Shown here: in pieces, positions 1 to 64,000 of the stretch
How the letters are laid out: every line of letters begins with the position of its first letter
Position numbering within the stretch: the stretch's first letter is position 1
Assembly (NCBI RefSeq): GCF_007752535.1
Contig: NZ_CP036426.1
Coordinates: forward strand, 4,650,001 to 4,714,000
Reading direction: 5' to 3'
Length of the DNA: 64,000 bases
Source of the DNA: Tautonia plasticadhaerens
GTDB lineage: Bacteria > Planctomycetota > Planctomycetia > Isosphaerales > Isosphaeraceae
Made by a program: the position numbers and the translations under genes
The notes under the pieces: model-generated
The model's database searches: none
Told to the model about the DNA's origin: nothing
Seen by the model: only the letters and a program-made list of their open reading frames with translations

Positions 1-767
1 TCGTAAAGGGTCAGGTCGCCGCGCTCGAAGACGAGCCGGAGTTCCTGGCGATCCATCCGCCCGACCTGGTGGAAGCCGTGGTAGAAGTCGACCAGGGCCG
101 AGTCGCCGTAGCGGACCGTGCAGTGGACGTGCTCCTCGATCGCGGTCCCGGGCCGGACCCCGACCTGCGCCGACTCGAGTCGGCCGGCCCCGAGCCATCC
201 CTCGAAGAGGTCGAAGAAGTGGACGCCATGCTCCACGAAGATGCCGCCGCTCCTGGTCCGGTCCCAGAACCAGTGCCCCTCCGGCAGGTTCTCGTCCGAG
301 GCATAATTCTCGAACGACCCGCGCAGCACCTCGCCGAGCACCCGGCCCTCGACCAGCCGCCTCACGGCGTCGAAGAGGGGGTTGTACCGCTGCATCAGGT
401 TGGTGACGAGCAGGAGATCGCGCGACCGGGCGACGGCGATCAGCTCGTCGGCCTGGCCGACGGTCATGGCCAGCGGCTTCTCGACGATCACGTGCTTGCC
501 GGCCTCCAGCGCGGCCAGCGCCTGATCGTGGTGGAGGAATGGCGGGGTGGCGATGTAGACGACGTCGAGGTCGCCCCGGCCGAGGAACGCGCCGAGGTCA
601 TCGGTGTTCTCGACCCCGAAGCGGGAGGCCGCGGCGAGCGAAGCGGGCCGGTGAGTGGCCGCCATGCCGACGAGCCCGACCCCGGGCACCTGCGTGAATT
701 GCTGGAGCGCGAACAGGCCGAAACCGCCGCAGCCGATCACCCCCAATCCGATGCGATCATCGTCCAC
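1..767 (-). CDS. Gfo/Idh/MocA family oxidoreductase, C-terminus beyond left edge
   Basis: The minus strand reads through the left edge, so only about 255 N-terminal residues are visible. The N-terminus has a Rossmann fold with a GCGGFG nucleotide-binding loop at residues 12-17. The family signature EKP is at residues 96-98, followed by the start of the GFO/IDH C-terminal domain, including an EHGVHFFDLF stretch that resembles the active-site His region. Members oxidise or reduce sugars, inositols or amino sugars using NAD(P); the substrate cannot be told here. The start is a GTG at 767 with a GAGG-type ribosome binding site about 10 bases upstream; no ATG in this frame fits the fold. Transcription runs off the left edge, so operon partners are unknown. 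Confidence 0.85.
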   Translation of the reverse strand, partial: MDDDRIGLGVIGCGGFGLFALQQFTQVPGVGLVGMAATHRPASLAAASRFGVENTDDLGAFLGRGDLDVVYIATPPFLHHDQALAALEAGKHVIVEKPLAMTVGQADELIAVARSRDLLLVTNLMQRYNPLFDAVRRLVEGRVLGEVLRGSFENYASDENLPEGHWFWDRTRSGGIFVEHGVHFFDLFEGWLGAGRLESAQVGVRPGTAIEEHVHCTVRYGDSALVDFYHGFHQVGRMDRQELRLVFERGDLTLY

Positions 768-1089
768 GGGCTTCCGTCCTCGGGGCTGGGGGGTTCGGGC
801 GGCCGCGGGACTTCCTGCATCCGCCTCGCTCCGGGAGATGCCGGACCGCTGCCCATTATACATGGGGAGGAGGTGAAGGGCTCGAATCCGAAGTGCAAGC
901 GACTTTTCGGCTCGAGCCGCGTCGGCGGGCTCGATCTCCCGGGCGATTGAACCACCCAAGAGTGGACTTGGTCAGACGCTTTCACTACTTAATATCCCCC
1001 GGGGTCGAACCCCGATGTGGGTTCGACCCCCACCTCCGGCACTCCCCCCAGCTCATCTCGGACCTCCCGTGGGAGCGGGGTGGGTCGGC
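768..1089. other. Gene-free stretch with tRNA-3'-end-like remnant and a hairpin
   Basis: No coding frame with plausible codon use or ribosome binding site was found here. It contains an imperfect stem-loop (GGCTCGA at 879-885 pairing with TCGAGCC at 912-918) and two adjacent T-arm-like hairpins at 1000-1014 and 1017-1033. It also serves as the upstream region of the Gfo/Idh gene and the downstream region of the PEGA-like gene. Confidence 0.5.
1017..1041 (+). tRNA. Possible 3' fragment of a tRNA (T-arm plus acceptor strand)
   Basis: Bases 1017-1033 form a perfect 5-bp T-stem (GTGGG/CCCAC) around the canonical 7-base loop TTCGACC. They are followed by a 7-base acceptor-like strand CTCCGGC and an A in the discriminator position. 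The hairpin at 1000-1014 (CGGGG/CCCCG, 5-base loop) sits where a type II variable arm would lie. The matching 5' acceptor strand GCCGGAG, D-arm and anticodon arm are not present upstream, and no CCA is encoded. A tRNA remnant or attachment-site scar fits best; a chance palindrome is possible. Confidence 0.25.
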
Positions 1090-1479
1090 CTACGGAGGCG
1101 GGGAGGCGGCGGCGGCGGGGTGGGGTTGGCCCTCCTGATCCCAGGCGGCGAGCACGACGCTGTCGCCGCCCTCGATCGAGAACCATTCCCGGTGGAGCAA
1201 CCGGCCGCCCCGGCTCATGGTCAGCTCGTGTCGCCCGGCGGGCAGCTCGAAGACGAGGGGTTCGTAGCGACGTTCCCGGACGTCGAGTGAGATGCCGCCG
1301 ACGCTCAGCTCGACGCCGGGCTCCGTGACGTGGACCACCACCTCACCGGTCCTCGGGCCGCTGTGCTCCGCGACGAAGCCCAGGACGACCACCCCCAGCG
1401 CCCCCCCTCCGGCCGCCCGGGACGCCCAGACGACTAGCGACGGGGGCATCAGCGCCGCGAACATCCCCAGAGTTACCAT
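1090..1479 (-). CDS. Small membrane protein with PEGA-like domain
   Basis: This 129-residue protein has an N-terminal hydrophobic segment (about residues 2-33, two short stretches). It is followed by a beta-rich stretch resembling a PEGA domain: the pattern VHVTEPGVELSVGG, then LPAGRHEL, then a turn and FSIEGGDSVVL. Such domains occur in planctomycete surface proteins and kinases. The ATG at 1479 was chosen because GGGAGGTGA lies directly upstream; the frame stays open further up but without a start signal. It follows the sigma-factor/CBM9 gene on the same strand after 211 bases, so a functional link to that membrane-bound regulator is possible but unproven. The C-terminus is a low-complexity Ala/Pro tail. 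Confidence 0.6.
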   Translation of the reverse strand: MVTLGMFAALMPPSLVVWASRAAGGGALGVVVLGFVAEHSGPRTGEVVVHVTEPGVELSVGGISLDVRERRYEPLVFELPAGRHELTMSRGGRLLHREWFSIEGGDSVVLAAWDQEGQPHPAAAASPPP

Positions 1480-1690
1480 CACGTCACCTCCCGATTCTCG
1501 GGTTAAAGCCCGGCGATCCCGGGCGTCCCCCTGACCCGGGACGCCCGGCCGGCCGATTGGGGCCAGTCGCGGGGCGCGCAGGGAGATCGCCCCGGGCGAG
1601 ACGGGGGCCCCATCTTCCCGTCCCGGTCCATCCATCCGGAGCAGGGCCCGCCAGGGGCGGCCTCGGTGGCCGTCCCGGCGCCGGCCCATT

Positions 1691-4411
1691 TCAGTCGTCG
1701 ACGGCCTCGCCCGAGGGTGGGGGTCGGCCGACGAGGCGGAGTTCCCCGAGGTTCGAGGCGTCCAGGTATCTCAGCCCGTGGTACTCCGGGAACCACGAGA
1801 GCCAGGCGGAGCGTTCGGCCACCGGCTCGGACTGGGGGGCGTCGGTGGTGGCGGGGGCGTCCTTGTCGGCGACGGCCACGTCGAGGCCGATGCGGACGCC
1901 GGGGACGAGGTCGGTCGGCCGGTCGGGATAGCGGTCGTAGGGCCGGACCGCCCACTCGTAGGTGGTCAGCCCGCCGGAGCGACGGGACGCCATCCGGGAG
2001 CCGGTCCGCCCGATGTCGCCGAACATCAGGATCGGGTTCTCCGGCCCCCGGTCCCGGCCGGCGGAGCGGCGGACGCCGTAGACCGGCCCCTCGCCCCCGG
2101 GGAGGCCGATGTACTGGAGCAACGGGAATTCAGAGGCGTCCACCTCCTCCTCGCGGCCGGCGATCCCGGCCTTGTCCTCGGAACGACGGCCGTCGACGTA
2201 GACCTCCACCGCGTCGGTGTCCCAGAAGCCCTGATGGCCGACGACGAGCCGATCGTCGCGCACGACCACGGCCAGGTAGACCAGGTCGGCGTCGGGGTCG
2301 TAGGCGACGGAGAAGGCGGCGGAGAGGTCCGGGCTGGTCGTCAGGTCCGCACCCTCCAGGCCGTTCCAGCCGTAATGATTCGGGAGGATGTGGATGTGGT
2401 CGATCGGGTGCCGGGCGAGGTCCCCGGGCCAGTCGGACAGGTCGCCGTCGATCTCGACGCCGGAGAGCGGCGCCGCCTCGATCGAGGGGACCCGAGTCGG
2501 CCCGGCCTCTTCGGGCTCGGGGGGGGCCGGCGTCGGCTGGCCGCCGAGGATGAGTTCACCGAGGGCTCCGGCATCGAGCTTCTTCATGCGACTCCATCGA
2601 GGCCCCCAGTAGATCCATGCGAGGCGATTGTGATCGGGCTCGTCGAATCCCCCCGGCGTGGTCACCGCCGAGTCCCTGTCGGCCACGGCGACGTCGAAGC
2701 CGATCCGCTTGCCGGGGATCAGCCTGGTCGGCATGCCGGGATATCGATCGAAGACCTGGATGGCCCACTCATAGGTCGTCACCTCCCCTTCGCGTCGGAA
2801 CGCCATCGTCGTCCTGGTTTGGGTGAGATCCCCGCCCAGGAGGATCGGGTTGGTCGGTTGCGGGACGCCGAAGACCCGACCCTCGCCGGGGATCGCGACG
2901 TATTGCTGGACCGGCAACTCGGGGAGTTCGAGGTCCGCCTGCGCCGGGACGCGACGCTCACCGCGCAGGCCGTCGACGTAGACCTCCACCGCGTCGGTGT
3001 CGAGGTGGCTCGCGTTGCCGACGATGAGCGTCTCGTCGCGGACGATGACAGCCAGGTAGAGGAGCTGCTCCCCCGGGTCGTATCCGGCCGCGAACGACGC
3101 GCTCAGGTCGGAGGCCGGCGGCGGCTCGCCTTCCAGGTAGCCCTGGCCGACGGCCGAAGGGGGTACGATGCCGAGGTTCTGCTCGATGGCGTACCTCGCC
3201 ATCGACCTTGGCCAGTCCGAGAGGTCCCCGTCGATCGTGATCCCGGTCAGGACCGGCGCCTCGACCGATGGCTCCCGGGCGGGCACGGCCCCCGGAGACG
3301 ACTCGACGGGAGGGAGCGGGGTCGGGGCCTCGCCGTCCGGGGTCGCGATGACCTCGCCGAAGGAGGTGGATCCGTCCCCCGGCCCGGGGTCCGGGCCCTC
3401 GACGGGACCCGGGGCTCCGGGGCCTGGATCATCGCGGGGCGTCATCCCCGGCCCAGGGCCGTCGTCGACTGCCGCGGGGGGAGGCCGATCGGCCTCTTTC
3501 TGGATCGGGTCGGGGACGCGGGGCCGGGGCGGGGGGCCGTCTCCCGGCGCCGAGAGGAAGCCGACCGTCGAGGCGGCGACCAGCAGGCCCGCCGCCCCGA
3601 TCGCGCACTTGGCGGCGAGGGTGGAGTGGAGCACCCCTCGGCAGAGGGCGGCGACGGCGGGGGGGATGGCCGAGTCCGAGAGGCTGGAGAGCCCAATCAC
3701 GGCGATCCGGGCCGTCTCGACGGAGAGCCTCTGGGCGGCGGCCGACGCCGAGGGATCGGGGCGGAGGGCCGCGACCATCGCCATCGCCGACGCCTCTCCC
3801 CGGTGGGCGAGTCGGCTGCGGAGCAGGTCCCGGGCGCGCCGGAGCCTCGTCTTGACCGTGCCGACCGGCAGGCGGAGCCGCGCGGCGGCCTCCTCGTTGG
3901 TCAGCTGCTCCAGGTAGCAGAGGACCGTCGGGGCCCGGTACGCCTCGGGGAGGCGGGCGAGCTCCTCATGCAGCTCGGCCCAGTCGGGCGCCCCGGCCGG
4001 CGAGACGGTCGCCTCCGAGACGGTCCGGAGCGTCCCGGCCCGACCCTCGGCGGCCCGACGCCGGGCGCGGCGGGCCCTCATCCGGGCCGAGACCCGGCAG
4101 GAGACGCCGAACAGCCAGCTGGCGAGCGAGTCCCGGTTGCGGATCGAGCCGGCCCGGCGGGCGAGCGTGAGGAAGGTCGCCTGGAAGGCGTCCTGCGCGT
4201 CGTGGGGGTCTCCCAGGGCCCGTCGGCAGGCGGACAAGACCATCGGGCCGTGCCGCTCCACCAGGGCCGCGAAGGCCGACTCCGCCCCCGCCGAGCCCCG
4301 GTCCAGGAACCGTTCGATCAGCTCGGCGTCGGAGAGCAGGCCGACCGCCCCCCGCTCGAACAGGATCCGGAACGACCGATATCCCGGGCCCTCGACCGAT
4401 CCCCCCACCAT
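1691..4411 (-). CDS. ECF sigma factor fused through a TM segment to two CBM9-like domains
   Basis: The 906-residue protein begins with an ECF sigma factor. Region 2 spans about residues 27-115 (with DAQDAFQATF, typical of planctomycete ECFs). Region 4 spans about 150-205, with the helix-turn-helix NEEAAARLRLPVGTVKTRL. A hydrophobic helix (about 265-287) and a roughly 100-residue Pro/Gly-rich linker follow. Two tandem domains then occupy about 395-620 and 640-895, each opening with IDGDLSDWP and carrying DTDAVEVYVDG, which are hallmarks of family 9 carbohydrate-binding-like modules. The layout suggests a cytoplasmic sigma factor tethered to the membrane with an external sensory part; ligand and target promoters are unknown. 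The ATG at 4411 has a G-rich but not textbook ribosome binding site. No separate anti-sigma factor is adjacent. Confidence 0.85.
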   Translation of the reverse strand: MVGGSVEGPGYRSFRILFERGAVGLLSDAELIERFLDRGSAGAESAFAALVERHGPMVLSACRRALGDPHDAQDAFQATFLTLARRAGSIRNRDSLASWLFGVSCRVSARMRARRARRRAAEGRAGTLRTVSEATVSPAGAPDWAELHEELARLPEAYRAPTVLCYLEQLTNEEAAARLRLPVGTVKTRLRRARDLLRSRLAHRGEASAMAMVAALRPDPSASAAAQRLSVETARIAVIGLSSLSDSAIPPAVAALCRGVLHSTLAAKCAIGAAGLLVAASTVGFLSAPGDGPPPRPRVPDPIQKEADRPPPAAVDDGPGPGMTPRDDPGPGAPGPVEGPDPGPGDGSTSFGEVIATPDGEAPTPLPPVESSPGAVPAREPSVEAPVLTGITIDGDLSDWPRSMARYAIEQNLGIVPPSAVGQGYLEGEPPPASDLSASFAAGYDPGEQLLYLAVIVRDETLIVGNASHLDTDAVEVYVDGLRGERRVPAQADLELPELPVQQYVAIPGEGRVFGVPQPTNPILLGGDLTQTRTTMAFRREGEVTTYEWAIQVFDRYPGMPTRLIPGKRIGFDVAVADRDSAVTTPGGFDEPDHNRLAWIYWGPRWSRMKKLDAGALGELILGGQPTPAPPEPEEAGPTRVPSIEAAPLSGVEIDGDLSDWPGDLARHPIDHIHILPNHYGWNGLEGADLTTSPDLSAAFSVAYDPDADLVYLAVVVRDDRLVVGHQGFWDTDAVEVYVDGRRSEDKAGIAGREEEVDASEFPLLQYIGLPGGEGPVYGVRRSAGRDRGPENPILMFGDIGRTGSRMASRRSGGLTTYEWAVRPYDRYPDRPTDLVPGVRIGLDVAVADKDAPATTDAPQSEPVAERSAWLSWFPEYHGLRYLDASNLGELRLVGRPPPSGEAVDD

Positions 4412-4672
4412 GCCCGTCCCCCCGATGCTCGACGACCCAATCGCGGGCGGCCCGACCGCCTCACGCCCCCCGACGGCCCGGACCCGGGATCGATGCCCGG
4501 CGCCCCCGGCCGACGCCCTCCGCCCAGACCGGCGGCCGACGTCGCTCCGACCTCATAGTGCCTCCACACCGGGGGGCGGTTTTCCTTTCTCGCGATCCGT
4601 CCGAATTTTTTCGGCCTCCGAGGCCCTGCCCCGGGGTGGCGGGCCCGATTCCCGGGGATTCCCCGCCCCGCA

Positions 4673-6664
4673 TCAGTCGGCGGGGGGGCGGAACAGGCCC
4701 CGGGCGTCCGGATTCGGGCCGCCGCCGACGGATCGGGCCTGGCCGTCGAAGGTGGCCCGCACCCGCCAGAAGGTCCGGTCGGGGTACCACCAGTGATCTC
4801 CCTCGAAGGGCAGGGCGATCGACTCCAGGGGCATCTCCTCGCCGTGGCCGTGGTGGACGAACCGGGTGCCGGGCCCGTCGAGGTGGGCGACTGAGGTGGC
4901 CCGGCTGGCGCCGGTCGGGCCGTCGAAGCGAAGCTCGTCGGAGCGGAGGACCCGGCCGTCGGCGGTGGTGGCCCGGAGGCCGTACCAGCCGGGGGAGGCG
5001 ACGGGCCAGTCGGCCTGGAAATGGTGCGGGGCGGCGGCGGACGGGAACCAGGACCAGCCGGGGCCGTATTCGCCGTCGATCTCGGTGACCGGGACCTTCC
5101 CCTCGAATCGCTCGTCCCCGTCCTCGGGGGAGAAGCGGCGGAGCACCTCGCCGTCCCGGAGCAGCTCGACCGATTCGAGCCGGTCGCCGGGATCGACGGT
5201 GACGATCAGGTGGGCGAAGAACGCCCGGCGCAGCTCGATGAACCGGGTCGCGTTGGCGACCTGGAGGACCATCGCCGAGGCGTCGATCGCCCCCGGCTCG
5301 ACCCGGGGGCCGACGTGGACGGGGCTGGTCATCGCCCAGTGGCCCCGGTCGTCCTCGGCCCGGAGGGCGTACCAGCAGGGGGGCGAGGGGCCGTCGAGCG
5401 CGGTCGCCTCGATCACGACCGTCCCGGATCGGCCGGCCACGTCGAACGACTCGACCTCGACCCCCCGGCGGATGAGTCGGACGGACCGGAGCGGGTTCAG
5501 GCTGCGGACCTCGGCCCGGATCTCCCTGGGGGCCGGGCCGACGGGGAGGCGCTCGCCGGGGCCCCGGCCATCGACCGCCAGGAACGCGAACACCGGCCCC
5601 CCGTTCGACGCGAAGGTGCGGCCGGCCCGGATCGAGGCCGAGATCGCCGGGAGATCCAGGCGGTCGGCCCGGACGTAGACCCGGCGGTCGCCCGGGGAGG
5701 GGGTCCGGGTGCGGCCGAGGGCGGAGTCGGTGGAGCCGCTGGCGGCCACGCGATTGCCCAGGTTCAGGGCGGCGGACCAGAGCAGCTCGGCGGCCTGGCC
5801 GTCGAGGTCGAGGGCGTCGGCGGTGTGCCCCGATGCGGCGTCGGAGAGGAACTCGGCGGCCCCCATCCAGTGGACCTGGTGGGGGGGCGTCATCGGGTGG
5901 GTGTGGATCACCGCCCCGCCCCGGTCGTGCACGGCATCCACGATCGCCTGCGCCGGCAACGGGCGATCGATCAGCCGGGCCAGCTCCCCCGCCGGGAACG
6001 GCGGGGTGAGCCCGGGTGTGTTCAGGTGGCCGACGAACGGCCCGGGGCGCAGCTCGGGGGCGTACCGGAGGAGGAAGCCCCCGGTGGAGAGCCGGTCGAG
6101 GTCGGAGTAATCGACGTTCGACCCGGCCTCGGTGACGAAGCTCAGGCCGTTCGCCCTCGCCTGCAACGCGGTGTAGGCCAGGTCGGTGGCGACGGCCGCC
6201 GAGGAGTCGTGCTGGGCGTGGACGTGGTTGTCCCCGCCGAACCAGCCGAGGTCCTCGGGGGCGAACCAGCGGTGGAGCCGGGCGAACACCTCGGACTGCG
6301 TCCCCGGCTCGGCGTCGACCTCGAACTCCAGCGGGGCGTAGTTCGGGCCGCTCCGGAGGGAGAGCGTCGTCTCCCCGGGGGGGACCTCGACGGTGAATCC
6401 GCCCTCGGCGAAGAACCGGCCGTCGTCGTAGGTCCCCCGGCCGGAGCCGTCGGGATGGCTGCCGTCCTCGGCCGTCACGATCGCCCGGACGGGGAGGGGC
6501 AGGGGGGAGTCGGCGGTCGACCGGTCGTCCTCGACCCGGACGACGATCCTGGGCCTCGCACCCGGGTCGTCGAGCCGGGTGCGGTCGACCCGGTAGGTCG
6601 AGGCCCCCTCGGGTCCGGGAAGGGCGAGGACGGCCGGGGGCAGGATCAGGAGCAGTCGGAGCAT
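4673..6664 (-). CDS. CehA/McbA-family PHP-type metallohydrolase, secreted
   Basis: The 663-residue protein starts with a short signal peptide (MLRLLLILPPAVLALPGPEG). After an N-terminal beta-rich region it carries a PHP-like phosphoesterase domain: GDNHVHAQHD supplies the first metal ligands, FVTEAGSN and VIHTHP follow, and a later SGSTDSALGRTRT stretch completes the site. The family is named from the carbaryl hydrolases CehA and McbA, but most members are of unknown substrate. The long C-terminal third is beta-rich and may be a carbohydrate- or surface-binding appendage. ATG 6664 was selected because it begins the signal peptide; the frame upstream is open only because of GC bias. It is the first gene of a minus-strand series ahead of the sigma-CBM9 gene, 261 bases away. 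Confidence 0.75.
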   Translation of the reverse strand: MLRLLLILPPAVLALPGPEGASTYRVDRTRLDDPGARPRIVVRVEDDRSTADSPLPLPVRAIVTAEDGSHPDGSGRGTYDDGRFFAEGGFTVEVPPGETTLSLRSGPNYAPLEFEVDAEPGTQSEVFARLHRWFAPEDLGWFGGDNHVHAQHDSSAAVATDLAYTALQARANGLSFVTEAGSNVDYSDLDRLSTGGFLLRYAPELRPGPFVGHLNTPGLTPPFPAGELARLIDRPLPAQAIVDAVHDRGGAVIHTHPMTPPHQVHWMGAAEFLSDAASGHTADALDLDGQAAELLWSAALNLGNRVAASGSTDSALGRTRTPSPGDRRVYVRADRLDLPAISASIRAGRTFASNGGPVFAFLAVDGRGPGERLPVGPAPREIRAEVRSLNPLRSVRLIRRGVEVESFDVAGRSGTVVIEATALDGPSPPCWYALRAEDDRGHWAMTSPVHVGPRVEPGAIDASAMVLQVANATRFIELRRAFFAHLIVTVDPGDRLESVELLRDGEVLRRFSPEDGDERFEGKVPVTEIDGEYGPGWSWFPSAAAPHHFQADWPVASPGWYGLRATTADGRVLRSDELRFDGPTGASRATSVAHLDGPGTRFVHHGHGEEMPLESIALPFEGDHWWYPDRTFWRVRATFDGQARSVGGGPNPDARGLFRPPAD

Positions 6665-7218
6665 GGCAAGTTCGGCTCGGTGCGGGCGTCGTCGGGTCGA
6701 ATGCTCCGGGTCCCGGGCGGTGATCGAGGGGACCGGACGCCCCAGGTTACCCCGCCACCGGGCCCCGGTCGATGGCGGGAGGGTCGTCGACATCCCCCCT
6801 TGCCGGTCGCCCCGGTCGCCCGAAACCGCCGCTCGGGAGGAGCCTGGGCACGAAACATGCAATTCTTCAGACAATGACCCGATCCGGACCGAAAGCTGTC
6901 CGGTCCCCGGGCCCGGGGACCAACTGGAGTCCGGGGAGGGCCGGGGTTGGAGCCCCGTCGAATCCCTCCGCGGGATGAACGGAGTCCCGGGGACGATGCC
7001 CCACCCCACCGCCCGGGGCCGCCCCCCAGGTCGATCGACCCGACCCGTCCCGAGGGCCGTCGAGCGTCGCCTCGACGCCCTCGCCGGCGACTCGTCCTGA
7101 GACGCTTGGTCGATCGCCCCGACGACCCACCTCCGGCCGCCGGTCGGCCCGCCGCCTCCGGCGGGCCGACGACTCGGGCCGCCCACGCCCTCGAATCCTC
7201 ACCAGGGAAGACAGACCG
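6665..7218. other. Divergent intergenic region
   Basis: This 554-base region separates the minus-strand PHP metallohydrolase from the plus-strand small gene at 7219. Several frames stay open through GC bias, but none has domain content or a ribosome binding site. A slightly AT-richer patch around 6850-6890 may hold a minus-strand promoter, though I could not settle on hexamers. No repeats were seen. Confidence 0.5.
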
Positions 7219-7446
7219 ATGAATCTCGTTTGCCCGATCGACCCCACCCCACCCCCGATTTCCGCGCCGGACGCCGGGCCGCATCCCCAAGACTCCCGGC
7301 CCCCGGCCGAGGCCGAGGCCGACCGACCCACCGACGACGGCATCGCGTCCGAGATGCAGGTCTGCACCAGCGGCACGCTCGTGGCGATCGTCCGACGCCA
7401 GGATGGCCAGACGGTCGAGGTCATCCGGGTCGTCGGGGACGACTGA
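7219..7446 (+). CDS. Small hypothetical protein
   Basis: The 75-residue product has a Pro-rich, acidic N-terminal half and a compact C-terminal half (TSGTLVAIVRRQDGQTVEVIRVV) that looks like two or three beta strands. Third codon positions are almost all G or C and an AGGGAAG ribosome binding site lies before the ATG, which argues for a real gene. I do not recognise the family. It stands alone between a divergent PHP-type gene and the esterase downstream on the same strand. Confidence 0.45.
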   Translation: MNLVCPIDPTPPPISAPDAGPHPQDSRPPAEAEADRPTDDGIASEMQVCTSGTLVAIVRRQDGQTVEVIRVVGDD

Positions 7447-7631
7447 CCCGTCCGGACCGCCCCCGTCCGGCCCTCGCCCCGCCCGGTCGGGTCTCCCAAT
7501 CGGAGGCGGACCGAGAATCCCGGGTCCGACCGTCGGCGTCGTCTCCCCTGCCCGGTTGCGTCAAGCTGGCGAACCTGGCGAAATGGTGACGGCCTGACCA
7601 CGTGGTCGAATCACCCGGGAGACGAGCGGCG

Positions 7632-9557
7632 ATGTATCCGAGCAACCGGCGGCGGAGTCTGGGGCGAAGGGCGCGATGGGTCGTCGAGGCGTTGGAGCCA
7701 CGGGAGCTGCTCTCCGTCGGGTTCGACTACGCGATGGCCGAGCGGTTCGGGCGCGACCTGAACGACAACGGCCTGATCGACCTGCCCAACACGGCCACCT
7801 ACGCCCAGCCGGCGACCCTCTCGCTGAGCTTCTCGGTGCTCGACGACCCGGATCCGGACCCGGAAACGACCTACTCGTGGTCGATGGCGTCGACGGCGGG
7901 GGGCGATCCGACGGTCGTCACCCGGACCGCGGCGCAGATCGCCTCGGGGGACCTGCCCACGACCAGCCTCCCGGCCGGCGTGTACACGACCACCTTCGAG
8001 CGGAGCGTCGGCGGGGTGGTCACGGACCGGGTGACCCAGCCGGTTGGCGTCCGGGACATCCTGATCGTCAGCATCGGGGACAGCTACAGCTCCGGGGAGG
8101 GGAATCCGGAGCGGGTGCAGGGGCTCTCGCTGCCCGGCGAGTTCCCGTCGGGCACGATCCCCTACCTCCTCGACAGCGACCTCAACCAGACCGAGCCGGC
8201 GATCGCCTTCGTGGCGGCCTCGCCGTTCCTCTCGCAGACGGGCGAGGCGCTCTGGTCCGACGGCGCGGACGGCTTCTACGGGCCGACGCCCTTCGGGCTG
8301 GACATGACGGAGGACAACCGTCAGTCGCACCGTTCGACCGCGGCCGCCACGGCCCAGTACGCCCTGCAACTGGAGCGATCCGACCCGCACTCCTCGGTCA
8401 CGTTCGTCCACGTCTCCCAGAGCGGCGCGACCACCCAGACGACGATCGGGGCGGTGCCGGCCTTCGGGCTCGAGGATCCGAGCTATCGGCTGACGCCGCA
8501 GACGGAGTTGATCCCGGCGATCGTCGGATCCCGGACGGTCGACCAGTTGTTCATCTCCCTGGGGGGCAACGACGTCGGCTTCACGACGCTGGCCGCCGGG
8601 CTGGTGATCGGCGACGTGACGGTGACGGACGTGCTGGGGGAGGTCTCGGCCTTCGCGCCGGGGCAGTTGCCGGCGGTCCTGTCGAGGGCCCAGGCGGTGA
8701 TCTCGCAGTCGACGGCGCTGGGGCTGGTCCGGGCGGGCTTCAACGCCCTGGCGGCCCTGCTGCCGGCCGGTTACGGGAGCGTCCAGCGGGCGATCGTGGG
8801 CTCGGGGGTCGCGGTCGACGCGACGTTCATCACCGAGTACCCGGACCCGACCCGGATCTTCAAGACGTTCGCGAATCCGAACACGGGCCAGCCGTTCACG
8901 ATCCCCTGGTGGGGCCCGGCGATCTTCGACATCCTGCCGCCGGCGGAGGTCTCGGCCACGGAGTCCTTCTTCGTCTCGCAGTCGATCCTGGCCCCCCTGA
9001 ACGCCCTGGCCCGCCAGGGGGCGGCGGCCAACGGCTGGACTTACCTGACGAACGTCGCCGACGCCTTCACCGGCCACGGCTACGACGCCCCCCGGTCCGC
9101 CGACGCGATCGGCAACCTCCGCTTCCTGAGGACGGCCCGGGAGTCTTCGCTCTACCAGGGGCCGGTGGGGCTGACCGGCCCGTTGCACACCAGCGGGACG
9201 CTGCACCCGAACGCGCTGGGGCACCAGGCGATCAAGGGGGCGATCGTCGGCGACCTGACGCCGTCGGTGGCCGCGGTCGGCGGGCCGGGCGGCCGGTTCG
9301 CGTTCGCCGCCCCCCGGGGGCCCCGGCAGGCCCGACACGCCGGGCTGACCTACGCCTGGGACTTCGACCGCCTCCCCGGCCAGGGGGCCTTCCGGGCCGA
9401 CGCCGACGGCCCGAGGGCCGCCATCACCGGGGACGACCCCGACCCCTCGACCCGGGGCCGGGTCGCCACGCTCCGGGTCACCAACCGGCTCGGCCTCTCG
9501 ACCGAGCGGGCCGTCTTCCTGCCCCCGAGCAGGGGGCGCTCCGTGTCGGGCCGCTGA
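7632..9557 (+). CDS. SGNH/GDSL hydrolase with N-terminal LEPRxLLS motif
   Basis: The 641-residue protein opens with a basic segment and the planctomycete motif LEPRELLS (about residues 23-30), found near the N-terminus of many exported planctomycete proteins. The SGNH fold follows: block I is SIGDSYSSGEG with the nucleophile Ser151, block III is SLGGNDVG near residue 312, and block V is GTLHPNALGH with His525. The Asp normally three residues before that His is absent here, as in some esterases of this fold. A large domain between blocks III and V and an Ig/PKD-like C-terminal tail (YAWDFDRLPG) complete it. The likely role is extracytoplasmic ester hydrolysis of lipid or glycan acyl groups. 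ATG 7632 has GGGAGA ten bases upstream, better than the GTG at 7602. Confidence 0.8.
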   Translation: MYPSNRRRSLGRRARWVVEALEPRELLSVGFDYAMAERFGRDLNDNGLIDLPNTATYAQPATLSLSFSVLDDPDPDPETTYSWSMASTAGGDPTVVTRTAAQIASGDLPTTSLPAGVYTTTFERSVGGVVTDRVTQPVGVRDILIVSIGDSYSSGEGNPERVQGLSLPGEFPSGTIPYLLDSDLNQTEPAIAFVAASPFLSQTGEALWSDGADGFYGPTPFGLDMTEDNRQSHRSTAAATAQYALQLERSDPHSSVTFVHVSQSGATTQTTIGAVPAFGLEDPSYRLTPQTELIPAIVGSRTVDQLFISLGGNDVGFTTLAAGLVIGDVTVTDVLGEVSAFAPGQLPAVLSRAQAVISQSTALGLVRAGFNALAALLPAGYGSVQRAIVGSGVAVDATFITEYPDPTRIFKTFANPNTGQPFTIPWWGPAIFDILPPAEVSATESFFVSQSILAPLNALARQGAAANGWTYLTNVADAFTGHGYDAPRSADAIGNLRFLRTARESSLYQGPVGLTGPLHTSGTLHPNALGHQAIKGAIVGDLTPSVAAVGGPGGRFAFAAPRGPRQARHAGLTYAWDFDRLPGQGAFRADADGPRAAITGDDPDPSTRGRVATLRVTNRLGLSTERAVFLPPSRGRSVSGR

Positions 9558-9811
9558 CCGATGGCCGAGGGATCATTCGGCGGGCCCCGGGCCGGCAGTG
9601 GCGGCGGCGGGCGAGGCCGTCACCCCCGGGGAGTGCGACCTAGACTTGGACCATGGGCCCGTCACACCGATCCCGATGGCAGAGACCCCGCCCGTCGAGG
9701 GCCCCCGGCGCCGATCGCCGGCCGGGCCTCGACGAGGCGGGGGTCGGCTCGTCGTCCGGGCTCGGGGCGGGGCGGGTGGTCCGTCGGGCGATTCGAGGCG
9801 GGACTGGGACG

Positions 9812-10180
9812 ATGAGGAGGGCCTTCCTCGGCGATCGAACGGGCCGGAGGGCGGGCTCCACCTACCTGGAAGTGCAGGTGGCCTTCGCCGTGCTGGGGGT
9901 CGCCCTGGCTGGGCTGGCGCCGGTGGTCGTCTCGCAGCTCCGCATGACCAGCCGGGTCGAGGACCTGCTCCCCGCCGGGACCGTCCTGTACTTCGCCCCG
10001 ATGCCCGAGCCCTGGGCCCGGAAGTTCGGGACCGATGCCGACTTGCGGGTGGTCGACCCCGGACCATCGGCTGGAGGCCCGGGGACGACGCCGGTCAACA
10101 CCGTCGAGGTCGTCCTGGCCGACGTGGGGGGCCTGGATGACCTCGCCAGCGTCGAGGTGCTGGTCGAGGAGATCCCCTGA
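9812..10180 (+). CDS. Prepilin-like protein (type II secretion/type IV pilin N-terminus)
   Basis: This 122-residue protein has a basic leader ending in Gly, then STYLEVQVAFAVLGVALAG, which matches the prepilin processing site (Gly, then a hydrophobic helix with Glu at position 5). The rest is a short beta-rich domain of unknown function. It could be a minor pseudopilin or a secreted planctomycete protein using the same leader. ATG 9812 has GAGGCGGGA just upstream; a longer frame to 9653 lacks any signal and reads as GC-rich filler. No secretion ATPase, inner-membrane protein or secretin gene lies nearby, so its export partner must be elsewhere. Confidence 0.6.
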   Translation: MRRAFLGDRTGRRAGSTYLEVQVAFAVLGVALAGLAPVVVSQLRMTSRVEDLLPAGTVLYFAPMPEPWARKFGTDADLRVVDPGPSAGGPGTTPVNTVEVVLADVGGLDDLASVEVLVEEIP

Positions 10181-10222
10181 GCCTGTCCCCGGCGCGATCG
10201 GCCGGCCGCCTCGGGGATGGAC

Positions 10223-10474
10223 TCATCCGCCGGGCTCGGGCTCGGGCTCGTCCCAGGTGAGGCCGGCGGCCAGGAGGTCGGCGGCGGAGAGCTCGAGGAA
10301 CCGGGAGAGCAGGGCGTCCCGGCCCCAGTCCTCGTTCTCGATGGCGTCGAGCGGGGGGAGGTCGGTCCGGCCGAAGCGATGGAGGAGCAGGTCGTACGCC
10401 TCGGCCACGCCCAGCTCGACGATCGGGACCGGGCGGGACTCGGGCTCGGAGCCGGCCCCGGGGCTCAGAACCAA
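10223..10474 (-). CDS. Small hypothetical protein coupled to the site-2 protease gene
   Basis: The 83-residue product begins at a TTG that overlaps the last codons of the upstream protease gene by 10 bases, an arrangement typical of translational coupling. The protein is acidic and predicted mainly helical (VAEAYDLLLHRFG, DALLSRFLELSAADLL) with a Glu/Pro tail. I do not recognise its family. The linkage suggests an accessory role for the protease, but this is inference. The non-ATG start and lack of a recognised domain keep confidence moderate. Confidence 0.5.
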   Translation of the reverse strand: MVLSPGAGSEPESRPVPIVELGVAEAYDLLLHRFGRTDLPPLDAIENEDWGRDALLSRFLELSAADLLAAGLTWDEPEPEPGG

Positions 10475-11286
10475 GGCCGGGCCCCCCGATAGGGACGGTG
10501 ATCGGGCTCGTCGAGCAGGATGACCGGGGCGAGCTGCCAGACGCCGTTGCCCCGGTAGATCCAGGAGTACCCGGCCGGGGCGTCGACGGGGGTGGGCAGG
10601 GGATCCTCCTCGGCCCGGACCTGGCCCAGCTCGGCCCCGGCGGCGAGGTAGATGAAGGCGGCCAGGGCGACCTGCATCAGCAGGAACGGCTCCCGGAGCA
10701 GGACCACCGCCACCAGGCAGGCCACCCCGGCGAGGATCGCCAGCACCTGGCCGAGGGTCGCGGCGATCACCGTCGCCCTCAGCCGGCCGAGCGGGGCGCT
10801 GAGCAGGGCCCGGAGCACCCGGCCGCCGTCCATCGGGAAGATGGGGATCAGGTTGAACCCGGCCAGCAGGACGTTGACCACCAGCAGCTCCCGGATCAGC
10901 AGCCCGGGCAGCCCCGTGGTCAGGGCGGGGGAGACCGCCCCCAGGGCGATCCGGATCAGGAACAGGGCCAGCGCGATGGCGACGTTGACCGCCGGCCCGG
11001 CCAGGGCGATCAGCAGCTCGGCCGCCGGCTCGCGGGGCATCCGGTGCAGGCGGGCGACGCCGCCGATCGGGTAGAGGGTGATGTGCTCGGTCGGGATGCC
11101 GAATCGCCGGGCCATCAGCGCGTGGCCGAGTTCGTGCAGCAGCACGCAGCCGAACAGCGCCGTGACCATCAGCACGGCCTGGAGCCCGTGGTGCGTCATC
11201 GCCAGCACGCCCATCATCGCGAGGAACGTGGCGTGCAAGTAGAGGTCGATGCCGGCGACCCGGCCGAGCTTCCAGGACAATTGCAT
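10465..11286 (-). CDS. Site-2 protease family (M50) membrane metalloprotease
   Basis: The 273-residue integral membrane protein carries both zinc-binding motifs of the family: HELGH at residues 51-55 and the N-x2-P-x2-P-x-DGG box at about 145-155 with ligand Asp153. Four to six transmembrane helices flank them. It resembles the rhomboid-independent SpoIVFB-like branch but lacks a C-terminal CBS pair and any PDZ domain. Such enzymes cut substrates inside the membrane, often anti-sigma factors; the substrate here is unknown. ATG 11286 (MQLSWKLGRV) was chosen because AGGAAAGGG precedes it, whereas the upstream ATG at 11325 has no ribosome binding site. The next gene starts inside its 3' end. Confidence 0.88.
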   Translation of the reverse strand: MQLSWKLGRVAGIDLYLHATFLAMMGVLAMTHHGLQAVLMVTALFGCVLLHELGHALMARRFGIPTEHITLYPIGGVARLHRMPREPAAELLIALAGPAVNVAIALALFLIRIALGAVSPALTTGLPGLLIRELLVVNVLLAGFNLIPIFPMDGGRVLRALLSAPLGRLRATVIAATLGQVLAILAGVACLVAVVLLREPFLLMQVALAAFIYLAAGAELGQVRAEEDPLPTPVDAPAGYSWIYRGNGVWQLAPVILLDEPDHRPYRGARPWF

Positions 11287-11558
11287 GGTCGAGGAGTCCC
11301 TTTCCTGCGGAACGAACACCTTCATTCTAGGTTCGTCGCGCGGACTCGGGTAGTTCGCCGCCGGGGGCGAAGCCCGGAGATTCGGTCCGGGCCCGCCCTT
11401 AATCGTGTCGGAACCGCCCGGGGGTCCCCGACTCCTTGTTCGGCGAAATCGGGCCCTCCCATGAAAGGGTGGGCGGCATCGGGGCCGGGTTCGGCCCGGA
11501 AACCGGCCTCGAAGCCCTTCCTCAATTCAAGGTTACGATATGCGGATGTCGGCCGACA

Positions 11559-12836
11559 TCAACGCTCCAGGATGCCGGGCCGGGGGAGGTTGAAGCCCTT
11601 GACCATCACCTCCAGCTTCGGCCAGCGCTGGGCCTCGGTGACGACCTCGAAGCCCCGGTGGTCGACCACCACGGTATCCTCCGAGCGGGCCGGGCCGACG
11701 CTGGGGCACCAGGCCAGGGCCAGGTCCGGGTGCAGGACGAAGCCCGCGTCGGGCAGCAACGGCAGTTCGCTCGGGGAGTAGCCGACGACCGAGCCCTGGT
11801 CGGCGAGGGTCCACTCGTGGGGACGGCCGAACTTCTCGTAGATGCGTCGGACCCGCCGGAAGACCTCGGAGACGGGCTGCCCCGGCCGGGAGAAGTAGAT
11901 GGCCGTGGCGTTGACCATCGAGGCGATCGTGTGCGCCTCCCGGAACTCGGGGTCGACCGGGCCGAAGGCGACGATCCGGGTGACCGAGGCACACAGGCCG
12001 TGCCGCCTCCCGGAGGCCGAGATCACCGCCCGGCTCCGGATCGGGGCCGACTTGAAGGTCGGCCGCCGGTAGTGCTCGTGGCGGTCATCCCCGGCGACGC
12101 TCAGGGCCACCGGCGTGACCCCCTCGCGGAAGAGCCGGTGGGCGAGGTGCCCGGCCAGGTCGGCCTCGGTCTCCCCCGGCTCGAAGTTCCGGCAGGTGGC
12201 CTCGACGCAGAGCGTGAGCGTGCGGCCCAGCTCGCGGAGCCGCTGCCGCTCCAGCTTCGAGAGCCGTATCCGGAGGTCCCGCAGCCGGTTCGCCTCCGGC
12301 CGCAGCCCCTCGACGCCGGGCAGGTCGGTGGCGATCTTCCGGGTCCGGCTGAGGGCCGCTATGGTCGTCTCGACCGGCTCGTGCCAGGGGCGCTCCTTCA
12401 GGTGGAAGCCCAGCCCGGCCACCTCCTCCTCGAAGACCCGGGGGCTCTGGACGTTGTCGGCCAGGATCGCCCGGGACTGCCGGTTGATGAACAGCAGGAC
12501 CGAGGCCGACTCCGAGCCGAGATCCTGGCGCAGATCCCCGCCGGAGGTGAACCAGGAGACCGAGTCCGCCCTTCCGAGCAGGGCGGCGTCATAGCCCTTG
12601 CGGTCCAGGAACTCGACCACCCGGCGGTGCTTCTCGTCGACGTCGGTCCGGCGCTCCTGCAAGTCCGGGTCGACGTGGTCGACGGCCGGGTCGGCCAGGG
12701 CCGGGATCGTCTCGGTGTGGGGGTGGTCGTCGACGGTCTCCATCACCCGACGCTGGGTGGCGATCTCGCCGCTGCTGGGCTCGGCGTCGTCGGCGATGTT
12801 CAGGTACACCTCGCCCACGCGAATCTCGGTCGACAC
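11559..12836 (-). CDS. M24 (creatinase/aminopeptidase P-like) homologue lacking metal ligands
   Basis: The 425-residue protein has an N-terminal creatinase-like domain (HRRVVEFLDRKGYDAALLGR, then SVSWFTSGGD) and a C-terminal pita-bread domain. Aligning by eye with Xaa-Pro peptidases, the two metal-binding Asp positions read Ser (in VISASG and ASVTR). The His of the GHG motif is lost (GSVVGYS) and the Glu of the TxEP-type strand is His (FVLHPD). Only the last Glu (RSEDTVVV) remains. The protein is therefore probably not a metallopeptidase; it may bind a ligand or act structurally. GTG 12836 was chosen for its strong GAGGAGGAG ribosome binding site six bases away. No ATG in this frame fits. Confidence 0.75.
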   Translation of the reverse strand: MSTEIRVGEVYLNIADDAEPSSGEIATQRRVMETVDDHPHTETIPALADPAVDHVDPDLQERRTDVDEKHRRVVEFLDRKGYDAALLGRADSVSWFTSGGDLRQDLGSESASVLLFINRQSRAILADNVQSPRVFEEEVAGLGFHLKERPWHEPVETTIAALSRTRKIATDLPGVEGLRPEANRLRDLRIRLSKLERQRLRELGRTLTLCVEATCRNFEPGETEADLAGHLAHRLFREGVTPVALSVAGDDRHEHYRRPTFKSAPIRSRAVISASGRRHGLCASVTRIVAFGPVDPEFREAHTIASMVNATAIYFSRPGQPVSEVFRRVRRIYEKFGRPHEWTLADQGSVVGYSPSELPLLPDAGFVLHPDLALAWCPSVGPARSEDTVVVDHRGFEVVTEAQRWPKLEVMVKGFNLPRPGILER

Positions 12837-13059
12837 GGGCTCTCCTCCTCTCCTGGCGGTCGGGATGGGCCCTGTTCCGGGGGCTGGGGGGCGTCGGGTC
12901 CCGGTCCTCCCCGAATCGGGGACCGGCGGCCCGGGGTGTCGTCGCGGGGCGATGCGGTTACGTGTTCGATCGGACGGGCGAATGGGGCCACCGTCGATGC
13001 CTCGGGGCGGGCCCGAGATCGGGCCCCGTCCGTCGCCCCGGCCGGTGGAGGCGGAACGC

Positions 13060-13617
13060 CTATCGTTCCGCGCCGCCCTCGGGATTGCAAGGCGTGTGCC
13101 CCGATGGGCTTGCTGCCCGATCACCGGGCTCGGCCGGCCCCGCGGCCGGCCTCCTCCGGAAGCGGAAGTCGCAGGACGGGGCCCCCCGCATGATCGTTTG
13201 AGTCCGGGACAGCTCGATCCGGGGGTCGTACCCCGCCGCCAGCGCCGCGTCCCGGCAGCAGGAGAGGCGGGAGCCCAGTTCCCCGAGGCCGAGTCGGTGG
13301 TACATCTCGGCATAGCGGCACCGGGTCACGTCGAAGTCGAGCCGGTCGTCCGACTGCTCGATCACCCGGAGTTCCAGCGCCCCGCCCTCGGTCCAGCGGT
13401 CGAGCGAGGTGGCGAAGCCGGGAAGGCCCGCCTCCCCGCAGGACCGGGCCAGCTCGGCCCCCGAGTCCCGGGCGAGCTGCCCGACGACCCGCTCCAGCAG
13501 GGCGAGCGTCCGCTCCTCTCCCAGCTCCTCGCGGACGGCGGCGATGATCGGAGCCACGATCCGGGCCTCGATCTCCCGGCGCTGCAACAGCGTGATCTTC
13601 GGCGGCTGCTCGTCCAT
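13060..13617 (-). CDS. L-2-amino-thiazoline-4-carboxylic acid hydrolase family protein
   Basis: The 185-residue protein matches the ATC-hydrolase family in its signature order: CRYAEMYHRLGLGELG, then a conserved Cys pair in SCCRD, then IELSRTQTIMRGAPSCDF near the C-terminus. The founding enzyme opens a thiazoline ring during cysteine biosynthesis in Pseudomonas, but most homologues are uncharacterised and often regulatory or redox related. ATG 13617 is preceded by CGGGAG. The C-terminal 25 residues after the conserved block are a variable Pro/Ala tail. The gene stands 223 bases upstream of the M24-like gene on the same strand and may be cotranscribed with it. Confidence 0.72.
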   Translation of the reverse strand: MDEQPPKITLLQRREIEARIVAPIIAAVREELGEERTLALLERVVGQLARDSGAELARSCGEAGLPGFATSLDRWTEGGALELRVIEQSDDRLDFDVTRCRYAEMYHRLGLGELGSRLSCCRDAALAAGYDPRIELSRTQTIMRGAPSCDFRFRRRPAAGPAEPGDRAASPSGHTPCNPEGGAER

Positions 13618-13877
13618 TCCGAGACTCCCGGGGCGGCGACCCGCCCGACGTTCCACGCCTCCCCCCTCCTCCCCGCCCGACCGGCTCCCGGCACCAACCG
13701 GGCCGACTGCCAACCTCGTGCCGGGGCCCCCGGTGGGTGTGGCCGCTGACTCCCCACCCCGGGGCGGCGGCCGAGGTCCGTGGTCCTCCCCGGGCGGTCG
13801 GGATCGGGCCGGTGCGCCGGTCGTGCGCCAGGTCCGGGAGCCTTAACCTCCATTCTCCCATCCGATTGCGGAAGATC

Positions 13878-13906
13878 AAATGGGTTCGCTCCGTCGCGGC
13901 GCACCG
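13878..13906 (+). repeat. 29-bp direct repeat, copy 1
   Basis: This copy is identical over 29 bases to 14084-14112, including the core TGGGTTCGCTCCGTCGCGG. Both copies follow a GATC(G) tetramer. The repeat contains the near-palindromic GTCGCGGCGC and lies in noncoding DNA, so it may be a dispersed intergenic repeat or a protein-binding site. Confidence 0.8.
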
Positions 13907-14083
13907 GCCGAGATCCGCCACCCCCGACAGGGAGGCCGGCGCGGGACCGACCCGGGAAATCACGACGGCGACGGGCGCGGGGATCGAGCCGGTCCGGACG
14001 CGGCCCGGACGCGGACGGTGCGCCGATCGCGGGCCCCTGGATCTGGTCGCAACGCGAAACCAGGACGAACGATACGACGATCG

Positions 14084-14112
14084 AAATGGGTTCGCTCCGT
14101 CGCGGCGCACCG
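14084..14112 (+). repeat. 29-bp direct repeat, copy 2
   Basis: This second identical copy lies 206 bases downstream of the first. The flanks differ except for a preceding GATCG/GATC, so the repeat unit itself is the conserved element. Confidence 0.8.
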
Positions 14113-14463
14113 TCGCGCGCCGCCGACCCGGCCGCGTCGGGACCGGGGGGATCGACCGCATCGGATGACGCACGCACGCCCGCCCGAGCGCCGGTCGGGA
14201 AACCGGGGGGGCACTCCGATCGGGGTTCGGCGGACTGAAGGGGCACGGCTCGGGCTCCGGGAGGCGATCGGCTCGGGGGCGATCCATCGCCCCTCCTCTT
14301 CTTTATCATCGAGGGGAGGTCGGTTTTCAGTCACAAGATCCGGGGGACTGCCGCCGCGGATCGCTCGGCGAACGCGCGGGTGGGCGGCCCGCTCGAGAAC
14401 GGCCCTTCTTCACCCCGCCCCTACCGGTGATTGCCCGATCCGGCGGAAAAATCCGGAAATCGC

Positions 14464-14492
14464 TTGACGAGTGCGTGCATCCAGGCGATACA
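14464..14492 (+). promoter_or_regulatory. Probable sigma-70 promoter of the TPR-HINT gene
   Basis: TTGACG at 14464-14469 and GATACA at 14487-14492 are separated by exactly 17 bases, in a locally AT-richer context followed by an A-rich run. Transcription would begin near 14499, leaving a leader of about 185 bases before ATG 14685. Confidence 0.5.
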
Positions 14493-14684
14493 AAAAGAGG
14501 TCGGCAGGACAGACGTCCGAATGGTCGCCGAATCGTTCCCGGGCGCAGGTCCTGGTGCGGGATTGAACGCCGGGGACCGCGATGGCGTCTATTACCCTGG
14601 CGGATGGGGCGACGCGGCGCGACGCGTCGCGAATCGCCCGGCGACGGCCGCAATGGCCCGGTTCCCGACACCCGGAGGAGTGCC

Positions 14685-16859
14685 ATGATGAGCGCGACCG
14701 CGATCGGCCCGATGCTGCTGGTCGGCCTCGGCCTGGCGATCGGAGGAGATTCCCCGGGGCAGGTGACCCCGGCCGACGACGAGGCCTACCGGGCCGCCAG
14801 CGAGGAGGCCGGCCGGGACGCCGACGCCCAGGTGGCGCTGGCCCTTTGGTGCGAGGCCAACGGGCGTCCGTCCCGGGCGAGCCACCACCTGGCGCTGGCG
14901 GTCCTGATCGACCCGGATCACGAGGGGGCCCGGGGCCTGATGGGGCAGATCCGCCGGGGGGAGTCGTGGCGTCGCCCCTCCGACGCCTTCCCCGGCCCCG
15001 ACCAGGACGCCAATCGCGTCGCGCTCCGTGAGGAGTACGAGGGCCGGAGGTCCCGCATGGACCAGACCGCCGAGGCCCACTGGGATCTGGGCCTCTGGTG
15101 CGAGCAGAACGGCCTGGCCGACGAGGCGCTGGCCCATTTCAGCGCCGTCACCCGGATCGACCCGAGTCGGGAGGCCGCCTGGAAGCGGATCGGCTACAAG
15201 AAGCGGGGCGGCCGGTGGATGACCGACGCCCAGATCGCCGCCGAGCGGGCCGAGGCCGAGGCGCGGGACGCCGCCGAGGCCGAGTGGCTCCCCCGCCTGG
15301 AGCAATGGGCCCGGATGCTCAAGGACCCCGCCCGCCGCGGCGAGGCGATCGCCGGGCTGGCGACCGTCGATCATCCGCTGCTGGTGCCGGCGGCCTGGTC
15401 GACCCTCGTGACCGGCCGTTATGCCGATCAGCCGGCCGCCGCCCAGGTGCTCGGCCAGATCGACGCGAGGGACGCCTCCCGGGCCCTGGCGACCCTGGCC
15501 GTCTTCACCCAGGACGCGGAGGTCCGCCGGATCGCCACCGAGACGCTCAAGCGGAGGGACGCCCGCGAGTGGGCCGACCTGCTGATCGGCATGATCCGCA
15601 GGCCAATCCAGTACAGCGTCCGGCCCGTGGCCGGGCCGGGATCGGCGGGTGAGCTGTTCGTGGAGGGGGAGCGGTATAATCGCCGCCGAGTTTACGCCGC
15701 GCCGTCGGCGCCTCAAGTGCCGATCCTGCCGGGAGACCAGGTCGTCCTCGGGCCGGACGGGCTACCGGTTTTACGGCGGCAATTTCAGTACTCCGATTGG
15801 CTCCCCGTGGGAATCGTGCCGTTCCTCCCACCCCAACCACTAGCGCCAGCACCGGGCGATCGCGAGGATTTTATCGAGCAACTGGAGCGTGTCGGGGTCG
15901 ATCGGGGCCTGGCCGAAACGGCGCTCCGGAACCAACTTGAACACCGAAGTAATATGCCGTTCGATGCCACAATTAACGTCGGGAGAACGAGACTCAGGGC
16001 GGGTACCTACATCACTGGCATAAGGTCCGTGGAGATCCCTGTAGGCCAGGCAGTCATCGAGGCCCGGCAGGCCGCCGAGACGGTGCAAAGTCAGCTCGCG
16101 CGCGACGTGGCGGCGATCGAGGCGTACAACGCACCGATCAAGCGACTCAACGAACGGGTCGTCCCGGTGCTGGAGGAGGCGGCCGGCGTGCGGAAAGGGG
16201 TCGAGCCGGAGGCATGGCGGGCCTGGTATATCAACCAGATCGGCATGAGGCAGGTGCTGCCTCGCCCGGCGAACGGGGGCTCGACCTTCACGGATGTCGT
16301 CTCGGTGCAGCCGAGGCCGCTGCCGGTCGGCGTCTTCGACCAGCCGGCCGCGGTGGTCCGAGTGACGTCCAGTTGCTTCGGCAAGGGCACCCTCGTGCGG
16401 ACGGCCGACGGCATCGAGCCGATCGAGGCGATCGAGGTGGGCGACCTCGTGTTGAGCCAGGACCCGGGTTCGGGACTGCTCGACTATCGGCCGGTGGTTG
16501 ACGTTCACTACACTCCGTCGAGCGCCACGTTCGACGTCGGGATCGGAGGGGAGACGATCGTCTCCAGCGAGTTCCACCGCTTCTGGGTCGCCGGACGGGG
16601 TTGGGTGATGGCCCGCGACCTTCGGGTCGGGGATCCGATCCGGATGCTCGGGGGGGTCGCCCGGGTCGAGTCGATCGAGGACGGGCAAGAACAACCGGTC
16701 TACAATATCGACGTGGCCGACCATCGCAGCTTCTTCGTCGGAACGACCGGGGCCCTGGTCCACGACTTCTCCCTGCCGAAGACGACGCTCCAGCCGTTCG
16801 ACGCCGTCCCCGACCTGGCGAGCCTGGCGGAGCAGGCCGGGCCGGCTTCGGGGGAGTGA
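14685..16859 (+). CDS. Secreted TPR-repeat protein with C-terminal HINT (intein-like) domain
   Basis: The 724-residue protein starts with a signal peptide (MMSATAIGPMLLVGLGLAIG). TPR-like helices follow: DAQVALALWCEANGR and AHWDLGLWCEQNGLADEALAHF with IDP turns. A HEAT-like helical region, a central linker rich in beta turns and a long helix (VIEARQAAETVQSQLARDV) come next. Cys564 in SSCFGKGTLVRTADG begins a HINT domain that runs to about residue 700 and ends GALVHDFS; the usual terminal Asn is Asp. HINT domains self-cleave proteins or mature polymorphic toxins, yet only about 22 residues follow and no toxin domain is visible. The start is ATG 14685 behind GGAGGAG. The next plus-strand gene starts 68 bases after the stop. 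Confidence 0.78.
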   Translation: MMSATAIGPMLLVGLGLAIGGDSPGQVTPADDEAYRAASEEAGRDADAQVALALWCEANGRPSRASHHLALAVLIDPDHEGARGLMGQIRRGESWRRPSDAFPGPDQDANRVALREEYEGRRSRMDQTAEAHWDLGLWCEQNGLADEALAHFSAVTRIDPSREAAWKRIGYKKRGGRWMTDAQIAAERAEAEARDAAEAEWLPRLEQWARMLKDPARRGEAIAGLATVDHPLLVPAAWSTLVTGRYADQPAAAQVLGQIDARDASRALATLAVFTQDAEVRRIATETLKRRDAREWADLLIGMIRRPIQYSVRPVAGPGSAGELFVEGERYNRRRVYAAPSAPQVPILPGDQVVLGPDGLPVLRRQFQYSDWLPVGIVPFLPPQPLAPAPGDREDFIEQLERVGVDRGLAETALRNQLEHRSNMPFDATINVGRTRLRAGTYITGIRSVEIPVGQAVIEARQAAETVQSQLARDVAAIEAYNAPIKRLNERVVPVLEEAAGVRKGVEPEAWRAWYINQIGMRQVLPRPANGGSTFTDVVSVQPRPLPVGVFDQPAAVVRVTSSCFGKGTLVRTADGIEPIEAIEVGDLVLSQDPGSGLLDYRPVVDVHYTPSSATFDVGIGGETIVSSEFHRFWVAGRGWVMARDLRVGDPIRMLGGVARVESIEDGQEQPVYNIDVADHRSFFVGTTGALVHDFSLPKTTLQPFDAVPDLASLAEQAGPASGE

Positions 16860-16927
16860 ATGGATTGACAGCGGCCCTCCTCGGCACGAAGATCGCGGGC
16901 GGGGAGCGTTGAGGAGGGCCGCGAGCC

Positions 16928-17635
16928 ATGCCGGGGATGTTGGATCGAGTCGAAGACCGAGGGGACGGGCCGGTCCTGGCCGGTCCCGGGGTGGCGGTGG
17001 CCGAGGTCGTCGACCGCCTGGAGGCGGGGGAGAATGCCGAGGCCGTCCGGCGGTCGCTCGGCCTGCATGCCGGGGACGTGGTGGCGGCGATCGCCGCCGC
17101 GGGGCTTGGCCCGGGGCCCGACGACGGGCCGGGGCTGGTCCGGTCGACGCCGGGGAGGCCGAGGCTGGTCTCGGCGACGTCCGAGCGCAACCTCGTCGCC
17201 CTGTTCCCCGACGCCGACCGGCCGAGCCTGCTGGCGCTGCTGGCGGGCCTGCTCCAGATCCTCGACTCCTGGGAGCCGAGCCACACGGCCGCCCAGGAGG
17301 CCGACGACCGGGGGGAGCGGACCACCTCACGGTACTGGCACGGGATCGCCCACCGCCGGGAGCCGGATCCGGGGAACGCCTCGTACTGGTTCCGGCGGGT
17401 CGGCCGCGTCCCGGACTTCGACGAGCTGGCCGGGGCCGCCCGGCCGATCCTGCTGGAATTGGGCGACGGCGCCCTGGCCGCCCGCCTCTGCCGAGACGGA
17501 TGGGATCCATTCGCCTTCATCGACGCCTGCACTTCGGCCGGATCGGGGTCGCCGGAGGCCGTCGCACTCCGAAGGATCCAGCGGCAGGAGATGGCGATCC
17601 TGCTGGCGACCTCGCTGCGGCACGCCGATCGCTGA
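16928..17635 (+). CDS. Protein with DUF433-like helix-turn-helix N-terminus and uncharacterised C-terminal domain
   Basis: The 235-residue protein has a region at about residues 15-62 (GVAVAEVVDRLEAGENAEAVRR, then DVVAAIAAAGL) resembling the DUF433 antitoxin-type helix-turn-helix fold, though degenerate. The remainder is a globular domain with the conserved-looking block SRYWHGIAHRREPDPGNASY followed by WFRRVGRVPDFDEL and several helices. I do not know a function for that part; the His and Arg cluster suggests a binding or catalytic surface. A GAGGAGGG ribosome binding site precedes the ATG. It follows the TPR-HINT gene by 68 bases and may share its transcript. No toxin partner was recognised, so a toxin-antitoxin role is unsupported. 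Confidence 0.6.
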   Translation: MPGMLDRVEDRGDGPVLAGPGVAVAEVVDRLEAGENAEAVRRSLGLHAGDVVAAIAAAGLGPGPDDGPGLVRSTPGRPRLVSATSERNLVALFPDADRPSLLALLAGLLQILDSWEPSHTAAQEADDRGERTTSRYWHGIAHRREPDPGNASYWFRRVGRVPDFDELAGAARPILLELGDGALAARLCRDGWDPFAFIDACTSAGSGSPEAVALRRIQRQEMAILLATSLRHADR

Positions 17636-17752
17636 ACTGATCGGGCCGTCGACGAGCCCCCGTCCCGCCCTCGGGTCGGCGGCGGGAGGGCGCTCGACAC
17701 ACTCGAAGACCGCCCCCCGGGCCCGACCGCCCGGGGGTGCCAGGAGGACGAC

Positions 17753-18103
17753 ATGCACGTCGAGCTGACCACGAACAACTACGTCCACGGGAACGCCGAG
17801 CTGGCCGAGGCCGTCAAGGCCGAGGTCGAGCACACCCTCGGCCGATTCGGCGAGCAGATCACCCGGGTCGAGGTCCACGTCAACGACGTGAACAGCTCGG
17901 CGAAGTCCGGCATCGACATCCGGTGCATGATGGAGGCGAGGGTCTCCGGGCACCAGCCGCTGGTGGCCAGCCACGACGCCGCCTCGGTCGAGGAGGCCAT
18001 CAGCGGCGCCGCCGAGCGGCTGGAGCGGGTGCTCGACAGCACGTTCGGCCGGCTCGGGCACACCAAGGGCCGCACCTCCTTCGGCGGGGACCAGACGATC
18101 TGA
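17753..18103 (+). CDS. HPF/RaiA-family ribosome-associated protein
   Basis: The 116-residue protein fits the S30AE fold of hibernation-promoting factor and RaiA (YfiA) proteins: a first strand, a helix of the form AELAEAVKAEVEHTLGRF, strands with RVEVHVNDVN, and a second helix EEAISGAAERLERVLDSTFG. It lacks the extra C-terminal domain of long HPF, so it is the short type. Such proteins bind the 30S subunit and stall translation under stress or starvation. A strong CAGGAGGA site precedes the ATG. The gene is last in its plus-strand group and meets the ROK gene tail to tail. Confidence 0.8.
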   Translation: MHVELTTNNYVHGNAELAEAVKAEVEHTLGRFGEQITRVEVHVNDVNSSAKSGIDIRCMMEARVSGHQPLVASHDAASVEEAISGAAERLERVLDSTFGRLGHTKGRTSFGGDQTI

Positions 18104-18187
18104 GCCGGGCCCGTCGATCGCGCCCATGCCTCCGCCGCCGTCGGGGGGTCACGCCAGGCGGACCCGCCCGACCGGCGTCGGGGCCGA

Positions 18188-19225
18188 TCAGGCCCGGCTG
18201 CGGTAGAGGGCGACCAGGGCCGCGCCGATGGCCTGGGAGAGGTCGCCCAGGGTGGCCGGGACGATGCTCATCCCGGCCCGCTGTGAGGGGAACAGGAACG
18301 GGGCGGCACTCTCGCGGACGACCTGCAGGTAACGGCTGCGGAACTCGTCGGAGGTGGCCTCCGGGTCCATCAGGCCGCCGCCGATGACCACGTAGGAGGG
18401 GTCGAGCGCCATCGCCAGGTTGGCGACGTGCAGGCCGAGGGCCCTGGCCTGGAAGCCGAAGATCGACAGCGCCAGCTCGTCCCCCTTCTGCGCCAGGCCC
18501 CGGAGGGCGAAGGCACGTTCCTTCATGGGCCGGTCGGAGCGGGCGAGTTCGTGGTCGGGATGCTCCTCCAGCTTCGCGCCGAGCAGGTGGGGGAGGCCGG
18601 CGAGGGTGGTGTAGACCTCGACGCAGCCCCAGGTCCGGCCGCAGCCGCAGGGATACGCCGGGACGCCGAGCACCTGGAGCGGCGAGGGCATATGCCCGCC
18701 CTCCATCCCGGCCAGCGAGTCCCCGGAGAGGGGCAGTCCCCGGCCGTCGATGTAGGCGCAGCCGAGGCCCGAGCCGGGGGCGAGCATCACCACGCTGCCG
18801 GTGCCGGAGCCCCGGACGCGCTGGGCCTCTCCCACGCCGCCGAGGTCGCCGTCGTTGCCGACGGTCACCGGGACCGGCCGCCCGGCCTTCTCGGAGAGGG
18901 CGGTCGCGTAGGCCGTGTGCACGTCGAACCCGGCGAAGCTCCCGGGCAGGTTCGCCGAGCGGTCGAGCACCCCGTAGCGCCGGAACGGGCCGGGGATGGC
19001 GAGGCCGACGCCCTGGACCCGGTCCCAGTCGACCTGCTGCTGCGCCAGGAAGGAGTCGACCGCCTCGACCCAGCCCCGGACGACCGCGGCGGGCCCCTCC
19101 TGGGAGTTGGTCGGGTGCTGGAGCAGCCGCGTGGAGACGGTGGTGCCGTCGTCCCAGACGGCCCCGACCTTGGAGGTGGTGGCGCCGCTGTCGGTGCCGA
19201 TGAAGACGGATCGCGTCGCGCTCAT
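18188..19225 (-). CDS. ROK-family sugar kinase
   Basis: The 345-residue protein shows the ROK architecture: an N-terminal ATP-binding loop (FIGTDSGATTSKVG), the catalytic-type segment VTVGNDGDLGGVGE, and a second phosphate-binding region (MLAPGSGLGCAY). The ROK zinc motif is present as CGCGRTWGC following EGGHMPSP. This set belongs to glucokinases and other sugar kinases rather than to ROK repressors, since there is no N-terminal DNA-binding domain. The substrate is unknown. ATG 19225 was used because the frame begins with the fold there; the upstream GTG at 19249 has no ribosome binding site. It follows the Gfo/Idh gene by 46 bases, suggesting a small sugar-utilisation operon. Confidence 0.85.
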   Translation of the reverse strand: MSATRSVFIGTDSGATTSKVGAVWDDGTTVSTRLLQHPTNSQEGPAAVVRGWVEAVDSFLAQQQVDWDRVQGVGLAIPGPFRRYGVLDRSANLPGSFAGFDVHTAYATALSEKAGRPVPVTVGNDGDLGGVGEAQRVRGSGTGSVVMLAPGSGLGCAYIDGRGLPLSGDSLAGMEGGHMPSPLQVLGVPAYPCGCGRTWGCVEVYTTLAGLPHLLGAKLEEHPDHELARSDRPMKERAFALRGLAQKGDELALSIFGFQARALGLHVANLAMALDPSYVVIGGGLMDPEATSDEFRSRYLQVVRESAAPFLFPSQRAGMSIVPATLGDLSQAIGAALVALYRSRA

Positions 19226-19271
19226 ATTGTCATCCGGAGGGTTCTGCACGATTCGGCGGACGGGAGGGGGC

Positions 19272-20366
19272 TCAGGGGGTCAACCCGACGGCGCGGTGCT
19301 CGGAGGAGGCGCGGAGGACCGCCTCGCAGAGGGCGACGGTGCCGAGGTTGTCCCGGCCGGAGATGTCGGGCTCCGAGCCCGACTCCAGGGCGATCATCAG
19401 GCCGGCCATCGGGCCGGCGAAGGCGTCGGGGAACCACGCCTCGGGCCATCGGGGGCGGTGCCAGATGCCGTCGTCGACGGTGGTGTAGTCGATCGTGCTC
19501 GGCACCCGATCCGGCCAGCCTGGCCAGCCGATGGTGCCGAGGGCCGCCCCCTTCGTGCCCTCGAACCGCCAGCGGATGCCGATGTCGGGCGCGGCCCCCT
19601 CCCGGGCGGGGCCGGCCCAGACGTCGTCGATGGAGCAGGCCCGGGCCCCGTCGTCGTATTCGAGGATGGTCAGGTTGATGCCGTCGGCGTGCGGGAAGCT
19701 GGTCCTCGGGTCGGGCCGGGTGCTGGCGAGGACCCGGGCCGGGTCGCCGAGCCAGTAGCGGAGGGTATCCAGGTGGTGGATGCTCATGATGAAGGTGGAG
19801 AGCGACCGCAAGCCCTCGGCCCAGGGCATCCAGTGGGGGATCGCCCGCATGTCAATCGTCGCCAGGACCGGGTCGCCCAGGGCGCCCCGGTCGATCAGCG
19901 TCTTCAGGGCGCGGACCGAATGGTCGTACCTCATGTTCTGGTTGACTTGCAGGACGACCCCCGCCCGCTCGCAGGACTCGACGAGCTCTCGGGCTTCGCC
20001 GATCGTCATCGCCAGCGGCTTCTGCGCGAGGATGCCCTTGGGGGTCCTCGGGTGGGAGACGATCCGTCGGATGATCTCCAGCTGGGCCAGGGGGGGGACG
20101 GCGACGTCGACGACGTCGACCCCGGGGTCGTCGAGCAGGGCCTCGACCGAGTCAAACACCTCCGGGACGCCCCGCAGTGCGGCGACCTCCTCGGCGGTGG
20201 CCCGGGTCCGGGAGGTCAGCCCGACGACCCGGAATCCGGCGTCGGCGTAGGAGACGAGGTGGCAATCCCGGACGATGAACCCCGCCCCCACGACGCCGAT
20301 CCCCAGATCCCGACCCTCGGGCATGGGGGGCAGATGGTCGAGGCCCTCTGGCAAGCCGGTCGACAT
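19272..20366 (-). CDS. Gfo/Idh/MocA family oxidoreductase
   Basis: The 364-residue protein has the Rossmann glycine loop VVGAGFIV near residues 24-31, the family signature as QKP in LAQKPLAMT (Gln for the usual Glu), and a C-terminal alpha/beta domain with the HHLDTLRYW segment that carries the catalytic-type His. It would oxidise or reduce a sugar or sugar derivative with NAD(P). ATG 20366 is preceded by GAGGCGG. It is the first gene of a pair with the ROK kinase. The other family member in this window (left edge) has the normal EKP signature, so the two are separate paralogues. Confidence 0.85.
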   Translation of the reverse strand: MSTGLPEGLDHLPPMPEGRDLGIGVVGAGFIVRDCHLVSYADAGFRVVGLTSRTRATAEEVAALRGVPEVFDSVEALLDDPGVDVVDVAVPPLAQLEIIRRIVSHPRTPKGILAQKPLAMTIGEARELVESCERAGVVLQVNQNMRYDHSVRALKTLIDRGALGDPVLATIDMRAIPHWMPWAEGLRSLSTFIMSIHHLDTLRYWLGDPARVLASTRPDPRTSFPHADGINLTILEYDDGARACSIDDVWAGPAREGAAPDIGIRWRFEGTKGAALGTIGWPGWPDRVPSTIDYTTVDDGIWHRPRWPEAWFPDAFAGPMAGLMIALESGSEPDISGRDNLGTVALCEAVLRASSEHRAVGLTP

Positions 20367-20458
20367 GGATCCGCCTCGTTCAGGAGTGTTTCCCCGAGAT
20401 CGCGACGCCCTCCATGGTAGCCCGATCGGGCGAGGCATCACAGCGCCCAGCCGGTCAC

Positions 20459-20486
20459 TTGCAACGCACTGCGGCCATCCTACAAT
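20459..20486 (+). promoter_or_regulatory. Probable sigma-70 promoter of the MBOAT gene
   Basis: TTGCAA at 20459-20464 and TACAAT at 20481-20486 are separated by 16 bases. The site lies between the divergent Gfo/Idh gene and the acyltransferase gene and would start a transcript near 20493, about 70 bases before ATG 20564. Confidence 0.5.
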
Positions 20487-20563
20487 TGTCGCAGGAGGGC
20501 CGGTCCCCGCGTCCGTCCTCGATCGGGGGCGATCGCTGGGGAGGGTGCCATCGCGAGGCGAAC

Positions 20564-21643
20564 ATGAACATCCTGTCGTTGCTGGCGTCCCTGGGGGCGG
20601 GGTTCCTGATCGCGTCGCTCTATTACCCGGCGATGGGCCTGGGGCCCCGGGCGAGGACGGGCGTCCTGGTCGTGGTGCTGGCCGGGGTGCTGGCGGCGCC
20701 ATGGATCGTGCCGGCGGAACATCGGCTGCTCCGGTTCCTGGCGTCGATCGCGGCGGTCACATTCGGCGTGAAGGTGTACGACCATCACGTCGGGGCCTCG
20801 CTCGGCCATCGGCCGGGGTTCGTCCGATTCGAGGCGTCGCTGCCCAACGGCCTGGCGCTGGTCGATCGGCGGCCCGACCCCGGGCCGAGGCCGAGCGCCG
20901 AGGAGGACCGCGGTCGGTTGCTGCCGAGCGCCGTTCGCCTCTCGGTCGGCCTGGCCGCGATGGCCTCGGCCTTCCTGTTCGAATGGCGGGGGATCCCGTT
21001 CCTGGTCGAGCATGCGGTGAAGGTGACGGCCTTCTTTCTCGTCCTGGTCCCGACGTCGAGGTTGCTGACATCGGCCCTCCGGCTGCTGGGTGTGCGGGGG
21101 ATCGATCCGATGGCCAACCCGTTCGCCTCCCGGACCCCGGCGGACTTCTGGAGGCGGTACAACCGGCCGGTGAACCACTTCTTCCGGGCGGACGTGTTCG
21201 GGCGCCTCGACGGCCGGACGGCCCCGATCCGGGCGACGCTCGCGGTCTTCGCCGTCTCGGCGATCATCCACGAGTATGTCTTCCTCGCCCCGGTCGGCCG
21301 GGTGCAGGGCTATCAGCTCGCGTTCTTCGGGTTGCAGGGCGGCGCGGTCGCCGCCACGTGGGCCGTCAGGCCGCGGGGCGCGTCGATCATCCCCTGGGTA
21401 ATCTCGACGTTCGCGTTCAACGTCGCGACCGGGGTCCTCTTCTTCGCGAGCATCGCCCAGGTCGTCCCGTTCTACGAGCGGGGATTGCCGGCGTGGCTGG
21501 CGCCAGGGGACGATGGCGTGGACGATCGTTCGATCGGTCGGAACCAGTCGGAGAACTCTTCGTCGACGGCCTTCCTCCGGACGGCCCTCGCGACCCGGGC
21601 CGAGGCGAGCACCGGGGCCATCGCCGCCATCGCCAGGGCGTAA
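20564..21643 (+). CDS. MBOAT/wax-synthase-like membrane O-acyltransferase
   Basis: The 359-residue protein has about eight hydrophobic segments. It carries the wax-synthase/MBOAT features DFWRRYNRPVNHFFRADVFG followed by SAIIHEYVF, where the His is the expected catalytic residue of this superfamily. It likely transfers an acyl group to a lipid alcohol or an envelope glycan. ATG 20564 follows GCGAGGCG; the frame reaches back to 20414 but that part has no membrane features. Its last 172 bases overlap the convergent CDP-alcohol phosphatidyltransferase gene, and the final 50 residues are hydrophilic and atypical of the family, so the tail may be a recent read-through extension. Confidence 0.7.
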   Translation: MNILSLLASLGAGFLIASLYYPAMGLGPRARTGVLVVVLAGVLAAPWIVPAEHRLLRFLASIAAVTFGVKVYDHHVGASLGHRPGFVRFEASLPNGLALVDRRPDPGPRPSAEEDRGRLLPSAVRLSVGLAAMASAFLFEWRGIPFLVEHAVKVTAFFLVLVPTSRLLTSALRLLGVRGIDPMANPFASRTPADFWRRYNRPVNHFFRADVFGRLDGRTAPIRATLAVFAVSAIIHEYVFLAPVGRVQGYQLAFFGLQGGAVAATWAVRPRGASIIPWVISTFAFNVATGVLFFASIAQVVPFYERGLPAWLAPGDDGVDDRSIGRNQSENSSSTAFLRTALATRAEASTGAIAAIARA

Positions 21644-22350
21644 GCCCGCCAGGCAACCTCCCACGCCGGAGGGAACACCACCGCCAGGGCCGACAGTCCG
21701 AGCAGCGTCATCAGCGAGACGTGGGGCTCGCACGACTTGTAGCAGGGCCACGTCAGCATCCCGATGCCTCGCTTCGGCCACGGGGCAGGGGGGCCCGGCC
21801 GCCCGCCGGAGCCGCCATCGACCCGGAAGGAGCCGGCGGACCGCTTGAGCGGCTGGAAGAACGCCTTGTATCGGCAATCGTTGTGGATGCTCAGGAAGGT
21901 CCAGCCCGCCGAGACCGCGAAACCGGCTGCCGCCCAGGAGGGATCCCCCGTCCGGTTCGCGAGCCCGAAGCCGAGCGAGAATCCGAGCGCCATCGAGGCC
22001 GCGTGATGCATCAGATAATCGAGATAGACCCCGACGAGCCCCGCGGTCCCCCGCCAGCGGGCGACCTGTCCGTCGACCCGGTCGAGCCAGAACGCCAGGA
22101 GGCAGAGCAGGGACCCGGCGACGAACCCGGCGCGCGTCCCGAGGCCGATCGCCGCGGCGGAGGAGAGCGAGGCGGCCAGCGCCGCCATCGTCAGTTGATT
22201 CGCCGAGCATCCGAGCCGGACGGCGAGCCAGGTCCCATAGACCGCGGTCGGCCGGGCGAAGCGCCGGGCGAGCCAGTTGCCGATCCGGGCGTCGGGGCCG
22301 AACAGCTCCCGGCGCCGAAGCTCGGAGAGGGTCGGGTGGCGGGCGGTCAT
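21472..22350 (-). CDS. CDP-alcohol phosphatidyltransferase family protein with Asp-to-His change
   Basis: The 292-residue membrane protein has the class signature in exact spacing: Asp90, Asp93-Gly94, Ala97-Arg98, Gly107 and Asp111, but the fourth acidic position (residue 115) is His. Six or so transmembrane helices surround it. Normal members join CDP-linked alcohols to lipid or sugar alcohols using two metal ions, and the fourth Asp is the proposed general base. Loss of it suggests altered chemistry or an inactive homologue. The start ATG overlaps the stop of the upstream glycosyltransferase gene (ATGA), so translation is coupled. The C-terminal tail overlaps the convergent acyltransferase gene by 172 bases. 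Confidence 0.75.
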   Translation of the reverse strand: MTARHPTLSELRRRELFGPDARIGNWLARRFARPTAVYGTWLAVRLGCSANQLTMAALAASLSSAAAIGLGTRAGFVAGSLLCLLAFWLDRVDGQVARWRGTAGLVGVYLDYLMHHAASMALGFSLGFGLANRTGDPSWAAAGFAVSAGWTFLSIHNDCRYKAFFQPLKRSAGSFRVDGGSGGRPGPPAPWPKRGIGMLTWPCYKSCEPHVSLMTLLGLSALAVVFPPAWEVAWRAYALAMAAMAPVLASARVARAVRRKAVDEEFSDWFRPIERSSTPSSPGASHAGNPRS

Positions 22351-24293
22351 TGGAGCGGGTCCCGGTCGGGGGCGGAGGCGATCGGTGACGGGTCGTGGAG
22401 GTCGTAGAGCGCGTACCGCCGGGTGACGCCGTCGGGGTCGGTGATCGATTCGGCGTGCAGCGGCACCCGGCCGTCGAGCCAGGGGGCGAGCAGCCGGCCG
22501 AGCTCGGGGTCGAACTCGACGGCGTCCTCGGGGACGGGCGGGCAGAGCAGCAGGTGGGTGAACCCGCGCCCGACGAGGTGGGTGACGACCTGGTCGGGGG
22601 ACTCGCCCCGGGTCCCCAGGCCGGTCCGCCGGCGGTGGGCCTTCTCCATGGTGTAGGGCCGGGAGAGGTAGAACCCCCGGTGGTCCTGGCCGACGATCCG
22701 GGCATGCTCGGGCAGGTGGTCGTCGATCCACCGGCCGACCCGGTAGGTCGGCTCTCGACGGCTGAGGAACTCGTCATGTGATTCGAGCCCGATCGCCGCG
22801 GCGAGGCCGTGCCGGGCGCGGGAGGCGGCGATCGTCGCCTCGAAGGCGAGCACCAGGGCGAGACCCGACAGCAGCAGCCTGGGGGCGATCCCCCTGCGTT
22901 CCCGCCAACCGAGGGCCAGCCAGGCGACCGCCACCGACATCGGCCCGACGGCGAGCAGGACGAATCGCATGCTCTGGCGCTGGGTCAGGCAGAGCACGAC
23001 GAAGGCATACGACACGGCGACGATCGCGGCGAGCCGGGCCGGGGGGCGGCGGAGCAGCATCGCCGGCAGGAACAGGAGGAAGGCGGGGCCGAACTGGTGG
23101 GCGAAGCTGTCGAAGCGGTTCGGGTCGAGGGTCATCGGCACCAGCGCGGTCAGGACGTTCCAGGGGGTGGGGTCCATCGGCCGCTTGTCGGGGGTCAGCA
23201 CCACGTCGAAGCCCGAGCCGAAGACGTCCCGGAAGAACGGGTGGACCGGGTTCCCGGTGGCGAGGTACGCCCTCAGATACCAGCACCCGCCGATCAGCGC
23301 GGCGACGCCCCCGAAGAGGGCCGCGTGCGCCAGGGCCGATCGGACCGGCAGCCGGCCCGGCCGGGCGGCCAGCACCATCCCCAGGCCGATCACCCCGGCC
23401 CAGACGAGGGCCGGGTACTTCACCCCCATCGCCAGGCCGGCCAGCACTCCGGCGAGCGCGGCGGCACCCGGGGTCGGCCGGTCGAGCCAGCGGCACCAGG
23501 CGACCAGGGCCGCCGTGCCGAAGGTGGCGAGGGCCACGTCGTTCAGCGGCGCCCCCATGCCGTTGGAGACCGCCGGCACGCCCAGGGCGATCGTCGCCGC
23601 CCACCGGGCCCGATCACCCAGGAAGGGCCGGGCCAGGCTCGCCACGTTCAGGGCGAAGGCGATCCCGAGCGTCCACTGGACCAGCCGGCACGCGACCGGG
23701 CCCCGGAAGGCCAGCGCGACGGCGTAGAGCAGCTCCGTGACCAGCGGGTAGACCGTCTCGTGGAGGTCCGGATCGAAGGACGCCGAGCCGTCGCCGAGGA
23801 ACAGCTTCGGCACCTGGAGGTGGTAGCAGAGGGCGTCGCCGTCGGTCGGCGGGGCCAGGGCGGTCAGCAGCGAACCGACCAGGATGACGATGAGGGAGGC
23901 GTCGAAGACGAGGTCGAGGGGGTGCAGGCCGTGGCGTCGAACCGGGTTGTCGGGGCGATCCGCCTCGGGCGATGCCCCCTCACCCCGGCCCGCACCCCGC
24001 TCGCGGGGGGCGGGGTAGGGTTGACCCGGGGCGGGGTCGAGGACGGTGGCCGAACGCGACCAGATCACTCCGACGAGCCCGAGGCCGAGCACCGTCAGCA
24101 ACCCCTCCGGCCCGAGTCGACCGAACTGGGCCAGGCCGAGGGCCGCGGTGGCCAGGGTGCCCAGTCCCAGCGTGATCGCCAGGCCGAGGGCGTCGGCCGG
24201 GTACTCGGGGCGCGGGCCGAGGCGCCGGAGCAGGGCGAGGCCGACGGCCGCCGACCACGAGGCGAGGAGGAGGGTGAAACCGAGGTCGAGCAT
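22347..24293 (-). CDS. GT39-like multi-spanning glycosyltransferase
   Basis: The 648-residue protein has ten or more transmembrane helices, an acidic first loop (ALAPPTDGDALCYH, with the Asp pair typical of lipid-phospho-sugar transferases) and a C-terminal soluble domain of about 120 residues containing HARIVGQDHRGFYLSRP. This fits the glycosyltransferase family 39/ArnT-like superfamily, which moves sugars from polyprenyl phosphates to envelope acceptors. A Pro/Arg-rich insertion at about residues 90-115 separates two helices. ATG 24293 is preceded by AGGAG. The gene is followed immediately, with an overlapping start, by the CDP-alcohol phosphatidyltransferase, and preceded by the flippase gene, so the three probably work on one envelope glycan or lipid. 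Confidence 0.7.
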   Translation of the reverse strand: MLDLGFTLLLASWSAAVGLALLRRLGPRPEYPADALGLAITLGLGTLATAALGLAQFGRLGPEGLLTVLGLGLVGVIWSRSATVLDPAPGQPYPAPRERGAGRGEGASPEADRPDNPVRRHGLHPLDLVFDASLIVILVGSLLTALAPPTDGDALCYHLQVPKLFLGDGSASFDPDLHETVYPLVTELLYAVALAFRGPVACRLVQWTLGIAFALNVASLARPFLGDRARWAATIALGVPAVSNGMGAPLNDVALATFGTAALVAWCRWLDRPTPGAAALAGVLAGLAMGVKYPALVWAGVIGLGMVLAARPGRLPVRSALAHAALFGGVAALIGGCWYLRAYLATGNPVHPFFRDVFGSGFDVVLTPDKRPMDPTPWNVLTALVPMTLDPNRFDSFAHQFGPAFLLFLPAMLLRRPPARLAAIVAVSYAFVVLCLTQRQSMRFVLLAVGPMSVAVAWLALGWRERRGIAPRLLLSGLALVLAFEATIAASRARHGLAAAIGLESHDEFLSRREPTYRVGRWIDDHLPEHARIVGQDHRGFYLSRPYTMEKAHRRRTGLGTRGESPDQVVTHLVGRGFTHLLLCPPVPEDAVEFDPELGRLLAPWLDGRVPLHAESITDPDGVTRRYALYDLHDPSPIASAPDRDPLQ

Positions 24294-24342
24294 CCGTGCG
24301 CTCCTGGGTGTCGATCCGTCGACGGGCCGGGGCCGTCGCCGA

Positions 24343-25932
24343 TCAGCCGGCCTCGGGTCGCCCCGAGTCCGGACGAGGCGGGGCCCCGCGCCCGAATCGC
24401 CCGGCCAGCCCGCCCCAGCCGTGGGACCGGCCCCAAACCGCCAACGCGGGCAGTCCCCAGGCGGCGAGCAGCAGCAGGCGGAGGGTGAACGTCTTCCAGG
24501 ACGGGCCGCCGATCGGCAGGTGGGCCGCGAGCAGGGCACCGGCCGCGTACCAGCAAATTGTCCGGGCGAGCCGGGCCTGGTGGGCCAGCCAGCCCCGGGA
24601 TCCGAGTCCGCCCACCAGGGCCGAGAGGCTGGTCAGCAGGTAGACCGTCGCGTAGCCGGCCGTCATCCCCCAGGCGACGCCGACGATCCCCGATCGCATC
24701 GCCCCGATCCCGCCGACCGCGGCCGCCAGCAGCAGGCCGGGCAGGGTGACCAGGGCCAGGCGATAGGGGCGGTCGACGGCGATCATCGCCTCCCGGGCCG
24801 GCAGGGCCAGCCCCAGCAGCACCGTCCCGGGCAGCAGCGGCCGGAGGGCCTCCAGGCCAGGGGCGTATCGGGGGACCAGCGTCCCCAGGAACGTCGGGGC
24901 GACGAGGTAGGCCACGGCGCTGCCGGCGATCAGCGGCGGGGCCATCGCTTCGACCACCCGGGCGGCCTGCCTCGCCACGGCGACGGGATCCCGGGTGCGT
25001 CCCAGCGTCGTCTGGAAATAGGTATACATGACCGAGGCGATCCGCCCGCCCAGGTCGAGCGTCCAGCCGGTACCCATCAGGGCGATCGCGTAGTAGCCGG
25101 CCGCCTCGGCGCCATCAGGGGCCAGCGAGAGGATCAGCACGCGGTCGAGGCTCAACAGCCCGGCGAAGGCGGCCGAGTTGGCCAGGATCGGCAGGCCGGT
25201 CCGCAGCAGCCGGAGCGTGATCGGGCCGTCCCAGGCCAGGCCCAGCCGCATGGGGTGCCGGGCGTGGAGGTAGGCGACGTTGAAGAGGCCGAGCAGGCCG
25301 ATAGCCGCCAGCAGGCCCCACAGGCCCGCCAGCCAGAGGCCCAGGGCCACCAGGGCGGCGAACAGGGCCGCGTCGACGACGGCCAGCTCCGTCGTCAGGG
25401 CGAACCGGCGCTGGGCGCGGTGCAGGGCGATCAGGAAGTCCTGATATCGCTTGATGAGCACGAGGGCCGCCACCGCGATTAGGCCGGCGGACCAGGCCAG
25501 GGCGGTCGGGTCGGGGTCGGGGCCCCTCGGCCACCGCCACCAGGCCAGGGCGAGCAGCCCGGCGGCGTAGAGCAGGGCGGCGGCGGTGCAGGCGGCGAAG
25601 GAGGCGTCGGCCACGCGCCTCGCCTCGTCCTCCCGGCCCGAGGCCAGGAGCACGGGAATCTCCTGGACGGCCCCCCGGCCGATGCCGAGGCTGGCGCGGT
25701 TGGCGTGGTCGAGGGTCAGCCGGAGTCCGGAGTAGATGCCGTGCTGCGCGGGGTCGAGTCCCCACTTCATCGCCAGGGCGGTCAGGGTGCCGAGGGCGCG
25801 CTCGAGCTGGCCGCCGACCGTCACGATCAGGCTGTCGTTCAGGGCGCGACGGCCCTCGGCGGCCGGGGGCTCGGCGGCCCCCGGGGGGCGGGCGACGGCG
25901 GGGGCGGGGGGAGGGCTCGGGATGGCGGTCAC
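24343..25932 (-). CDS. Wzx-like polysaccharide/lipid flippase (MOP superfamily)
   Basis: The 529-residue protein has a Pro/Ala-rich cytoplasmic N-terminus (residues 1-30) followed by 12 or more hydrophobic helices arranged like the Wzx/RfbX oligosaccharide flippases, with the membrane-loop pattern LPILANSAAFAGLLSLDRVLI. Such proteins move undecaprenyl-linked glycans across the membrane. The start is GTG 25932 with GGTGAG nearby. Upstream, 47 bases away, is a SAM methyltransferase gene and downstream, 49 bases away, is a GT39-like gene, a setting that supports surface polysaccharide assembly. Confidence 0.75.
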   Translation of the reverse strand: MTAIPSPPPAPAVARPPGAAEPPAAEGRRALNDSLIVTVGGQLERALGTLTALAMKWGLDPAQHGIYSGLRLTLDHANRASLGIGRGAVQEIPVLLASGREDEARRVADASFAACTAAALLYAAGLLALAWWRWPRGPDPDPTALAWSAGLIAVAALVLIKRYQDFLIALHRAQRRFALTTELAVVDAALFAALVALGLWLAGLWGLLAAIGLLGLFNVAYLHARHPMRLGLAWDGPITLRLLRTGLPILANSAAFAGLLSLDRVLILSLAPDGAEAAGYYAIALMGTGWTLDLGGRIASVMYTYFQTTLGRTRDPVAVARQAARVVEAMAPPLIAGSAVAYLVAPTFLGTLVPRYAPGLEALRPLLPGTVLLGLALPAREAMIAVDRPYRLALVTLPGLLLAAAVGGIGAMRSGIVGVAWGMTAGYATVYLLTSLSALVGGLGSRGWLAHQARLARTICWYAAGALLAAHLPIGGPSWKTFTLRLLLLAAWGLPALAVWGRSHGWGGLAGRFGRGAPPRPDSGRPEAG

Positions 25933-25979
25933 GGATGCTCACCGCTCGATGGAGGGACGCGGGGCCCGACCGGGCCGGA

Positions 25980-26723
25980 TCAGAGCGCGGCGACGCAGAA
26001 TTGCGAGCGGGCGACCTCGTCGGCCGGGCCGACGGGGATCGGGCCGACCTCGGCCAGCCGGATGCCGGCCTGGCGGTACCAGGCGGCGGTGTCGTAGCCG
26101 AACCGATTGTAGGTCCGGTCCGTATCCTCGTTGTGCGCCACCCAACGGCGGGCGACCCGGATCGCCTCGCGACGGATCCGGTCGGCCACCTCGGGGGCGT
26201 TGTGGAGGATCACCGCGGAGGTGAGCACCAGGTCGAACGAGGAATCCGGGAACGGCAGCCGCTGGCCGTCCCCCAGGAGCAGGGAGAGGCCGTCGAGGTC
26301 GTCGAGGTACTCCTGGGCGTAGTCGAGCTGGGAGGGGCTGAAGTCGACCCCGACCAGCGCCGCGGCGGGCAGTCGGCCTCGCAGTTCTCGGAGCTGCTTG
26401 CCGTAGCCGCAGCCGATCTCCAGCACCGAGTCCGGGGCGTATCGGGCGATCCGGTCGGCCAGCCACTCGGCGCGTCGGGCTCGGCCCGGCTGGCCTTCCT
26501 GTTCCCGAAAATAATCATGGCCGCCACGCAGGTTCCAATACGAGCGCGGGTTTCGGTAGAGTATCCGTCTCCTCCAGGAGGGCCAGCGACGGAGGCCTCG
26601 ACGCAGGGCCTTGTGCCAGACGTACCGGGGCCCCCGCCGCCTCCAGGCGTCGACGACGCGTTCCGGGAGCGGCGGGGGGGAGTCGAGGTCGAAGCTGGTG
26701 GATCGGGCTCGGATCGGGATCAC
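25980..26723 (-). CDS. Class I SAM-dependent methyltransferase
   Basis: The 247-residue protein contains motif I VLEIGCGYGKQ at about residues 100-110, the acidic post-I residue in LVGVDFSPSQ, and motif IV-like DLVLTSAVILH. It is a typical small methyltransferase of unknown substrate. GTG 26723 was selected because GGAGGAC sits five bases upstream; a longer frame to 26759 has no ribosome binding site. It is the first gene of the minus-strand envelope module (methyltransferase, flippase, GT39-like, CDP-alcohol phosphatidyltransferase), so it may modify the exported glycan. The divergent DUF2617 gene lies 255 bases away. Confidence 0.8.
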   Translation of the reverse strand: MIPIRARSTSFDLDSPPPLPERVVDAWRRRGPRYVWHKALRRGLRRWPSWRRRILYRNPRSYWNLRGGHDYFREQEGQPGRARRAEWLADRIARYAPDSVLEIGCGYGKQLRELRGRLPAAALVGVDFSPSQLDYAQEYLDDLDGLSLLLGDGQRLPFPDSSFDLVLTSAVILHNAPEVADRIRREAIRVARRWVAHNEDTDRTYNRFGYDTAAWYRQAGIRLAEVGPIPVGPADEVARSQFCVAAL

Positions 26724-26913
26724 CGCGGTCCTCCGTGGCGATCGAGGGCCGGGCGGCACGGCCCGGGTCGCGGTCCTTCGCGAGTCATCCCCCTCGGCGG
26801 CGGGGCGAGTCTAAGGCCGGCCCGCTCGGGGGTCAAGCCGAGAGGGTCCGTTGCCTGAACGCGACGAGTTCGGGTCGGAGCCTGACGCGGTTCGCCTCCG
26901 ATTGCGGTCATAC

Positions 26914-26919
26914 TATAAT
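26914..26919 (+). promoter_or_regulatory. Consensus -10 element of the DUF2617 gene
   Basis: TATAAT at 26914-26919 is a perfect -10 hexamer in an AT-rich patch of an otherwise GC-rich region. With 17-base spacing the -35 position reads TTCGCC, which is poor. Transcription would begin near 26926, about 53 bases before the start codon. Confidence 0.45.
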
Positions 26920-26978
26920 ATCCTCAGTGCCCGTCTCGGGGCGTGATCAGGGACGAGCGATCAAGGGGAGACGTCGGG

Positions 26979-27536
26979 ATGGGCGTCAGCTACGGTCGGT
27001 CGAAGGTCGTCGACCTCGAATTCCAGGTCTTCGCCCGGGCAATCCACCCGGACTGGTTCGCCGTCCGCAGCCACCGCCGGGTCAGCCGTCCGGCCTGGGA
27101 GGCCGACCTCAGAATCATCGAGGGCGGCCACGCGATCACCTGGACCAACGGGACGGGATGCCTGACCGAGGTGCTCCGCGGGCCGGAGACCCCGCTGCCC
27201 GACCGGGGCGTGCTGCTGCGCCGTCCGGTCCGCCACGAGCACTCGGCGACCCTCCGGCAGGGGGTCGCCGTCGAGTACCAGACCTGCTTCGATTCCGAAC
27301 GCCTCGACGACGAGGTCTTCCGCCACCTCTGCGACGAGCTGTCGCTCGACGCGGGGAAGGGGCTCTACCACCGCTTCTCCCCCCGGAACCGCATGGCCCC
27401 CTCGCCGGTCAGCTTCATCCGGGTCGATCCCCGGGCCAACGGCCTCTCCGTGCAGGCCTTCCACACTTTCCCTGACGATTGCTCGATCGTCCGCACGCAA
27501 TCACTCTTCGAGGTGCTCGACCCCGGCCGCCGCTGA
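26979..27536 (+). CDS. DUF2617 family protein
   Basis: The 185-residue product resembles the DUF2617 proteins common in planctomycetes: VDLEFQVFARAIHPDWF at the N-terminus, a central repeat of short strands, VEYQTCFDSERLD, and SFIRVDPRANGLSVQAFHTFP near the C-terminus. The function is unknown. The start is ATG 26979, preceded by AAGGGGAG; an upstream start at 26943 is unlikely. It is separated from the methyltransferase by a divergent promoter region and lies upstream of hemE on the same strand. Confidence 0.78.
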   Translation: MGVSYGRSKVVDLEFQVFARAIHPDWFAVRSHRRVSRPAWEADLRIIEGGHAITWTNGTGCLTEVLRGPETPLPDRGVLLRRPVRHEHSATLRQGVAVEYQTCFDSERLDDEVFRHLCDELSLDAGKGLYHRFSPRNRMAPSPVSFIRVDPRANGLSVQAFHTFPDDCSIVRTQSLFEVLDPGRR

Positions 27537-27673
27537 CCCATCGGCCCCCCGGGGCGGCATCGTGGCGGGTATGCTGGACTTCCCCGCAATCTTGCGCGCA
27601 GAATGGGCAGGGACGGGCGGGCGCACGGATGCCCGACACCGGATGTCGCATCGAATCGACGGGGACGTCGCAA

Positions 27674-28711
<1,038 letters not shown>

Positions 28712-29184
28712 GGGCTTGCACCGGCCCCAGGCGGCTTCGTCGATCGTCCGCGATTTCCCCGGGATGTGGCGGGATCACACTTGTCGACGGCCCGCACGCG
28801 TGCGTAAACTGGGTGACGTACGCATTCCTGCCTGGACATCCACCCGGACGGGCTCCCCTCCCGGCCGGGTCGCATGAAGGTCCCACGTCTGGTTGGGCGG
28901 CGTCCCTCCCGAGCGATCGGGGGGACAATCATTTTGCCGTTGTCGCCTAACTCCATCGAGACTCGTCGAGCGTCGGATCGCGCGTTCCGGATCCGGTTTT
29001 GTCATCATTCAGGACACCCGATCTTCGGCCGCCGAGACGCTGAGCGGAAACCCTGCAGGGCGTCGCTTGCCCTGTCCGGATCGACACTCGAGGCGCATCG
29101 TCCGTCACCTCCGGGCGAACCCGAGACCGACGTCCTCCTGTCTGTCATCGCATCCCCCAATCCCACCCCAAGGAGCATCCCCCC
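28712..29184. other. Intergenic region between hemE and the first DUF1559 gene
   Basis: This 473-base gap has no believable coding frame and is slightly less GC-rich than neighbouring genes. A possible promoter, TTGTCG (28781-28786) 18 bases before TAAACT (28805-28810), is weak and far from the start codon. I saw no repeats or clear terminator. Confidence 0.4.
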
Positions 29185-30228
29185 ATGTCTCATCGATCGG
29201 CCTCGAGGAGAGGGTTCACGCTGATCGAGTTGCTCGTCGTCATCGCCATCATCGGCGTGCTCATCGCCCTGCTGCTGCCCGCCGTGCAGAGCGCCCGGGA
29301 GGCCGCCCGGCGTGCCCAGTGCACCAACCATCTGAAGCAGATGGGCCTGGCCCTGCATAATTACGAGAGCTCGATCGGATCCTTCCCGACCGGGTTGATG
29401 TACCGCACCCAGAATAACCCGGTGAACAACCCCTGCGCCGGCGGCATCTACACGCCGGGCGGGCAGTGGGGGCACAGCATGTTCCATTACATGTTGCCCC
29501 AGCTGGAGCAGGCGGTCCTGGCGAACGCCTACAATTACTCGGTCCTCTCGGCGGACATCCGCAACGCGACCGCCCAGGCGGCGGTGGTCGACACGTACAT
29601 CTGCCCCTCCGAGGAGCGATTGCCGGCGCCCCGGGGCATCGACTGGGAGGCGCGGGTCTATTACTACCCGTACAACCAGCGGTCGTATGCCGGCGTGGCC
29701 GGCGACGTGGAGCTGCTCCGCTACATCAACGCGGCCGGTCCGCCCTGGGACGGGTACTGCAACCGGATCAAGCCCACCGGCATGTTCGGCCTGAACTACC
29801 AGTTCAAGATCGCCGACGTCCGGGACGGCCTGAGCAATACCATGTTCATCGGCGAGTATTCCCGATTCCCGAACGAGCCCGGGTCCTCCATCTTCAACTT
29901 CTGGACGATCAACGGCTGGTTCGGCGACGACCTGGGAGGCTCCCGCCCGCCGATCTTCGCCTACACGGTGCCGAAGATCAACGCCCCGTCGTATGACACC
30001 GGCGGCACGTATGCCTACGTCGACAACCGGGGTCCCGAGGACTGGAAGTACGACTCGATCGCCCAGAACTACGGGCAGTTCGGCTTCCGCAGCCTCCACC
30101 CGGGCGGTGCCCTGTTCCTGCTGGGCGACGGGTCGGTCCGGTTCATCAAGCAGACCATCGCATTGCAGACGCTCTGGGCCCTCGGGACCCGGGCCGGCGG
30201 CGAGGTGATCAGCTCCGACCAGTACTGA
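29185..30228 (+). CDS. DUF1559 prepilin-leader protein, copy 1
   Basis: The 347-residue protein begins with the type IV prepilin-like leader [17 protein letters not shown] and the long helix ending [19 protein letters not shown], followed by the DUF1559 beta-rich domain and the C-terminal [19 protein letters not shown] box. These are abundant planctomycete proteins with processed pseudopilin N-termini, thought to be exported and assembled or anchored at the envelope; their function is unknown. AAGGAG precedes ATG 29185. A small lipoprotein gene follows 60 bases downstream. Its first 50 codons are almost identical in DNA sequence to the second copy at 31134. Confidence 0.93.
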
Positions 30229-30288
30229 GCCCCGCAGGTCCCCTGGCGTCCCCACGTAACGCCACCGGCAACCGGAACCGGAGATCCC

Positions 30289-30477
30289 ATGATCCGACTC
30301 GCGATGCGATCCGCCCTGGTGTTGCTGCCCCTGCTCGCCGGATGTGCCGGCGAGGAGGAGCCGCCCCCGCCGCCCCCCGCGCCTCCCCAGGAGGCGAGCG
30401 ACGCCTCGAAGGCACGCTACACCGTCGGCGACGGGGCGGCGGCCCCTCCCCAGGCCCCCCAGCCGATCCCCGAGTGA
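30289..30477 (+). CDS. Small Pro-rich lipoprotein paired with DUF1559 copy 1
   Basis: The 62-residue protein has a lipobox LLAGC ending near residue 19 after a hydrophobic signal (ALVLLPLLAGC), then a Glu and a proline run and a short acidic/Ala-rich tail. It should be a lipid-anchored envelope protein of unknown role. CCGGAG lies upstream of the ATG. Its position directly after the DUF1559 gene repeats at 32280 after the second copy, which indicates a two-gene cassette. Confidence 0.75.
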   Translation: MIRLAMRSALVLLPLLAGCAGEEEPPPPPPAPPQEASDASKARYTVGDGAAAPPQAPQPIPE

Positions 30478-31133
30478 TCGGGCCGAAGGCAGGCCATCAA
30501 TCCTCCGCTCCTCAAGGCGGCGTCCCGGGTCGATGACCCGGGACGTCGCCTCGTTCGCTTCTCCCCCGTAGCCGTGACGCGGGCCCGCCATTCGACCCGA
30601 AGGTCGACCGCAAATCCTTGTGTGAGATCGTGTTCTGATGCAAACACTGCGGCCTTGGGGACGCAACTCCGGCGACCGGACGGAATTTCGGCCGTGAAGA
30701 AATGATGCTTGCCGCCCGCCTTGACACTTGAGTAATGTAGTCATCGTTCCTCGGCGCACGTGGATCGACGCAATCCTCTCTCACCGATCTGAGACCTGCT
30801 CGGGTCGGGATGCGTGATCGTGCCGTGCTCGGAGATCTCGGCCGCACCCCCCACGGGGCATTTCGATTCGGGGGCGAACGCTCGTCTCCTGACCGGGTGA
30901 TCTTGCGCCCGACCGATGGCACGGCCTTGGCATCCAAGATGCTCGTGACCGCGAACGACCCGGCACGATTCAGGTCGGGTGATGGTTAATTGATTCGGTC
31001 GCCGCGGATCGATCGCCCCAATCGTCACCATCCTCTAACGCGATCCTCAAATCATGCAAGCAGCCGACCTGAAATCGGGGCCGGTCGCGATCGGTGATTT
31101 TACATCCATGTTCCGTACCAAGGAGTCGTGAAG
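30478..31133. other. Intergenic region with terminator and AT-rich patch
   Basis: This 656-base region after the first lipoprotein gene holds a strong stem-loop near its left end and a perfect TTGACA hexamer at 30721-30726 without a convincing -10 partner. No gene is supported. The base composition is more balanced than the surrounding genes. Confidence 0.5.
30515..30551 (+). terminator. Stem-loop after the first DUF1559-lipoprotein cassette
   Basis: Arms at 30515-30531 and 30535-30551 pair over 17 positions with one G/U-type mismatch around a 3-base GAT loop. It starts 38 bases after the lipoprotein stop codon and is followed by a moderately T-rich tract, fitting an intrinsic terminator. 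Confidence 0.7.
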
Positions 31134-32213
31134 ATGAAGAGCCGAACGTCCTCGAGGCGCGGTTTCACGCTGATCGAGCTGTTGGTCGTCATCGCCATCA
31201 TCGGCGTGCTCATCGCCCTGCTGCTGCCCGCCGTGCAGAGCGCCCGGGAGGCGGCCCGGAGGGCCCAGTGCACCAACAACCTCAAGCAGATCGGCCTGGG
31301 CCTGGCCAATTACGAGAGTTCCTACGGCGTCTTCCCGCCGGCCTCGTTCTACTACGCGAAGCCCAATGACGGCAGTTGTTCCGGCCCGATCTACGGTTCG
31401 CGCGGGCACAGCATGTTCACGATGATCCTGCCGTTCGTGGAGCAGGGGAACATCTACCAGGCCATCAACATGGACCTGCCCCCGGCCGGGGTCGCCGGCA
31501 CGTCGAGCCAGGGGATGGGATACATCCAGAGCACGGCGTACGTGACCGTGGTCAACAGTTTCGTCTGCCCGTCGGACATCGACACCAAGTCGAGCTTCAC
31601 GGCCGGCGTCAATGGGAATGCCTATTCCCCGACCTCCTATGCCGCTTCGACGGGCACCAACGACGTCTATCGCTGGTGGCTCGGCTGCCCGAACATGATC
31701 CCGACCGACGGCGCGTTCAGCGTCGACGACAAGACCTTCAAGATCTCGGAGTATCGTGACGGCCTGAGCAACACGATCTTTGTGGGCGAGAAGGCCCGGT
31801 TCATCAATGATCCGGACGAAATCTTCAACTTCTGGAACCGATCGCTGTGGTTCGGCGCCGCCGGCCACACCCGCCCGCAGGGCATGGCCTCGACCGGCCC
31901 CCGACTGAACTCCGGACTGCTGGTCCCGGAGCCCGAAGGGGTCTGGACCGCGCCGGCCGATTCGCAGAGTTGGATCTATCAGAACGGCGGAGGCCTGGAG
32001 ATGGGGCAGTTCGGCTTCCTGAGCCAGCACCCGGGCGGCGCGAACTTCCTGTTCGGCGACGGCTCGGTCCGCTTCCTCAAGGAGACGATCGACATCGGCA
32101 ACGCGGCCCAGTTCGCCCCCAGCGCCGCCGGCAACGGCCAGGACCGCGTCGGCATTTATCGCAACCTGTCGACCCGCAAGGGCGGCGAGGTCGTCTCCGC
32201 CGACCAGTTCTGA
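31134..32213 (+). CDS. DUF1559 prepilin-leader protein, copy 2
   Basis: The 359-residue paralogue of the protein at 29185 has the same leader ([17 protein letters not shown]), the helix to [19 protein letters not shown], and the C-terminal HPGGANFLFGDGSVRFLKE box, but a different central domain. AAGGAG at 31120-31125 is eight bases before ATG 31134, so that ATG is preferred to the GTG at 31128. It too is followed by a small lipoprotein gene, here after 66 bases. The function is unknown; the two central domains may recognise different partners. Confidence 0.92.
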   Translation: MKSRTSSRRGFTLIELLVVIAIIGVLIALLLPAVQSAREAARRAQCTNNLKQIGLGLANYESSYGVFPPASFYYAKPNDGSCSGPIYGSRGHSMFTMILPFVEQGNIYQAINMDLPPAGVAGTSSQGMGYIQSTAYVTVVNSFVCPSDIDTKSSFTAGVNGNAYSPTSYAASTGTNDVYRWWLGCPNMIPTDGAFSVDDKTFKISEYRDGLSNTIFVGEKARFINDPDEIFNFWNRSLWFGAAGHTRPQGMASTGPRLNSGLLVPEPEGVWTAPADSQSWIYQNGGGLEMGQFGFLSQHPGGANFLFGDGSVRFLKETIDIGNAAQFAPSAAGNGQDRVGIYRNLSTRKGGEVVSADQF

Positions 32214-32279
32214 GTCCCGGACCGAGGTCCCGCCCGGGGCCCGCCCCGGGATCACCGTCACCACGAGATGATTGAACCG

Positions 32280-32486
32280 ATGACCACCTTTCGAACCCTG
32301 ATTTTGCTCCCGGCCGCGATGGTCGCAACCCTGGGCCTCGTCGGATGCTCCGGCGGCGGTGGCCCCTCGGCGCCGGACATCGACCCGGACACTCCCCCGC
32401 CCTCGGCCTCGCCGGGCATCCCCCCGGGCATGGGCCCCTCGTCCACGCCGGCCGAGTCGGCCCCCGCGGCGTCCGGGGTCGACTGA
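32280..32486 (+). CDS. Small lipoprotein paired with DUF1559 copy 2
   Basis: The product (68 residues from ATG 32280, or 72 from ATG 32268) has a hydrophobic signal ending in a lipobox-like GLVGC followed by a Gly run and a Pro/Ser-rich tail. Both start codons have only modest ribosome binding sites; the second has GAGATGA upstream. It matches the lipoprotein after DUF1559 copy 1 in position and design but not closely in tail sequence. Confidence 0.7.
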   Translation: MTTFRTLILLPAAMVATLGLVGCSGGGGPSAPDIDPDTPPPSASPGIPPGMGPSSTPAESAPAASGVD

Positions 32487-32870
32487 GCCCGAACCAGGGA
32501 CCAGGCCGTCGGGCGTCTTCGAGGATGTTCGGGCGGCTGGAGGGACCATCTTCGGGATCCATTCGCCTCTTCGGGGGCAGCGGGCCGATTCCGGGCCCCG
32601 TCGGACCTGATCCGGCGGGGCCCGGCCCGATGGGGATTGGGGGCAATCCCGGGGGTTGTCCGGCGCCCGGTCTCCTATGGATGTAGGCCCCGATTCCGCC
32701 CGACAGGGCCGCAATTTTTCCCGGGATGGTGGATCGGGCTCGGAGCTTGTCGGGGGTGGCCCCGTCGCGTTATACCGGGACCGGGGTCCCATCCCCGTCA
32801 GGCGGGCTCCGCCGAAGGCCGGGGCCGGGTCGGGCGGTCCCGGCGACCCCGAGGACGAGGAGTGCGCGCG
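32487..32870. other. Intergenic region upstream of hemG/hemY
   Basis: This 384-base stretch separates the second lipoprotein from the oxidase gene. It is highly GC-rich with open frames that lack domains. I recognised neither a promoter nor a terminator; a frame reaching back to 32637 that joins the oxidase is considered filler. Confidence 0.4.
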
Positions 32871-34334
32871 GTGTCGAATCGACTCACCCATCCCGATCGG
32901 GTCATCGTCGTCGGGGCCGGGCTCTCCGGCCTGACGGCGGCCCACCGGCTGGTCGAAGGCCTCGGGGATGAGGCGTCGCCGGTCGAGGTCGTGGTGCTGG
33001 AGGCCCGGAGTCGGATCGGGGGGGCGATCTGGACCGACCGGGTCGACGGCTTCACGCTCGAAGGCGGGGCCGATTCGTTCATCACCAACAAGCCCCAGGC
33101 ATTGGACCTGTGCCGTTCGATCGGCCTGGGGGACCAGCTCATCGGCACCGACGACCGCCACCGGCGCTCGTTCGTGGTCCGAGGCGGGAAGCTGCTGCCG
33201 GTGCCCGAGGGGTTCGTGCTGATGGCGCCCCAGCGGCTCGGGCCGCTGCTGGCCTCGCCGATCCTCTCGTGGCGGGGCAAGCTCCGGATGGCGATGGATC
33301 TGGTCCTCCCCCCCAGGCGGGACGACGCCGACGAGAGCCTGGCGAGCTTCGTCCGGCGTCGGCTCGGTCGGGAGGCGCTGGATCGCCTGGTCCAGCCGCT
33401 GGTCGGCGGCATCTACACGGCCGACCCCGAGGAGCTGAGCCTCCGGGCCACGCTGCCGCAGTTCCCGATGATGGAGCGCGAGCACGGCAGCCTGATCCGC
33501 GCCGCCCTGCGTCAGGGGCGGGCCGCCCGGCAGGGGAGTCGGGGGGAGTCGGGGGCGCGTTACAGCCTCTTCCAGACCCTCGCCGCGGGCATGGACACCC
33601 TGCCCGAGACGCTGGCCGGCGCCCTCCCCAGGGGGGCGATCCGGCGGTCGAGCCCCGTCCGGAGGGTCGCCCGGCAGGGCCCGGAGGGGACCTGGCGGGT
33701 CGAGCTGCTGGACGGCCCCGCGCTGGAGGCCCGGGCGGTGATCCTGGCCGTCGAGGCCCATGCGGCGGCCCGGCTGATCGACGGCGAGGCGCCGGACCTG
33801 GCCCTGGACCTCAGGTCGATCCCCTATGCCTCCTCGGCGATCGTCCAGCTGGGCTACCCGAGGGACCGGGTGTCGCACCCGCTCGACGGCTTCGGGCTGG
33901 TCGTGCCGGCGGTCGAGGGCCGGGAGATCCTGGCGGTGTCCTTCACCAGCGTGAAGTTCCCGGGCCGGGCGCCGGAGGGGACGGTGCTGCTCCGCGTCTT
34001 CATCGGCGGCGCCTTGCAGGGTCACCTGTTCGACCGGGACGATGAGGAGCTGGCCGCGCTGGCCCGGCGGGAGGTGGGCGAGTTGCTGGGCGCCTCGGGC
34101 GACCCGCTGGTCTGCCGGGTCGCCCGCCACCCGAGGGCGATGCCGCAATACACGCTCGGCCACCTGGACCGGGTGGCCTCGATCCGACGCCGGGCGGCCT
34201 CGCAGCCGGGGCTGATCCTGGCCGGCAACGCGTTCTCCGGGGTCGGCGTGCCGGATTGCGTCCGGAGCGGCCGGGAGGCGGCCGAGCAGGCGCTCCGGAT
34301 CCTGGCCGAGGCCAGGGGCCGGGCCGTCGCCTGA
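32871..34334 (+). CDS. hemG: Protoporphyrinogen/coproporphyrinogen III oxidase, FAD-dependent
   Basis: The 487-residue protein has the FAD-binding N-terminus VIVVGAGLSGLTAAHRL, the LEARSRIGG turn, the LEGGADSF motif, and the C-terminal GNAFSGVGVPDCVRSG block of the oxygen-dependent oxidases (HemY/HemG type). The enzyme oxidises the porphyrinogen ring late in haem synthesis. Whether it uses protoporphyrinogen IX or coproporphyrinogen III depends on whether the genome uses the HemQ route, which is not visible here. GTG 32871 lies behind GAGGAG. Its neighbour hemE lies upstream beyond two DUF1559 cassettes. A strong bidirectional terminator follows. Confidence 0.92.
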   Translation: MSNRLTHPDRVIVVGAGLSGLTAAHRLVEGLGDEASPVEVVVLEARSRIGGAIWTDRVDGFTLEGGADSFITNKPQALDLCRSIGLGDQLIGTDDRHRRSFVVRGGKLLPVPEGFVLMAPQRLGPLLASPILSWRGKLRMAMDLVLPPRRDDADESLASFVRRRLGREALDRLVQPLVGGIYTADPEELSLRATLPQFPMMEREHGSLIRAALRQGRAARQGSRGESGARYSLFQTLAAGMDTLPETLAGALPRGAIRRSSPVRRVARQGPEGTWRVELLDGPALEARAVILAVEAHAAARLIDGEAPDLALDLRSIPYASSAIVQLGYPRDRVSHPLDGFGLVVPAVEGREILAVSFTSVKFPGRAPEGTVLLRVFIGGALQGHLFDRDDEELAALARREVGELLGASGDPLVCRVARHPRAMPQYTLGHLDRVASIRRRAASQPGLILAGNAFSGVGVPDCVRSGREAAEQALRILAEARGRAVA

Positions 34335-34361
34335 AGGCCGGGCCCGATCCGCCCCGGGACG

Positions 34362-34392
34362 CCCCTCGCCGCCCGTGGGGGGCGGCGAGGGG
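34362..34392. terminator. Bidirectional terminator stem-loop between hemG and the Tad locus
   Basis: Arms 34362-34374 and 34380-34392 pair perfectly over 13 bases around a 5-base loop. It lies between the convergent hemG/hemY gene (stop 34334) and the small membrane-protein gene (stop at 34399), so it can end transcription from both sides. Confidence 0.75.
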
Positions 34393-34398
34393 TCCGGG

Positions 34399-34746
34399 TC
34401 ATTTCAGGCGATGATGCCTCATGACCAGGACGCCGACCATCAGGCTGAAGGCCAGCATGCCGACGGCCCACTCCGGCCGCCAGGGCCCCCGCCGGAACGC
34501 GTGCTGGTAGGCCCGCCGGAGGAGGACGCTGGCCTCGTCGAGGTAGAGATGGACCAGGTCGAGCGACGGCGTGCTGACGGTCGGGATCGGCCCGAACATC
34601 GCGGCCCACCGGATGTAGCAGAGCTTCCCGCCGTCGAAGAGCAGCGGCAGCGTGAGCAGGCCGACCAGGAACACGAAGGCCTGCTGCCCGGTCGATCGCG
34701 GCGGCGAGGCGTGGGGGTCGATGTAGGTCGCTTGGACTTTCCGCAT
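34399..34746 (-). CDS. Small two-helix membrane protein downstream of tadC
   Basis: The 115-residue product has two hydrophobic segments (about residues 27-42 and 96-112) joined by a positively charged, helix-forming middle (DEASVLLRRAYQHAFRRG). CCGGAGG stands ahead of ATG 34746. It follows tadC by 47 bases on the same strand and is the last gene of the Tad operon, so it may assist pilus assembly, but I know no family for it. Confidence 0.65.
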   Translation of the reverse strand: MRKVQATYIDPHASPPRSTGQQAFVFLVGLLTLPLLFDGGKLCYIRWAAMFGPIPTVSTPSLDLVHLYLDEASVLLRRAYQHAFRRGPWRPEWAVGMLAFSLMVGVLVMRHHRLK

Positions 34747-34793
34747 GGCGGGCCTCCGGTCCGTCAGGTCGAATCGAGTTCCCCTCGGAACGT

Positions 34794-35753
34794 TCACTTG
34801 TTCATCATCGTGTCCATGATCTTGATCGCGGCGGGGCCGACGAGCACCACGAAGACGCCCGGGAAGATGAACATGATCAGCGGGAGCATGATCTTCACCG
34901 CGGTCTGGGCCGCCTTCTCCTCGGCCATCTGGCGTCGTCGGGTCCGCATCGCGTCGGACTGGACGCGGAGGGCGGCGCCGATCGGCGAGCCGAACTTCTC
35001 CGCCTGGATGATGACCGCCGCCAGGGCCCGGACGTCCTCGACCCCGGTGCGGATCCCCAGGTCCCGGAGGGCCTCCCGGCGGGGCCGGCCCATCTGGATC
35101 TGGAAGTTGACGATGTTCAGCTCGTCGCAGACCTCGGGGCACGACTCGTTCAGCTCGGCGGTCACGCGACGCATGGCGGCGTCGAAGCCGAGGCCGGCCT
35201 CGACGCAGACGACCATCAGGTCCAACGCATCGGGCAGGCCGAGGAAGATGGCCTTCTGCCGGGCCCGGCGCTTCTGGGAGACGACGAAGCCGGGCAGGTA
35301 GAAGCCGATGCCGCCGGCGGCGACCATCGTCAGCAGGCTGTTGCGGTCGAACCCCTTGGAGAGTGCGGCGGGGGTGGCCAGGGCCAGCCCCAGCAGCAAG
35401 CTGAGCATCTTCATGCCGAGGAAGATCTGCACCGCCTGGGGGCTCCGGATCCCTGCGTTGAGCAGGGTCAGGCGGATCTTGCCCAGCTCGGCCTCGTCCT
35501 TCGGCTGCATCGGCGCGGAGAGGCGTCGGGCGGCCTCGGCCACCTTCTCCTGGATCCGCGTGCGTTCTCGCGTTTGCCGGAGGCGTTCGAGCTCGTCCTG
35601 GGGGCGCTCGAGCATCCGCTTGAGGCGGTCCTCGGCCTTGGTCGGTCGGCTGGACAGGACCAGCAGCAGGGCCCAGCCGCCGAGCATGATGGCCAGGAAG
35701 GTGGCCATCGGCACCAGGGTCTCGGGGGTCAGGGAGCTCTCGAGGGTGGGCAC
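34794..35753 (-). CDS. tadC: TadC, Flp pilus inner-membrane assembly protein
   Basis: The 319-residue protein contains the type II secretion F domain found in TadC and TadB (LGLPDALDLMVVCVEAGLGFDAAMRRV) and hydrophobic helices near the N-terminus, middle and C-terminus (IMLPLIMFIFPGVFVVLVG). It would form the inner-membrane platform with TadB. The start is GTG 35753, with GAGAGG seven bases upstream. It follows tadB by 73 bases. Confidence 0.88.
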   Translation of the reverse strand: MPTLESSLTPETLVPMATFLAIMLGGWALLLVLSSRPTKAEDRLKRMLERPQDELERLRQTRERTRIQEKVAEAARRLSAPMQPKDEAELGKIRLTLLNAGIRSPQAVQIFLGMKMLSLLLGLALATPAALSKGFDRNSLLTMVAAGGIGFYLPGFVVSQKRRARQKAIFLGLPDALDLMVVCVEAGLGFDAAMRRVTAELNESCPEVCDELNIVNFQIQMGRPRREALRDLGIRTGVEDVRALAAVIIQAEKFGSPIGAALRVQSDAMRTRRRQMAEEKAAQTAVKIMLPLIMFIFPGVFVVLVGPAAIKIMDTMMNK

Positions 35754-35826
35754 GGCTGGGCCTCTCAGGCGGTCGTCGGCCGACTCGGGGGTCGGCCGGA
35801 TCGGGGGTCGGGGGCGGGGTCCCGGG

Positions 35827-36801
35827 TCAGACCTTGATCGAGATGATCTTCTTGATCGCCACGGCCCCGAGCACCTGGAGGAAGACGGTGACGGCCAGGA
35901 GCTTGGTGCCCAGGGTGGTGGTAAACAGCGGGGAGACGTAGGACGGGTTGCTCGCGGCGATGAAGGCGAGCAGGCCCGGCGGCAGGGCCATGAGGACCAT
36001 GCCCGAGAGGCGGCCCTCGGCGGTGAGCGCCTTGACGTGGCCGACCAGCTCGAACCGCTGGCGGATGAGCCGGCCGATCTTGTCAAGCACCTCGGCCAGG
36101 TCACCGCCGGTGGTGCGCTGGATGATGATGGCGGTGACGAGGAAGCGGACGTCCATCGTCGGGATCCGGGTGGAGATGCCCCGGAGGGCGTCGTCCATCG
36201 GCACCCCGAGGTTCTGCTCTTCGAAGGCGCGGCCGAACTCGGCGGAGACCGGCCCCTTCATCTCCTGGGAGACAAGCTGCATGCCGGAGGCCAGGCCGTG
36301 GCCTGCCCGCAGGGCCCGGCTCATCAGCTCGACGGCCTCGGGCAGGGAGGCCATGAACAGGGAGATCCGCTTGCCCTTGCGCCAGAGCAGGAAGAAGTAG
36401 GGCATCCCGGCCCCGAGCACTAGCCCGGAGACCGGGGCCAGCAGCGGGGAGACGAGCACCCCGGTGAGGACGACGCCGGCCGCCCCCATGACGCAGGCGA
36501 TCATGAGGAACGTCTTGAACGGCAGGCTCATGTCGGCCTGCTCGTACAGCTCCTTGATCGAGTCGAAGCTGGGGACGAGCCGCTCCAGCGCGGCGAATTG
36601 CCCGGACTGGATCGAGGGGACCCGCAGCAGCGAGTCGGCCGCCTGCATCCGCTGCTGCCTGGGCCGCTTGCCGGTGGTCAGGTGCTCCAGGCGCTCCTCG
36701 GCCAGGGCCGATTCCGGCTTCACCAGCGCCATCGCCACGCCGGCGACCACGAGCGCGATGGCCGCGCCGGCCGCGATCGTCACGAGGGTGATGGGGTCCA
36801 T
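35827..36801 (-). CDS. tadB: TadB, Flp pilus inner-membrane assembly protein
   Basis: The 324-residue protein has an N-terminal helix, two central helices and the type II secretion F domain (LPEAVELMSRALRAGHGLASGMQLVSQ) ending with a helix near the C-terminus. Together with TadC it anchors the TadA ATPase at the inner membrane. Its length and order (A-B-C) match known tad loci. The tadA gene ends 74 bases upstream. Confidence 0.9.
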   Translation of the reverse strand: MDPITLVTIAAGAAIALVVAGVAMALVKPESALAEERLEHLTTGKRPRQQRMQAADSLLRVPSIQSGQFAALERLVPSFDSIKELYEQADMSLPFKTFLMIACVMGAAGVVLTGVLVSPLLAPVSGLVLGAGMPYFFLLWRKGKRISLFMASLPEAVELMSRALRAGHGLASGMQLVSQEMKGPVSAEFGRAFEEQNLGVPMDDALRGISTRIPTMDVRFLVTAIIIQRTTGGDLAEVLDKIGRLIRQRFELVGHVKALTAEGRLSGMVLMALPPGLLAFIAASNPSYVSPLFTTTLGTKLLAVTVFLQVLGAVAIKKIISIKV

Positions 36802-36875
36802 CGTCGGGGGCTCCGGGGGGTGGGTGCGGGGTGACGTCGGTCGTCGGGCGGCGGGATTCGGACCCGGCCCGGGGG

Positions 36876-38324
36876 TCAGTCGTCCAGCAGCACGCGCTGG
36901 CGGAAGAGGTCCTGGGGGACGACGCAGCCGGAGGACTCAAGGCGGTCCATGAAGGTGGGCCGGATGCCGGTGGAGACGAACCGGCCGTGGGCCCGGCCGT
37001 TGGAGTCGACGCCGAGCTGCTCGAACTTGAAGATCTCCTGCATGATGATCGTGTCCCCCTCCATGCCGACGACCTCGGTGATGCTCGTCACCTTGCGGGG
37101 GCCGCCCTGGAGGCGGTTGGCCTGGATGATCAGGTCGACGGCCGAGGCGAACTGGGCGCGGAGCGCCCGGATGGGCAGCTCCAGGCCGGCCATGCTGATC
37201 ATGGTCTCCAGCCGGCTCATGGCGTCGCGCGGGTTGTTGGCGTGGACGGTGGTCAGCGAGCCGTCGTGGCCGGTGTTCATGGCCTGGATCATGTCGAGGG
37301 TCTCGGACCCTCGGCACTCGCCGATGATCACGCGGTCGGGCCGCATGCGGAGGGCGTTCTTGACGAGGTCGGTCGCCGTGACGGCCCCCCGGCCCTCGAC
37401 GTTGGCCGGCCGGGTCTCCAGGCGGACGACGTGCTCCTGCTGGAGGCGGAGCTCGGCGGCGTCCTCGATGGTGATGATCCGGTGGTCGTTCTGGATGAAG
37501 CCGGAGAGGGTGTTCAGCAGGGTCGTCTTGCCCGACCCGGTGCCGCCGGAGATGATCACATTGAGGCGCGCCTTCATGGCCGCTTCGAGCAGGATCAGCA
37601 TCTCGGGCGTGAAGGCCTTGAAGCGGAGCAGGTCGTCCTGGGTGAGGGGCTTGGACCCGAACATCCGGATGGTCAGCACCGGCCCGTCCAGCGCCAGCGG
37701 GGGGATGATGGCGTTGACCCGCGAGCCGTCCGGGAGCCGGGCGTCGACCATCGGCGAGCTCTCGTCGATGCGACGACCGACCCGGGAGACGATGCGGTCG
37801 ATGATCTGGAGCAGGTGGTCGTCGTCCCGGAAGTTGATGATCGAGCGCTCGATGCGGCCCTTCTTCTCGATGAAGACGAAGCGGGGGCCGTTGATCATGA
37901 TGTCGCCGATCCCCTCCTCCTTGAGCAGCGCCTCCAGCGGGCCGAGGCCGAAGGTCTCGTCGAGGATCTCGTCGACGAGCTTCTGGCGCTCGGCCTTGTT
38001 GAGCATCGGGTTGTCTTCATCGAGCAGGTGCTCGATGACGGAGCGGACCTCGAGCCGGACGGTCCGGGGGTCGAGCTCGTTGACCCGGTTGAAGTCGAGG
38101 CGATCGACGAGCTTTCCGTGGATCCGGCGCTTGATGGCCTCGAACTGGGCGACGGCCGGGTCGGCCTTGGGCTGCTCGGGGTCGCGGTTGGCCTGCTTGG
38201 GGGGCGGGGGAGGGGGGGGCGGCGCGGCGACCTCGGGCTGCTCGGCGGGGGGGGTCCTCGCCGGGACGTGGGACGTCCCAAGGGTGCGCTGGCCGAGCGG
38301 GCTGCGGCCGAATCCGTTGATCAT
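36876..38324 (-). CDS. tadA: TadA/CpaF, Flp pilus assembly ATPase
   Basis: The 482-residue protein is a type II/IV secretion ATPase. The Walker A motif GGTGSGKTTLLN lies near residue 260, followed by the Asp box (TIEDAAEL), Walker B-like VIIGECRGSE and the His box (TTVHANNPRDA). An N-terminal Pro-rich stretch (residues 30-45) precedes the N-terminal domain, which is common among CpaF proteins. It powers pilin assembly and perhaps retraction. It lies between cpaE and tadB. Confidence 0.93.
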   Translation of the reverse strand: MINGFGRSPLGQRTLGTSHVPARTPPAEQPEVAAPPPPPPPPKQANRDPEQPKADPAVAQFEAIKRRIHGKLVDRLDFNRVNELDPRTVRLEVRSVIEHLLDEDNPMLNKAERQKLVDEILDETFGLGPLEALLKEEGIGDIMINGPRFVFIEKKGRIERSIINFRDDDHLLQIIDRIVSRVGRRIDESSPMVDARLPDGSRVNAIIPPLALDGPVLTIRMFGSKPLTQDDLLRFKAFTPEMLILLEAAMKARLNVIISGGTGSGKTTLLNTLSGFIQNDHRIITIEDAAELRLQQEHVVRLETRPANVEGRGAVTATDLVKNALRMRPDRVIIGECRGSETLDMIQAMNTGHDGSLTTVHANNPRDAMSRLETMISMAGLELPIRALRAQFASAVDLIIQANRLQGGPRKVTSITEVVGMEGDTIIMQEIFKFEQLGVDSNGRAHGRFVSTGIRPTFMDRLESSGCVVPQDLFRQRVLLDD

Positions 38325-38390
38325 CGGCGGGATGCCTCCGGCGGGGTTCCCCCTGACGGCCGAGCCGGGCGGGGGCCTCGCGTGTCTGAT

Positions 38391-39569
38391 TCAGGTGAAC
38401 ATGGCGGCGAACTTGCCGAGGAACGGCTTCGGCGGCCGGTCGCCGCCGATCGGGGCGAAGCCCCGGGCGATGTCCTGCAGGGCGCGGGTGATCCGGTGCT
38501 TGGGGGCCTCGACCTCGATGGGGACGCCCTTGACCCGCGCCGAGTTGACGATGTCGGAGACGTTGGGGATCTGCCAGCCGATCGGGGCGCCGAGCGTCTC
38601 CTCGGCCTTCTTCAGGCCGATGCTGGTGATGTCCGACCCGACCCGGTTGACCACCACCTTGACCCGGTCGGACACCCCCTCGACCTGCCGGAAGAGCTGC
38701 ATCAGCCGGGCCCCGTTGCGGAGGCTGCAGACGTCGAGCTGGGTGACCATGAGGATGGTGTCGGCCAGCTCCAGGGCGATGAAGTCGGTGGCCTGGAACC
38801 CCTTGCTGACGTCGACGACGACGAAGCGGAAGGCGCGGAGCAGCAGTTCCAGCAGGCGGCGGAGCGCCTCGGGCTCGACCCGGGCGGCGTCCTCCATGTC
38901 CGTGGGAGCGGAGAGGACGTGGACGCCGGACTCGTGCCGGGTGAGGACGCGGTGCAGCAGGGTCTCGTCGTAGCGGTCGATCTCCGAGGTGACGTCGGCC
39001 AGGGTGAGCTCGGGCATGACGTCGAGCAGGGTGTCGACGCAGCCGAGCAGCAGGTCGAGGTCGACCAGGGCGACCGAGGCGCCCGGGGCCTTGGCGAGCA
39101 TGGTGGCCAGGTTCACCGCCAGGGTCGTGCAGCCGACCCCGCCGGAGGCGCCGACGATGGTCAGCATGGCGCCCTGGCCGGCGACCTCGGGGGCGGCGGA
39201 GGGCATCAGGCGGTCGATGGAGGCGCGTGCCTCCTCCGCGTCGATCGGCAAGGGGAGGAACTCGGTGGCCCCGGCCCGGAGGGCCTTGAGGATCGTCTCG
39301 CCGTCCCGGGATCGGCTGGCCGGCAGGATCGGGACGCGGGGGGCCGCGGCCCGGATCTGGCGGATGGCGGCCAGGGCGCGCTCGGGGTCGGCGTCGAGGA
39401 CGATCAGCAACAGGTCGATCGCCGGGCCGTCAAGGGCCCGGACCGCCCCGTCGTAGTCGGCGATGGACCGCTCGACTCGCACCATGCCGAGGCCGGACAG
39501 GGCGGCCTGCACCGCGGCCCGGGAGGCGGAGTCGGGGTCGACCAGGAGCAGTCGTCGGGCGGTGTCCAT
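38391..39569 (-). CDS. cpaE: CpaE/TadZ, Flp pilus localisation protein
   Basis: The 392-residue protein combines a response-regulator-like N-terminus (LLLVDPDSASRAAVQ, a receiver-type fold) with a MinD/ParA-like ATPase domain whose P-loop reads GASGGVGCTTLAVN. The second loop Lys is Cys, as deviant P-loops are usual in TadZ/CpaE proteins. It helps place the pilus machinery at the pole or cell site. It is followed by tadA after 66 bases. Confidence 0.87.
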   Translation of the reverse strand: MDTARRLLLVDPDSASRAAVQAALSGLGMVRVERSIADYDGAVRALDGPAIDLLLIVLDADPERALAAIRQIRAAAPRVPILPASRSRDGETILKALRAGATEFLPLPIDAEEARASIDRLMPSAAPEVAGQGAMLTIVGASGGVGCTTLAVNLATMLAKAPGASVALVDLDLLLGCVDTLLDVMPELTLADVTSEIDRYDETLLHRVLTRHESGVHVLSAPTDMEDAARVEPEALRRLLELLLRAFRFVVVDVSKGFQATDFIALELADTILMVTQLDVCSLRNGARLMQLFRQVEGVSDRVKVVVNRVGSDITSIGLKKAEETLGAPIGWQIPNVSDIVNSARVKGVPIEVEAPKHRITRALQDIARGFAPIGGDRPPKPFLGKFAAMFT

Positions 39570-39630
39570 GGGGATCAGCCGGGGTCTCGTCGTCGGTCGG
39601 GGTTCCTCTCGGCCCGGGGGTCGGCGCTCC

Positions 39631-40620
39631 TCATCCCGGGGGAGGGGAGGACAGGGCCGCGGTGGGGGGATCCCCGAGTCCGTCGAGGAAGAAGGGGCGT
39701 CGAATCTCGGGCTCGTCGGCCGGGTCGGGCGAGGCGAGCGGGTCGCCCCCCGCGGGGCCGATCAGCATGAATCGGGGCGGCGTCCGGCCGGCGAAGACGG
39801 TCAGCCGGCGGGGAGGCTCGGGCTCGACGACGATCGGAACCGGGGAGGGGGCCGGGGGCGGATCGTCGACGATGGTCACGACCGGCTCGGGCTCCGGCTC
39901 CGGCTCGGGGTCGGGGGCCGAGGCGACCGCGGGCGTCGGCTCGGGGGGGGCGACCGGCTCGGGTTCGGGGGCCTCGGCGAGTAGTTCGTCGTTGAGGCCT
40001 CGGAGGGAGAGGGTCAGCGAACCGCGCTGCATGGCGCTGGCCAGGACGCGGACCTGCTCCGGGGTCACCTCCAGGGTGACAGTGGTGGCCTCGATGGCGC
40101 GCTCCTCCAGTCGCTCGAAGACGGTGCCCGAGGCCAGGACCCGGACGTTCTCCAGCACGATGTCGGCGCGGCCGGGCTGGTCGGGCCAGGGCTGCAGGAC
40201 GTCGACCCGGTAATCGGGCAGGATGAAGCCGGAGACGCCGCTCTGCTCGTCGACCCGGATGGCGAAGGCCCGCATGCCGGGGGTGATCCGGGCGATCATG
40301 CCGGTGGGCGTCCCCTTCTGGGCGAGCTTGCCGTCGAGGATCACGTCGCCGGGCAGGATGCGGATCATGGCCCATCGGTTGAGGGCCTGCTTCGGGTCGG
40401 TCAGGGCCCCCGGGGGGACCATCTCGGCGGGCATCTCCTTGGTGGAGATCATCTCGGGCGTGACCGCCTGCTCGACCTTGATCTCCTGGATGGCGACGAG
40501 CACGGCGCTCATCGGCACCTTGCTGGTTTGCTTTCGATTCAGGAGGGTGCGGACCCCGAACATCGCCGCCAGGCCGCAGGCGCCGGCCATCACGAGGAGC
40601 ATCAGTGCCTTGCCGTTCAT
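39631..40620 (-). CDS. cpaB: CpaB/RcpC, Flp pilus assembly protein with SAF domain
   Basis: The 329-residue protein has an N-terminal transmembrane helix (LMLLVMAGACGLAAMFGV), an SAF-domain core (VTPEMISTKEMP, then DVILDGKLAQKGTP) and the RcpC domain SGFILPDYRVDVL. The C-terminal 110 residues are a Pro/Glu-rich, likely periplasmic tail that is longer than in proteobacterial CpaB. It would act at the outer-membrane side with a secretin, but no secretin gene is seen here. Confidence 0.86.
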   Translation of the reverse strand: MNGKALMLLVMAGACGLAAMFGVRTLLNRKQTSKVPMSAVLVAIQEIKVEQAVTPEMISTKEMPAEMVPPGALTDPKQALNRWAMIRILPGDVILDGKLAQKGTPTGMIARITPGMRAFAIRVDEQSGVSGFILPDYRVDVLQPWPDQPGRADIVLENVRVLASGTVFERLEERAIEATTVTLEVTPEQVRVLASAMQRGSLTLSLRGLNDELLAEAPEPEPVAPPEPTPAVASAPDPEPEPEPEPVVTIVDDPPPAPSPVPIVVEPEPPRRLTVFAGRTPPRFMLIGPAGGDPLASPDPADEPEIRRPFFLDGLGDPPTAALSSPPPG

Positions 40621-40656
40621 CCCGGTCCTCCCCAGGTGCGGGGCCCAGTTGAGTGG

Positions 40657-41202
40657 TCAGGTAAGCATCCCGGCCCAGGCGAGGTAGCCGACCGCGCCGA
40701 TGGTCAGGGGGACGCCGTAGGGCAGCAGCCAGAGGGTCGGCTTGCGGGCGGCGGCGAGCTCGGCGACCCGGTCGGGGTGGCGGATCGTGATCACCTCGCG
40801 GGCGGCCTGGACGGCCGTCCGCCAGTGCTTGGCCCACTGACCGCCCCAGGCCATCATCGCGAGGGCCATGACGCCGCCGACGATGATGCCGGCGGCGAGG
40901 GCGTTGAGGGCCATCGTCGGGCCGACCCAGGCGCCGAAGCCGGCGAAGAGCTTCACGTCGCCGCCGCCGACCCAGCCGTAGGCGAAGATCAGGCCCAGGA
41001 TGAGCAGCCCGACGAGCAGGCCGAGCGTCGACCAGGCAAGGCCCGGCAGCCCGGCGCGGCCGGCCCAGAAGGCCATGCCGCAGAGGCCGAGCGGGAGGGT
41101 CAGCCAGTTGGGCACCCGCCGCTCCCGGCCGTCGATCCAGGCGCCGTAGATCATCGTCCCCGAGACGAGCCAGGCGACGCCGATCGGCAGGGTGTCCGTC
41201 AT
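40657..41202 (-). CDS. tadV: Prepilin peptidase (TadV/CpaA type)
   Basis: The 181-residue membrane protein carries the A24 peptidase active-site aspartates in YGAWIDGRERRVPN and in the GGGDVKLF motif, with five or six membrane helices. It should cleave the Flp prepilin and the TadE-like and other prepilin-type leaders here. GGGAGAG precedes ATG 41202. It follows the Flp pilin gene, separated by a long stem-loop, and begins the run of assembly genes. Confidence 0.9.
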   Translation of the reverse strand: MTDTLPIGVAWLVSGTMIYGAWIDGRERRVPNWLTLPLGLCGMAFWAGRAGLPGLAWSTLGLLVGLLILGLIFAYGWVGGGDVKLFAGFGAWVGPTMALNALAAGIIVGGVMALAMMAWGGQWAKHWRTAVQAAREVITIRHPDRVAELAAARKPTLWLLPYGVPLTIGAVGYLAWAGMLT

Positions 41203-41300
41203 CGCGATCTCTCCCGTTACCCCGGCTCTCGGGCGTCGATCCCGTCGCGCCCGGGCCGTTCGCGGCCGTTGCCAATGAGACCCTAGGTCATGAAACGCCG

Positions 41301-41344
41301 GAGGGCCCCCGGGAAGCGGCTCGTGCCGCATTCCGGGGGCCCTC
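41301..41344 (-). terminator. Stem-loop between the Flp pilin gene and the tad assembly genes
   Basis: On the minus strand this lies directly downstream of the pilin stop codon. The outer arms 41301-41314 and 41331-41344 pair apart from one bulged G, and an inner stem GCGGC/GCCGC closes a 4-base loop. It probably terminates or stabilises the pilin transcript and lets the pilin be made in excess of the assembly genes. Confidence 0.65.
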
Positions 41345-41381
41345 TCCCCTCCGAATACCCCGAGGGGCCGGCCGAGACGGA

Positions 41382-41567
41382 TCAGGAGTTGCCCGAAGGC
41401 AGCGAGTCGCTGACGTTCTGGAACGTCGTGTTGAGGTTGGTGCCCAGCGCCTGGACGGTGACGATGATCGCCACGGCGATCAGGGCGACCATGACGGCGT
41501 ACTCGACCGCGGTCGGGCCGTCTTCGTTGTTGATGAAACGGCGGATGCGGTTGACCAGCATGTTCAT
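41382..41567 (-). CDS. flp: Flp-type pilin subunit
   Basis: The 61-residue product has the Flp signature: a short basic leader, Gly, then PTAVEY (Glu at +5, Tyr at +6 after the cleavage Gly), and one long hydrophobic helix AVMVALIAVAIIVTVQALG. The tail is short and polar. It would be processed by the TadV peptidase encoded downstream and polymerise into the Flp pilus. GAGGGATACGAATCG precedes ATG 41567. The longer frame from 41696 has no support. Confidence 0.9.
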   Translation of the reverse strand: MNMLVNRIRRFINNEDGPTAVEYAVMVALIAVAIIVTVQALGTNLNTTFQNVSDSLPSGNS

Positions 41568-41809
41568 CGATTCGTATCCCTCGGTATGGGCCCCGCCCAA
41601 GGCGGTCGAGGGCGGGCGGCCCCGTTGCGTCCGATCGTGGTTCCCGCCCCGATCCCGCTGGCGGCGGGTCGGGACGCCTCCGACTTCCTCTCTCATCCCG
41701 CGGCTCCCGGCATCGGGGGCACCAGTAACCTAGGTCGCGCTTCCTCGGCTCGTCAAACGACCGGCGAGATGTTTCTCGGCCGCGTCGCGCCCCGGCCCGC
41801 CCGGCGGCC

Positions 41810-42463
41810 TCAGAGCCCCAACTCGACCGGCCTGGGGGTCTCGTCGACCAGGACCAGCTGGCCCCCGTTGTAGTACCGCACCCGGAGCATCCGCATCGAG
41901 CTGACCCGGTTGGACTGCCAGCCGGGCCCGGAATTGGCGACCGATGCGGAGGGGCTGTATCCGTCCATCGAGCCGAGGCTCGTCGCGGCCTGGATCCCGA
42001 GATTGGCCCCGGAACCCTGGCCGAACCCGCTCCAGGTCGTCGAGTCCCCCTGCTTGATGTCGTAAACGATCACGCCGCCCGAGATCTGGAGCGACTGGGT
42101 CCACGTGACCGTCTCCCCCGTGGTGGCGAGCCGGGACGTCCCCTGGCTCGAGGTGGCCAGCACGCGTTCGCCGTCGTAGGAGACCAGCTCCAGGCCGCCG
42201 GGCAGGTACGAGGGCTGGCTGCGGTAGTTCAGGTTGAAGGCGATGAACTGGCCGCCAAGGTCCCCCAGCGGGCTCATCGTGGTGGTGATCTGAGGGCCCT
42301 CGGCCATCAGGTCGGGCTGGTCGATGACCAGCTCCCAGTCCTCCTCGACGCGGTCGAAGGGCGGGATTACGGTCTGGGCCCCGGCCGGCGACGCGCCGGC
42401 CCAGGCGAACCACGCCGCGGCCAGGATCAGGCCGAGGGCGCGGGTGATGCTCAATCGGGTCAT
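41810..42463 (-). CDS. Secreted protein of unknown function in the Tad locus
   Basis: The 217-residue protein starts with a clear signal peptide (ALGLILAAAWFAWAGASPAGAQ, cleaved after AGA). The mature part is rich in beta strands and Ser/Gly/Thr, resembling an Ig-like or jelly-roll surface protein, with SLQISGGVIVYDIKQGDSTTW in the middle. I know no family. GGAGGAGGA sits before ATG 42463. It lies between a TadE-like gene and the Flp pilin gene on the same strand, so it may be exported with the pilus or act as an adhesin. Confidence 0.7.
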   Translation of the reverse strand: MTRLSITRALGLILAAAWFAWAGASPAGAQTVIPPFDRVEEDWELVIDQPDLMAEGPQITTTMSPLGDLGGQFIAFNLNYRSQPSYLPGGLELVSYDGERVLATSSQGTSRLATTGETVTWTQSLQISGGVIVYDIKQGDSTTWSGFGQGSGANLGIQAATSLGSMDGYSPSASVANSGPGWQSNRVSSMRMLRVRYYNGGQLVLVDETPRPVELGL

Positions 42464-42574
42464 TCGATCCTCCTCCTCGGGTCTCCGGGAGGGGCTCCCC
42501 CCCCGGGTTCGTCGCATCGGCTGACGCCGGATCAGGTCTCCGGCCGACCGGCCTGGCCCCCGAACGGGCCGGGA

Positions 42575-42994
42575 TCATCCGTCCTTCTCGCTGGACATCG
42601 TGGCCTCGGCCACGACGTCCCTGCCGCCGAAGGCGAAGGGGTCCCCCAGCCAGCTGACCTGGTCGAAGGGGACGCTAAGGCGGACGGTAATCCGGTTCGG
42701 CGCCGGGGCCGTCGTCCAGTCGCCGGCCGGGCTGCTGATCCGGATCGCCGGGGTGATCCCCGAGCCGATCAGGGCCGAGTCGATCCGGCCCCGGACGGCG
42801 GCCTCCGTCTGGCCGGGCAGGACCGCCGTCCGGCAGGCCTCCCGGGCCGCGACGTTGAGCAACTGGGTGACCATCCCCAGGCGAGCGGCCTCGATGGTCC
42901 CGAAAATCAACGCCAGGAAAACGGGGAGCACCAGGGCCATCTCGACGGCGGCGGCCCCCCCTCGCCGTCCGGCTGCACACCGTTGCACTCTCAC
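42575..42994 (-). CDS. tadE: TadE-like minor pilin, copy 1
   Basis: The 139-residue protein has a basic N-terminus, the prepilin site RRGGAAAVEMALVLPVF and a hydrophobic helix followed by AARLGMVTQLLNVAAREACR, the TadE-type pattern. The soluble tail is beta-rich and ends in SSEKDG. GGAAGGGGA precedes the GTG start. Its C-terminal half is almost identical in DNA sequence to the TadE-like gene at 44579-44998, showing a recent duplication or conversion. It lies downstream of the TadG-like gene in the Tad transcription order. Confidence 0.85.
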   Translation of the reverse strand: MRVQRCAAGRRGGAAAVEMALVLPVFLALIFGTIEAARLGMVTQLLNVAAREACRTAVLPGQTEAAVRGRIDSALIGSGITPAIRISSPAGDWTTAPAPNRITVRLSVPFDQVSWLGDPFAFGGRDVVAEATMSSEKDG

Positions 42995-43354
42995 GTCGAT
43001 TCCCCTTCCAGTGCGCCCGGGTCCGGGCCGGCACGGGCCGGCACGCCGCCGGGGTGGTCGGTCGGTAGGCGGATCGGTCAGGGGCGTCCCCGGATCCGGG
43101 GGGCCGGATGGTCGATCGCCTCCCCGGCACGGGCGGCAGCCGGCCGCGTCGCGGCGCACCTCGGTCCCGGGGCGGGCCGTCGGCCGACGCCGGGGAGTCG
43201 GAGCGCCGCGTCGCGGCCGGCTGCCGCCCGCGAGAAGCTTATGTCACGCCCTCGTCGTCGACTCGATCCGCCCGGGGCGGGTGTTGCGATTTCGTAACCG
43301 GTCCCCACCCGACGACGGCGATCGCCCGGGCCGAGGTCCATCCGGGGCGGGCCG
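42995..43354. other. Intergenic region containing a long inverted repeat
   Basis: This 360-base gap between the TadG-like and first TadE-like genes has no supported gene. Its main feature is a long inverted repeat at 43130-43230. The rest is plain GC-rich sequence. Confidence 0.6.
43130..43230. repeat. Long inverted repeat, 28-bp arms
   Basis: Arms 43130-43157 and 43203-43230 are inverted copies with a single mismatch, separated by a 45-base loop that itself contains short G/C palindromes. It is too long and too separated for an ordinary terminator but could fold as a strong hairpin between two pilin-type genes; a small mobile-element remnant is also possible. Confidence 0.8.
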
Positions 43355-44551
43355 TCAACGGGTCAGGTGCAGCCGGACCAGGCCGCCGGAGGTCCAGTCC
43401 GAGGAGATCTCGCCCGGGATCGCCGTCTCGTCCCTCATCATCGCCGGCTGGATGATCACGTACTTCGGGTTGCCCTTGAAGTTGACCGACAGGACGCGGA
43501 CCGGGGCGAAGTCCACGATCTTGTACTGCGCGTTGTTCCCGTTGCCGCCCGAGCCGTTCGGGTCGTAGATCGGGAGGGCCCGGCCCTGGCCGATGATCGC
43601 CTCCAGGTCGTCCTTGATCCCCGAGCTGATGCCCGGGTTCCCCTCGAGCATCATGTATCGATTCCCTTGCGGGTCGGTCAGGTTCAGCTTGATCTGCCCG
43701 CCGGGATAGGTGTTCAGCTGCTGGGACGTGATCCCGTAGCGGATCTGGGCTCCGAGCGTGCTGGTGCTGTTGTTCGAGACGCCGACCTTGACCGTCCCCC
43801 AGTTGCCCGGGTAGCCGTTCTTGACCGGGTAGAGCTGCGACTCCTGGATTCCGTCCGACCCGCTCTTGACCTCCCCGGTGACCGGGTCGTAGCGGAACTG
43901 GTCGGTCGTGGCCGTCGCGGGGCTGATCATGTCCGAATAGGTCTGCCGGTCCAGCACGATCGGCAGGACGTCGGCGTTGCGGTCGGGGTCGGCCTTGAAG
44001 CCGGCGATCCGGTAGTTCAGGGCCGACGCGGTCCCGGAGTGCCGGACGTCGGTCCCCTCGAAGCCGAGGGCCCGGGAGAAGAAGGCCGGGACGATCCCGC
44101 CCCGGTCCGCCGACCGGGCGGCCCGCACCTGCACCGAGTTGAACATCGGCGCCAGGAGCGCGGAAGTCAGGAAGGGGCTGGCCGGGTCGGTCGGGTCGGC
44201 CATGTAGCCGAGCACCACGTCACCGTCCTGCTCGTTGGTCGGGTTCGGCGCGATCACCGGCTGCCGGCCGAGGACCGGGTTCTCCCGGGTGAACTCCCGG
44301 GCGCGGTCGTGGGCGGCGGTCATGATGACGTCAATCGGGGCGTCGGGGACGAGCCGACGCTCGTCGGCCAGGGCGGCGGCACCGGCCAGCGCGCCGGAGT
44401 CGGCGGCGGTGCCAAGCTGATGGCGGGCCACGGCCAGGACCATCGTGTCCACCGCCAGGGCTACGAAGCCGAGGATGGCGGTCATCATCACCGCCGTCAG
44501 GACCATGGTCGCGCCGCGACGGAGGCCGCGGCGATCGGTTCGGGGGTTCAT
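43355..44551 (-). CDS. tadG: TadG-like pilus assembly protein
   Basis: The 398-residue protein has the TadG/TadE type N-terminus: basic, then a helix (MVLTAVMMTAILGFVALAVDTMV), then AVARHQLGTAADSGALAGAAALA, the conserved TadG block. The large remainder is an extracytoplasmic domain with AAFF-type and Asn/Gly-rich turns (EVKSGSDGIQ, NGSGGNGNNAQ). It probably helps assemble or anchor the pilus in the envelope. It is flanked by two TadE-like genes. The start was taken at 44551 (MNPRTDRRG), where the fold starts. Confidence 0.85.
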   Translation of the reverse strand: MNPRTDRRGLRRGATMVLTAVMMTAILGFVALAVDTMVLAVARHQLGTAADSGALAGAAALADERRLVPDAPIDVIMTAAHDRAREFTRENPVLGRQPVIAPNPTNEQDGDVVLGYMADPTDPASPFLTSALLAPMFNSVQVRAARSADRGGIVPAFFSRALGFEGTDVRHSGTASALNYRIAGFKADPDRNADVLPIVLDRQTYSDMISPATATTDQFRYDPVTGEVKSGSDGIQESQLYPVKNGYPGNWGTVKVGVSNNSTSTLGAQIRYGITSQQLNTYPGGQIKLNLTDPQGNRYMMLEGNPGISSGIKDDLEAIIGQGRALPIYDPNGSGGNGNNAQYKIVDFAPVRVLSVNFKGNPKYVIIQPAMMRDETAIPGEISSDWTSGGLVRLHLTR

Positions 44552-44578
44552 GGGCGGGTCATCCTCACGGGGCGGGGC

Positions 44579-44998
44579 TCAACCGTTCTTCTCGCTGCAC
44601 ATGGTGGCCGAGGCGACGACCGAGGTGCCGCCGAAGGCGAAGGGGTCCCCCAGCCAGCTGACCTGGTCGAAGGGGACGCTCAGGCGGACGGTGACCCGGT
44701 TCGGCGCCTTGGCCGTCGTCCAGTCGCCGGCCGGGCTGCTGACCTGGATCGCCGGGGTGATCCCCGAGCCGGCCAGCACCGCATCGATCCGGGCCCGGAC
44801 GGTCGCCGTCGTCTGCCCCTCCCGGACCGCCGTCCGGCAGCCTTCCCGGGCGGCGACGTGCAGGAGCTGCGAGACCATGCCCAGCCGGGTGGCCTCGATC
44901 GTGCCCAGGATCACGGAGATGAACAGGGGGAGGACGATGGCCATCTCGACGGCGGCGGCCCCCGCCCGCCGCCGTCGGCCGCGACGACTGGCCCCCAT
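44579..44998 (-). CDS. tadE: TadE-like minor pilin, copy 2
   Basis: The 139-residue protein has a basic leader, the prepilin site RRAGAAAVEMAIVLPLF and the helix plus LGMVSQLLHVAAREGCR, very like copy 1. The tail ends SSEKNG-like (MCSEKNG). GAGGAGG precedes ATG 44998. It is the first gene of the minus-strand Tad run, so its promoter should lie in 44999-45316. Confidence 0.85.
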   Translation of the reverse strand: MGASRRGRRRRAGAAAVEMAIVLPLFISVILGTIEATRLGMVSQLLHVAAREGCRTAVREGQTTATVRARIDAVLAGSGITPAIQVSSPAGDWTTAKAPNRVTVRLSVPFDQVSWLGDPFAFGGTSVVASATMCSEKNG

Positions 44999-45316
44999 GG
45001 TCGGTTCCTCCTCTCGAAGCGAAGCGAAGCGGGACCGCGCTTCGATCGACCGAAGCGTCCCTCGTCGGCGAATTGGCCCGCCGACCCCCGGGGGGACCCG
45101 CGAGTCATGGGCTCCTCCCGGCCGCCCGGTCCGAGGCGGCCGGGTCGATCCAGCCGCTCACCATCGATCGATGGGCCGACGGTGATCTCCCCGAGGGGAT
45201 CCTATTTCACATTCGCACCGCCGTGACGTTTCGGGCGGCCGATGTTTCCGAGATCTTTCAATCCGACTCCCGCACAGGGTGAATTAATTCTTTGAGGGAA
45301 GGAATCGGGCACGGGT
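44999..45316. other. Divergent intergenic region with likely Tad promoter
   Basis: This 318-base gap between the minus-strand TadE-like gene and the plus-strand frameshifted gene contains the AT-richer tract 45270-45300. I could not settle on clear promoter hexamers in either direction. No gene is supported here. Confidence 0.4.
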
Positions 45317-46011
45317 GTGCGCGGCGAGGGGGGAAGTCGGACGATAGGAGGACGGCGTCGACGGGGGGCGACCAGCAGGGGCGCGGCGGCGGTCGAGATG
45401 GCGATCCTCCTGCCCTTGCTATGCCTGATCATGGCGATCATCGTCGATTTCTCGAGGGGCGTCGCGGACCTGTCGCCCCCCCGGCCTCGGGCACCGTCTA
45501 CAACGGCCTGCCGTTCCCCCCCTATGGGACCCGCACCATGAGCCCGGGGGTGTACAACGGCGGCGTCAACATCGGCGGCGGCATGACGATCACGATGGAG
45601 CCGGGGATCTACTACATGAGGAACGGCGACTTCACCGTCGCCAACGGGGCCCGGGTGACCGGGACCGGCGTGATGGTCTACGTCGACCCCGGCAGCGGCC
45701 GGATCAACTTCCAGGGCGGCGGCGTGATCCGGCTGCAGGCGCCCACCTCGGGCCCCTACGCCGGCGTTGTGCTGTACCAGGACCGCGCCTCGACCCGGGA
45801 CATCTCGATTGCCAACGGCACGAACACCACGTTCGTCGGGGTCTTCTACGCCGCCGGGGCCCGGGTCTCCTTCGCCGGGGGCAACCAGACCGACTCGTAC
45901 GGCACCCAGCTGATCTTCAAGAGCTTGAGCGCGACGAACAATGCCCACGTGCGGGTGCACGCCTCGGACGAATCCCCGTCGGTGAGCCCCTCGTTCCGGA
46001 TCGTCGAATGA
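45317..46011 (+). pseudogene. Frameshifted Tad-like protein gene (broken at a C7 tract)
   Basis: One frame (from GTG 45317) encodes a TadE/TadG-like leader: GATSRGAAAVEMAILLPLL followed by VDFSRGVAD. A second frame carries the C-terminal domain of planctomycete Tad-like proteins, from PASGTVYNGL through MSPGVYNGGVNIGGG, GVVLYQDRASTRDIS and VGVFYAAGARVSFAGG, to the stop at 46011. The frames switch at a run of seven C at 45476-45482; one extra C would join them into a single reading frame of about 230 residues. The defect is therefore a one-base deletion in a homopolymer or a sequencing or assembly error. Even joined, the protein would be much shorter than full-length Tad-like proteins, which suggests earlier internal loss. 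Confidence 0.72.
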
Positions 46012-46032
46012 GCCCGGGGCCCGGCGTTCACC

Positions 46033-46062
46033 TTGCATCTCACCGGGTCGTGCGTGTACTAT
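46033..46062 (+). promoter_or_regulatory. Probable promoter of rpmF-rpmB
   Basis: TTGCAT at 46033-46038 and TACTAT at 46057-46062 are 18 bases apart. A transcript would start near 46069, about 48 bases before the L32 start codon at 46117. Confidence 0.4.
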
Positions 46063-46116
46063 CAGACGCTTTGCCCCAAACTCCATCACCCCAGGCGGTT
46101 CGCCGGAGCGTGTTCC

Positions 46117-46305
46117 GTGGCCGTACCGAAGCGGCGTACATCGAAGTCAAAGAAGGGGATGCGGCGCAGCCACGACGCCCTTCAGTTCACCATCGTGCTG
46201 ATCGCCTGCGACCAGTGCGGCTCCCCGAAGCCGCGCCACACGGTCTGTCCCGAATGCGGGACCTATCGCGGGCGGCAGGTGGTCAAGATTGGCGACGAGG
46301 AATGA
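46117..46305 (+). CDS. rpmF: 50S ribosomal protein L32
   Basis: The 62-residue protein matches L32: an N-terminal VPKRRTSKSKKGMRRSHDAL block and a zinc-binding part with four cysteines in CDQCGSPKPRHTVCPECG. It belongs to the large subunit. GTG 46117 is preceded by CCGGAG; the frame begins exactly at the known N-terminus. L28 follows 53 bases downstream. Confidence 0.93.
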   Translation: MAVPKRRTSKSKKGMRRSHDALQFTIVLIACDQCGSPKPRHTVCPECGTYRGRQVVKIGDEE

Positions 46306-46358
46306 GCCGGGCCCGATCCTCGCGATCCTCACGCCCCAGATGACCAGGAGTCAGTCCG

Positions 46359-46679
46359 ATGGGACGGCAGTGCGAAGTCAGCGGCAAGAAGACCTCCTTC
46401 GGCAACCACGTCACCACCCGTGGTAAGGCCAAGTACCTCGGCGGCGTCGGCACCAAGATCACCGGGATCAGCCGACGCAAGTTCAAGCCCAACCTCCAGA
46501 GCATCAAGGTCTGGCTCCCCAACGGCACCACACGACGCGTCCGGGTGGCGACCTCGGTCATCCGGGAGGGCAAGCTCACCCTGGAGGTCGACGGGAAGAT
46601 GCAGACCTTCCCGCTGATCAAGGCCTCCAAGGGTAGCCGCCAGGCCAGGGAACGGCTCGGCAATCTCTATCCGCTCTGA
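46359..46679 (+). CDS. rpmB: 50S ribosomal protein L28, long form
   Basis: The 106-residue protein is L28 (CEVSGKKTSFGNHVTTRGKA, then SRRKFKPNLQSIKVWLPNG), with the family ending near residue 78. About 25 further residues (FPLIKASKGSRQARERLGN) form an extension beyond the usual 62-78 residues. It binds the large subunit near the P site. The terminator at 46742 follows. Confidence 0.9.
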   Translation: MGRQCEVSGKKTSFGNHVTTRGKAKYLGGVGTKITGISRRKFKPNLQSIKVWLPNGTTRRVRVATSVIREGKLTLEVDGKMQTFPLIKASKGSRQARERLGNLYPL

Positions 46680-47277
46680 CCGATCCTCCCCTCCAGCGAA
46701 ACCCGAGGCCGACCCCTCGGGGCACGAAACCGGTCCCGATCGGGCCGCCCCGAACCGGGGCGGCCCGTCGCCCCTCGGGGAGTCGGCCTGCTCCCCGGGT
46801 TCATTGGCCCTCGCTGCGGAGCGACCGAGCGACGCTGCGGCCGGTTCTCCGTCCGGCGTGCGGACCGCCCGGTTCGGCACGTTGGATCAAGCCCATTCGC
46901 CGCAGACGCTGTGCATGGAAGGTGTTGCGGCCAGGTCCCGGGCGTGGGGATTCGCCGCCCCGGAGTCATCCGCCCGCCGCGCCGCCGGCCGGTCTGGGCC
47001 GGGATCGTCGGCGGTCTCGCGGTCTCGGGGTCGGGAGGGTTCGCGGCCTCGTCTCACGATCACGCGTCGAGAGAAGTCACCGTCGGATGATCTCGGATCG
47101 CACCGACCCTGGCGTCGAGGGCACGGATGTGCCAGAATTCTGGGGCGACCCGGAGTCGGACCGATCGGCTTCCACGCACGCGGCGTGAGGGGCCGTCGAG
47201 GCGTGACTCCGGGTTGGGGAGGTGATGGTCAGTCGATTCGATCCGATCCGGTGCCGGGCGAACGAGGCGATCTGACG
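46680..47277. other. Intergenic region after rpmB
   Basis: This 598-base region has a clear terminator near its start and no supported gene. A frame open from 46804 joins the downstream sigma-like gene, but its N-terminal part has no sigma features and no ribosome binding site. Confidence 0.5.
46742..46766 (+). terminator. Terminator stem-loop after rpmB
   Basis: Arms 46742-46752 and 46756-46766 pair perfectly over 11 bases around a 3-base AAC loop. It lies 62 bases after the L28 stop codon; there is no strong T-run. Confidence 0.7.
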
Positions 47278-48030
47278 ATGGACGAGGACCGCATCGAGGC
47301 CTATCGCCCGCCCCGGCGCTTCATCCGTCGCGAAGGCCGGGACCGTGATCCTCGGGTCGGCGACCGGACGGCGTGGGAACGGGTGATTCGTCGCCACGAA
47401 CCGGCCGCGCTCCGATATCTCCGGGACGCCGTCGGCGATCCGGCCAAGGCCGAGGCGCTGTTCCGGGAATTCGCCGGGGCGATGCGCCTCGGCGATCGGG
47501 ACGGCGGGCCCATCCCCCTCGGCCCGTTCCGGGACCTCCTGCGGACGCCCCTGGTCCGGCTGGTCGAGGCCCATCGCGGATGGACTGATCAGGCGAATCT
47601 GATCGGATCGGGGGCGGGGGCCGACGAGGCATCCTCCCGGGACGCCGAGGAAGCCCGATTCGACGCGATCTGGCGGCAAGAATTGCTGGACCGGAGCTGG
47701 TCGAGGCTCCGGGAGATGGAGGATCGTACTGGTCAGCCGTTCCACACGACCCTGAAATGCCTGGCCGATGCCCCCGGGCTCTCGTCCCCCGAGCTGGCGG
47801 ACCGCGTCGGCCGGAAGCTCGGCAAGGCGATCTCGGCCCCCAACGCCCGTCAATTGCTCCATCGCGCCCGGGCGGAATTCTCGAAGCTGCTGCTCGAGGA
47901 GGTCGTCGCCACCTTGCCCTGCGGGGCCCCGTTCGAGGCGATCGAGCGCGAGCTGATCGAGACGGGGCTGCTCGCCTTCTGCCGGGAGGCGGTCGGTCGC
48001 GCCCGGCCGGTCTCGTGGCGAGGGCGTTGA
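47278..48030 (+). CDS. Divergent ECF-like sigma factor
   Basis: The 250-residue protein has a weak sigma-70 region 2 (AWERVIRRHEPAALRYLRDAVGDPAKAEALFREFAGAMRLGD) and a C-terminal region-4-like part (SSPELADRVGRKLGKAISAPNARQLLHRARAEFSKLLLEEV) of the type common in planctomycetes. The spacing differs from classic ECFs and the region-2 motif lacks the normal acidic/aromatic pattern, so DNA binding is uncertain. GAGGCG precedes ATG 47278. It lies between the ribosomal genes and a convergent small gene. Confidence 0.6.
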   Translation: MDEDRIEAYRPPRRFIRREGRDRDPRVGDRTAWERVIRRHEPAALRYLRDAVGDPAKAEALFREFAGAMRLGDRDGGPIPLGPFRDLLRTPLVRLVEAHRGWTDQANLIGSGAGADEASSRDAEEARFDAIWRQELLDRSWSRLREMEDRTGQPFHTTLKCLADAPGLSSPELADRVGRKLGKAISAPNARQLLHRARAEFSKLLLEEVVATLPCGAPFEAIERELIETGLLAFCREAVGRARPVSWRGR

Positions 48031-48093
48031 GCCGCCCGAGGGGGGTTTGCGCCCTCCCCCCGGGCCACCGGGACCGGAGGGTCAGGCGATCGA

Positions 48094-48133
48094 CCCGGTC
48101 GGGGCGGGTCGGCACGCTCCCGCCCCGACCGGG
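48094..48133. terminator. Bidirectional terminator stem-loop
   Basis: Arms 48094-48108 and 48119-48133 pair perfectly over 15 bases around a 10-base loop. It lies between the convergent sigma-like gene (stop 48030) and the small gene on the minus strand (stop at 48157). Confidence 0.75.
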
Positions 48134-48156
48134 GTGGCCCCGGTTCATCCGGGGGA

Positions 48157-48399
48157 TCAGTTCAGCTCGACCGGGGCCGAGATGTCGGCCATCCGGAGGA
48201 CCATGTCGAGCGCGTCGTCGGCCCGGCGCCGATCGGCGTACTTCGCCAGGGGGGCCGACGGGGTGCCGTCCCGGTAGATGCCGACGACGGCGTGCAGGCC
48301 GCGATACTCGACCACCTCGGCCCGCTCGAAGAGTCCCGAGCGGATCAGGGAGGCCAGGTTGCGCTGCCAGAGGGTGGTGTCTGTCATCTGGGTCGTCAT
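48157..48399 (-). CDS. Small conserved-looking hypothetical protein
   Basis: The 80-residue product is charged and predicted helix-strand-helix (LWQRNLASLIRSGLFERAEV, then GLHAVVGIYRDG, then ADDALDMVLRMA). GGGGAGG lies before ATG 48399, and third positions are strongly GC-biased, supporting a real gene. I do not recognise the family. It lies 257 bases from the DUF1501 stop on the same strand. Confidence 0.6.
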   Translation of the reverse strand: MTTQMTDTTLWQRNLASLIRSGLFERAEVVEYRGLHAVVGIYRDGTPSAPLAKYADRRRADDALDMVLRMADISAPVELN

Positions 48400-48667
48400 G
48401 GTCGGCCTCCCCACTCCCTGTACGGGTTGGATTGCACGGTCGAAGGGCCGTCGTCTCGACTTTCCGCAAGAATTCTACGACCGGTCGAGGCCGATTGTTC
48501 CGGGAACCGGGCGAGTCGGTGCCGATTTCCCCGAGCCCGGCCCGATCCCGCACCGCGGCCCAGAGGGGATTCGGTCGATCACGCCGGGGATTCTCGGGCC
48601 CGACGCGAATCGCGATCCCGTGCCTGAGGGACGAGGAGGGGCGCGCCGTTCCCCGGCCGCGATCGAC

Positions 48668-50101
48668 TCAGGAGAGGATCGGGGAGACGACCGAGCCGTG
48701 GACGTCGGTCAGCCTCATGTCCCGGCCGCTGAAGCGGTAGGTCAGCCGGGTGTGGTCGACGCCGAGCAGGTGCAGGATGGTGGCGTGCAGGTCGTAGATC
48801 TCGACCTTGTCCCGGATGGCGTGGTAGCCGTAGTCGTCGGTTTCGCCGTGGATGACCCCGCCCCGGATGCCGCCGCCGGCCAGCCACATGGTGAAGCCGA
48901 AGGGGTTGTGGTCGCGGCCGTCGGTCCCCTGGGCCATCGGGGTGCGACCGAACTCCCCGCCCCAGACGACCACGGTGGATTCCAGCAGCCCCCGGCCCTT
49001 GAGGTCCCGGAGCAGGGCGGCGATGGGTTGGTCGACGGCCCGGGCGTTGTCCTCGTGGCCGGCCTTGAGGTTGCTGTGCTGGTCCCAGCGGTCGTGGCCG
49101 ACGCCGGGGCAGGTCAGCTCGACGAACCGGACGCCCCGCTCGACCAAGCGCCGGGCGAGCAGGCACTGGCGGGCGTAGGACCGGGTGTGCGGGTCGGGGG
49201 CGTCGAGCCCGTAGAGCCGGAGCGTCTCGGGGGATTCGCCCGACAGGTCGGTCAGCTCGGGCACGGCCGACTGCATCCGGAAGGCGAGCTCGCCGTTGGC
49301 GATCGCCGACTCGATCGCGTCGTGGTCGCCGACCCGGGCGAGCACGTCCCGGTCCATCGCCCGGACGAGGTCCAGCTTGCGACGCTGGGCCTCCTCGGTC
49401 GCCTCGGTCGGGGCGATGTTGGCCAGCGGCGTCTCGCCCGCCTTGAGCACCGAGCCCTGGAACGAGGCGGGCAGGAAGCCGTTGCCGAAGCAGTCGAGCC
49501 CGCCGGGCGGGACGAGCCCGCCGTTGAGCACGACGAACCCGGGCAACTCCTCGCTCTCCGAACCGAGCCCGTAGGTGACCCAGGCCCCGGCGCTGGGACG
49601 ACCTTGCTGGCCGTGGCAGGTGTGGAGGAAGTAGTTCGCGTTCGTGTGCTCGGAGAAGTTCGAGACCATCGACCGGATGACCGCCAGGTCGTCGACGCAC
49701 GCCCCGACGCGGGGGAACAGGTCGCTGACCGGGATGCCGCTCTCCCCCCGGCGCCGGAACGGCCAGGGGCAGCGCAGGACGTTGCCGACGTTGTTGAACT
49801 GGGTCGGCTCGACCCTCGTCCGGATCGGCCGGCCGTGCTCCCGGTCGAGGCGGGGCTTGGGGTCGAACGTGTCGACCTGGGAGGGTCCGCCGTCCATGTA
49901 GAGGAAGATCACGCTCCGGGCCTTCGCCGCGTGGTGCAGCCCCCCGTGGCCGAGGGTTCCCTCATCTGGAGCGAGTCGCTTCCCGAAGGAACGCTGCGTT
50001 AGCAGGGACGCCATCGCCAGCGCCCCGAAGCCGTTGGCACACCGGGAGAGCATGGCCCGTCGGCTCAGGGGGGGGGCGATGTGGCGTCCGCAGTGGCTCA
50101 T
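48668..50101 (-). CDS. DUF1501 family protein, Tat-type signal
   Basis: The 477-residue protein starts with a Tat-like leader (LSRRAMLSRCANGFGALAMASLL). It has the alkaline-phosphatase-superfamily core of the DUF1501 family: FLYMDGGPSQVDTFDPKP near the N-terminus, VVWGGEFGRTPM and DGRDHNPFGFTMWLAGGG in the middle, and DLHATILHLLG near the end. These proteins are sulfatase-related, exported and always paired with PSD1 proteins in planctomycetes; substrates are unknown, probably sulfated or other polymers. The start is ATG 50101 with GGAG upstream. It lies 49 bases downstream of the PSD1 gene. Confidence 0.92.
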   Translation of the reverse strand: MSHCGRHIAPPLSRRAMLSRCANGFGALAMASLLTQRSFGKRLAPDEGTLGHGGLHHAAKARSVIFLYMDGGPSQVDTFDPKPRLDREHGRPIRTRVEPTQFNNVGNVLRCPWPFRRRGESGIPVSDLFPRVGACVDDLAVIRSMVSNFSEHTNANYFLHTCHGQQGRPSAGAWVTYGLGSESEELPGFVVLNGGLVPPGGLDCFGNGFLPASFQGSVLKAGETPLANIAPTEATEEAQRRKLDLVRAMDRDVLARVGDHDAIESAIANGELAFRMQSAVPELTDLSGESPETLRLYGLDAPDPHTRSYARQCLLARRLVERGVRFVELTCPGVGHDRWDQHSNLKAGHEDNARAVDQPIAALLRDLKGRGLLESTVVVWGGEFGRTPMAQGTDGRDHNPFGFTMWLAGGGIRGGVIHGETDDYGYHAIRDKVEIYDLHATILHLLGVDHTRLTYRFSGRDMRLTDVHGSVVSPILS

Positions 50102-50150
50102 GGCGGGGCTCCGATCCGATCGTCGGGCTCGGCCCGATCGATCGCTCCGA

Positions 50151-53084
50151 TCATTCGACGTAGCGGAATTCCTTGGCGATGACGAGCGCGTGGCAGAGGT
50201 CGGCCCAGGCGTCCCGACCGGCCCGGCCGGCGTCGGACTGCTCCCGGACGAACGCGACGGCCCGATCCCGCTCCGCCTCCGTCGGGGCCCGACCGTAGGC
50301 CGACTCATAGAGCGCGTCGACCACCTCGGCCGGGGGACGATCCGGGGAGCCGGTCGCCCGGCCGGCCCAGCGTCGGGACTGCTCGACGATGAACGGGTCG
50401 TTCATCAGGGCGAGTGCCTGCGAGGGGACGTTCGAGGTGTCCCGGCGGCCCCGGGTGCTGCTCGGGGTGGGGAAGTCGAAGGCCAGCAGCAGCGGCGGGA
50501 GGAAGTTGCGGCGGACGTCGAGATAGAGGCTCCTCCGGCCGTCGCCGTCGATCGGCCCCGACTCCTTAGGGCGCCCCCGGCCCTCCATGAACGGGGAGAG
50601 GTGGGGGGGGACGCTCGGCCCGAACATCGTCGGGTCGAGCCGCCCGGAGAGGGCGAGGAGGGCGTCCCGGATCGCCTCGGCCTCCAGCCTCCGGAGGTTC
50701 ATCCGGTGGAGCAGGGCGTTAGTCGGGTCGGCCCGGTCGGCCTCGGGCCGGGTCTTCGAGGACATCCGGTAAGCGGTCGAGGTCATCATCAGGCGGTGCA
50801 TGTGCTTGGTCGACCAGCCGGAGCGGACGAACTCCGACGCCAGCCAGTCGAGCAGCTCGGGATGGGTCGGCGGAACGCCCATCGCGCCGAAGTCGTCGGG
50901 GGAGGCCACGATCCCCCGGCTGAAGTGGTGGGCCCAGAGGCGGTTGACCAGCACCCGGGCGGTCAGCGGATTCTCCGCCGAGGCGACCCGGCGAGCCAGC
51001 GTCAGCCGGTCGTCGGCCGGGGGCTTCCCTTCGGGATCCAGGACTTCGAGGAATCGCCGGGGCACCACCTCCCCCAGGTTCTTCGAGCTGCCCCGGACGT
51101 GCACCGGAACGTCGATCCCCGTCCCCTCGGCCGCGGCCAGGGCGAGGGTGGGCTCGGGGAGTTCCTCCGCGACCTGGCGGTAGCGGTCGAGGAGCGACGC
51201 GGTGGCCTCGGGGATCGTCCGGCCGTCGATCCGATCGAGGACCGGACCCGATCGGTACTCCGAGGCCGGGCCGGGCGGCTCGCGGTGGTCCGAGGCGAGG
51301 ATCAGGGCGACGGCCAGCGTCCCGTCCCCCGGCCAGAAGGACGAGGTGGCCCCCGTATAGTTCGACGAGGCGCCGTCGGCGAGTTCGAGGTGGGCGAGGT
51401 GTCCGTCCCACATCGAGACGTCCATCGAGACCCATCCCGGCGCGTCTCCCAGGTCGACACCGAGCGTCAGGCCGCCGTAGATGGGGCTCCGGATCTTCTC
51501 GAAGCCGTCGACGACGAGGTTGATCCGCCCCCCCGACCCGGCGGCGAGGACGTGCAGGAACGGCCGGTCGATCGCGAAGGTCTCGGAGCGCAGGACGCCC
51601 TGCAACCGGGGGGCGATCGCCCCGCTGTGGGCCCAGCCGGGTTCGAGCCGGGCGAGGTCGCCGTCGGGGTCGGGCGCGAGGTCCCCGTGGCGGGTGGGAC
51701 GGTCGCCGAAGGCCTGGCCGGCGGGATACCAGGCGTCGAAGGAGTCGGCGGCGAAGTCGGCGAACAGCTCATCTCCTTCCCTGAGCCGGGGAGGCCCGGC
51801 GGCGGGGGCGCGCCCGGGGCCGAACTCGGCGGCGAGCGCGGATCGGATCGACTGGAGTTCGAGCACGCGATCGTCGATCCGATGCGGGGGGTCGATGAAG
51901 GCGTACTGGTGCCGGGCGGTCTGGAAGTGGCCGGCGAGGGCGTAGTAGTCCCGGGTGCCGATGGCGTCGAACTTGTGGTCGTGGCACCGGGCACAGGCGA
52001 CGGTCAGGCCGAGGAACGCCTTGCCGAGCACGTCGATCTGATTGTCGACCCTCGTCCGCATCTCCTCCCGGACGTCGACCGGCGAGTGCGTCCCCTCGGC
52101 CAGGAAGAAGGACATCGTGCCGAGGATCGCCTCGTCGGTCCCAGTCGTCGGGTGCCGCCGGGGGCGGTCGAGCAGGTCACCGGCCAGGTGCTCGACGACG
52201 AACCGGTCGTAGGGCAGGTCGTCATTCAGGGCGCGGATGATGTAATCCCGATAGCGGTGGGCGGTGAGGATGTCGTAGTCGAACTCGTGCCCCGAGGTCT
52301 CGGCGAACCGGACGAGGTCGAGCCAGTGCCTCGCCCAACGCTCGCCGTACCGGGGGGAGGCGAGCAGGCGGGCCACCAGGCGATCGAAGGCGTCGGCTCG
52401 ATCGTCGGCCAGGAAGGCGGCGATCTCCTCCCGGGTCGGCGGCAGGCCGGTCAGATCGAAGGTCGCCCGTCGGATCAGCGTCCGACGATCGGCCTCGGGT
52501 GACGGGTCGAGGCCCTCCGATTCGAGCCGAGCGAGCAGGAACCGATCGACCGGGTTGCGGGGCCAGTCGGCCCTTTCGACCACGGGCACGACCGGGTCGA
52601 CCACCGGTTGCAGGCTCCAGTGCCGGGCCCGGGCCTCCAGGTCGAACGGCTTGGGGCCGCTCGGCGCCTCCCCGTCGGCCGAGGCCTCCGGGGGCCAGGG
52701 GGCGCCCATCGCGACCCACTCCGTCAATCGAGCGATCTCGTCGTCGGGGAGCTTCGAGGACGGCGGCATTTGCACGTACGAATCGTATCGGATCGCCTCG
52801 ATCAGCAGGCTGCCGTCCGGGTCCCCGGGGAGGACCGGGGGGCCGGAATCCCCCCCGACCTCGAAGACGAGGGGGCGGGAGTCGAGCCGCAACCCGGCCT
52901 CCTGCTCCTCCGGCCCGTGGCAGGACAAGCAGCGCTCGACCAGGATCGGCCGGATGCGGGTCTCGAAGAAGGTGATCGCCCGCGGGTCGTCCGCCGGGGG
53001 GGCTTCCTGGGCCCCCGACGGGGAGGCCAGGGCGGCCGCGATTGCCAGCATCGACGCGATTCGAGCGGGATGGAATGGCCCCAT
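50151..53084 (-). CDS. PSD1 and planctomycete cytochrome c (DUF1549/DUF1553) protein
   Basis: The 977-residue exported protein has a signal peptide, a c-type haem motif CLSCH (PSCyt1) near residue 53, the DUF1549 block (WPRNPVDRFLLARLE, then RATFDLTGLPPTREEIAAFL), and a second haem-type CARCH motif. A concanavalin-like insertion (DSFDAWYPAGQAFGDRP) follows. DUF1553 forms the C-terminal third, with MTSTAYRMSS and RRLEAEAIRDALLALSGRLDP. With its DUF1501 partner it probably acts in periplasmic polymer use or redox at the envelope; the exact chemistry is unknown. ATG 53084 is preceded by CGGAG. Confidence 0.92.
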   Translation of the reverse strand: MGPFHPARIASMLAIAAALASPSGAQEAPPADDPRAITFFETRIRPILVERCLSCHGPEEQEAGLRLDSRPLVFEVGGDSGPPVLPGDPDGSLLIEAIRYDSYVQMPPSSKLPDDEIARLTEWVAMGAPWPPEASADGEAPSGPKPFDLEARARHWSLQPVVDPVVPVVERADWPRNPVDRFLLARLESEGLDPSPEADRRTLIRRATFDLTGLPPTREEIAAFLADDRADAFDRLVARLLASPRYGERWARHWLDLVRFAETSGHEFDYDILTAHRYRDYIIRALNDDLPYDRFVVEHLAGDLLDRPRRHPTTGTDEAILGTMSFFLAEGTHSPVDVREEMRTRVDNQIDVLGKAFLGLTVACARCHDHKFDAIGTRDYYALAGHFQTARHQYAFIDPPHRIDDRVLELQSIRSALAAEFGPGRAPAAGPPRLREGDELFADFAADSFDAWYPAGQAFGDRPTRHGDLAPDPDGDLARLEPGWAHSGAIAPRLQGVLRSETFAIDRPFLHVLAAGSGGRINLVVDGFEKIRSPIYGGLTLGVDLGDAPGWVSMDVSMWDGHLAHLELADGASSNYTGATSSFWPGDGTLAVALILASDHREPPGPASEYRSGPVLDRIDGRTIPEATASLLDRYRQVAEELPEPTLALAAAEGTGIDVPVHVRGSSKNLGEVVPRRFLEVLDPEGKPPADDRLTLARRVASAENPLTARVLVNRLWAHHFSRGIVASPDDFGAMGVPPTHPELLDWLASEFVRSGWSTKHMHRLMMTSTAYRMSSKTRPEADRADPTNALLHRMNLRRLEAEAIRDALLALSGRLDPTMFGPSVPPHLSPFMEGRGRPKESGPIDGDGRRSLYLDVRRNFLPPLLLAFDFPTPSSTRGRRDTSNVPSQALALMNDPFIVEQSRRWAGRATGSPDRPPAEVVDALYESAYGRAPTEAERDRAVAFVREQSDAGRAGRDAWADLCHALVIAKEFRYVE

Positions 53085-53263
53085 CAGTGTCTCCGACTCG
53101 GGCGGCCGATCCGGGTGCAAACCCAGTTCGACCGAAGCATCGGGCCGCATTGCCCGATCGACTCCCGGGAACCTCCACCTTGCGCGATGACGCCCCGGAT
53201 GTCGAGCGGTTCCACGCCCCTGGATGCCGGGGAAATGCCCGGAAGCCCGAGGGTCTCCCGCAC

Positions 53264-53911
53264 CTATCGCACCAGGCCGATCAATCCGGCGGCCACGACA
53301 AGGAGGGAGAGGACGACCCCCCAGAAGACGATCGAGGCCCGCCAGTCGGGAGGCGACCCGACGCCCTCGGCGGCGGGTTCGTCCCAATCATCGTCGTCTT
53401 CGTCCTCGTCGGCGGGGACGGACCAGCTCTGCGAGAGGAGGATCCGGGCGTCCTGGACGAACGCCCGGGGGACCTGGAGCCGGATGCCCCCGGTGGCGAC
53501 GTGGTAGGCGGTGTTCGTGCCCATCCGGTAGCCGTCGAGCAGGGTGGGGATCGCCTCGGCGTCGAGCCGGAGCCGGGCGGCATCGGCCTGGAAAGGCAGG
53601 GTGAAGGTCTCGACGGTGGTCCAGTCGATCCGCTCGCCGTCGGCCACCGGGTGGGCCGGCTCGGGCCGATCCGACGCCAGCGGCAACTCGTGTTTCGGGC
53701 AAGGATCCCCGGCCGGGAGGGGCCAGAAGGACTCGCAGACGGTGCAATAGCCCTGCGATTCGAGGCGGTCGCCGCACTCGGGGCAGAGGTCGGAGTGCGA
53801 CCGCCGGGGCCGGTCGCAGCCGGGGCAGAATCGGGGAGGTTCCGGGCGGGCCCGACCCCGGGCGGACACGCCGCCGGGGTCGCCGGTCATCCCGAGCCAG
53901 TCATCCCGCAT
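53264..53911 (-). CDS. Zinc-ribbon protein with DUF2007-like domain and C-terminal membrane anchor
   Basis: The 215-residue protein has three CxxC-type pairs near the N-terminus (FCPGCDRP, LCPECGD, YCTVCES) forming zinc ribbons. A middle domain follows (AEAIPTLLDGYRMGTNTAYH, then DARILLSQSWSV) resembling the DUF2007 putative signal-transducing fold, then an acidic linker, then one C-terminal transmembrane helix (IVFWGVVLSLLVVAAGLIGL). It should be cytoplasmic and tail-anchored. Its role is unknown. GGAGGAGGAGCG lies before ATG 53911. Its upstream neighbour, PlsY-propeller, is 78 bases away on the same strand. Confidence 0.72.
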   Translation of the reverse strand: MRDDWLGMTGDPGGVSARGRARPEPPRFCPGCDRPRRSHSDLCPECGDRLESQGYCTVCESFWPLPAGDPCPKHELPLASDRPEPAHPVADGERIDWTTVETFTLPFQADAARLRLDAEAIPTLLDGYRMGTNTAYHVATGGIRLQVPRAFVQDARILLSQSWSVPADEDEDDDDWDEPAAEGVGSPPDWRASIVFWGVVLSLLVVAAGLIGLVR

Positions 53912-53989
53912 CGCTCCTCCTCCCCGGCCTCACGGGTCATGGCCCCATTGTAGGCACCCGAGGCGGGGGAGGGTACGGGCCGCCCGGGG

Positions 53990-55774
53990 TCATCGCCGGG
54001 CCGGCAGGTCGCCCGCCTGCGATCGGGCCGAGGCCACCGCCGGCGGCCCGTCCCCGGTCGGGGGTCCGTCGACCGGTCGCAGCGCGACGATCCGGACGCC
54101 CCCGGAGCGGTCGGCAATCGCGAGGACCGATCGCTCCGGGCAGTAGGTGACGGCCATCGGGATGATCGTGCCGAAGTTCAGCGGCCCCCGGAGCGGCAGG
54201 CGTCCCAGTGCCCGGCGCTCCCGGCCGTGGACGACTTCCAGGGCCGAGCCCTCGGGGAGCGTCGTGACGAGCAGCGGGCCCTCGATCCCGGGAGGGTCGA
54301 CCACCAGGGCCGAGTCCCGCTCCGAGTCGACGGGCATCAAGATCTCGCCGCCGTCCTCGACCCCCGAGAGGTACGGCACCTCGCGGGCCGCCAGCGGCAC
54401 CCGGCCGGTGGCGAGGGGGGCGGCGGGGTCGGTGAGGTCGACGCCCGCGACCTGGCCCGATCCGGCCAGGACGATCGCTGCATACCGGGCCGAGTCGGAC
54501 AGGACGATCCGCTCGGGGTCGTCCTTGGGGCCGGTCAGCTCCAGGCGGGAGACGATCCGGTGATGCTCGGTCCGATCGCCGACCGACACGACGACCAGGG
54601 CCGGATCCGGCTTGCCCTCCTCACCCTCGGCGTGGCCGGAGGTGATGACGAACGCCCATCGGCCGTCCGGGGTGAAGGCGAGGTCGTCCGGATCCCAGCC
54701 GACCCGGAACTTCGAGCCGACGGGGTTGCCCTCGAAGTCGAACGCCTCCCAGTAGCCCTCCTCGATGTGCCGGGCGTCGCCGTGGGGGCGCTGGAGGACG
54801 AACAGCCGGTCGCCGGAGGCCCGGACCGCCACGGGTCGGCCCCTCAGGTCGAGGTCCCGGAGCCGATCGGCCCGCCCCTCGTCGTCGACCCGGAAGAGGA
54901 CGACGCGGTTGTACCTCGGGCAGCCGACGGCGAGCAGCCGGCCGTCGTCGGCGAAGGTCAGGGAGCTGGCCCGCTGGTGGCCGGTCCGGAAGCGGTCGAC
55001 CTCGACCAGCTCGGCGGCGCCGATCGTCAGCGTCGGCGCAGGTCGGTCTCTCACCACGAACCCGGCCGCGACGATCGCCGAGGCGGCGACGAGGGCCAGC
55101 ACGACCAGCGAGACGACCGGGACCCGCCCCTCCCGGGCCTTCTTGCCGAAGGAGACCTTGGACTCGGTCCCCGCCCGGATCCGGCCGATGTTGGAGCGAT
55201 GTCGGTAGATGAGCATGACGTAGAGCACCGCGATCAGGAGTGCCAGGGTCAGGTCCGACGCCGTCCACGGCTCCCGGGCCCTCGCGAAGTGGACGATCAC
55301 GAAGGCCGTCCCGCCGAGGATCGACGACATCGACACGTACCGGGTGAGGAGGATCACCACCAGGAACGCGACGGCCGCCGCCGCCGCCGCGATCGGGTCC
55401 AGCGCCAGCACGGCCCCCAGGCTGGTCGCCACCCCCTTCCCCCCCTTGAACCGGAGGTAGACCGGGAAGTTGTGCCCCAGGATCGCCGCCAGGGCGACGG
55501 GCACGGCGAGGATCGGCACCGACCGGCCGGTCATCGCCTCGACCGCGATCGGGAAGCCGAGCGTGGGCCCGAGCCCCTTGAGCAGGTCGAGCGTCATGAC
55601 CAGGACGAAATACTTGAACCCGAGGACCCGGCCGACGTTGGTCGCCCCGACGTTGCCCGAGCCGACGGTGCGGATATCCACGCCCCTCGCCCACTTCGCG
55701 ATCAGGTAGCCGAAGGGGAGGGCGCCGATCAGGTAGGCGAGCAGGACGGCGATCGAGGAGAGGGCGAGGGTCAT
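53990..55774 (-). CDS. plsY: PlsY glycerol-3-phosphate acyltransferase fused to a beta-propeller-like domain
   Basis: Residues 1-215 are PlsY: SGNVGATN at 38-46, GHNFPVYLRFKGGKGVATSLG at 100-120 and HRSNIGRIRAGTE at 192-204, with the expected helices. PlsY moves the acyl group of acyl phosphate to glycerol 3-phosphate, the first step of phospholipid synthesis. An extra helix (218-241) and about 350 residues of WD40/YVTN-like propeller repeats follow (SLTFADDGRLLAVGCPRYNR, FTPDGRWAFVITSG, YCPERSVLAIADRSG). The fused part is not in usual PlsY; it may sense or bind something at the membrane. ATG 55774 was chosen as the normal PlsY start; the nucleotidyltransferase gene ends seven bases upstream. 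Confidence 0.85.
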   Translation of the reverse strand: MTLALSSIAVLLAYLIGALPFGYLIAKWARGVDIRTVGSGNVGATNVGRVLGFKYFVLVMTLDLLKGLGPTLGFPIAVEAMTGRSVPILAVPVALAAILGHNFPVYLRFKGGKGVATSLGAVLALDPIAAAAAAVAFLVVILLTRYVSMSSILGGTAFVIVHFARAREPWTASDLTLALLIAVLYVMLIYRHRSNIGRIRAGTESKVSFGKKAREGRVPVVSLVVLALVAASAIVAAGFVVRDRPAPTLTIGAAELVEVDRFRTGHQRASSLTFADDGRLLAVGCPRYNRVVLFRVDDEGRADRLRDLDLRGRPVAVRASGDRLFVLQRPHGDARHIEEGYWEAFDFEGNPVGSKFRVGWDPDDLAFTPDGRWAFVITSGHAEGEEGKPDPALVVVSVGDRTEHHRIVSRLELTGPKDDPERIVLSDSARYAAIVLAGSGQVAGVDLTDPAAPLATGRVPLAAREVPYLSGVEDGGEILMPVDSERDSALVVDPPGIEGPLLVTTLPEGSALEVVHGRERRALGRLPLRGPLNFGTIIPMAVTYCPERSVLAIADRSGGVRIVALRPVDGPPTGDGPPAVASARSQAGDLPARR

Positions 55775-55781
55775 CGGCGGT

Positions 55782-56528
55782 TCACCCGATCTTGAGCTGG
55801 GGGCGGTCCGGGGCGACAAGGAACTCGCGCCGGCGGGCCTCGAAGATCTCGTTGGCGGCGGCGTAGTCGTCGTGCCGGCCGATGTCGAGCCAGGTGCAGT
55901 CCTGCCGGAAGCAGTGGACGGGGTGGCCGTCGGCCCGCATCGCCTCCAGCAGTTCGGGCATGGTCAGCTCCCGGCCGGGGGCGAGGTAGTCCCAGGCCAC
56001 GGGGTCGAGCATATACAGGCCCATGCTCACCTGGAACGAGAACTCGGGCTTCTCCCGGTAACCGGCCAGGACGTGCGGGTCGTCGGCGAACTCCAGGACG
56101 CCGAAGTCGATCCGCACCGTGCGGGGGAACGAGGCGATCGTCGCCCTCGCCCCCTGGGACCGGTGGAAGGCAGCCATCCGGGCGAAGTCGAGCGTGGTGA
56201 GGATGTCGCCGTTGAGCACGAGGACCGGCTCCCTCGGCCGCTCGACCAGGACGAGCCCGCCCGCCGTGCCCAGGGGGGAGACCTCGCGCCGGTAGTCGAC
56301 CCGGGTGCCGAAGCGCCGGCCGTTGCCGCAGAAAGCCTCGATCAGCTCGGTGAGGTAGCCGGTGATGATCGTCACGTCCCGGAAGTCGAACCGGGCCAGT
56401 TGCCGGAGCACGACCTCCAGGATCGGCATCGGCTCGGCCTCCCCCAGCGGCATCAGCGGCTTGGGGAAGACGTGGGTGAACGGCCGGAGCCTCGTCCCCT
56501 TGCCGCCGGCCAGTACGATCGCCTGCAT
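55782..56528 (-). CDS. Sugar-1-phosphate nucleotidyltransferase
   Basis: The 248-residue protein begins with the nucleotide-binding loop VLAGGKGTRLRPFT (residues 5-18) and carries FPKPLMPLG, the LNGDIL metal site and the C-terminal CTWLDIGRHDDY block. It activates a sugar phosphate as an NDP sugar, in this context probably for LPS core or envelope glycan. The family of mannose, glucose and heptose transferases cannot be told apart by eye. PlsY-propeller follows seven bases downstream and a GT4 gene lies 42 bases upstream. Confidence 0.87.
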   Translation of the reverse strand: MQAIVLAGGKGTRLRPFTHVFPKPLMPLGEAEPMPILEVVLRQLARFDFRDVTIITGYLTELIEAFCGNGRRFGTRVDYRREVSPLGTAGGLVLVERPREPVLVLNGDILTTLDFARMAAFHRSQGARATIASFPRTVRIDFGVLEFADDPHVLAGYREKPEFSFQVSMGLYMLDPVAWDYLAPGRELTMPELLEAMRADGHPVHCFRQDCTWLDIGRHDDYAAANEIFEARRREFLVAPDRPQLKIG

Positions 56529-56570
56529 GCCGATTGCCTCCGTCCGTGGAACTTGCCGATCTCTCGGGCC

Positions 56571-57788
56571 TCAGCCGGCCTTGCGGAGCGACCCCTTCGC
56601 CGGCCCCGATCCCGACCGCCGCTCCTCGGCGACCTCCTCGAACAGGGCGACCAGCCGGTCCAGGTGCGCGTCGAACGACTGGGCCTTCCCCAGTCGCTCG
56701 GCGGCTCCGGCCATCGCCCGGCGGCGGTCGTCGTCGCAGAGTTGATCGAGGGCATCCGCCAGCGCGTCGAGGTCGTCGGCCTCGGGCACGACATACCCTT
56801 CTCGCCCCGGGGTGACGACCTCCCCGGCGCCGTTGGTGGCGGTCGTCACCACGGGGAGCCCCCGTGAGAGCGCCTCGAAGACGACGAGCGAGCAGGGGTC
56901 GTAGTAGCTCGGCAGCACGAAGCAGTCGCTCCCGGCGAAGGCGGGGCGGACGTCGTCCATGAAGCCGACCAGGTGGACGTGCTCCTCCAGGCCCAGCGAC
57001 CGGACCTTCCGCCGGTACGGCTCGATCTTCCCGCCGCCGCAGACGACGAGATGGACCGGCCGAGCGGCCGGGGCGTGGTCGAGCCTGAGCCGGAGGGCCT
57101 CCAGGAGCGGGTCGAGTCCCTTGAGCCTGAAGTTGTGGGCCAGGAACAGGGCGATCAGGTCGTCGGGACCCAGGCCGAGCCGGGATCGGAAGGCGAGGCG
57201 GGCCCCTACCGGGTCCTCGACGCGGAGTCGGTTCGCGTCGATCGCGTTCGGGATCACCCGGATCCGATCTCCGGGCACCCGATAATAGGTCTGCAAATGC
57301 TCTTGGACGAATTCGCTGACCGCGACCACCCGGGCGGCCCGGCTCGGGTCGTACTGCCGGCGCTCGATCGACCGATAGAGCCAGTCCTTCGGGTTGGCCC
57401 GCTTGCTGGCCGTGTAGAGCGACCGCCTCCAGCCGACCGGGAAGCGCCGGGCGTTGTGCTCCAGGCTGGCGGGGTGGACGCCCCCCTGGGGGATGATCAC
57501 GTCATGGTGCCAGGTGTTGATGAACCCGATTGAGCAATCGAAGGTCGCCTCCCGCAGGGCCGCTTCCGAATTCCGGGCGAAGCTCAGGAGGCGGGCCCAC
57601 CGCGTCGGGCCCGTCGCGGCGACGGGGACGACCCGGACCCCCCCGGCAAGCGCCCCCTCGGCGCAGGAGGAGGAGTAGAGGTCGACGCGGTGCCCCCGAT
57701 CGACGAGCCCCCGGCAGAGGTCGGCGACATAAGTCTCGGCGCCTCCCCGGGACGGATCGACGCGCTGGAAATTGATCGCGAGATGCAT
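56571..57788 (-). CDS. GT4-family glycosyltransferase, LPS core type (WaaG-like)
   Basis: The 405-residue protein has the GT-B fold: an N-terminal domain with FQRVDPSRGGAETYVADL, a middle RVIPNAID hinge and a C-terminal domain with the nucleotide-sugar site DPCSLVVFEALSRGLPVV (EX7E). The order RFPVGWRRSLYTASKRANP fits LPS core GT4 enzymes. It lies in an operon with LPS genes, next to a WaaP-like kinase 28 bases upstream. Confidence 0.82.
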   Translation of the reverse strand: MHLAINFQRVDPSRGGAETYVADLCRGLVDRGHRVDLYSSSCAEGALAGGVRVVPVAATGPTRWARLLSFARNSEAALREATFDCSIGFINTWHHDVIIPQGGVHPASLEHNARRFPVGWRRSLYTASKRANPKDWLYRSIERRQYDPSRAARVVAVSEFVQEHLQTYYRVPGDRIRVIPNAIDANRLRVEDPVGARLAFRSRLGLGPDDLIALFLAHNFRLKGLDPLLEALRLRLDHAPAARPVHLVVCGGGKIEPYRRKVRSLGLEEHVHLVGFMDDVRPAFAGSDCFVLPSYYDPCSLVVFEALSRGLPVVTTATNGAGEVVTPGREGYVVPEADDLDALADALDQLCDDDRRRAMAGAAERLGKAQSFDAHLDRLVALFEEVAEERRSGSGPAKGSLRKAG

Positions 57789-57816
57789 CTCGAGCTCCCC
57801 GGCCTGGGCCTCGGCC

Positions 57817-58674
57817 TCAGCCGGCTCGGGCCTTCTTGCGGTTGTGTGACAGGTAGCGGGCCGCCCTCGCCCGGATCATCCGGAGTTCCAGGCCGGGGCC
57901 CGAGAGCCCCATGAGGCGGCGGTATCGGGCCCAGAAGCGGAGCCGGTCCCGGTCGTCGACCCCTTCGACTTCGACCGTGGAGAACAGCAATTGCGCCAGG
58001 TCCTTCCAGCGCCACCAGGGGGCCGAGGCCCGGTGGGTGGCCAGGCGGTGGAGGTCGATCAGGTAGAGCGGCGAATCGTCCCGGCCGAGGTCGACGTAGT
58101 AGTGGCAGAGGTACAGGTCCTTGTGGAAGGTGCTCGCGCCGTGCAGCCGGGCGGTCAGCCCGGCCATCGCCGAGACGAGGCGTCGCTTCCGGCGGTCGAA
58201 CTCGCCCGGCGGGAGGCGGCGGGCCATCTCGGGGATCGCCTCGTGGAGCGGGAGGAAGCCGGTCAGCTCCTCGACCATCAGGTAGCTCTGGAAGCGTCCC
58301 CAGGGGCCGATGGATTCCCCCGCGGCGACTGGCTCGGGCACGAGCAGGCCGAGCTGCCGACCCCGGTGCAGGTGCCGCCACTCGGCCCCGGCCGGGGAGT
58401 GTCGGCCGTCGGGGTGGAGCAGGGCCGCGACCCGGGTCCCCCAGGGCAAGCGGTAATGCCGCTTGAGGTAGACCGTCAGCGGCCCGTCCGGGCCGTCGAA
58501 CCGGACCCGGCAGGTGGATCGTCCCTGCTTGGCGTGCAGCCGGTCGTCGCTCCGCAACTGCATGACGGTCCCTTCGAGGTCGCCCGGGAGCCGATCCCGG
58601 TGCGCCTCCGACCGCCAGGTCCACCGCTCCCCTCGGGTGAGGCGCCGGAGGAACGTGCCGATCCGGCTGATCAT
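57817..58674 (-). CDS. WaaP/RfaP-like LPS core heptose or Kdo kinase
   Basis: The 285-residue protein resembles the atypical protein-kinase fold of WaaP: an ATP-binding N-terminus (VYLKRHYRLPWGTR), VEELTGFLPL in the hinge, the catalytic-loop-like FHKDLYLCHYYVD and the metal-loop-like LYLIDLHRL. It would phosphorylate a sugar of the LPS core. ATG 58674 overlaps the stop of the GT39-like gene upstream (ATGA), giving translational coupling. Confidence 0.75.
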   Translation of the reverse strand: MISRIGTFLRRLTRGERWTWRSEAHRDRLPGDLEGTVMQLRSDDRLHAKQGRSTCRVRFDGPDGPLTVYLKRHYRLPWGTRVAALLHPDGRHSPAGAEWRHLHRGRQLGLLVPEPVAAGESIGPWGRFQSYLMVEELTGFLPLHEAIPEMARRLPPGEFDRRKRRLVSAMAGLTARLHGASTFHKDLYLCHYYVDLGRDDSPLYLIDLHRLATHRASAPWWRWKDLAQLLFSTVEVEGVDDRDRLRFWARYRRLMGLSGPGLELRMIRARAARYLSHNRKKARAG

Positions 58675-60338
58675 TGGACGATCCCCTCCCAAGACTGCGG
58701 CCTCCGGAAGCGATAGACGCGGACGCCGATCTCGTCGTCCCCCTCGCGACCCGGGAAGGCGGCGACGGGCTCGGCGGCGTAGTCGAGCAGGGCGCCGAGC
58801 GTCTCGGCCCGGGCGCTGTCGGCGGTCAGCTCGTCGTCGCCGACGACGACGTAGGCGAGCCTCGCGTCGGTGAGCGCCTGGCGGATGTGCCAGGGGTCAT
58901 ACGAGCGAAGTCCCGAGACGAACGCCGCCCAGCCCCTCGTGTCCAGCACCGCCTCACCCGCCCCGGCCCGGTCGGCCAGCCAGAGCCCGGCGGCCTGGTG
59001 GCCCCAGCGGCTCGGGTGCCCCGGCTTGAGCTGGACCGCCACGCCCCCGATCGCGATCGCCGAGAGCGTCGTGATCGCCAGCCGACGACGCCGTCCCGCC
59101 CCCATCGCCAGCCGATCGGAGAGGAACCGGGCCAGGCCGATCGCCCCCGCCGCCGCCCAGGGGGTCGCGAGCAAGGCGAGGGTCGCGCAGTGTCGGTCCG
59201 ACAGGTATCCGGCCCTCATGGCGTGTCGGATGAGCACGATCCCGTAGGCGATCGCGAGGCAGGCCGCCAGTTGTCGGGCCTCCCGGGAACGTCGAGGGCC
59301 CCGGTGATGCCAGGCCCCCCAGCAGGCCAGCGGGACCAGCACCCAGGCCGTCGCCTCGCCGATCCCCCGGGCCACCCGGATCGAGGCCGGCGCCGGTCCG
59401 AGCCGGCCCGGCGCGTCCGATTCCTCCTTGGGGGAGAAGTCCCACCTCGGGTCGTCCAGCCCCCGGGGGACCCAGTGGGGGACGCTCCTCGCCACCCCGG
59501 TCCCGTCGCCGAGGCCGGTGGCGTACCGCATCGAGAGCTTCTCGGAGATCGTCCCCTTGATCGCCGCGTACGAGCCGACGCAGGCGACCAACGGGGCCGA
59601 GATTGCCGCTGCGAGGAGGAGGCGGCGGGGGAGATCGGGAGGGATTTCAGGCTGAGGCGCTGAGGCGCGGAACGGAAGACGAGAGAAGATCCGATGTTCA
59701 CGCTCTCCTCGCCCTTCTCTTCTCTGCGGCTTTGCGCCTCTGCGAGAGAGCCCTCCTCCGACGACGCCCAACGCGATCACCCCCGGCACCAGCGCCACCT
59801 CCGGCCTGGCCAGGAAGCCGATCCCCGCGATCGCCCCCGAGCCGACGGCCGCGAGCACGCCCCCGGTCGTCGCGGCCCGAGTCCCCAGGGCCAGCGCCCC
59901 GGCGACGCAGAGCAGGGCGGTCGCGTCGCTGAGCGTGTCGTGGCCGATCCTCCCCGAGATCGGCAGCAGGGCGAACAGGAGGCTCGCCAGCAAGGCCGGG
60001 CGACGGCCGACGACCGTCCGGGCGAACCCGAAGAACGGGAGGACCGCCGCGACCATCGCCAGCGCCGAGACCCCTTGAGCGGCGACCCGCCAGGAGCCCG
60101 GCCCTTCGCCAATCATCGGGGCGATGAACGGCTGTGCGACCGCGATCAGGGCCGGATAGAGCGGGTGCTGGTCGGCGCGGCGGACGACGTCGGCCCAGGG
60201 CTGTTCGCCGAACTCTCGGGCGATCCGGATGAACTTTAGGCCGTCCTGGGAGGGGAGCGGGGTCCGGATCATCCCCACGACGTGGAGGACCGCCGAGAGG
60301 ACGAGGATCCCAATCAGTGCCCGATCTCGGCGGATCAT
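58671..60338 (-). CDS. GT39-like integral membrane glycosyltransferase with an in-frame repeat insert
   Basis: The 555-residue protein has ten or more transmembrane helices, an acidic first loop (PSQDGLKFIRIAREFG) and a soluble C-terminal part (DTRGWAAFVSGLRSYDPWH), the PMT/ArnT-like plan. Residues about 198-230 (RGAKPQRREGRGEREHRIFS and following) come from a repeat in the DNA at about 59650-59750 that resembles a known dispersed planctomycete repeat and shows up as a charged loop between helices. It probably glycosylates lipid-linked core sugars. GGAGGGCGGGG precedes ATG 60338. The WaaP-like gene overlaps its 3' end. Confidence 0.7.
   Translation of the reverse strand: MIRRDRALIGILVLSAVLHVVGMIRTPLPSQDGLKFIRIAREFGEQPWADVVRRADQHPLYPALIAVAQPFIAPMIGEGPGSWRVAAQGVSALAMVAAVLPFFGFARTVVGRRPALLASLLFALLPISGRIGHDTLSDATALLCVAGALALGTRAATTGGVLAAVGSGAIAGIGFLARPEVALVPGVIALGVVGGGLSRRGAKPQRREGRGEREHRIFSRLPFRASAPQPEIPPDLPRRLLLAAAISAPLVACVGSYAAIKGTISEKLSMRYATGLGDGTGVARSVPHWVPRGLDDPRWDFSPKEESDAPGRLGPAPASIRVARGIGEATAWVLVPLACWGAWHHRGPRRSREARQLAACLAIAYGIVLIRHAMRAGYLSDRHCATLALLATPWAAAGAIGLARFLSDRLAMGAGRRRRLAITTLSAIAIGGVAVQLKPGHPSRWGHQAAGLWLADRAGAGEAVLDTRGWAAFVSGLRSYDPWHIRQALTDARLAYVVVGDDELTADSARAETLGALLDYAAEPVAAFPGREGDDEIGVRVYRFRRPQSWEGIVQ
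59650..59750. repeat. Dispersed-type repeat inside the GT39-like gene
   Basis: This roughly 100-base tract is rich in short direct and inverted units (GAGGCGCTGAGGCGCGG, CTTCTCTTCTCTGCGG, GCGCCTCTGCGAGAG) and resembles the cytosine/guanine dispersed repeats often seen between planctomycete genes. Here it is read in frame. Its exact borders are approximate. Confidence 0.6.
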
Positions 60339-60431
60339 CGCCCCGCCCTCCGTGACCCCTTGCGATGCGCGGTCCGCTCCCTGGGCCGCGGGCCGGATTG
60401 TGGGGGGGGACCGGATTCGGGTCAAGGCCAG

Positions 60432-61439
60432 TCACTCGGCCGACCGACTCACATCCCGCCGGGCGATCGGCCCGCCGGCAGGCCCGGGGGCGGTCGATCC
60501 GGGATCGACCCGCACTGAGGGGGCCGTGATCCGGCGATCGGCCACCGATCGCCAGAGATCCGCCAGGCTCTCCTCGAAGCCGATCCGGGGGGCCCAGCCG
60601 GTGTCCCGGGTCATTGCGCCGAGGTCGGCCCTCGAATCGGTCGGCCCGGAGGGATTCGACCCGGCCTCGACCGTCACCCGAAGGCCGCTCAAGGCGATCA
60701 GGCGGTCGAGGCCCTCGGCGATGCTGCGGGACACCCCGGTGCCGACCGGGTAGATCCGCCCGGCCCTCCCCCGGAGTGCGAGCGCGACCAGGGCCGACGC
60801 CACGTCCCGGGCGTCGATGAAGTCTCGGCGGGCGTCGAGGTTCCCGGTGCGGAGCACCCTCGGATCGGGGCCCGGCTCTGCGAGCGCGGCGGCGAACCGG
60901 CCGAACGCCTGGCCCCCGGGCGTCCCCGGGCCGATCGGGTTGAAGACGCGGGCCACGATCCCCTCGACCGGCCCGAGCCGGGCGGCCGTGAGGCGAGAGG
61001 CGAACCACTTGCTCAGGCCGTAAGGGCCTTCGGGACGGCAGGGGGTCCGCTCGTCGACCGGGAGCCTCGATGCGGGCACCGGCCCCAGCTCGGCGGCCGA
61101 CCCGGCGGCCACGACCCGACAGGGGGCGCCGAGGGCGTCCAGGGCGTCCAGCAGCGCGGCGGTCCCGCCGACGTTCGACCGGTAGAACGAGGCCGCGTCG
61201 GCCGGGGGCGTCCGGCCCCCGAGGTGGAAGACGACTTCGGGCCGGGCCGAGGCCACGGCCCGGCGGAGGCTCGGAGGATCTTCCAGGTCGGCGGGGAGGA
61301 AGGCGTCCGGCGGCCAGCCCTCGGGGAGGCGTCGGCCGATCGCCACCACCTCGACGCCGGGGCCGGGCGATGGCCCCAGCACCCCCAGCAGGTGTCGGCC
61401 GAGGAACCCCGAGGCCCCCGAGACGAGCCAGACCGGCAT
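60432..61439 (-). CDS. NAD(P)-dependent epimerase/dehydratase (extended SDR)
   Basis: The 335-residue protein has the Rossmann loop SGASGFLGRHLL at residues 7-18, the catalytic YGLSK motif with its Tyr and Lys, and the substrate part (RVFNPIGPGTPGG, DFIDARDVASAL). It looks like a GDP-mannose/rhamnose-type or UDP-sugar epimerase. The substrate is probably a nucleotide sugar for the LPS core. The GT39-like gene starts 93 bases downstream and the heptosyltransferase gene ends 32 bases upstream. Confidence 0.82.
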   Translation of the reverse strand: MPVWLVSGASGFLGRHLLGVLGPSPGPGVEVVAIGRRLPEGWPPDAFLPADLEDPPSLRRAVASARPEVVFHLGGRTPPADAASFYRSNVGGTAALLDALDALGAPCRVVAAGSAAELGPVPASRLPVDERTPCRPEGPYGLSKWFASRLTAARLGPVEGIVARVFNPIGPGTPGGQAFGRFAAALAEPGPDPRVLRTGNLDARRDFIDARDVASALVALALRGRAGRIYPVGTGVSRSIAEGLDRLIALSGLRVTVEAGSNPSGPTDSRADLGAMTRDTGWAPRIGFEESLADLWRSVADRRITAPSVRVDPGSTAPGPAGGPIARRDVSRSAE

Positions 61440-61471
61440 CGGCGATCCTCCCGGTTGATCGGACAGGCAGG

Positions 61472-62524
61472 TCAGGCGGCCTGGTGCCTCGGACGGCCGA
61501 GCAGTCTCCGACTCGCCTCGAAGACGGCGTCGGGACTCAACTCGGTCATGCAGCGGTGGTGGCCCAGCGGACAGGTCCCCTTCTGGCAGGGGCCGCAGGG
61601 GACCGGCTGCTGGAGGTGGACCGCCCCGGGATGATAGGTGCGGGTCCAGGCGATGTGCGTCGGCCCGAACAGGCTGACCACCGGGACGCCGAACCCGGCG
61701 GCGAAGTGCCGGGGGCCGGAGTCGGTCGTCACCAGCAAGGCAGACCGCCTCACGCTCGCCTTGCTCAGGCCGATGCCCACCGGCTCATCCGCCAGGCTGA
61801 CCACGTCGTCAAGGGCCGCCAGCGCCACGATCTGCCGGGCCGACTCCCGCTCCGACGGGCCGCAGACGACCAGGACCTTCACGCCCAACTCGGCGACCAG
61901 CCGCCGGGCCAGGGCCGCGAAGTGCCCCTCCGGCCAGTTCTTGGCCGGGCCGAAGGCCCCCCCGGTGTTCAGGCAGACGACCGGCCGATCGCCGAGCAGG
62001 CCGAGCCGCAGCCAGGCGAGGTCGGCGGCCTGCTCGTCGGCCTCGGTCGTGAACAATTCGCAGCGGAGCGAGTCGACCGGGCAGCCGAGCCTCCTCGCCA
62101 GCCCGAGGTAGTACGACACGATCGGCACCGGCTCGAACCGCCCTCGGGCGTCCCTCGGCGGGGACAGTCGGTCGGTCAGCAAGACGCCCCGGCCCCCCCG
62201 GGCGTAGCCGACCCGACGACCGACCCCGCCAAGCCTCGCCATCAGGGCCGACCGGATCGAGTTGGGCAGGAGGACCGCCAAGTCGAACCGCTCCTCCCGC
62301 AATCGGGCCACGACGGCGGCCATCCGCTGCTCGCGGAGGGGGGCCTTCGGGTGGAAGAGGATCCGGTCGTCGAGCCAGGGGGCGCCGTCGAGCGTCGGGG
62401 AGACGTTCGGCTTGAGCAGGCCGACGATCCGGGCGTCGGGGAACCCCCGGCGCAGGGCTCGCAGCGTCGGCGTGGCCATGACCGTGTCGCCGACGAGGTT
62501 CGGGCAGAAGACGACGATCCGCAT
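61472..62524 (-). CDS. LPS heptosyltransferase (GT9, WaaF/WaaC-like)
   Basis: The 350-residue protein has the GT9 features: N-terminal FCPNLVGDTVMATPTLRALRR, the C-terminal nucleotide-sugar site TTDSGPRHFAAGFGVPVVSLFGPTH, and a Cys/His cluster (CGPCQKGTCPLGHHRC) typical of WaaF-like enzymes. It transfers heptose from ADP-heptose to the inner LPS core. lpxK lies 58 bases upstream. Confidence 0.88.
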   Translation of the reverse strand: MRIVVFCPNLVGDTVMATPTLRALRRGFPDARIVGLLKPNVSPTLDGAPWLDDRILFHPKAPLREQRMAAVVARLREERFDLAVLLPNSIRSALMARLGGVGRRVGYARGGRGVLLTDRLSPPRDARGRFEPVPIVSYYLGLARRLGCPVDSLRCELFTTEADEQAADLAWLRLGLLGDRPVVCLNTGGAFGPAKNWPEGHFAALARRLVAELGVKVLVVCGPSERESARQIVALAALDDVVSLADEPVGIGLSKASVRRSALLVTTDSGPRHFAAGFGVPVVSLFGPTHIAWTRTYHPGAVHLQQPVPCGPCQKGTCPLGHHRCMTELSPDAVFEASRRLLGRPRHQAA

Positions 62525-62582
62525 CGGGCCTCCGTTCCCGACTCGGCGCGGGGCAGGGCGGGGCGGGGGGGATGGATGCCCC

Positions 62583-63632
62583 TCACCGGGCCAGCTCGGC
62601 GATCCGGCCGAGGGGCCCTTCCAGCTCCTCGGCCCCCCCGATCAGCTCCAGGCCGATCCGGACGGCCCGGAGCGGCACCGGCCCCAGGTCCGAGAGGCGG
62701 AGCTTTACCGAATCCTTCTGGGTGGTCAAGGCCAGCGACGCCCCCCGGGCTCCGGCCCATCGCCTTAGGTCGTCGACGTCGGACCGGTCGTACGGGTGGT
62801 GGTCGGGGAAGGCACGGAAGGCAACGAGGTCGGCCCCCAGCCCGAGGACCGTCCGGCGGAACCCCTCGGGGTTGCCGAGCCCGCAGAAGGCCACGACCGG
62901 GACGCCCCGGATGCGGTCGAGCGGCTCGGCGACCCCCTCGGCGTCGAGCAGGTCCCTCGGCGCGTGCCTGGCCTCGGCCCAACGGAGCGGCCCGGCGGCC
63001 CGCTCGGCCCGGGATCGGATGGCCGACCGCTCCCCCTCGGAGACGAGGTCGGCCCGGGAGAGGACCACCACCCCGGCCCTCCGGAGCGACCCGATCGGCT
63101 CCCGGAGCAGCCCTCGGGGGAGCAGGTGGCCGAGGCCGAAGGGGTCGAGGGCGTCGAGCAGGACGACGTCCAGGTCCCGGGCCAGCCGGCGGTGCTGAAA
63201 GCCGTCGTCGAGGACGAGCACCTGGGACTCGCACTCCTCGACCGCGATCCGGGCCAGGGCCACGCGGTCGGGGTCCTGGAAGTGGGGCACGTCGGGCAGG
63301 TTGGCGTCGAGCACCAGCCCCTCGTCATTCAGGCCCTCGGTTGCCCCGTATCCCCGGCTGAGGATGGCGACGCGGAGCCCGTGCTCCCGGAAACGCCGGC
63401 AGACATATTCGACCATCGGCGTCTTGCCCGTGCCGCCGGCGGTGATGTTGCCGATCGCCACCACCGGCACCTCGGCCCGCTCGACGCCTCGGCCCCGATC
63501 GAACCTCGCGTTCCGGAGGCCGACCCCAAGCCCGTAACCGGCCGACGCGATTCGGAGCGCGGATCGGGCGAGGATCGCGGCGGGGCCCCGGGATTCGCCC
63601 CGGATGAGTCGGTGGAAGGCGATGCGGTCCAT
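62583..63632 (-). CDS. lpxK: Tetraacyldisaccharide 4'-kinase
   Basis: The 349-residue protein shows LpxK motifs: the Walker-type P-loop GNITAGGTGKTP (residues 61-72), LSRGYG, VLDDGFQHR and the C-terminal FPDHHPYDRSDV block. It phosphorylates the 4' position of the lipid A disaccharide, so the organism makes lipid A. The first 50 residues are membrane associated. CGGAG precedes ATG 63632. It is the first complete gene of the LPS run; the partial gene to its right ends 74 bases upstream. Confidence 0.93.
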   Translation of the reverse strand: MDRIAFHRLIRGESRGPAAILARSALRIASAGYGLGVGLRNARFDRGRGVERAEVPVVAIGNITAGGTGKTPMVEYVCRRFREHGLRVAILSRGYGATEGLNDEGLVLDANLPDVPHFQDPDRVALARIAVEECESQVLVLDDGFQHRRLARDLDVVLLDALDPFGLGHLLPRGLLREPIGSLRRAGVVVLSRADLVSEGERSAIRSRAERAAGPLRWAEARHAPRDLLDAEGVAEPLDRIRGVPVVAFCGLGNPEGFRRTVLGLGADLVAFRAFPDHHPYDRSDVDDLRRWAGARGASLALTTQKDSVKLRLSDLGPVPLRAVRIGLELIGGAEELEGPLGRIAELAR

Positions 63633-63706
63633 CCGGAAAACTCCGAGGCTCGAGGAATCCAGGCGACGGCCGACCGGATTCCCGGCTCCCGACCGGACGG
63701 GGCACT

Positions 63707-64000
63707 TTACAGGAGCCTCCAGGGATCGTCGAGGTACGTCCGGAAGAACGTGTCCAGGTCGGGGGAGGTCATGCGCGTGTCTCCCGGATCTCGGCCGAGG
63801 ACCTGCCAGACTGAGGAGTGCTCCTCGTTCTCGAAGTGGAGTTCCCAGGTGACCACCTGGATCGAATGGTCGCAGAACTGGACCCCCGTCACCGAGCCCC
63901 GATCGTTCTGTTCGACGATGCGCGACAAGGTCCAGAGGCACCAGAGGTACTCCTCGTCGAAGTGGTAATCCGAGCAGCCCCCGACCCGTCCGTAGAGCTG
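63707..64000 (-). CDS. Partial protein of unknown function, N-terminus beyond right edge
   Basis: The visible 97 residues are the C-terminus of a longer protein that runs off the right edge. They contain YHFDEEYLWCLWTLSRIVEQ, TGVQFCDHSIQVVTWEL and FFRTYLDDPWRLL, a mixed helix-strand pattern rich in aromatic residues. It loosely recalls SMI1/KNR4-type immunity proteins, but the evidence is thin and I make no family call. Confidence 0.55.
   Translation of the reverse strand, partial: QLYGRVGGCSDYHFDEEYLWCLWTLSRIVEQNDRGSVTGVQFCDHSIQVVTWELHFENEEHSSVWQVLGRDPGDTRMTSPDLDTFFRTYLDDPWRLL

Follow-up and report, generated by a model that had tools for sequence, protein, structure and literature searches.

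The gene at positions 53990 to 55774 of the window (the whole 64,000-nucleotide stretch of the Tautonia plasticadhaerens genome analysed here) joins a PlsY acyltransferase, a linker with an additional transmembrane helix and a beta-propeller domain in one reading frame. Read on the minus strand, the frame begins at 55774, ends at 53990 and has 594 codons without an internal stop; the closest named relative is Tautonia sociabilis (Isosphaeraceae, Planctomycetota; 74% identity). The features of the gene and its neighbours are the following:

53990..55774, minus strand: whole PlsY-propeller gene, 594 amino acids plus stop, ATG at 55774 (open-frame translation; an alignment of 29 proteins of the family backs this start)
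55142..55774, minus strand: PlsY acyltransferase domain, residues 1-211 (PF02660 and TIGR00023 matches)
55025..55141, minus strand: linker with positive charge and predicted extra transmembrane helix, residues 212-250 (hydrophobicity, low-confidence model)
55052-55108, minus strand: predicted extra transmembrane helix, residues ~223-241 (Kyte-Doolittle)
54059..55024, minus strand: predicted beta-propeller domain, residues 251-572 (profile, structure model, fold matches)
53993..54058, minus strand: C-terminal tail, residues 573-594, without conservation (family alignment)
53264..53911, minus strand: short protein weakly matched by double-zinc-ribbon models, following plsY directly
55782..56528, minus strand: sugar-1-phosphate nucleotidyltransferase-like gene, ending 7 nt before the plsY start
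56571..57788, minus strand: GT4 glycosyltransferase gene of the conserved cluster
57817..58692, minus strand: WaaP/Kdo-kinase-like gene of the conserved cluster
58671..60425, minus strand: membrane glycosyltransferase-like gene (PMT_2), start codon uncertain

Two genes downstream of the cluster, in its orientation (48668-53387), are taken to be DUF1501-like and DUF1553-like, one each; DUF1501/DUF1553 pairs are typical of planctomycetes.

The N-terminal part was matched over residues 5-208 by PF02660 (E 1.7e-50; 171.8 bits, cut-off 24.1) and TIGR00023 (171.6 bits, cut-off 137.2), and a profile built from the PlsY parts of 20 family proteins (out of 29) matched the Aquifex PlsY structure 5XJ5 with an E of 1.5e-49. 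The G3P-pocket residues given for Aquifex PlsY in the available sections of PMC5700162 (Ser35, Arg45, Lys104, Ser142, His177, Asn180) correspond to S39, R49, K113, S151, H192 and N195 of the window protein in the alignment to 5XJ5 (counted by hand on the profile-5XJ5 alignment, the 5XJ5 chain index being the published number plus one). All six are invariant in the 29 aligned fused proteins, the window's included, all of them taken from stop-free frames. Judged from these residues, the PlsY part keeps an intact substrate pocket and is a predicted enzyme. In a genome-wide profile search of the 9.4-Mb T. plasticadhaerens genome the fused gene was the sole PF02660 match, and PlsX, which makes the acyl-phosphate donor, also gave one match.

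The C-terminal part reached the cut-off of no Pfam family in the scan of the window protein, and WD40 (PF00400) scored 18.3 bits on the domain alone, below the gathering cut-off of 27. Modelled by itself from two sequences, the domain is nearly all beta (mean pLDDT 56, pTM 0.59); the best Foldseek matches of this low-confidence model were WD40 propellers (E 9.3e-11, TM-scores only 0.3-0.5), and VIA aligned 262-270 residues to the top two of them (Z 16.4, rmsd 4.7-5.3). This weak model suggests a WD40-like, propeller-type fold over most of the domain and, with low confidence, seven blades, the matched WD40 structures presumably being seven-bladed. A profile of 29 propellers (A3; 25 fused and 4 separate, four close copies excluded) also matched the surface-layer protein 1l0q (YVTN-type) with an E of 1.1e-10, summed over short repeats on one stretch (profile positions ~92-130). 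Twelve positions are invariant in the 29 propellers (267, 268, 286, 287, 312, 336, 362, 380, 384, 420, 530 and 558, window numbering), including four polar residues located between modelled strands (Q267, R268, R287 and H336), and conserved loop motifs are found (TGHQRA, CPRYNR, RPxGDxRHxEPG and SGxAEG). Such loops of a propeller share one face, and we infer that this set is a candidate binding face.

The two domains are separated by a stretch of 35-64 residues, variable among the 29 proteins, which in all of them holds a hydrophobic 19-mer (mean Kyte-Doolittle 2.34, lowest 1.68). In the window protein the most hydrophobic 19-mer is 223-241 (mean 2.82), and the full-length model, of low confidence (mean pLDDT 46), has a helix at 220-242. 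Lysine and arginine are more abundant in the 20 residues before the helix (mean 5.4) than in the 20 after it (2.7), an excess seen in 28 of the 29 proteins. The position of the nearby G3P residues suggests that the PlsY C-terminus is cytoplasmic, so that an eighth helix would place the propeller in the periplasm; the charge bias likewise indicates that the propeller is probably outside the cytoplasm, and in 28/29 proteins it disfavours a cytoplasmic location. The earlier reading of the locus, a complete PlsY followed by an extra helix and about 350 residues of propeller in a single frame, is confirmed by the PF02660 and TIGR00023 scores, the hydrophobic 19-mer and the fold match, the propeller part fitting residues 251-594, although conservation is lacking in the final 22.

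It had further been proposed that the fused domain senses lipid or cell-wall state. In its strict form, in which a ligand on the propeller would alter PlsY activity allosterically, this idea agrees with the predicted periplasmic placement, with the invariant polar loop residues and with the direct tie to the first acylation enzyme; however, the signal would have to pass through a single helix within the 35-64 residues of variable linker, the available text of PMC5700162 describes a relatively inflexible active site for Aquifex PlsY, and the genomes with two separate genes also speak against it. We regard strict allosteric sensing as unlikely.

The join of PlsY and propeller was present in 37 of the 45 Isosphaeraceae genomes, as a single match spanning PlsY through propeller in 35 of them (several matches of the survey were flagged with one stop); in the other two there is a break in the PlsY frame around residues 78-89 (G061) or the contig starts inside PlsY (G006). 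At the G061 locus (L105, ~6425-8322) the only plsY found is split over two frames, by sequencing error or a real frameshift. Two separate genes were found in 5/45 genomes (G013, G031, G025, G008 and G305), adjacent in four and ~14 kb apart in one. Two genomes gave only a fragment near a contig end (G029, G034) and one gave no match (G009; 92% complete, ~600 contigs); these three were not counted either way. The dN/dS values (NG86) for six close pairs were 0.10-0.43 for PlsY and 0.10-0.36 for the propeller, consistent with purifying selection on both halves.

A lost stop codon or assembly error confined to T. plasticadhaerens is ruled out by the join in 37/45 genomes of the family; a local accident is also countered by the selection on both halves and by the joined assemblies, some of which consist of one to five contigs, and no support for it was found. 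Chance joining is excluded by the same recurrence together with the dN/dS values of 0.10-0.43 on both halves (six pairs). The initial annotation had named separate genes in relatives, with a lost stop here, as the sign of such an accident, and comparison of gene order gave the opposite picture, since most members of the family have the fused form. A viral-contig scan returned nothing useful.

The five two-gene genomes bear on what the fusion is for. By the chosen starts, G013 and G031 have an 8-nt overlap between plsY and the propeller gene; G305 has an in-frame ATG with a 4-nt overlap with the plsY stop and a second ATG 30 nt further; in G025 the chosen propeller ATG lies 14 nt past the plsY stop; and in G008 the propeller gene is ~14 kb from plsY on the opposite strand. 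The separate propellers start with a hydrophobic anchor of their own, as judged by eye (G013, G031, G025, G008 and the truncated G305 copy). Covalent linkage is thus not required, one pair being unlinked, and this also speaks against obligate control of PlsY through the fusion. Since PlsY and the propeller can function as two polypeptides, a complex, rather than the covalent bond, may be what matters.

The order of events was analysed on a tree of PlsY, the propeller and two cluster proteins, rooted with seven PlsY outgroup rows filling ~20% of the columns. Three changes between the fused and two-gene states were needed on this four-protein tree. G013 and G031 look like later fissions, because they are placed beside fused relatives on starred branches, while an early branching of the G008/G025/G305 lineage was not rejected (AU p 0.33), so that separate neighbouring genes may be the starting state. 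The PlsY tree alone did not resolve the origin of the two-gene forms.

These data raise the possibility of a passenger: the propeller would have its own periplasmic job (e.g. glycolipid assembly), PlsY would be a mere membrane anchor, unaffected in its activity, and the fusion would have arisen when two neighbouring genes ran together. Fusion and fission by small indels should be easy, since the genes overlap by 8 nt (G013, G031) or lie within a few nt of each other (G305, G025); the separately anchored propellers, the unlinked halves of G008 and the repeated changes of state all fit a passenger. Nevertheless, the join has been kept in most of the family over deep divergence though fission is clearly possible. 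A plain passenger is possible, and nearly as likely as the docking/sensing reading given below.

Strong matches to the propeller profile were confined to Isosphaeraceae in the genomes sampled: 35/36 family genomes of the class sample matched strongly, and 13/261 non-family genomes gave weak partial matches (best E 8.5e-6); in the phylum sample (n=342, overlapping with the class sample), two family members matched strongly, 22 other genomes gave weak partial matches (best E 1.1e-5) and 318 gave none. Both searches scored the 5 to 7 best candidates per genome, so that a distant propeller relative could be missed. The propeller query gave no match against plasmid records. With no convincing close relative outside the Isosphaeraceae among these genomes, the propeller appears to be a family of its own.

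PlsY itself was matched in 261 of 294 phylum genomes. The initial annotation was correct in taking the stand-alone enzyme as the usual form of PlsY, and among the matches listed the open frames are mostly ~205-300 amino acids; at least 14 non-family rows among them have frames of 306-992 amino acids, so that the phylum may contain further fusions of PlsY. One class family (f3) has PlsY with a C-terminal DUF4149 in 5/5 proteins (L043-L047; genomes G053, G038, G047, G043 and G051), DUF4149 scoring 22.6-30.7 bits, in four of the five above the cut-off of 24.6; the frame in another f3 genome, G056, is about as long. Neither PlsX nor PlsB was found in nine of nine genomes without PlsY (G040, G045, G049, G060, G064, G074, G077, G087 and G090), which belong to families f5, f7, f9, f10 and f11, are 96-99% complete and were chosen for the missing PlsY match; three control relatives did give PlsX. 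The PlsY, PlsX and PlsB models thus appear to recognise no first-acylation enzyme in these nine genomes.

The genes around plsY are conserved with it. The nucleotidyltransferase lies directly upstream, and the GT4 gene before that, in 17/17 other Isosphaeraceae loci (L098-L110 and L035-L038), and all 16 loci long enough to include them also carried the WaaP/Kdo-kinase-like and PMT_2-like genes, complete or truncated at the end of the locus. In G008 it is plsY, and not the relocated propeller gene, that the cluster accompanies. Directly after plsY, 11 of 16 family loci have the zinc-ribbon gene, which lies ~3.5 kb further in L101 and was not seen in L099, L103, L037 and L038. The cluster genes gave no NCBIfam match at cut-off; by sequence the cluster is of envelope-glycan type and resembles genes for cell-surface sugar-lipid synthesis. 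The position of the gene within this conserved cluster would suit the sensing of lipid or cell-wall state, and gene proximity does not prove that PlsY and the cluster proteins act jointly.

In other families of the class, GT4 was present in seven of eight loci around the kinase-like match (adjacent in six, and with a nucleotidyltransferase between in L142). Around plsY itself, GT4 was beside the gene in two of eight non-family loci, G043 (f3) and G041 (f6), two genomes chosen since a kinase match was already near plsY; neither the cluster GT4 nor the nucleotidyltransferase was found near plsY in the other six (G053, G038, G047, G051, G042 and G044). At these two loci, L138 (G043) and L135 (G041), GT4 forms a pair with the WaaP/Kdo-kinase-like gene. 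As this pair thus adjoins plsY outside the Isosphaeraceae, in two families, its association with plsY may predate the fusion.

The reading we favour, at a probability of roughly 0.4, is that the propeller, tethered in the periplasm, acts in docking or sensing and so connects PlsY with the assembly of envelope glycolipid. From the PlsY C-terminus, the positively charged linker would lead into the eighth transmembrane helix, which would hold the propeller in the periplasm; there the propeller would serve as a binding module whose conserved loops dock an envelope component or a partner protein, keeping PlsY at the docking site and possibly reporting its occupancy. Phospholipid-precursor supply would in this way be coupled to the assembly of a surface glycolipid that the products of the adjacent genes (nucleotidyltransferase, GT4, WaaP/Kdo-kinase-like and PMT_2-like) putatively make. 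The architecture, its conservation, the purifying selection and the cluster come from the data, and we infer the topology, the binding face and the coupling. The two-gene genomes count in favour of docking in that the anchored propeller adjoins plsY in 4/5 of them, overlapping or within 14 nt. The kinase-like and GT4 genes beside plsY in G043 and G041 also favour this reading; the six non-family plsY loci where neither the cluster GT4 nor the nucleotidyltransferase was found count against it, as does the weakness of the structure models. A narrower and still more doubtful version for the Isosphaeraceae has the propeller bind, in the periplasm, an intermediate of an envelope glycolipid and set PlsY activity through the eighth helix, keeping phospholipid and glycolipid in step; if true, control of the committed phospholipid step would come directly from outside the cytoplasm.

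The balance between phospholipid and surface glycolipid is a central question in bacteria with two membranes, and its control points in planctomycetes have been little studied. With PlsY fused throughout a family to a domain predicted to bind in the periplasm, and encoded within a cluster of envelope-glycan type, a physical connection between the two lipids can be proposed and tested, and the natural two-gene relatives are ready controls for it.

No description of a PlsY-propeller fusion was found in the literature searched, most subscription papers being outside its coverage; the words 'fusion' and 'fused' are absent from the available text of PMC6431249, and a PlsY passage from that of PMC7203096. 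In the sections of PMC5700162 at hand, Li and colleagues report two PlsY-DegV fusions, in Bellilinea and Thermanaerothrix, and state that Pfam at that time held no PlsX/PlsY or PlsY/PlsC fusions; DegV proteins bind fatty acids, and the proposal there is that they pass acyl-phosphate on to PlsY. C-terminal PlsY fusions are therefore already known, and the propeller partner appears to be new relative to the literature searched.

Compared with these systems, the window protein shares the whole PlsY domain and the same G3P-pocket residues with Aquifex PlsY (5XJ5), but the latter, as far as the available text describes it, consists of seven transmembrane helices without any additional domain, whereas the window protein adds a linker, a predicted eighth helix and the propeller. 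With the YVTN surface-layer protein (1l0q) and WD40 propellers it may have in common blade-like stretches, to judge from the short-repeat profile match, and its weak model gives propeller fold matches; it differs from WD40 in scoring below the Pfam cut-off and in having no close relative among the genomes searched. The PlsY-DUF4149 proteins of f3 are another lineage-specific C-terminal PlsY fusion, although DUF4149 has hydrophobic stretches and no propeller. PlsY-DegV, from what the accessible text gives, is alike in carrying a domain fused to the PlsY C-terminus, but there the partner is a fatty-acid-binding protein, and here it is a propeller predicted to lie on the opposite side of the membrane.
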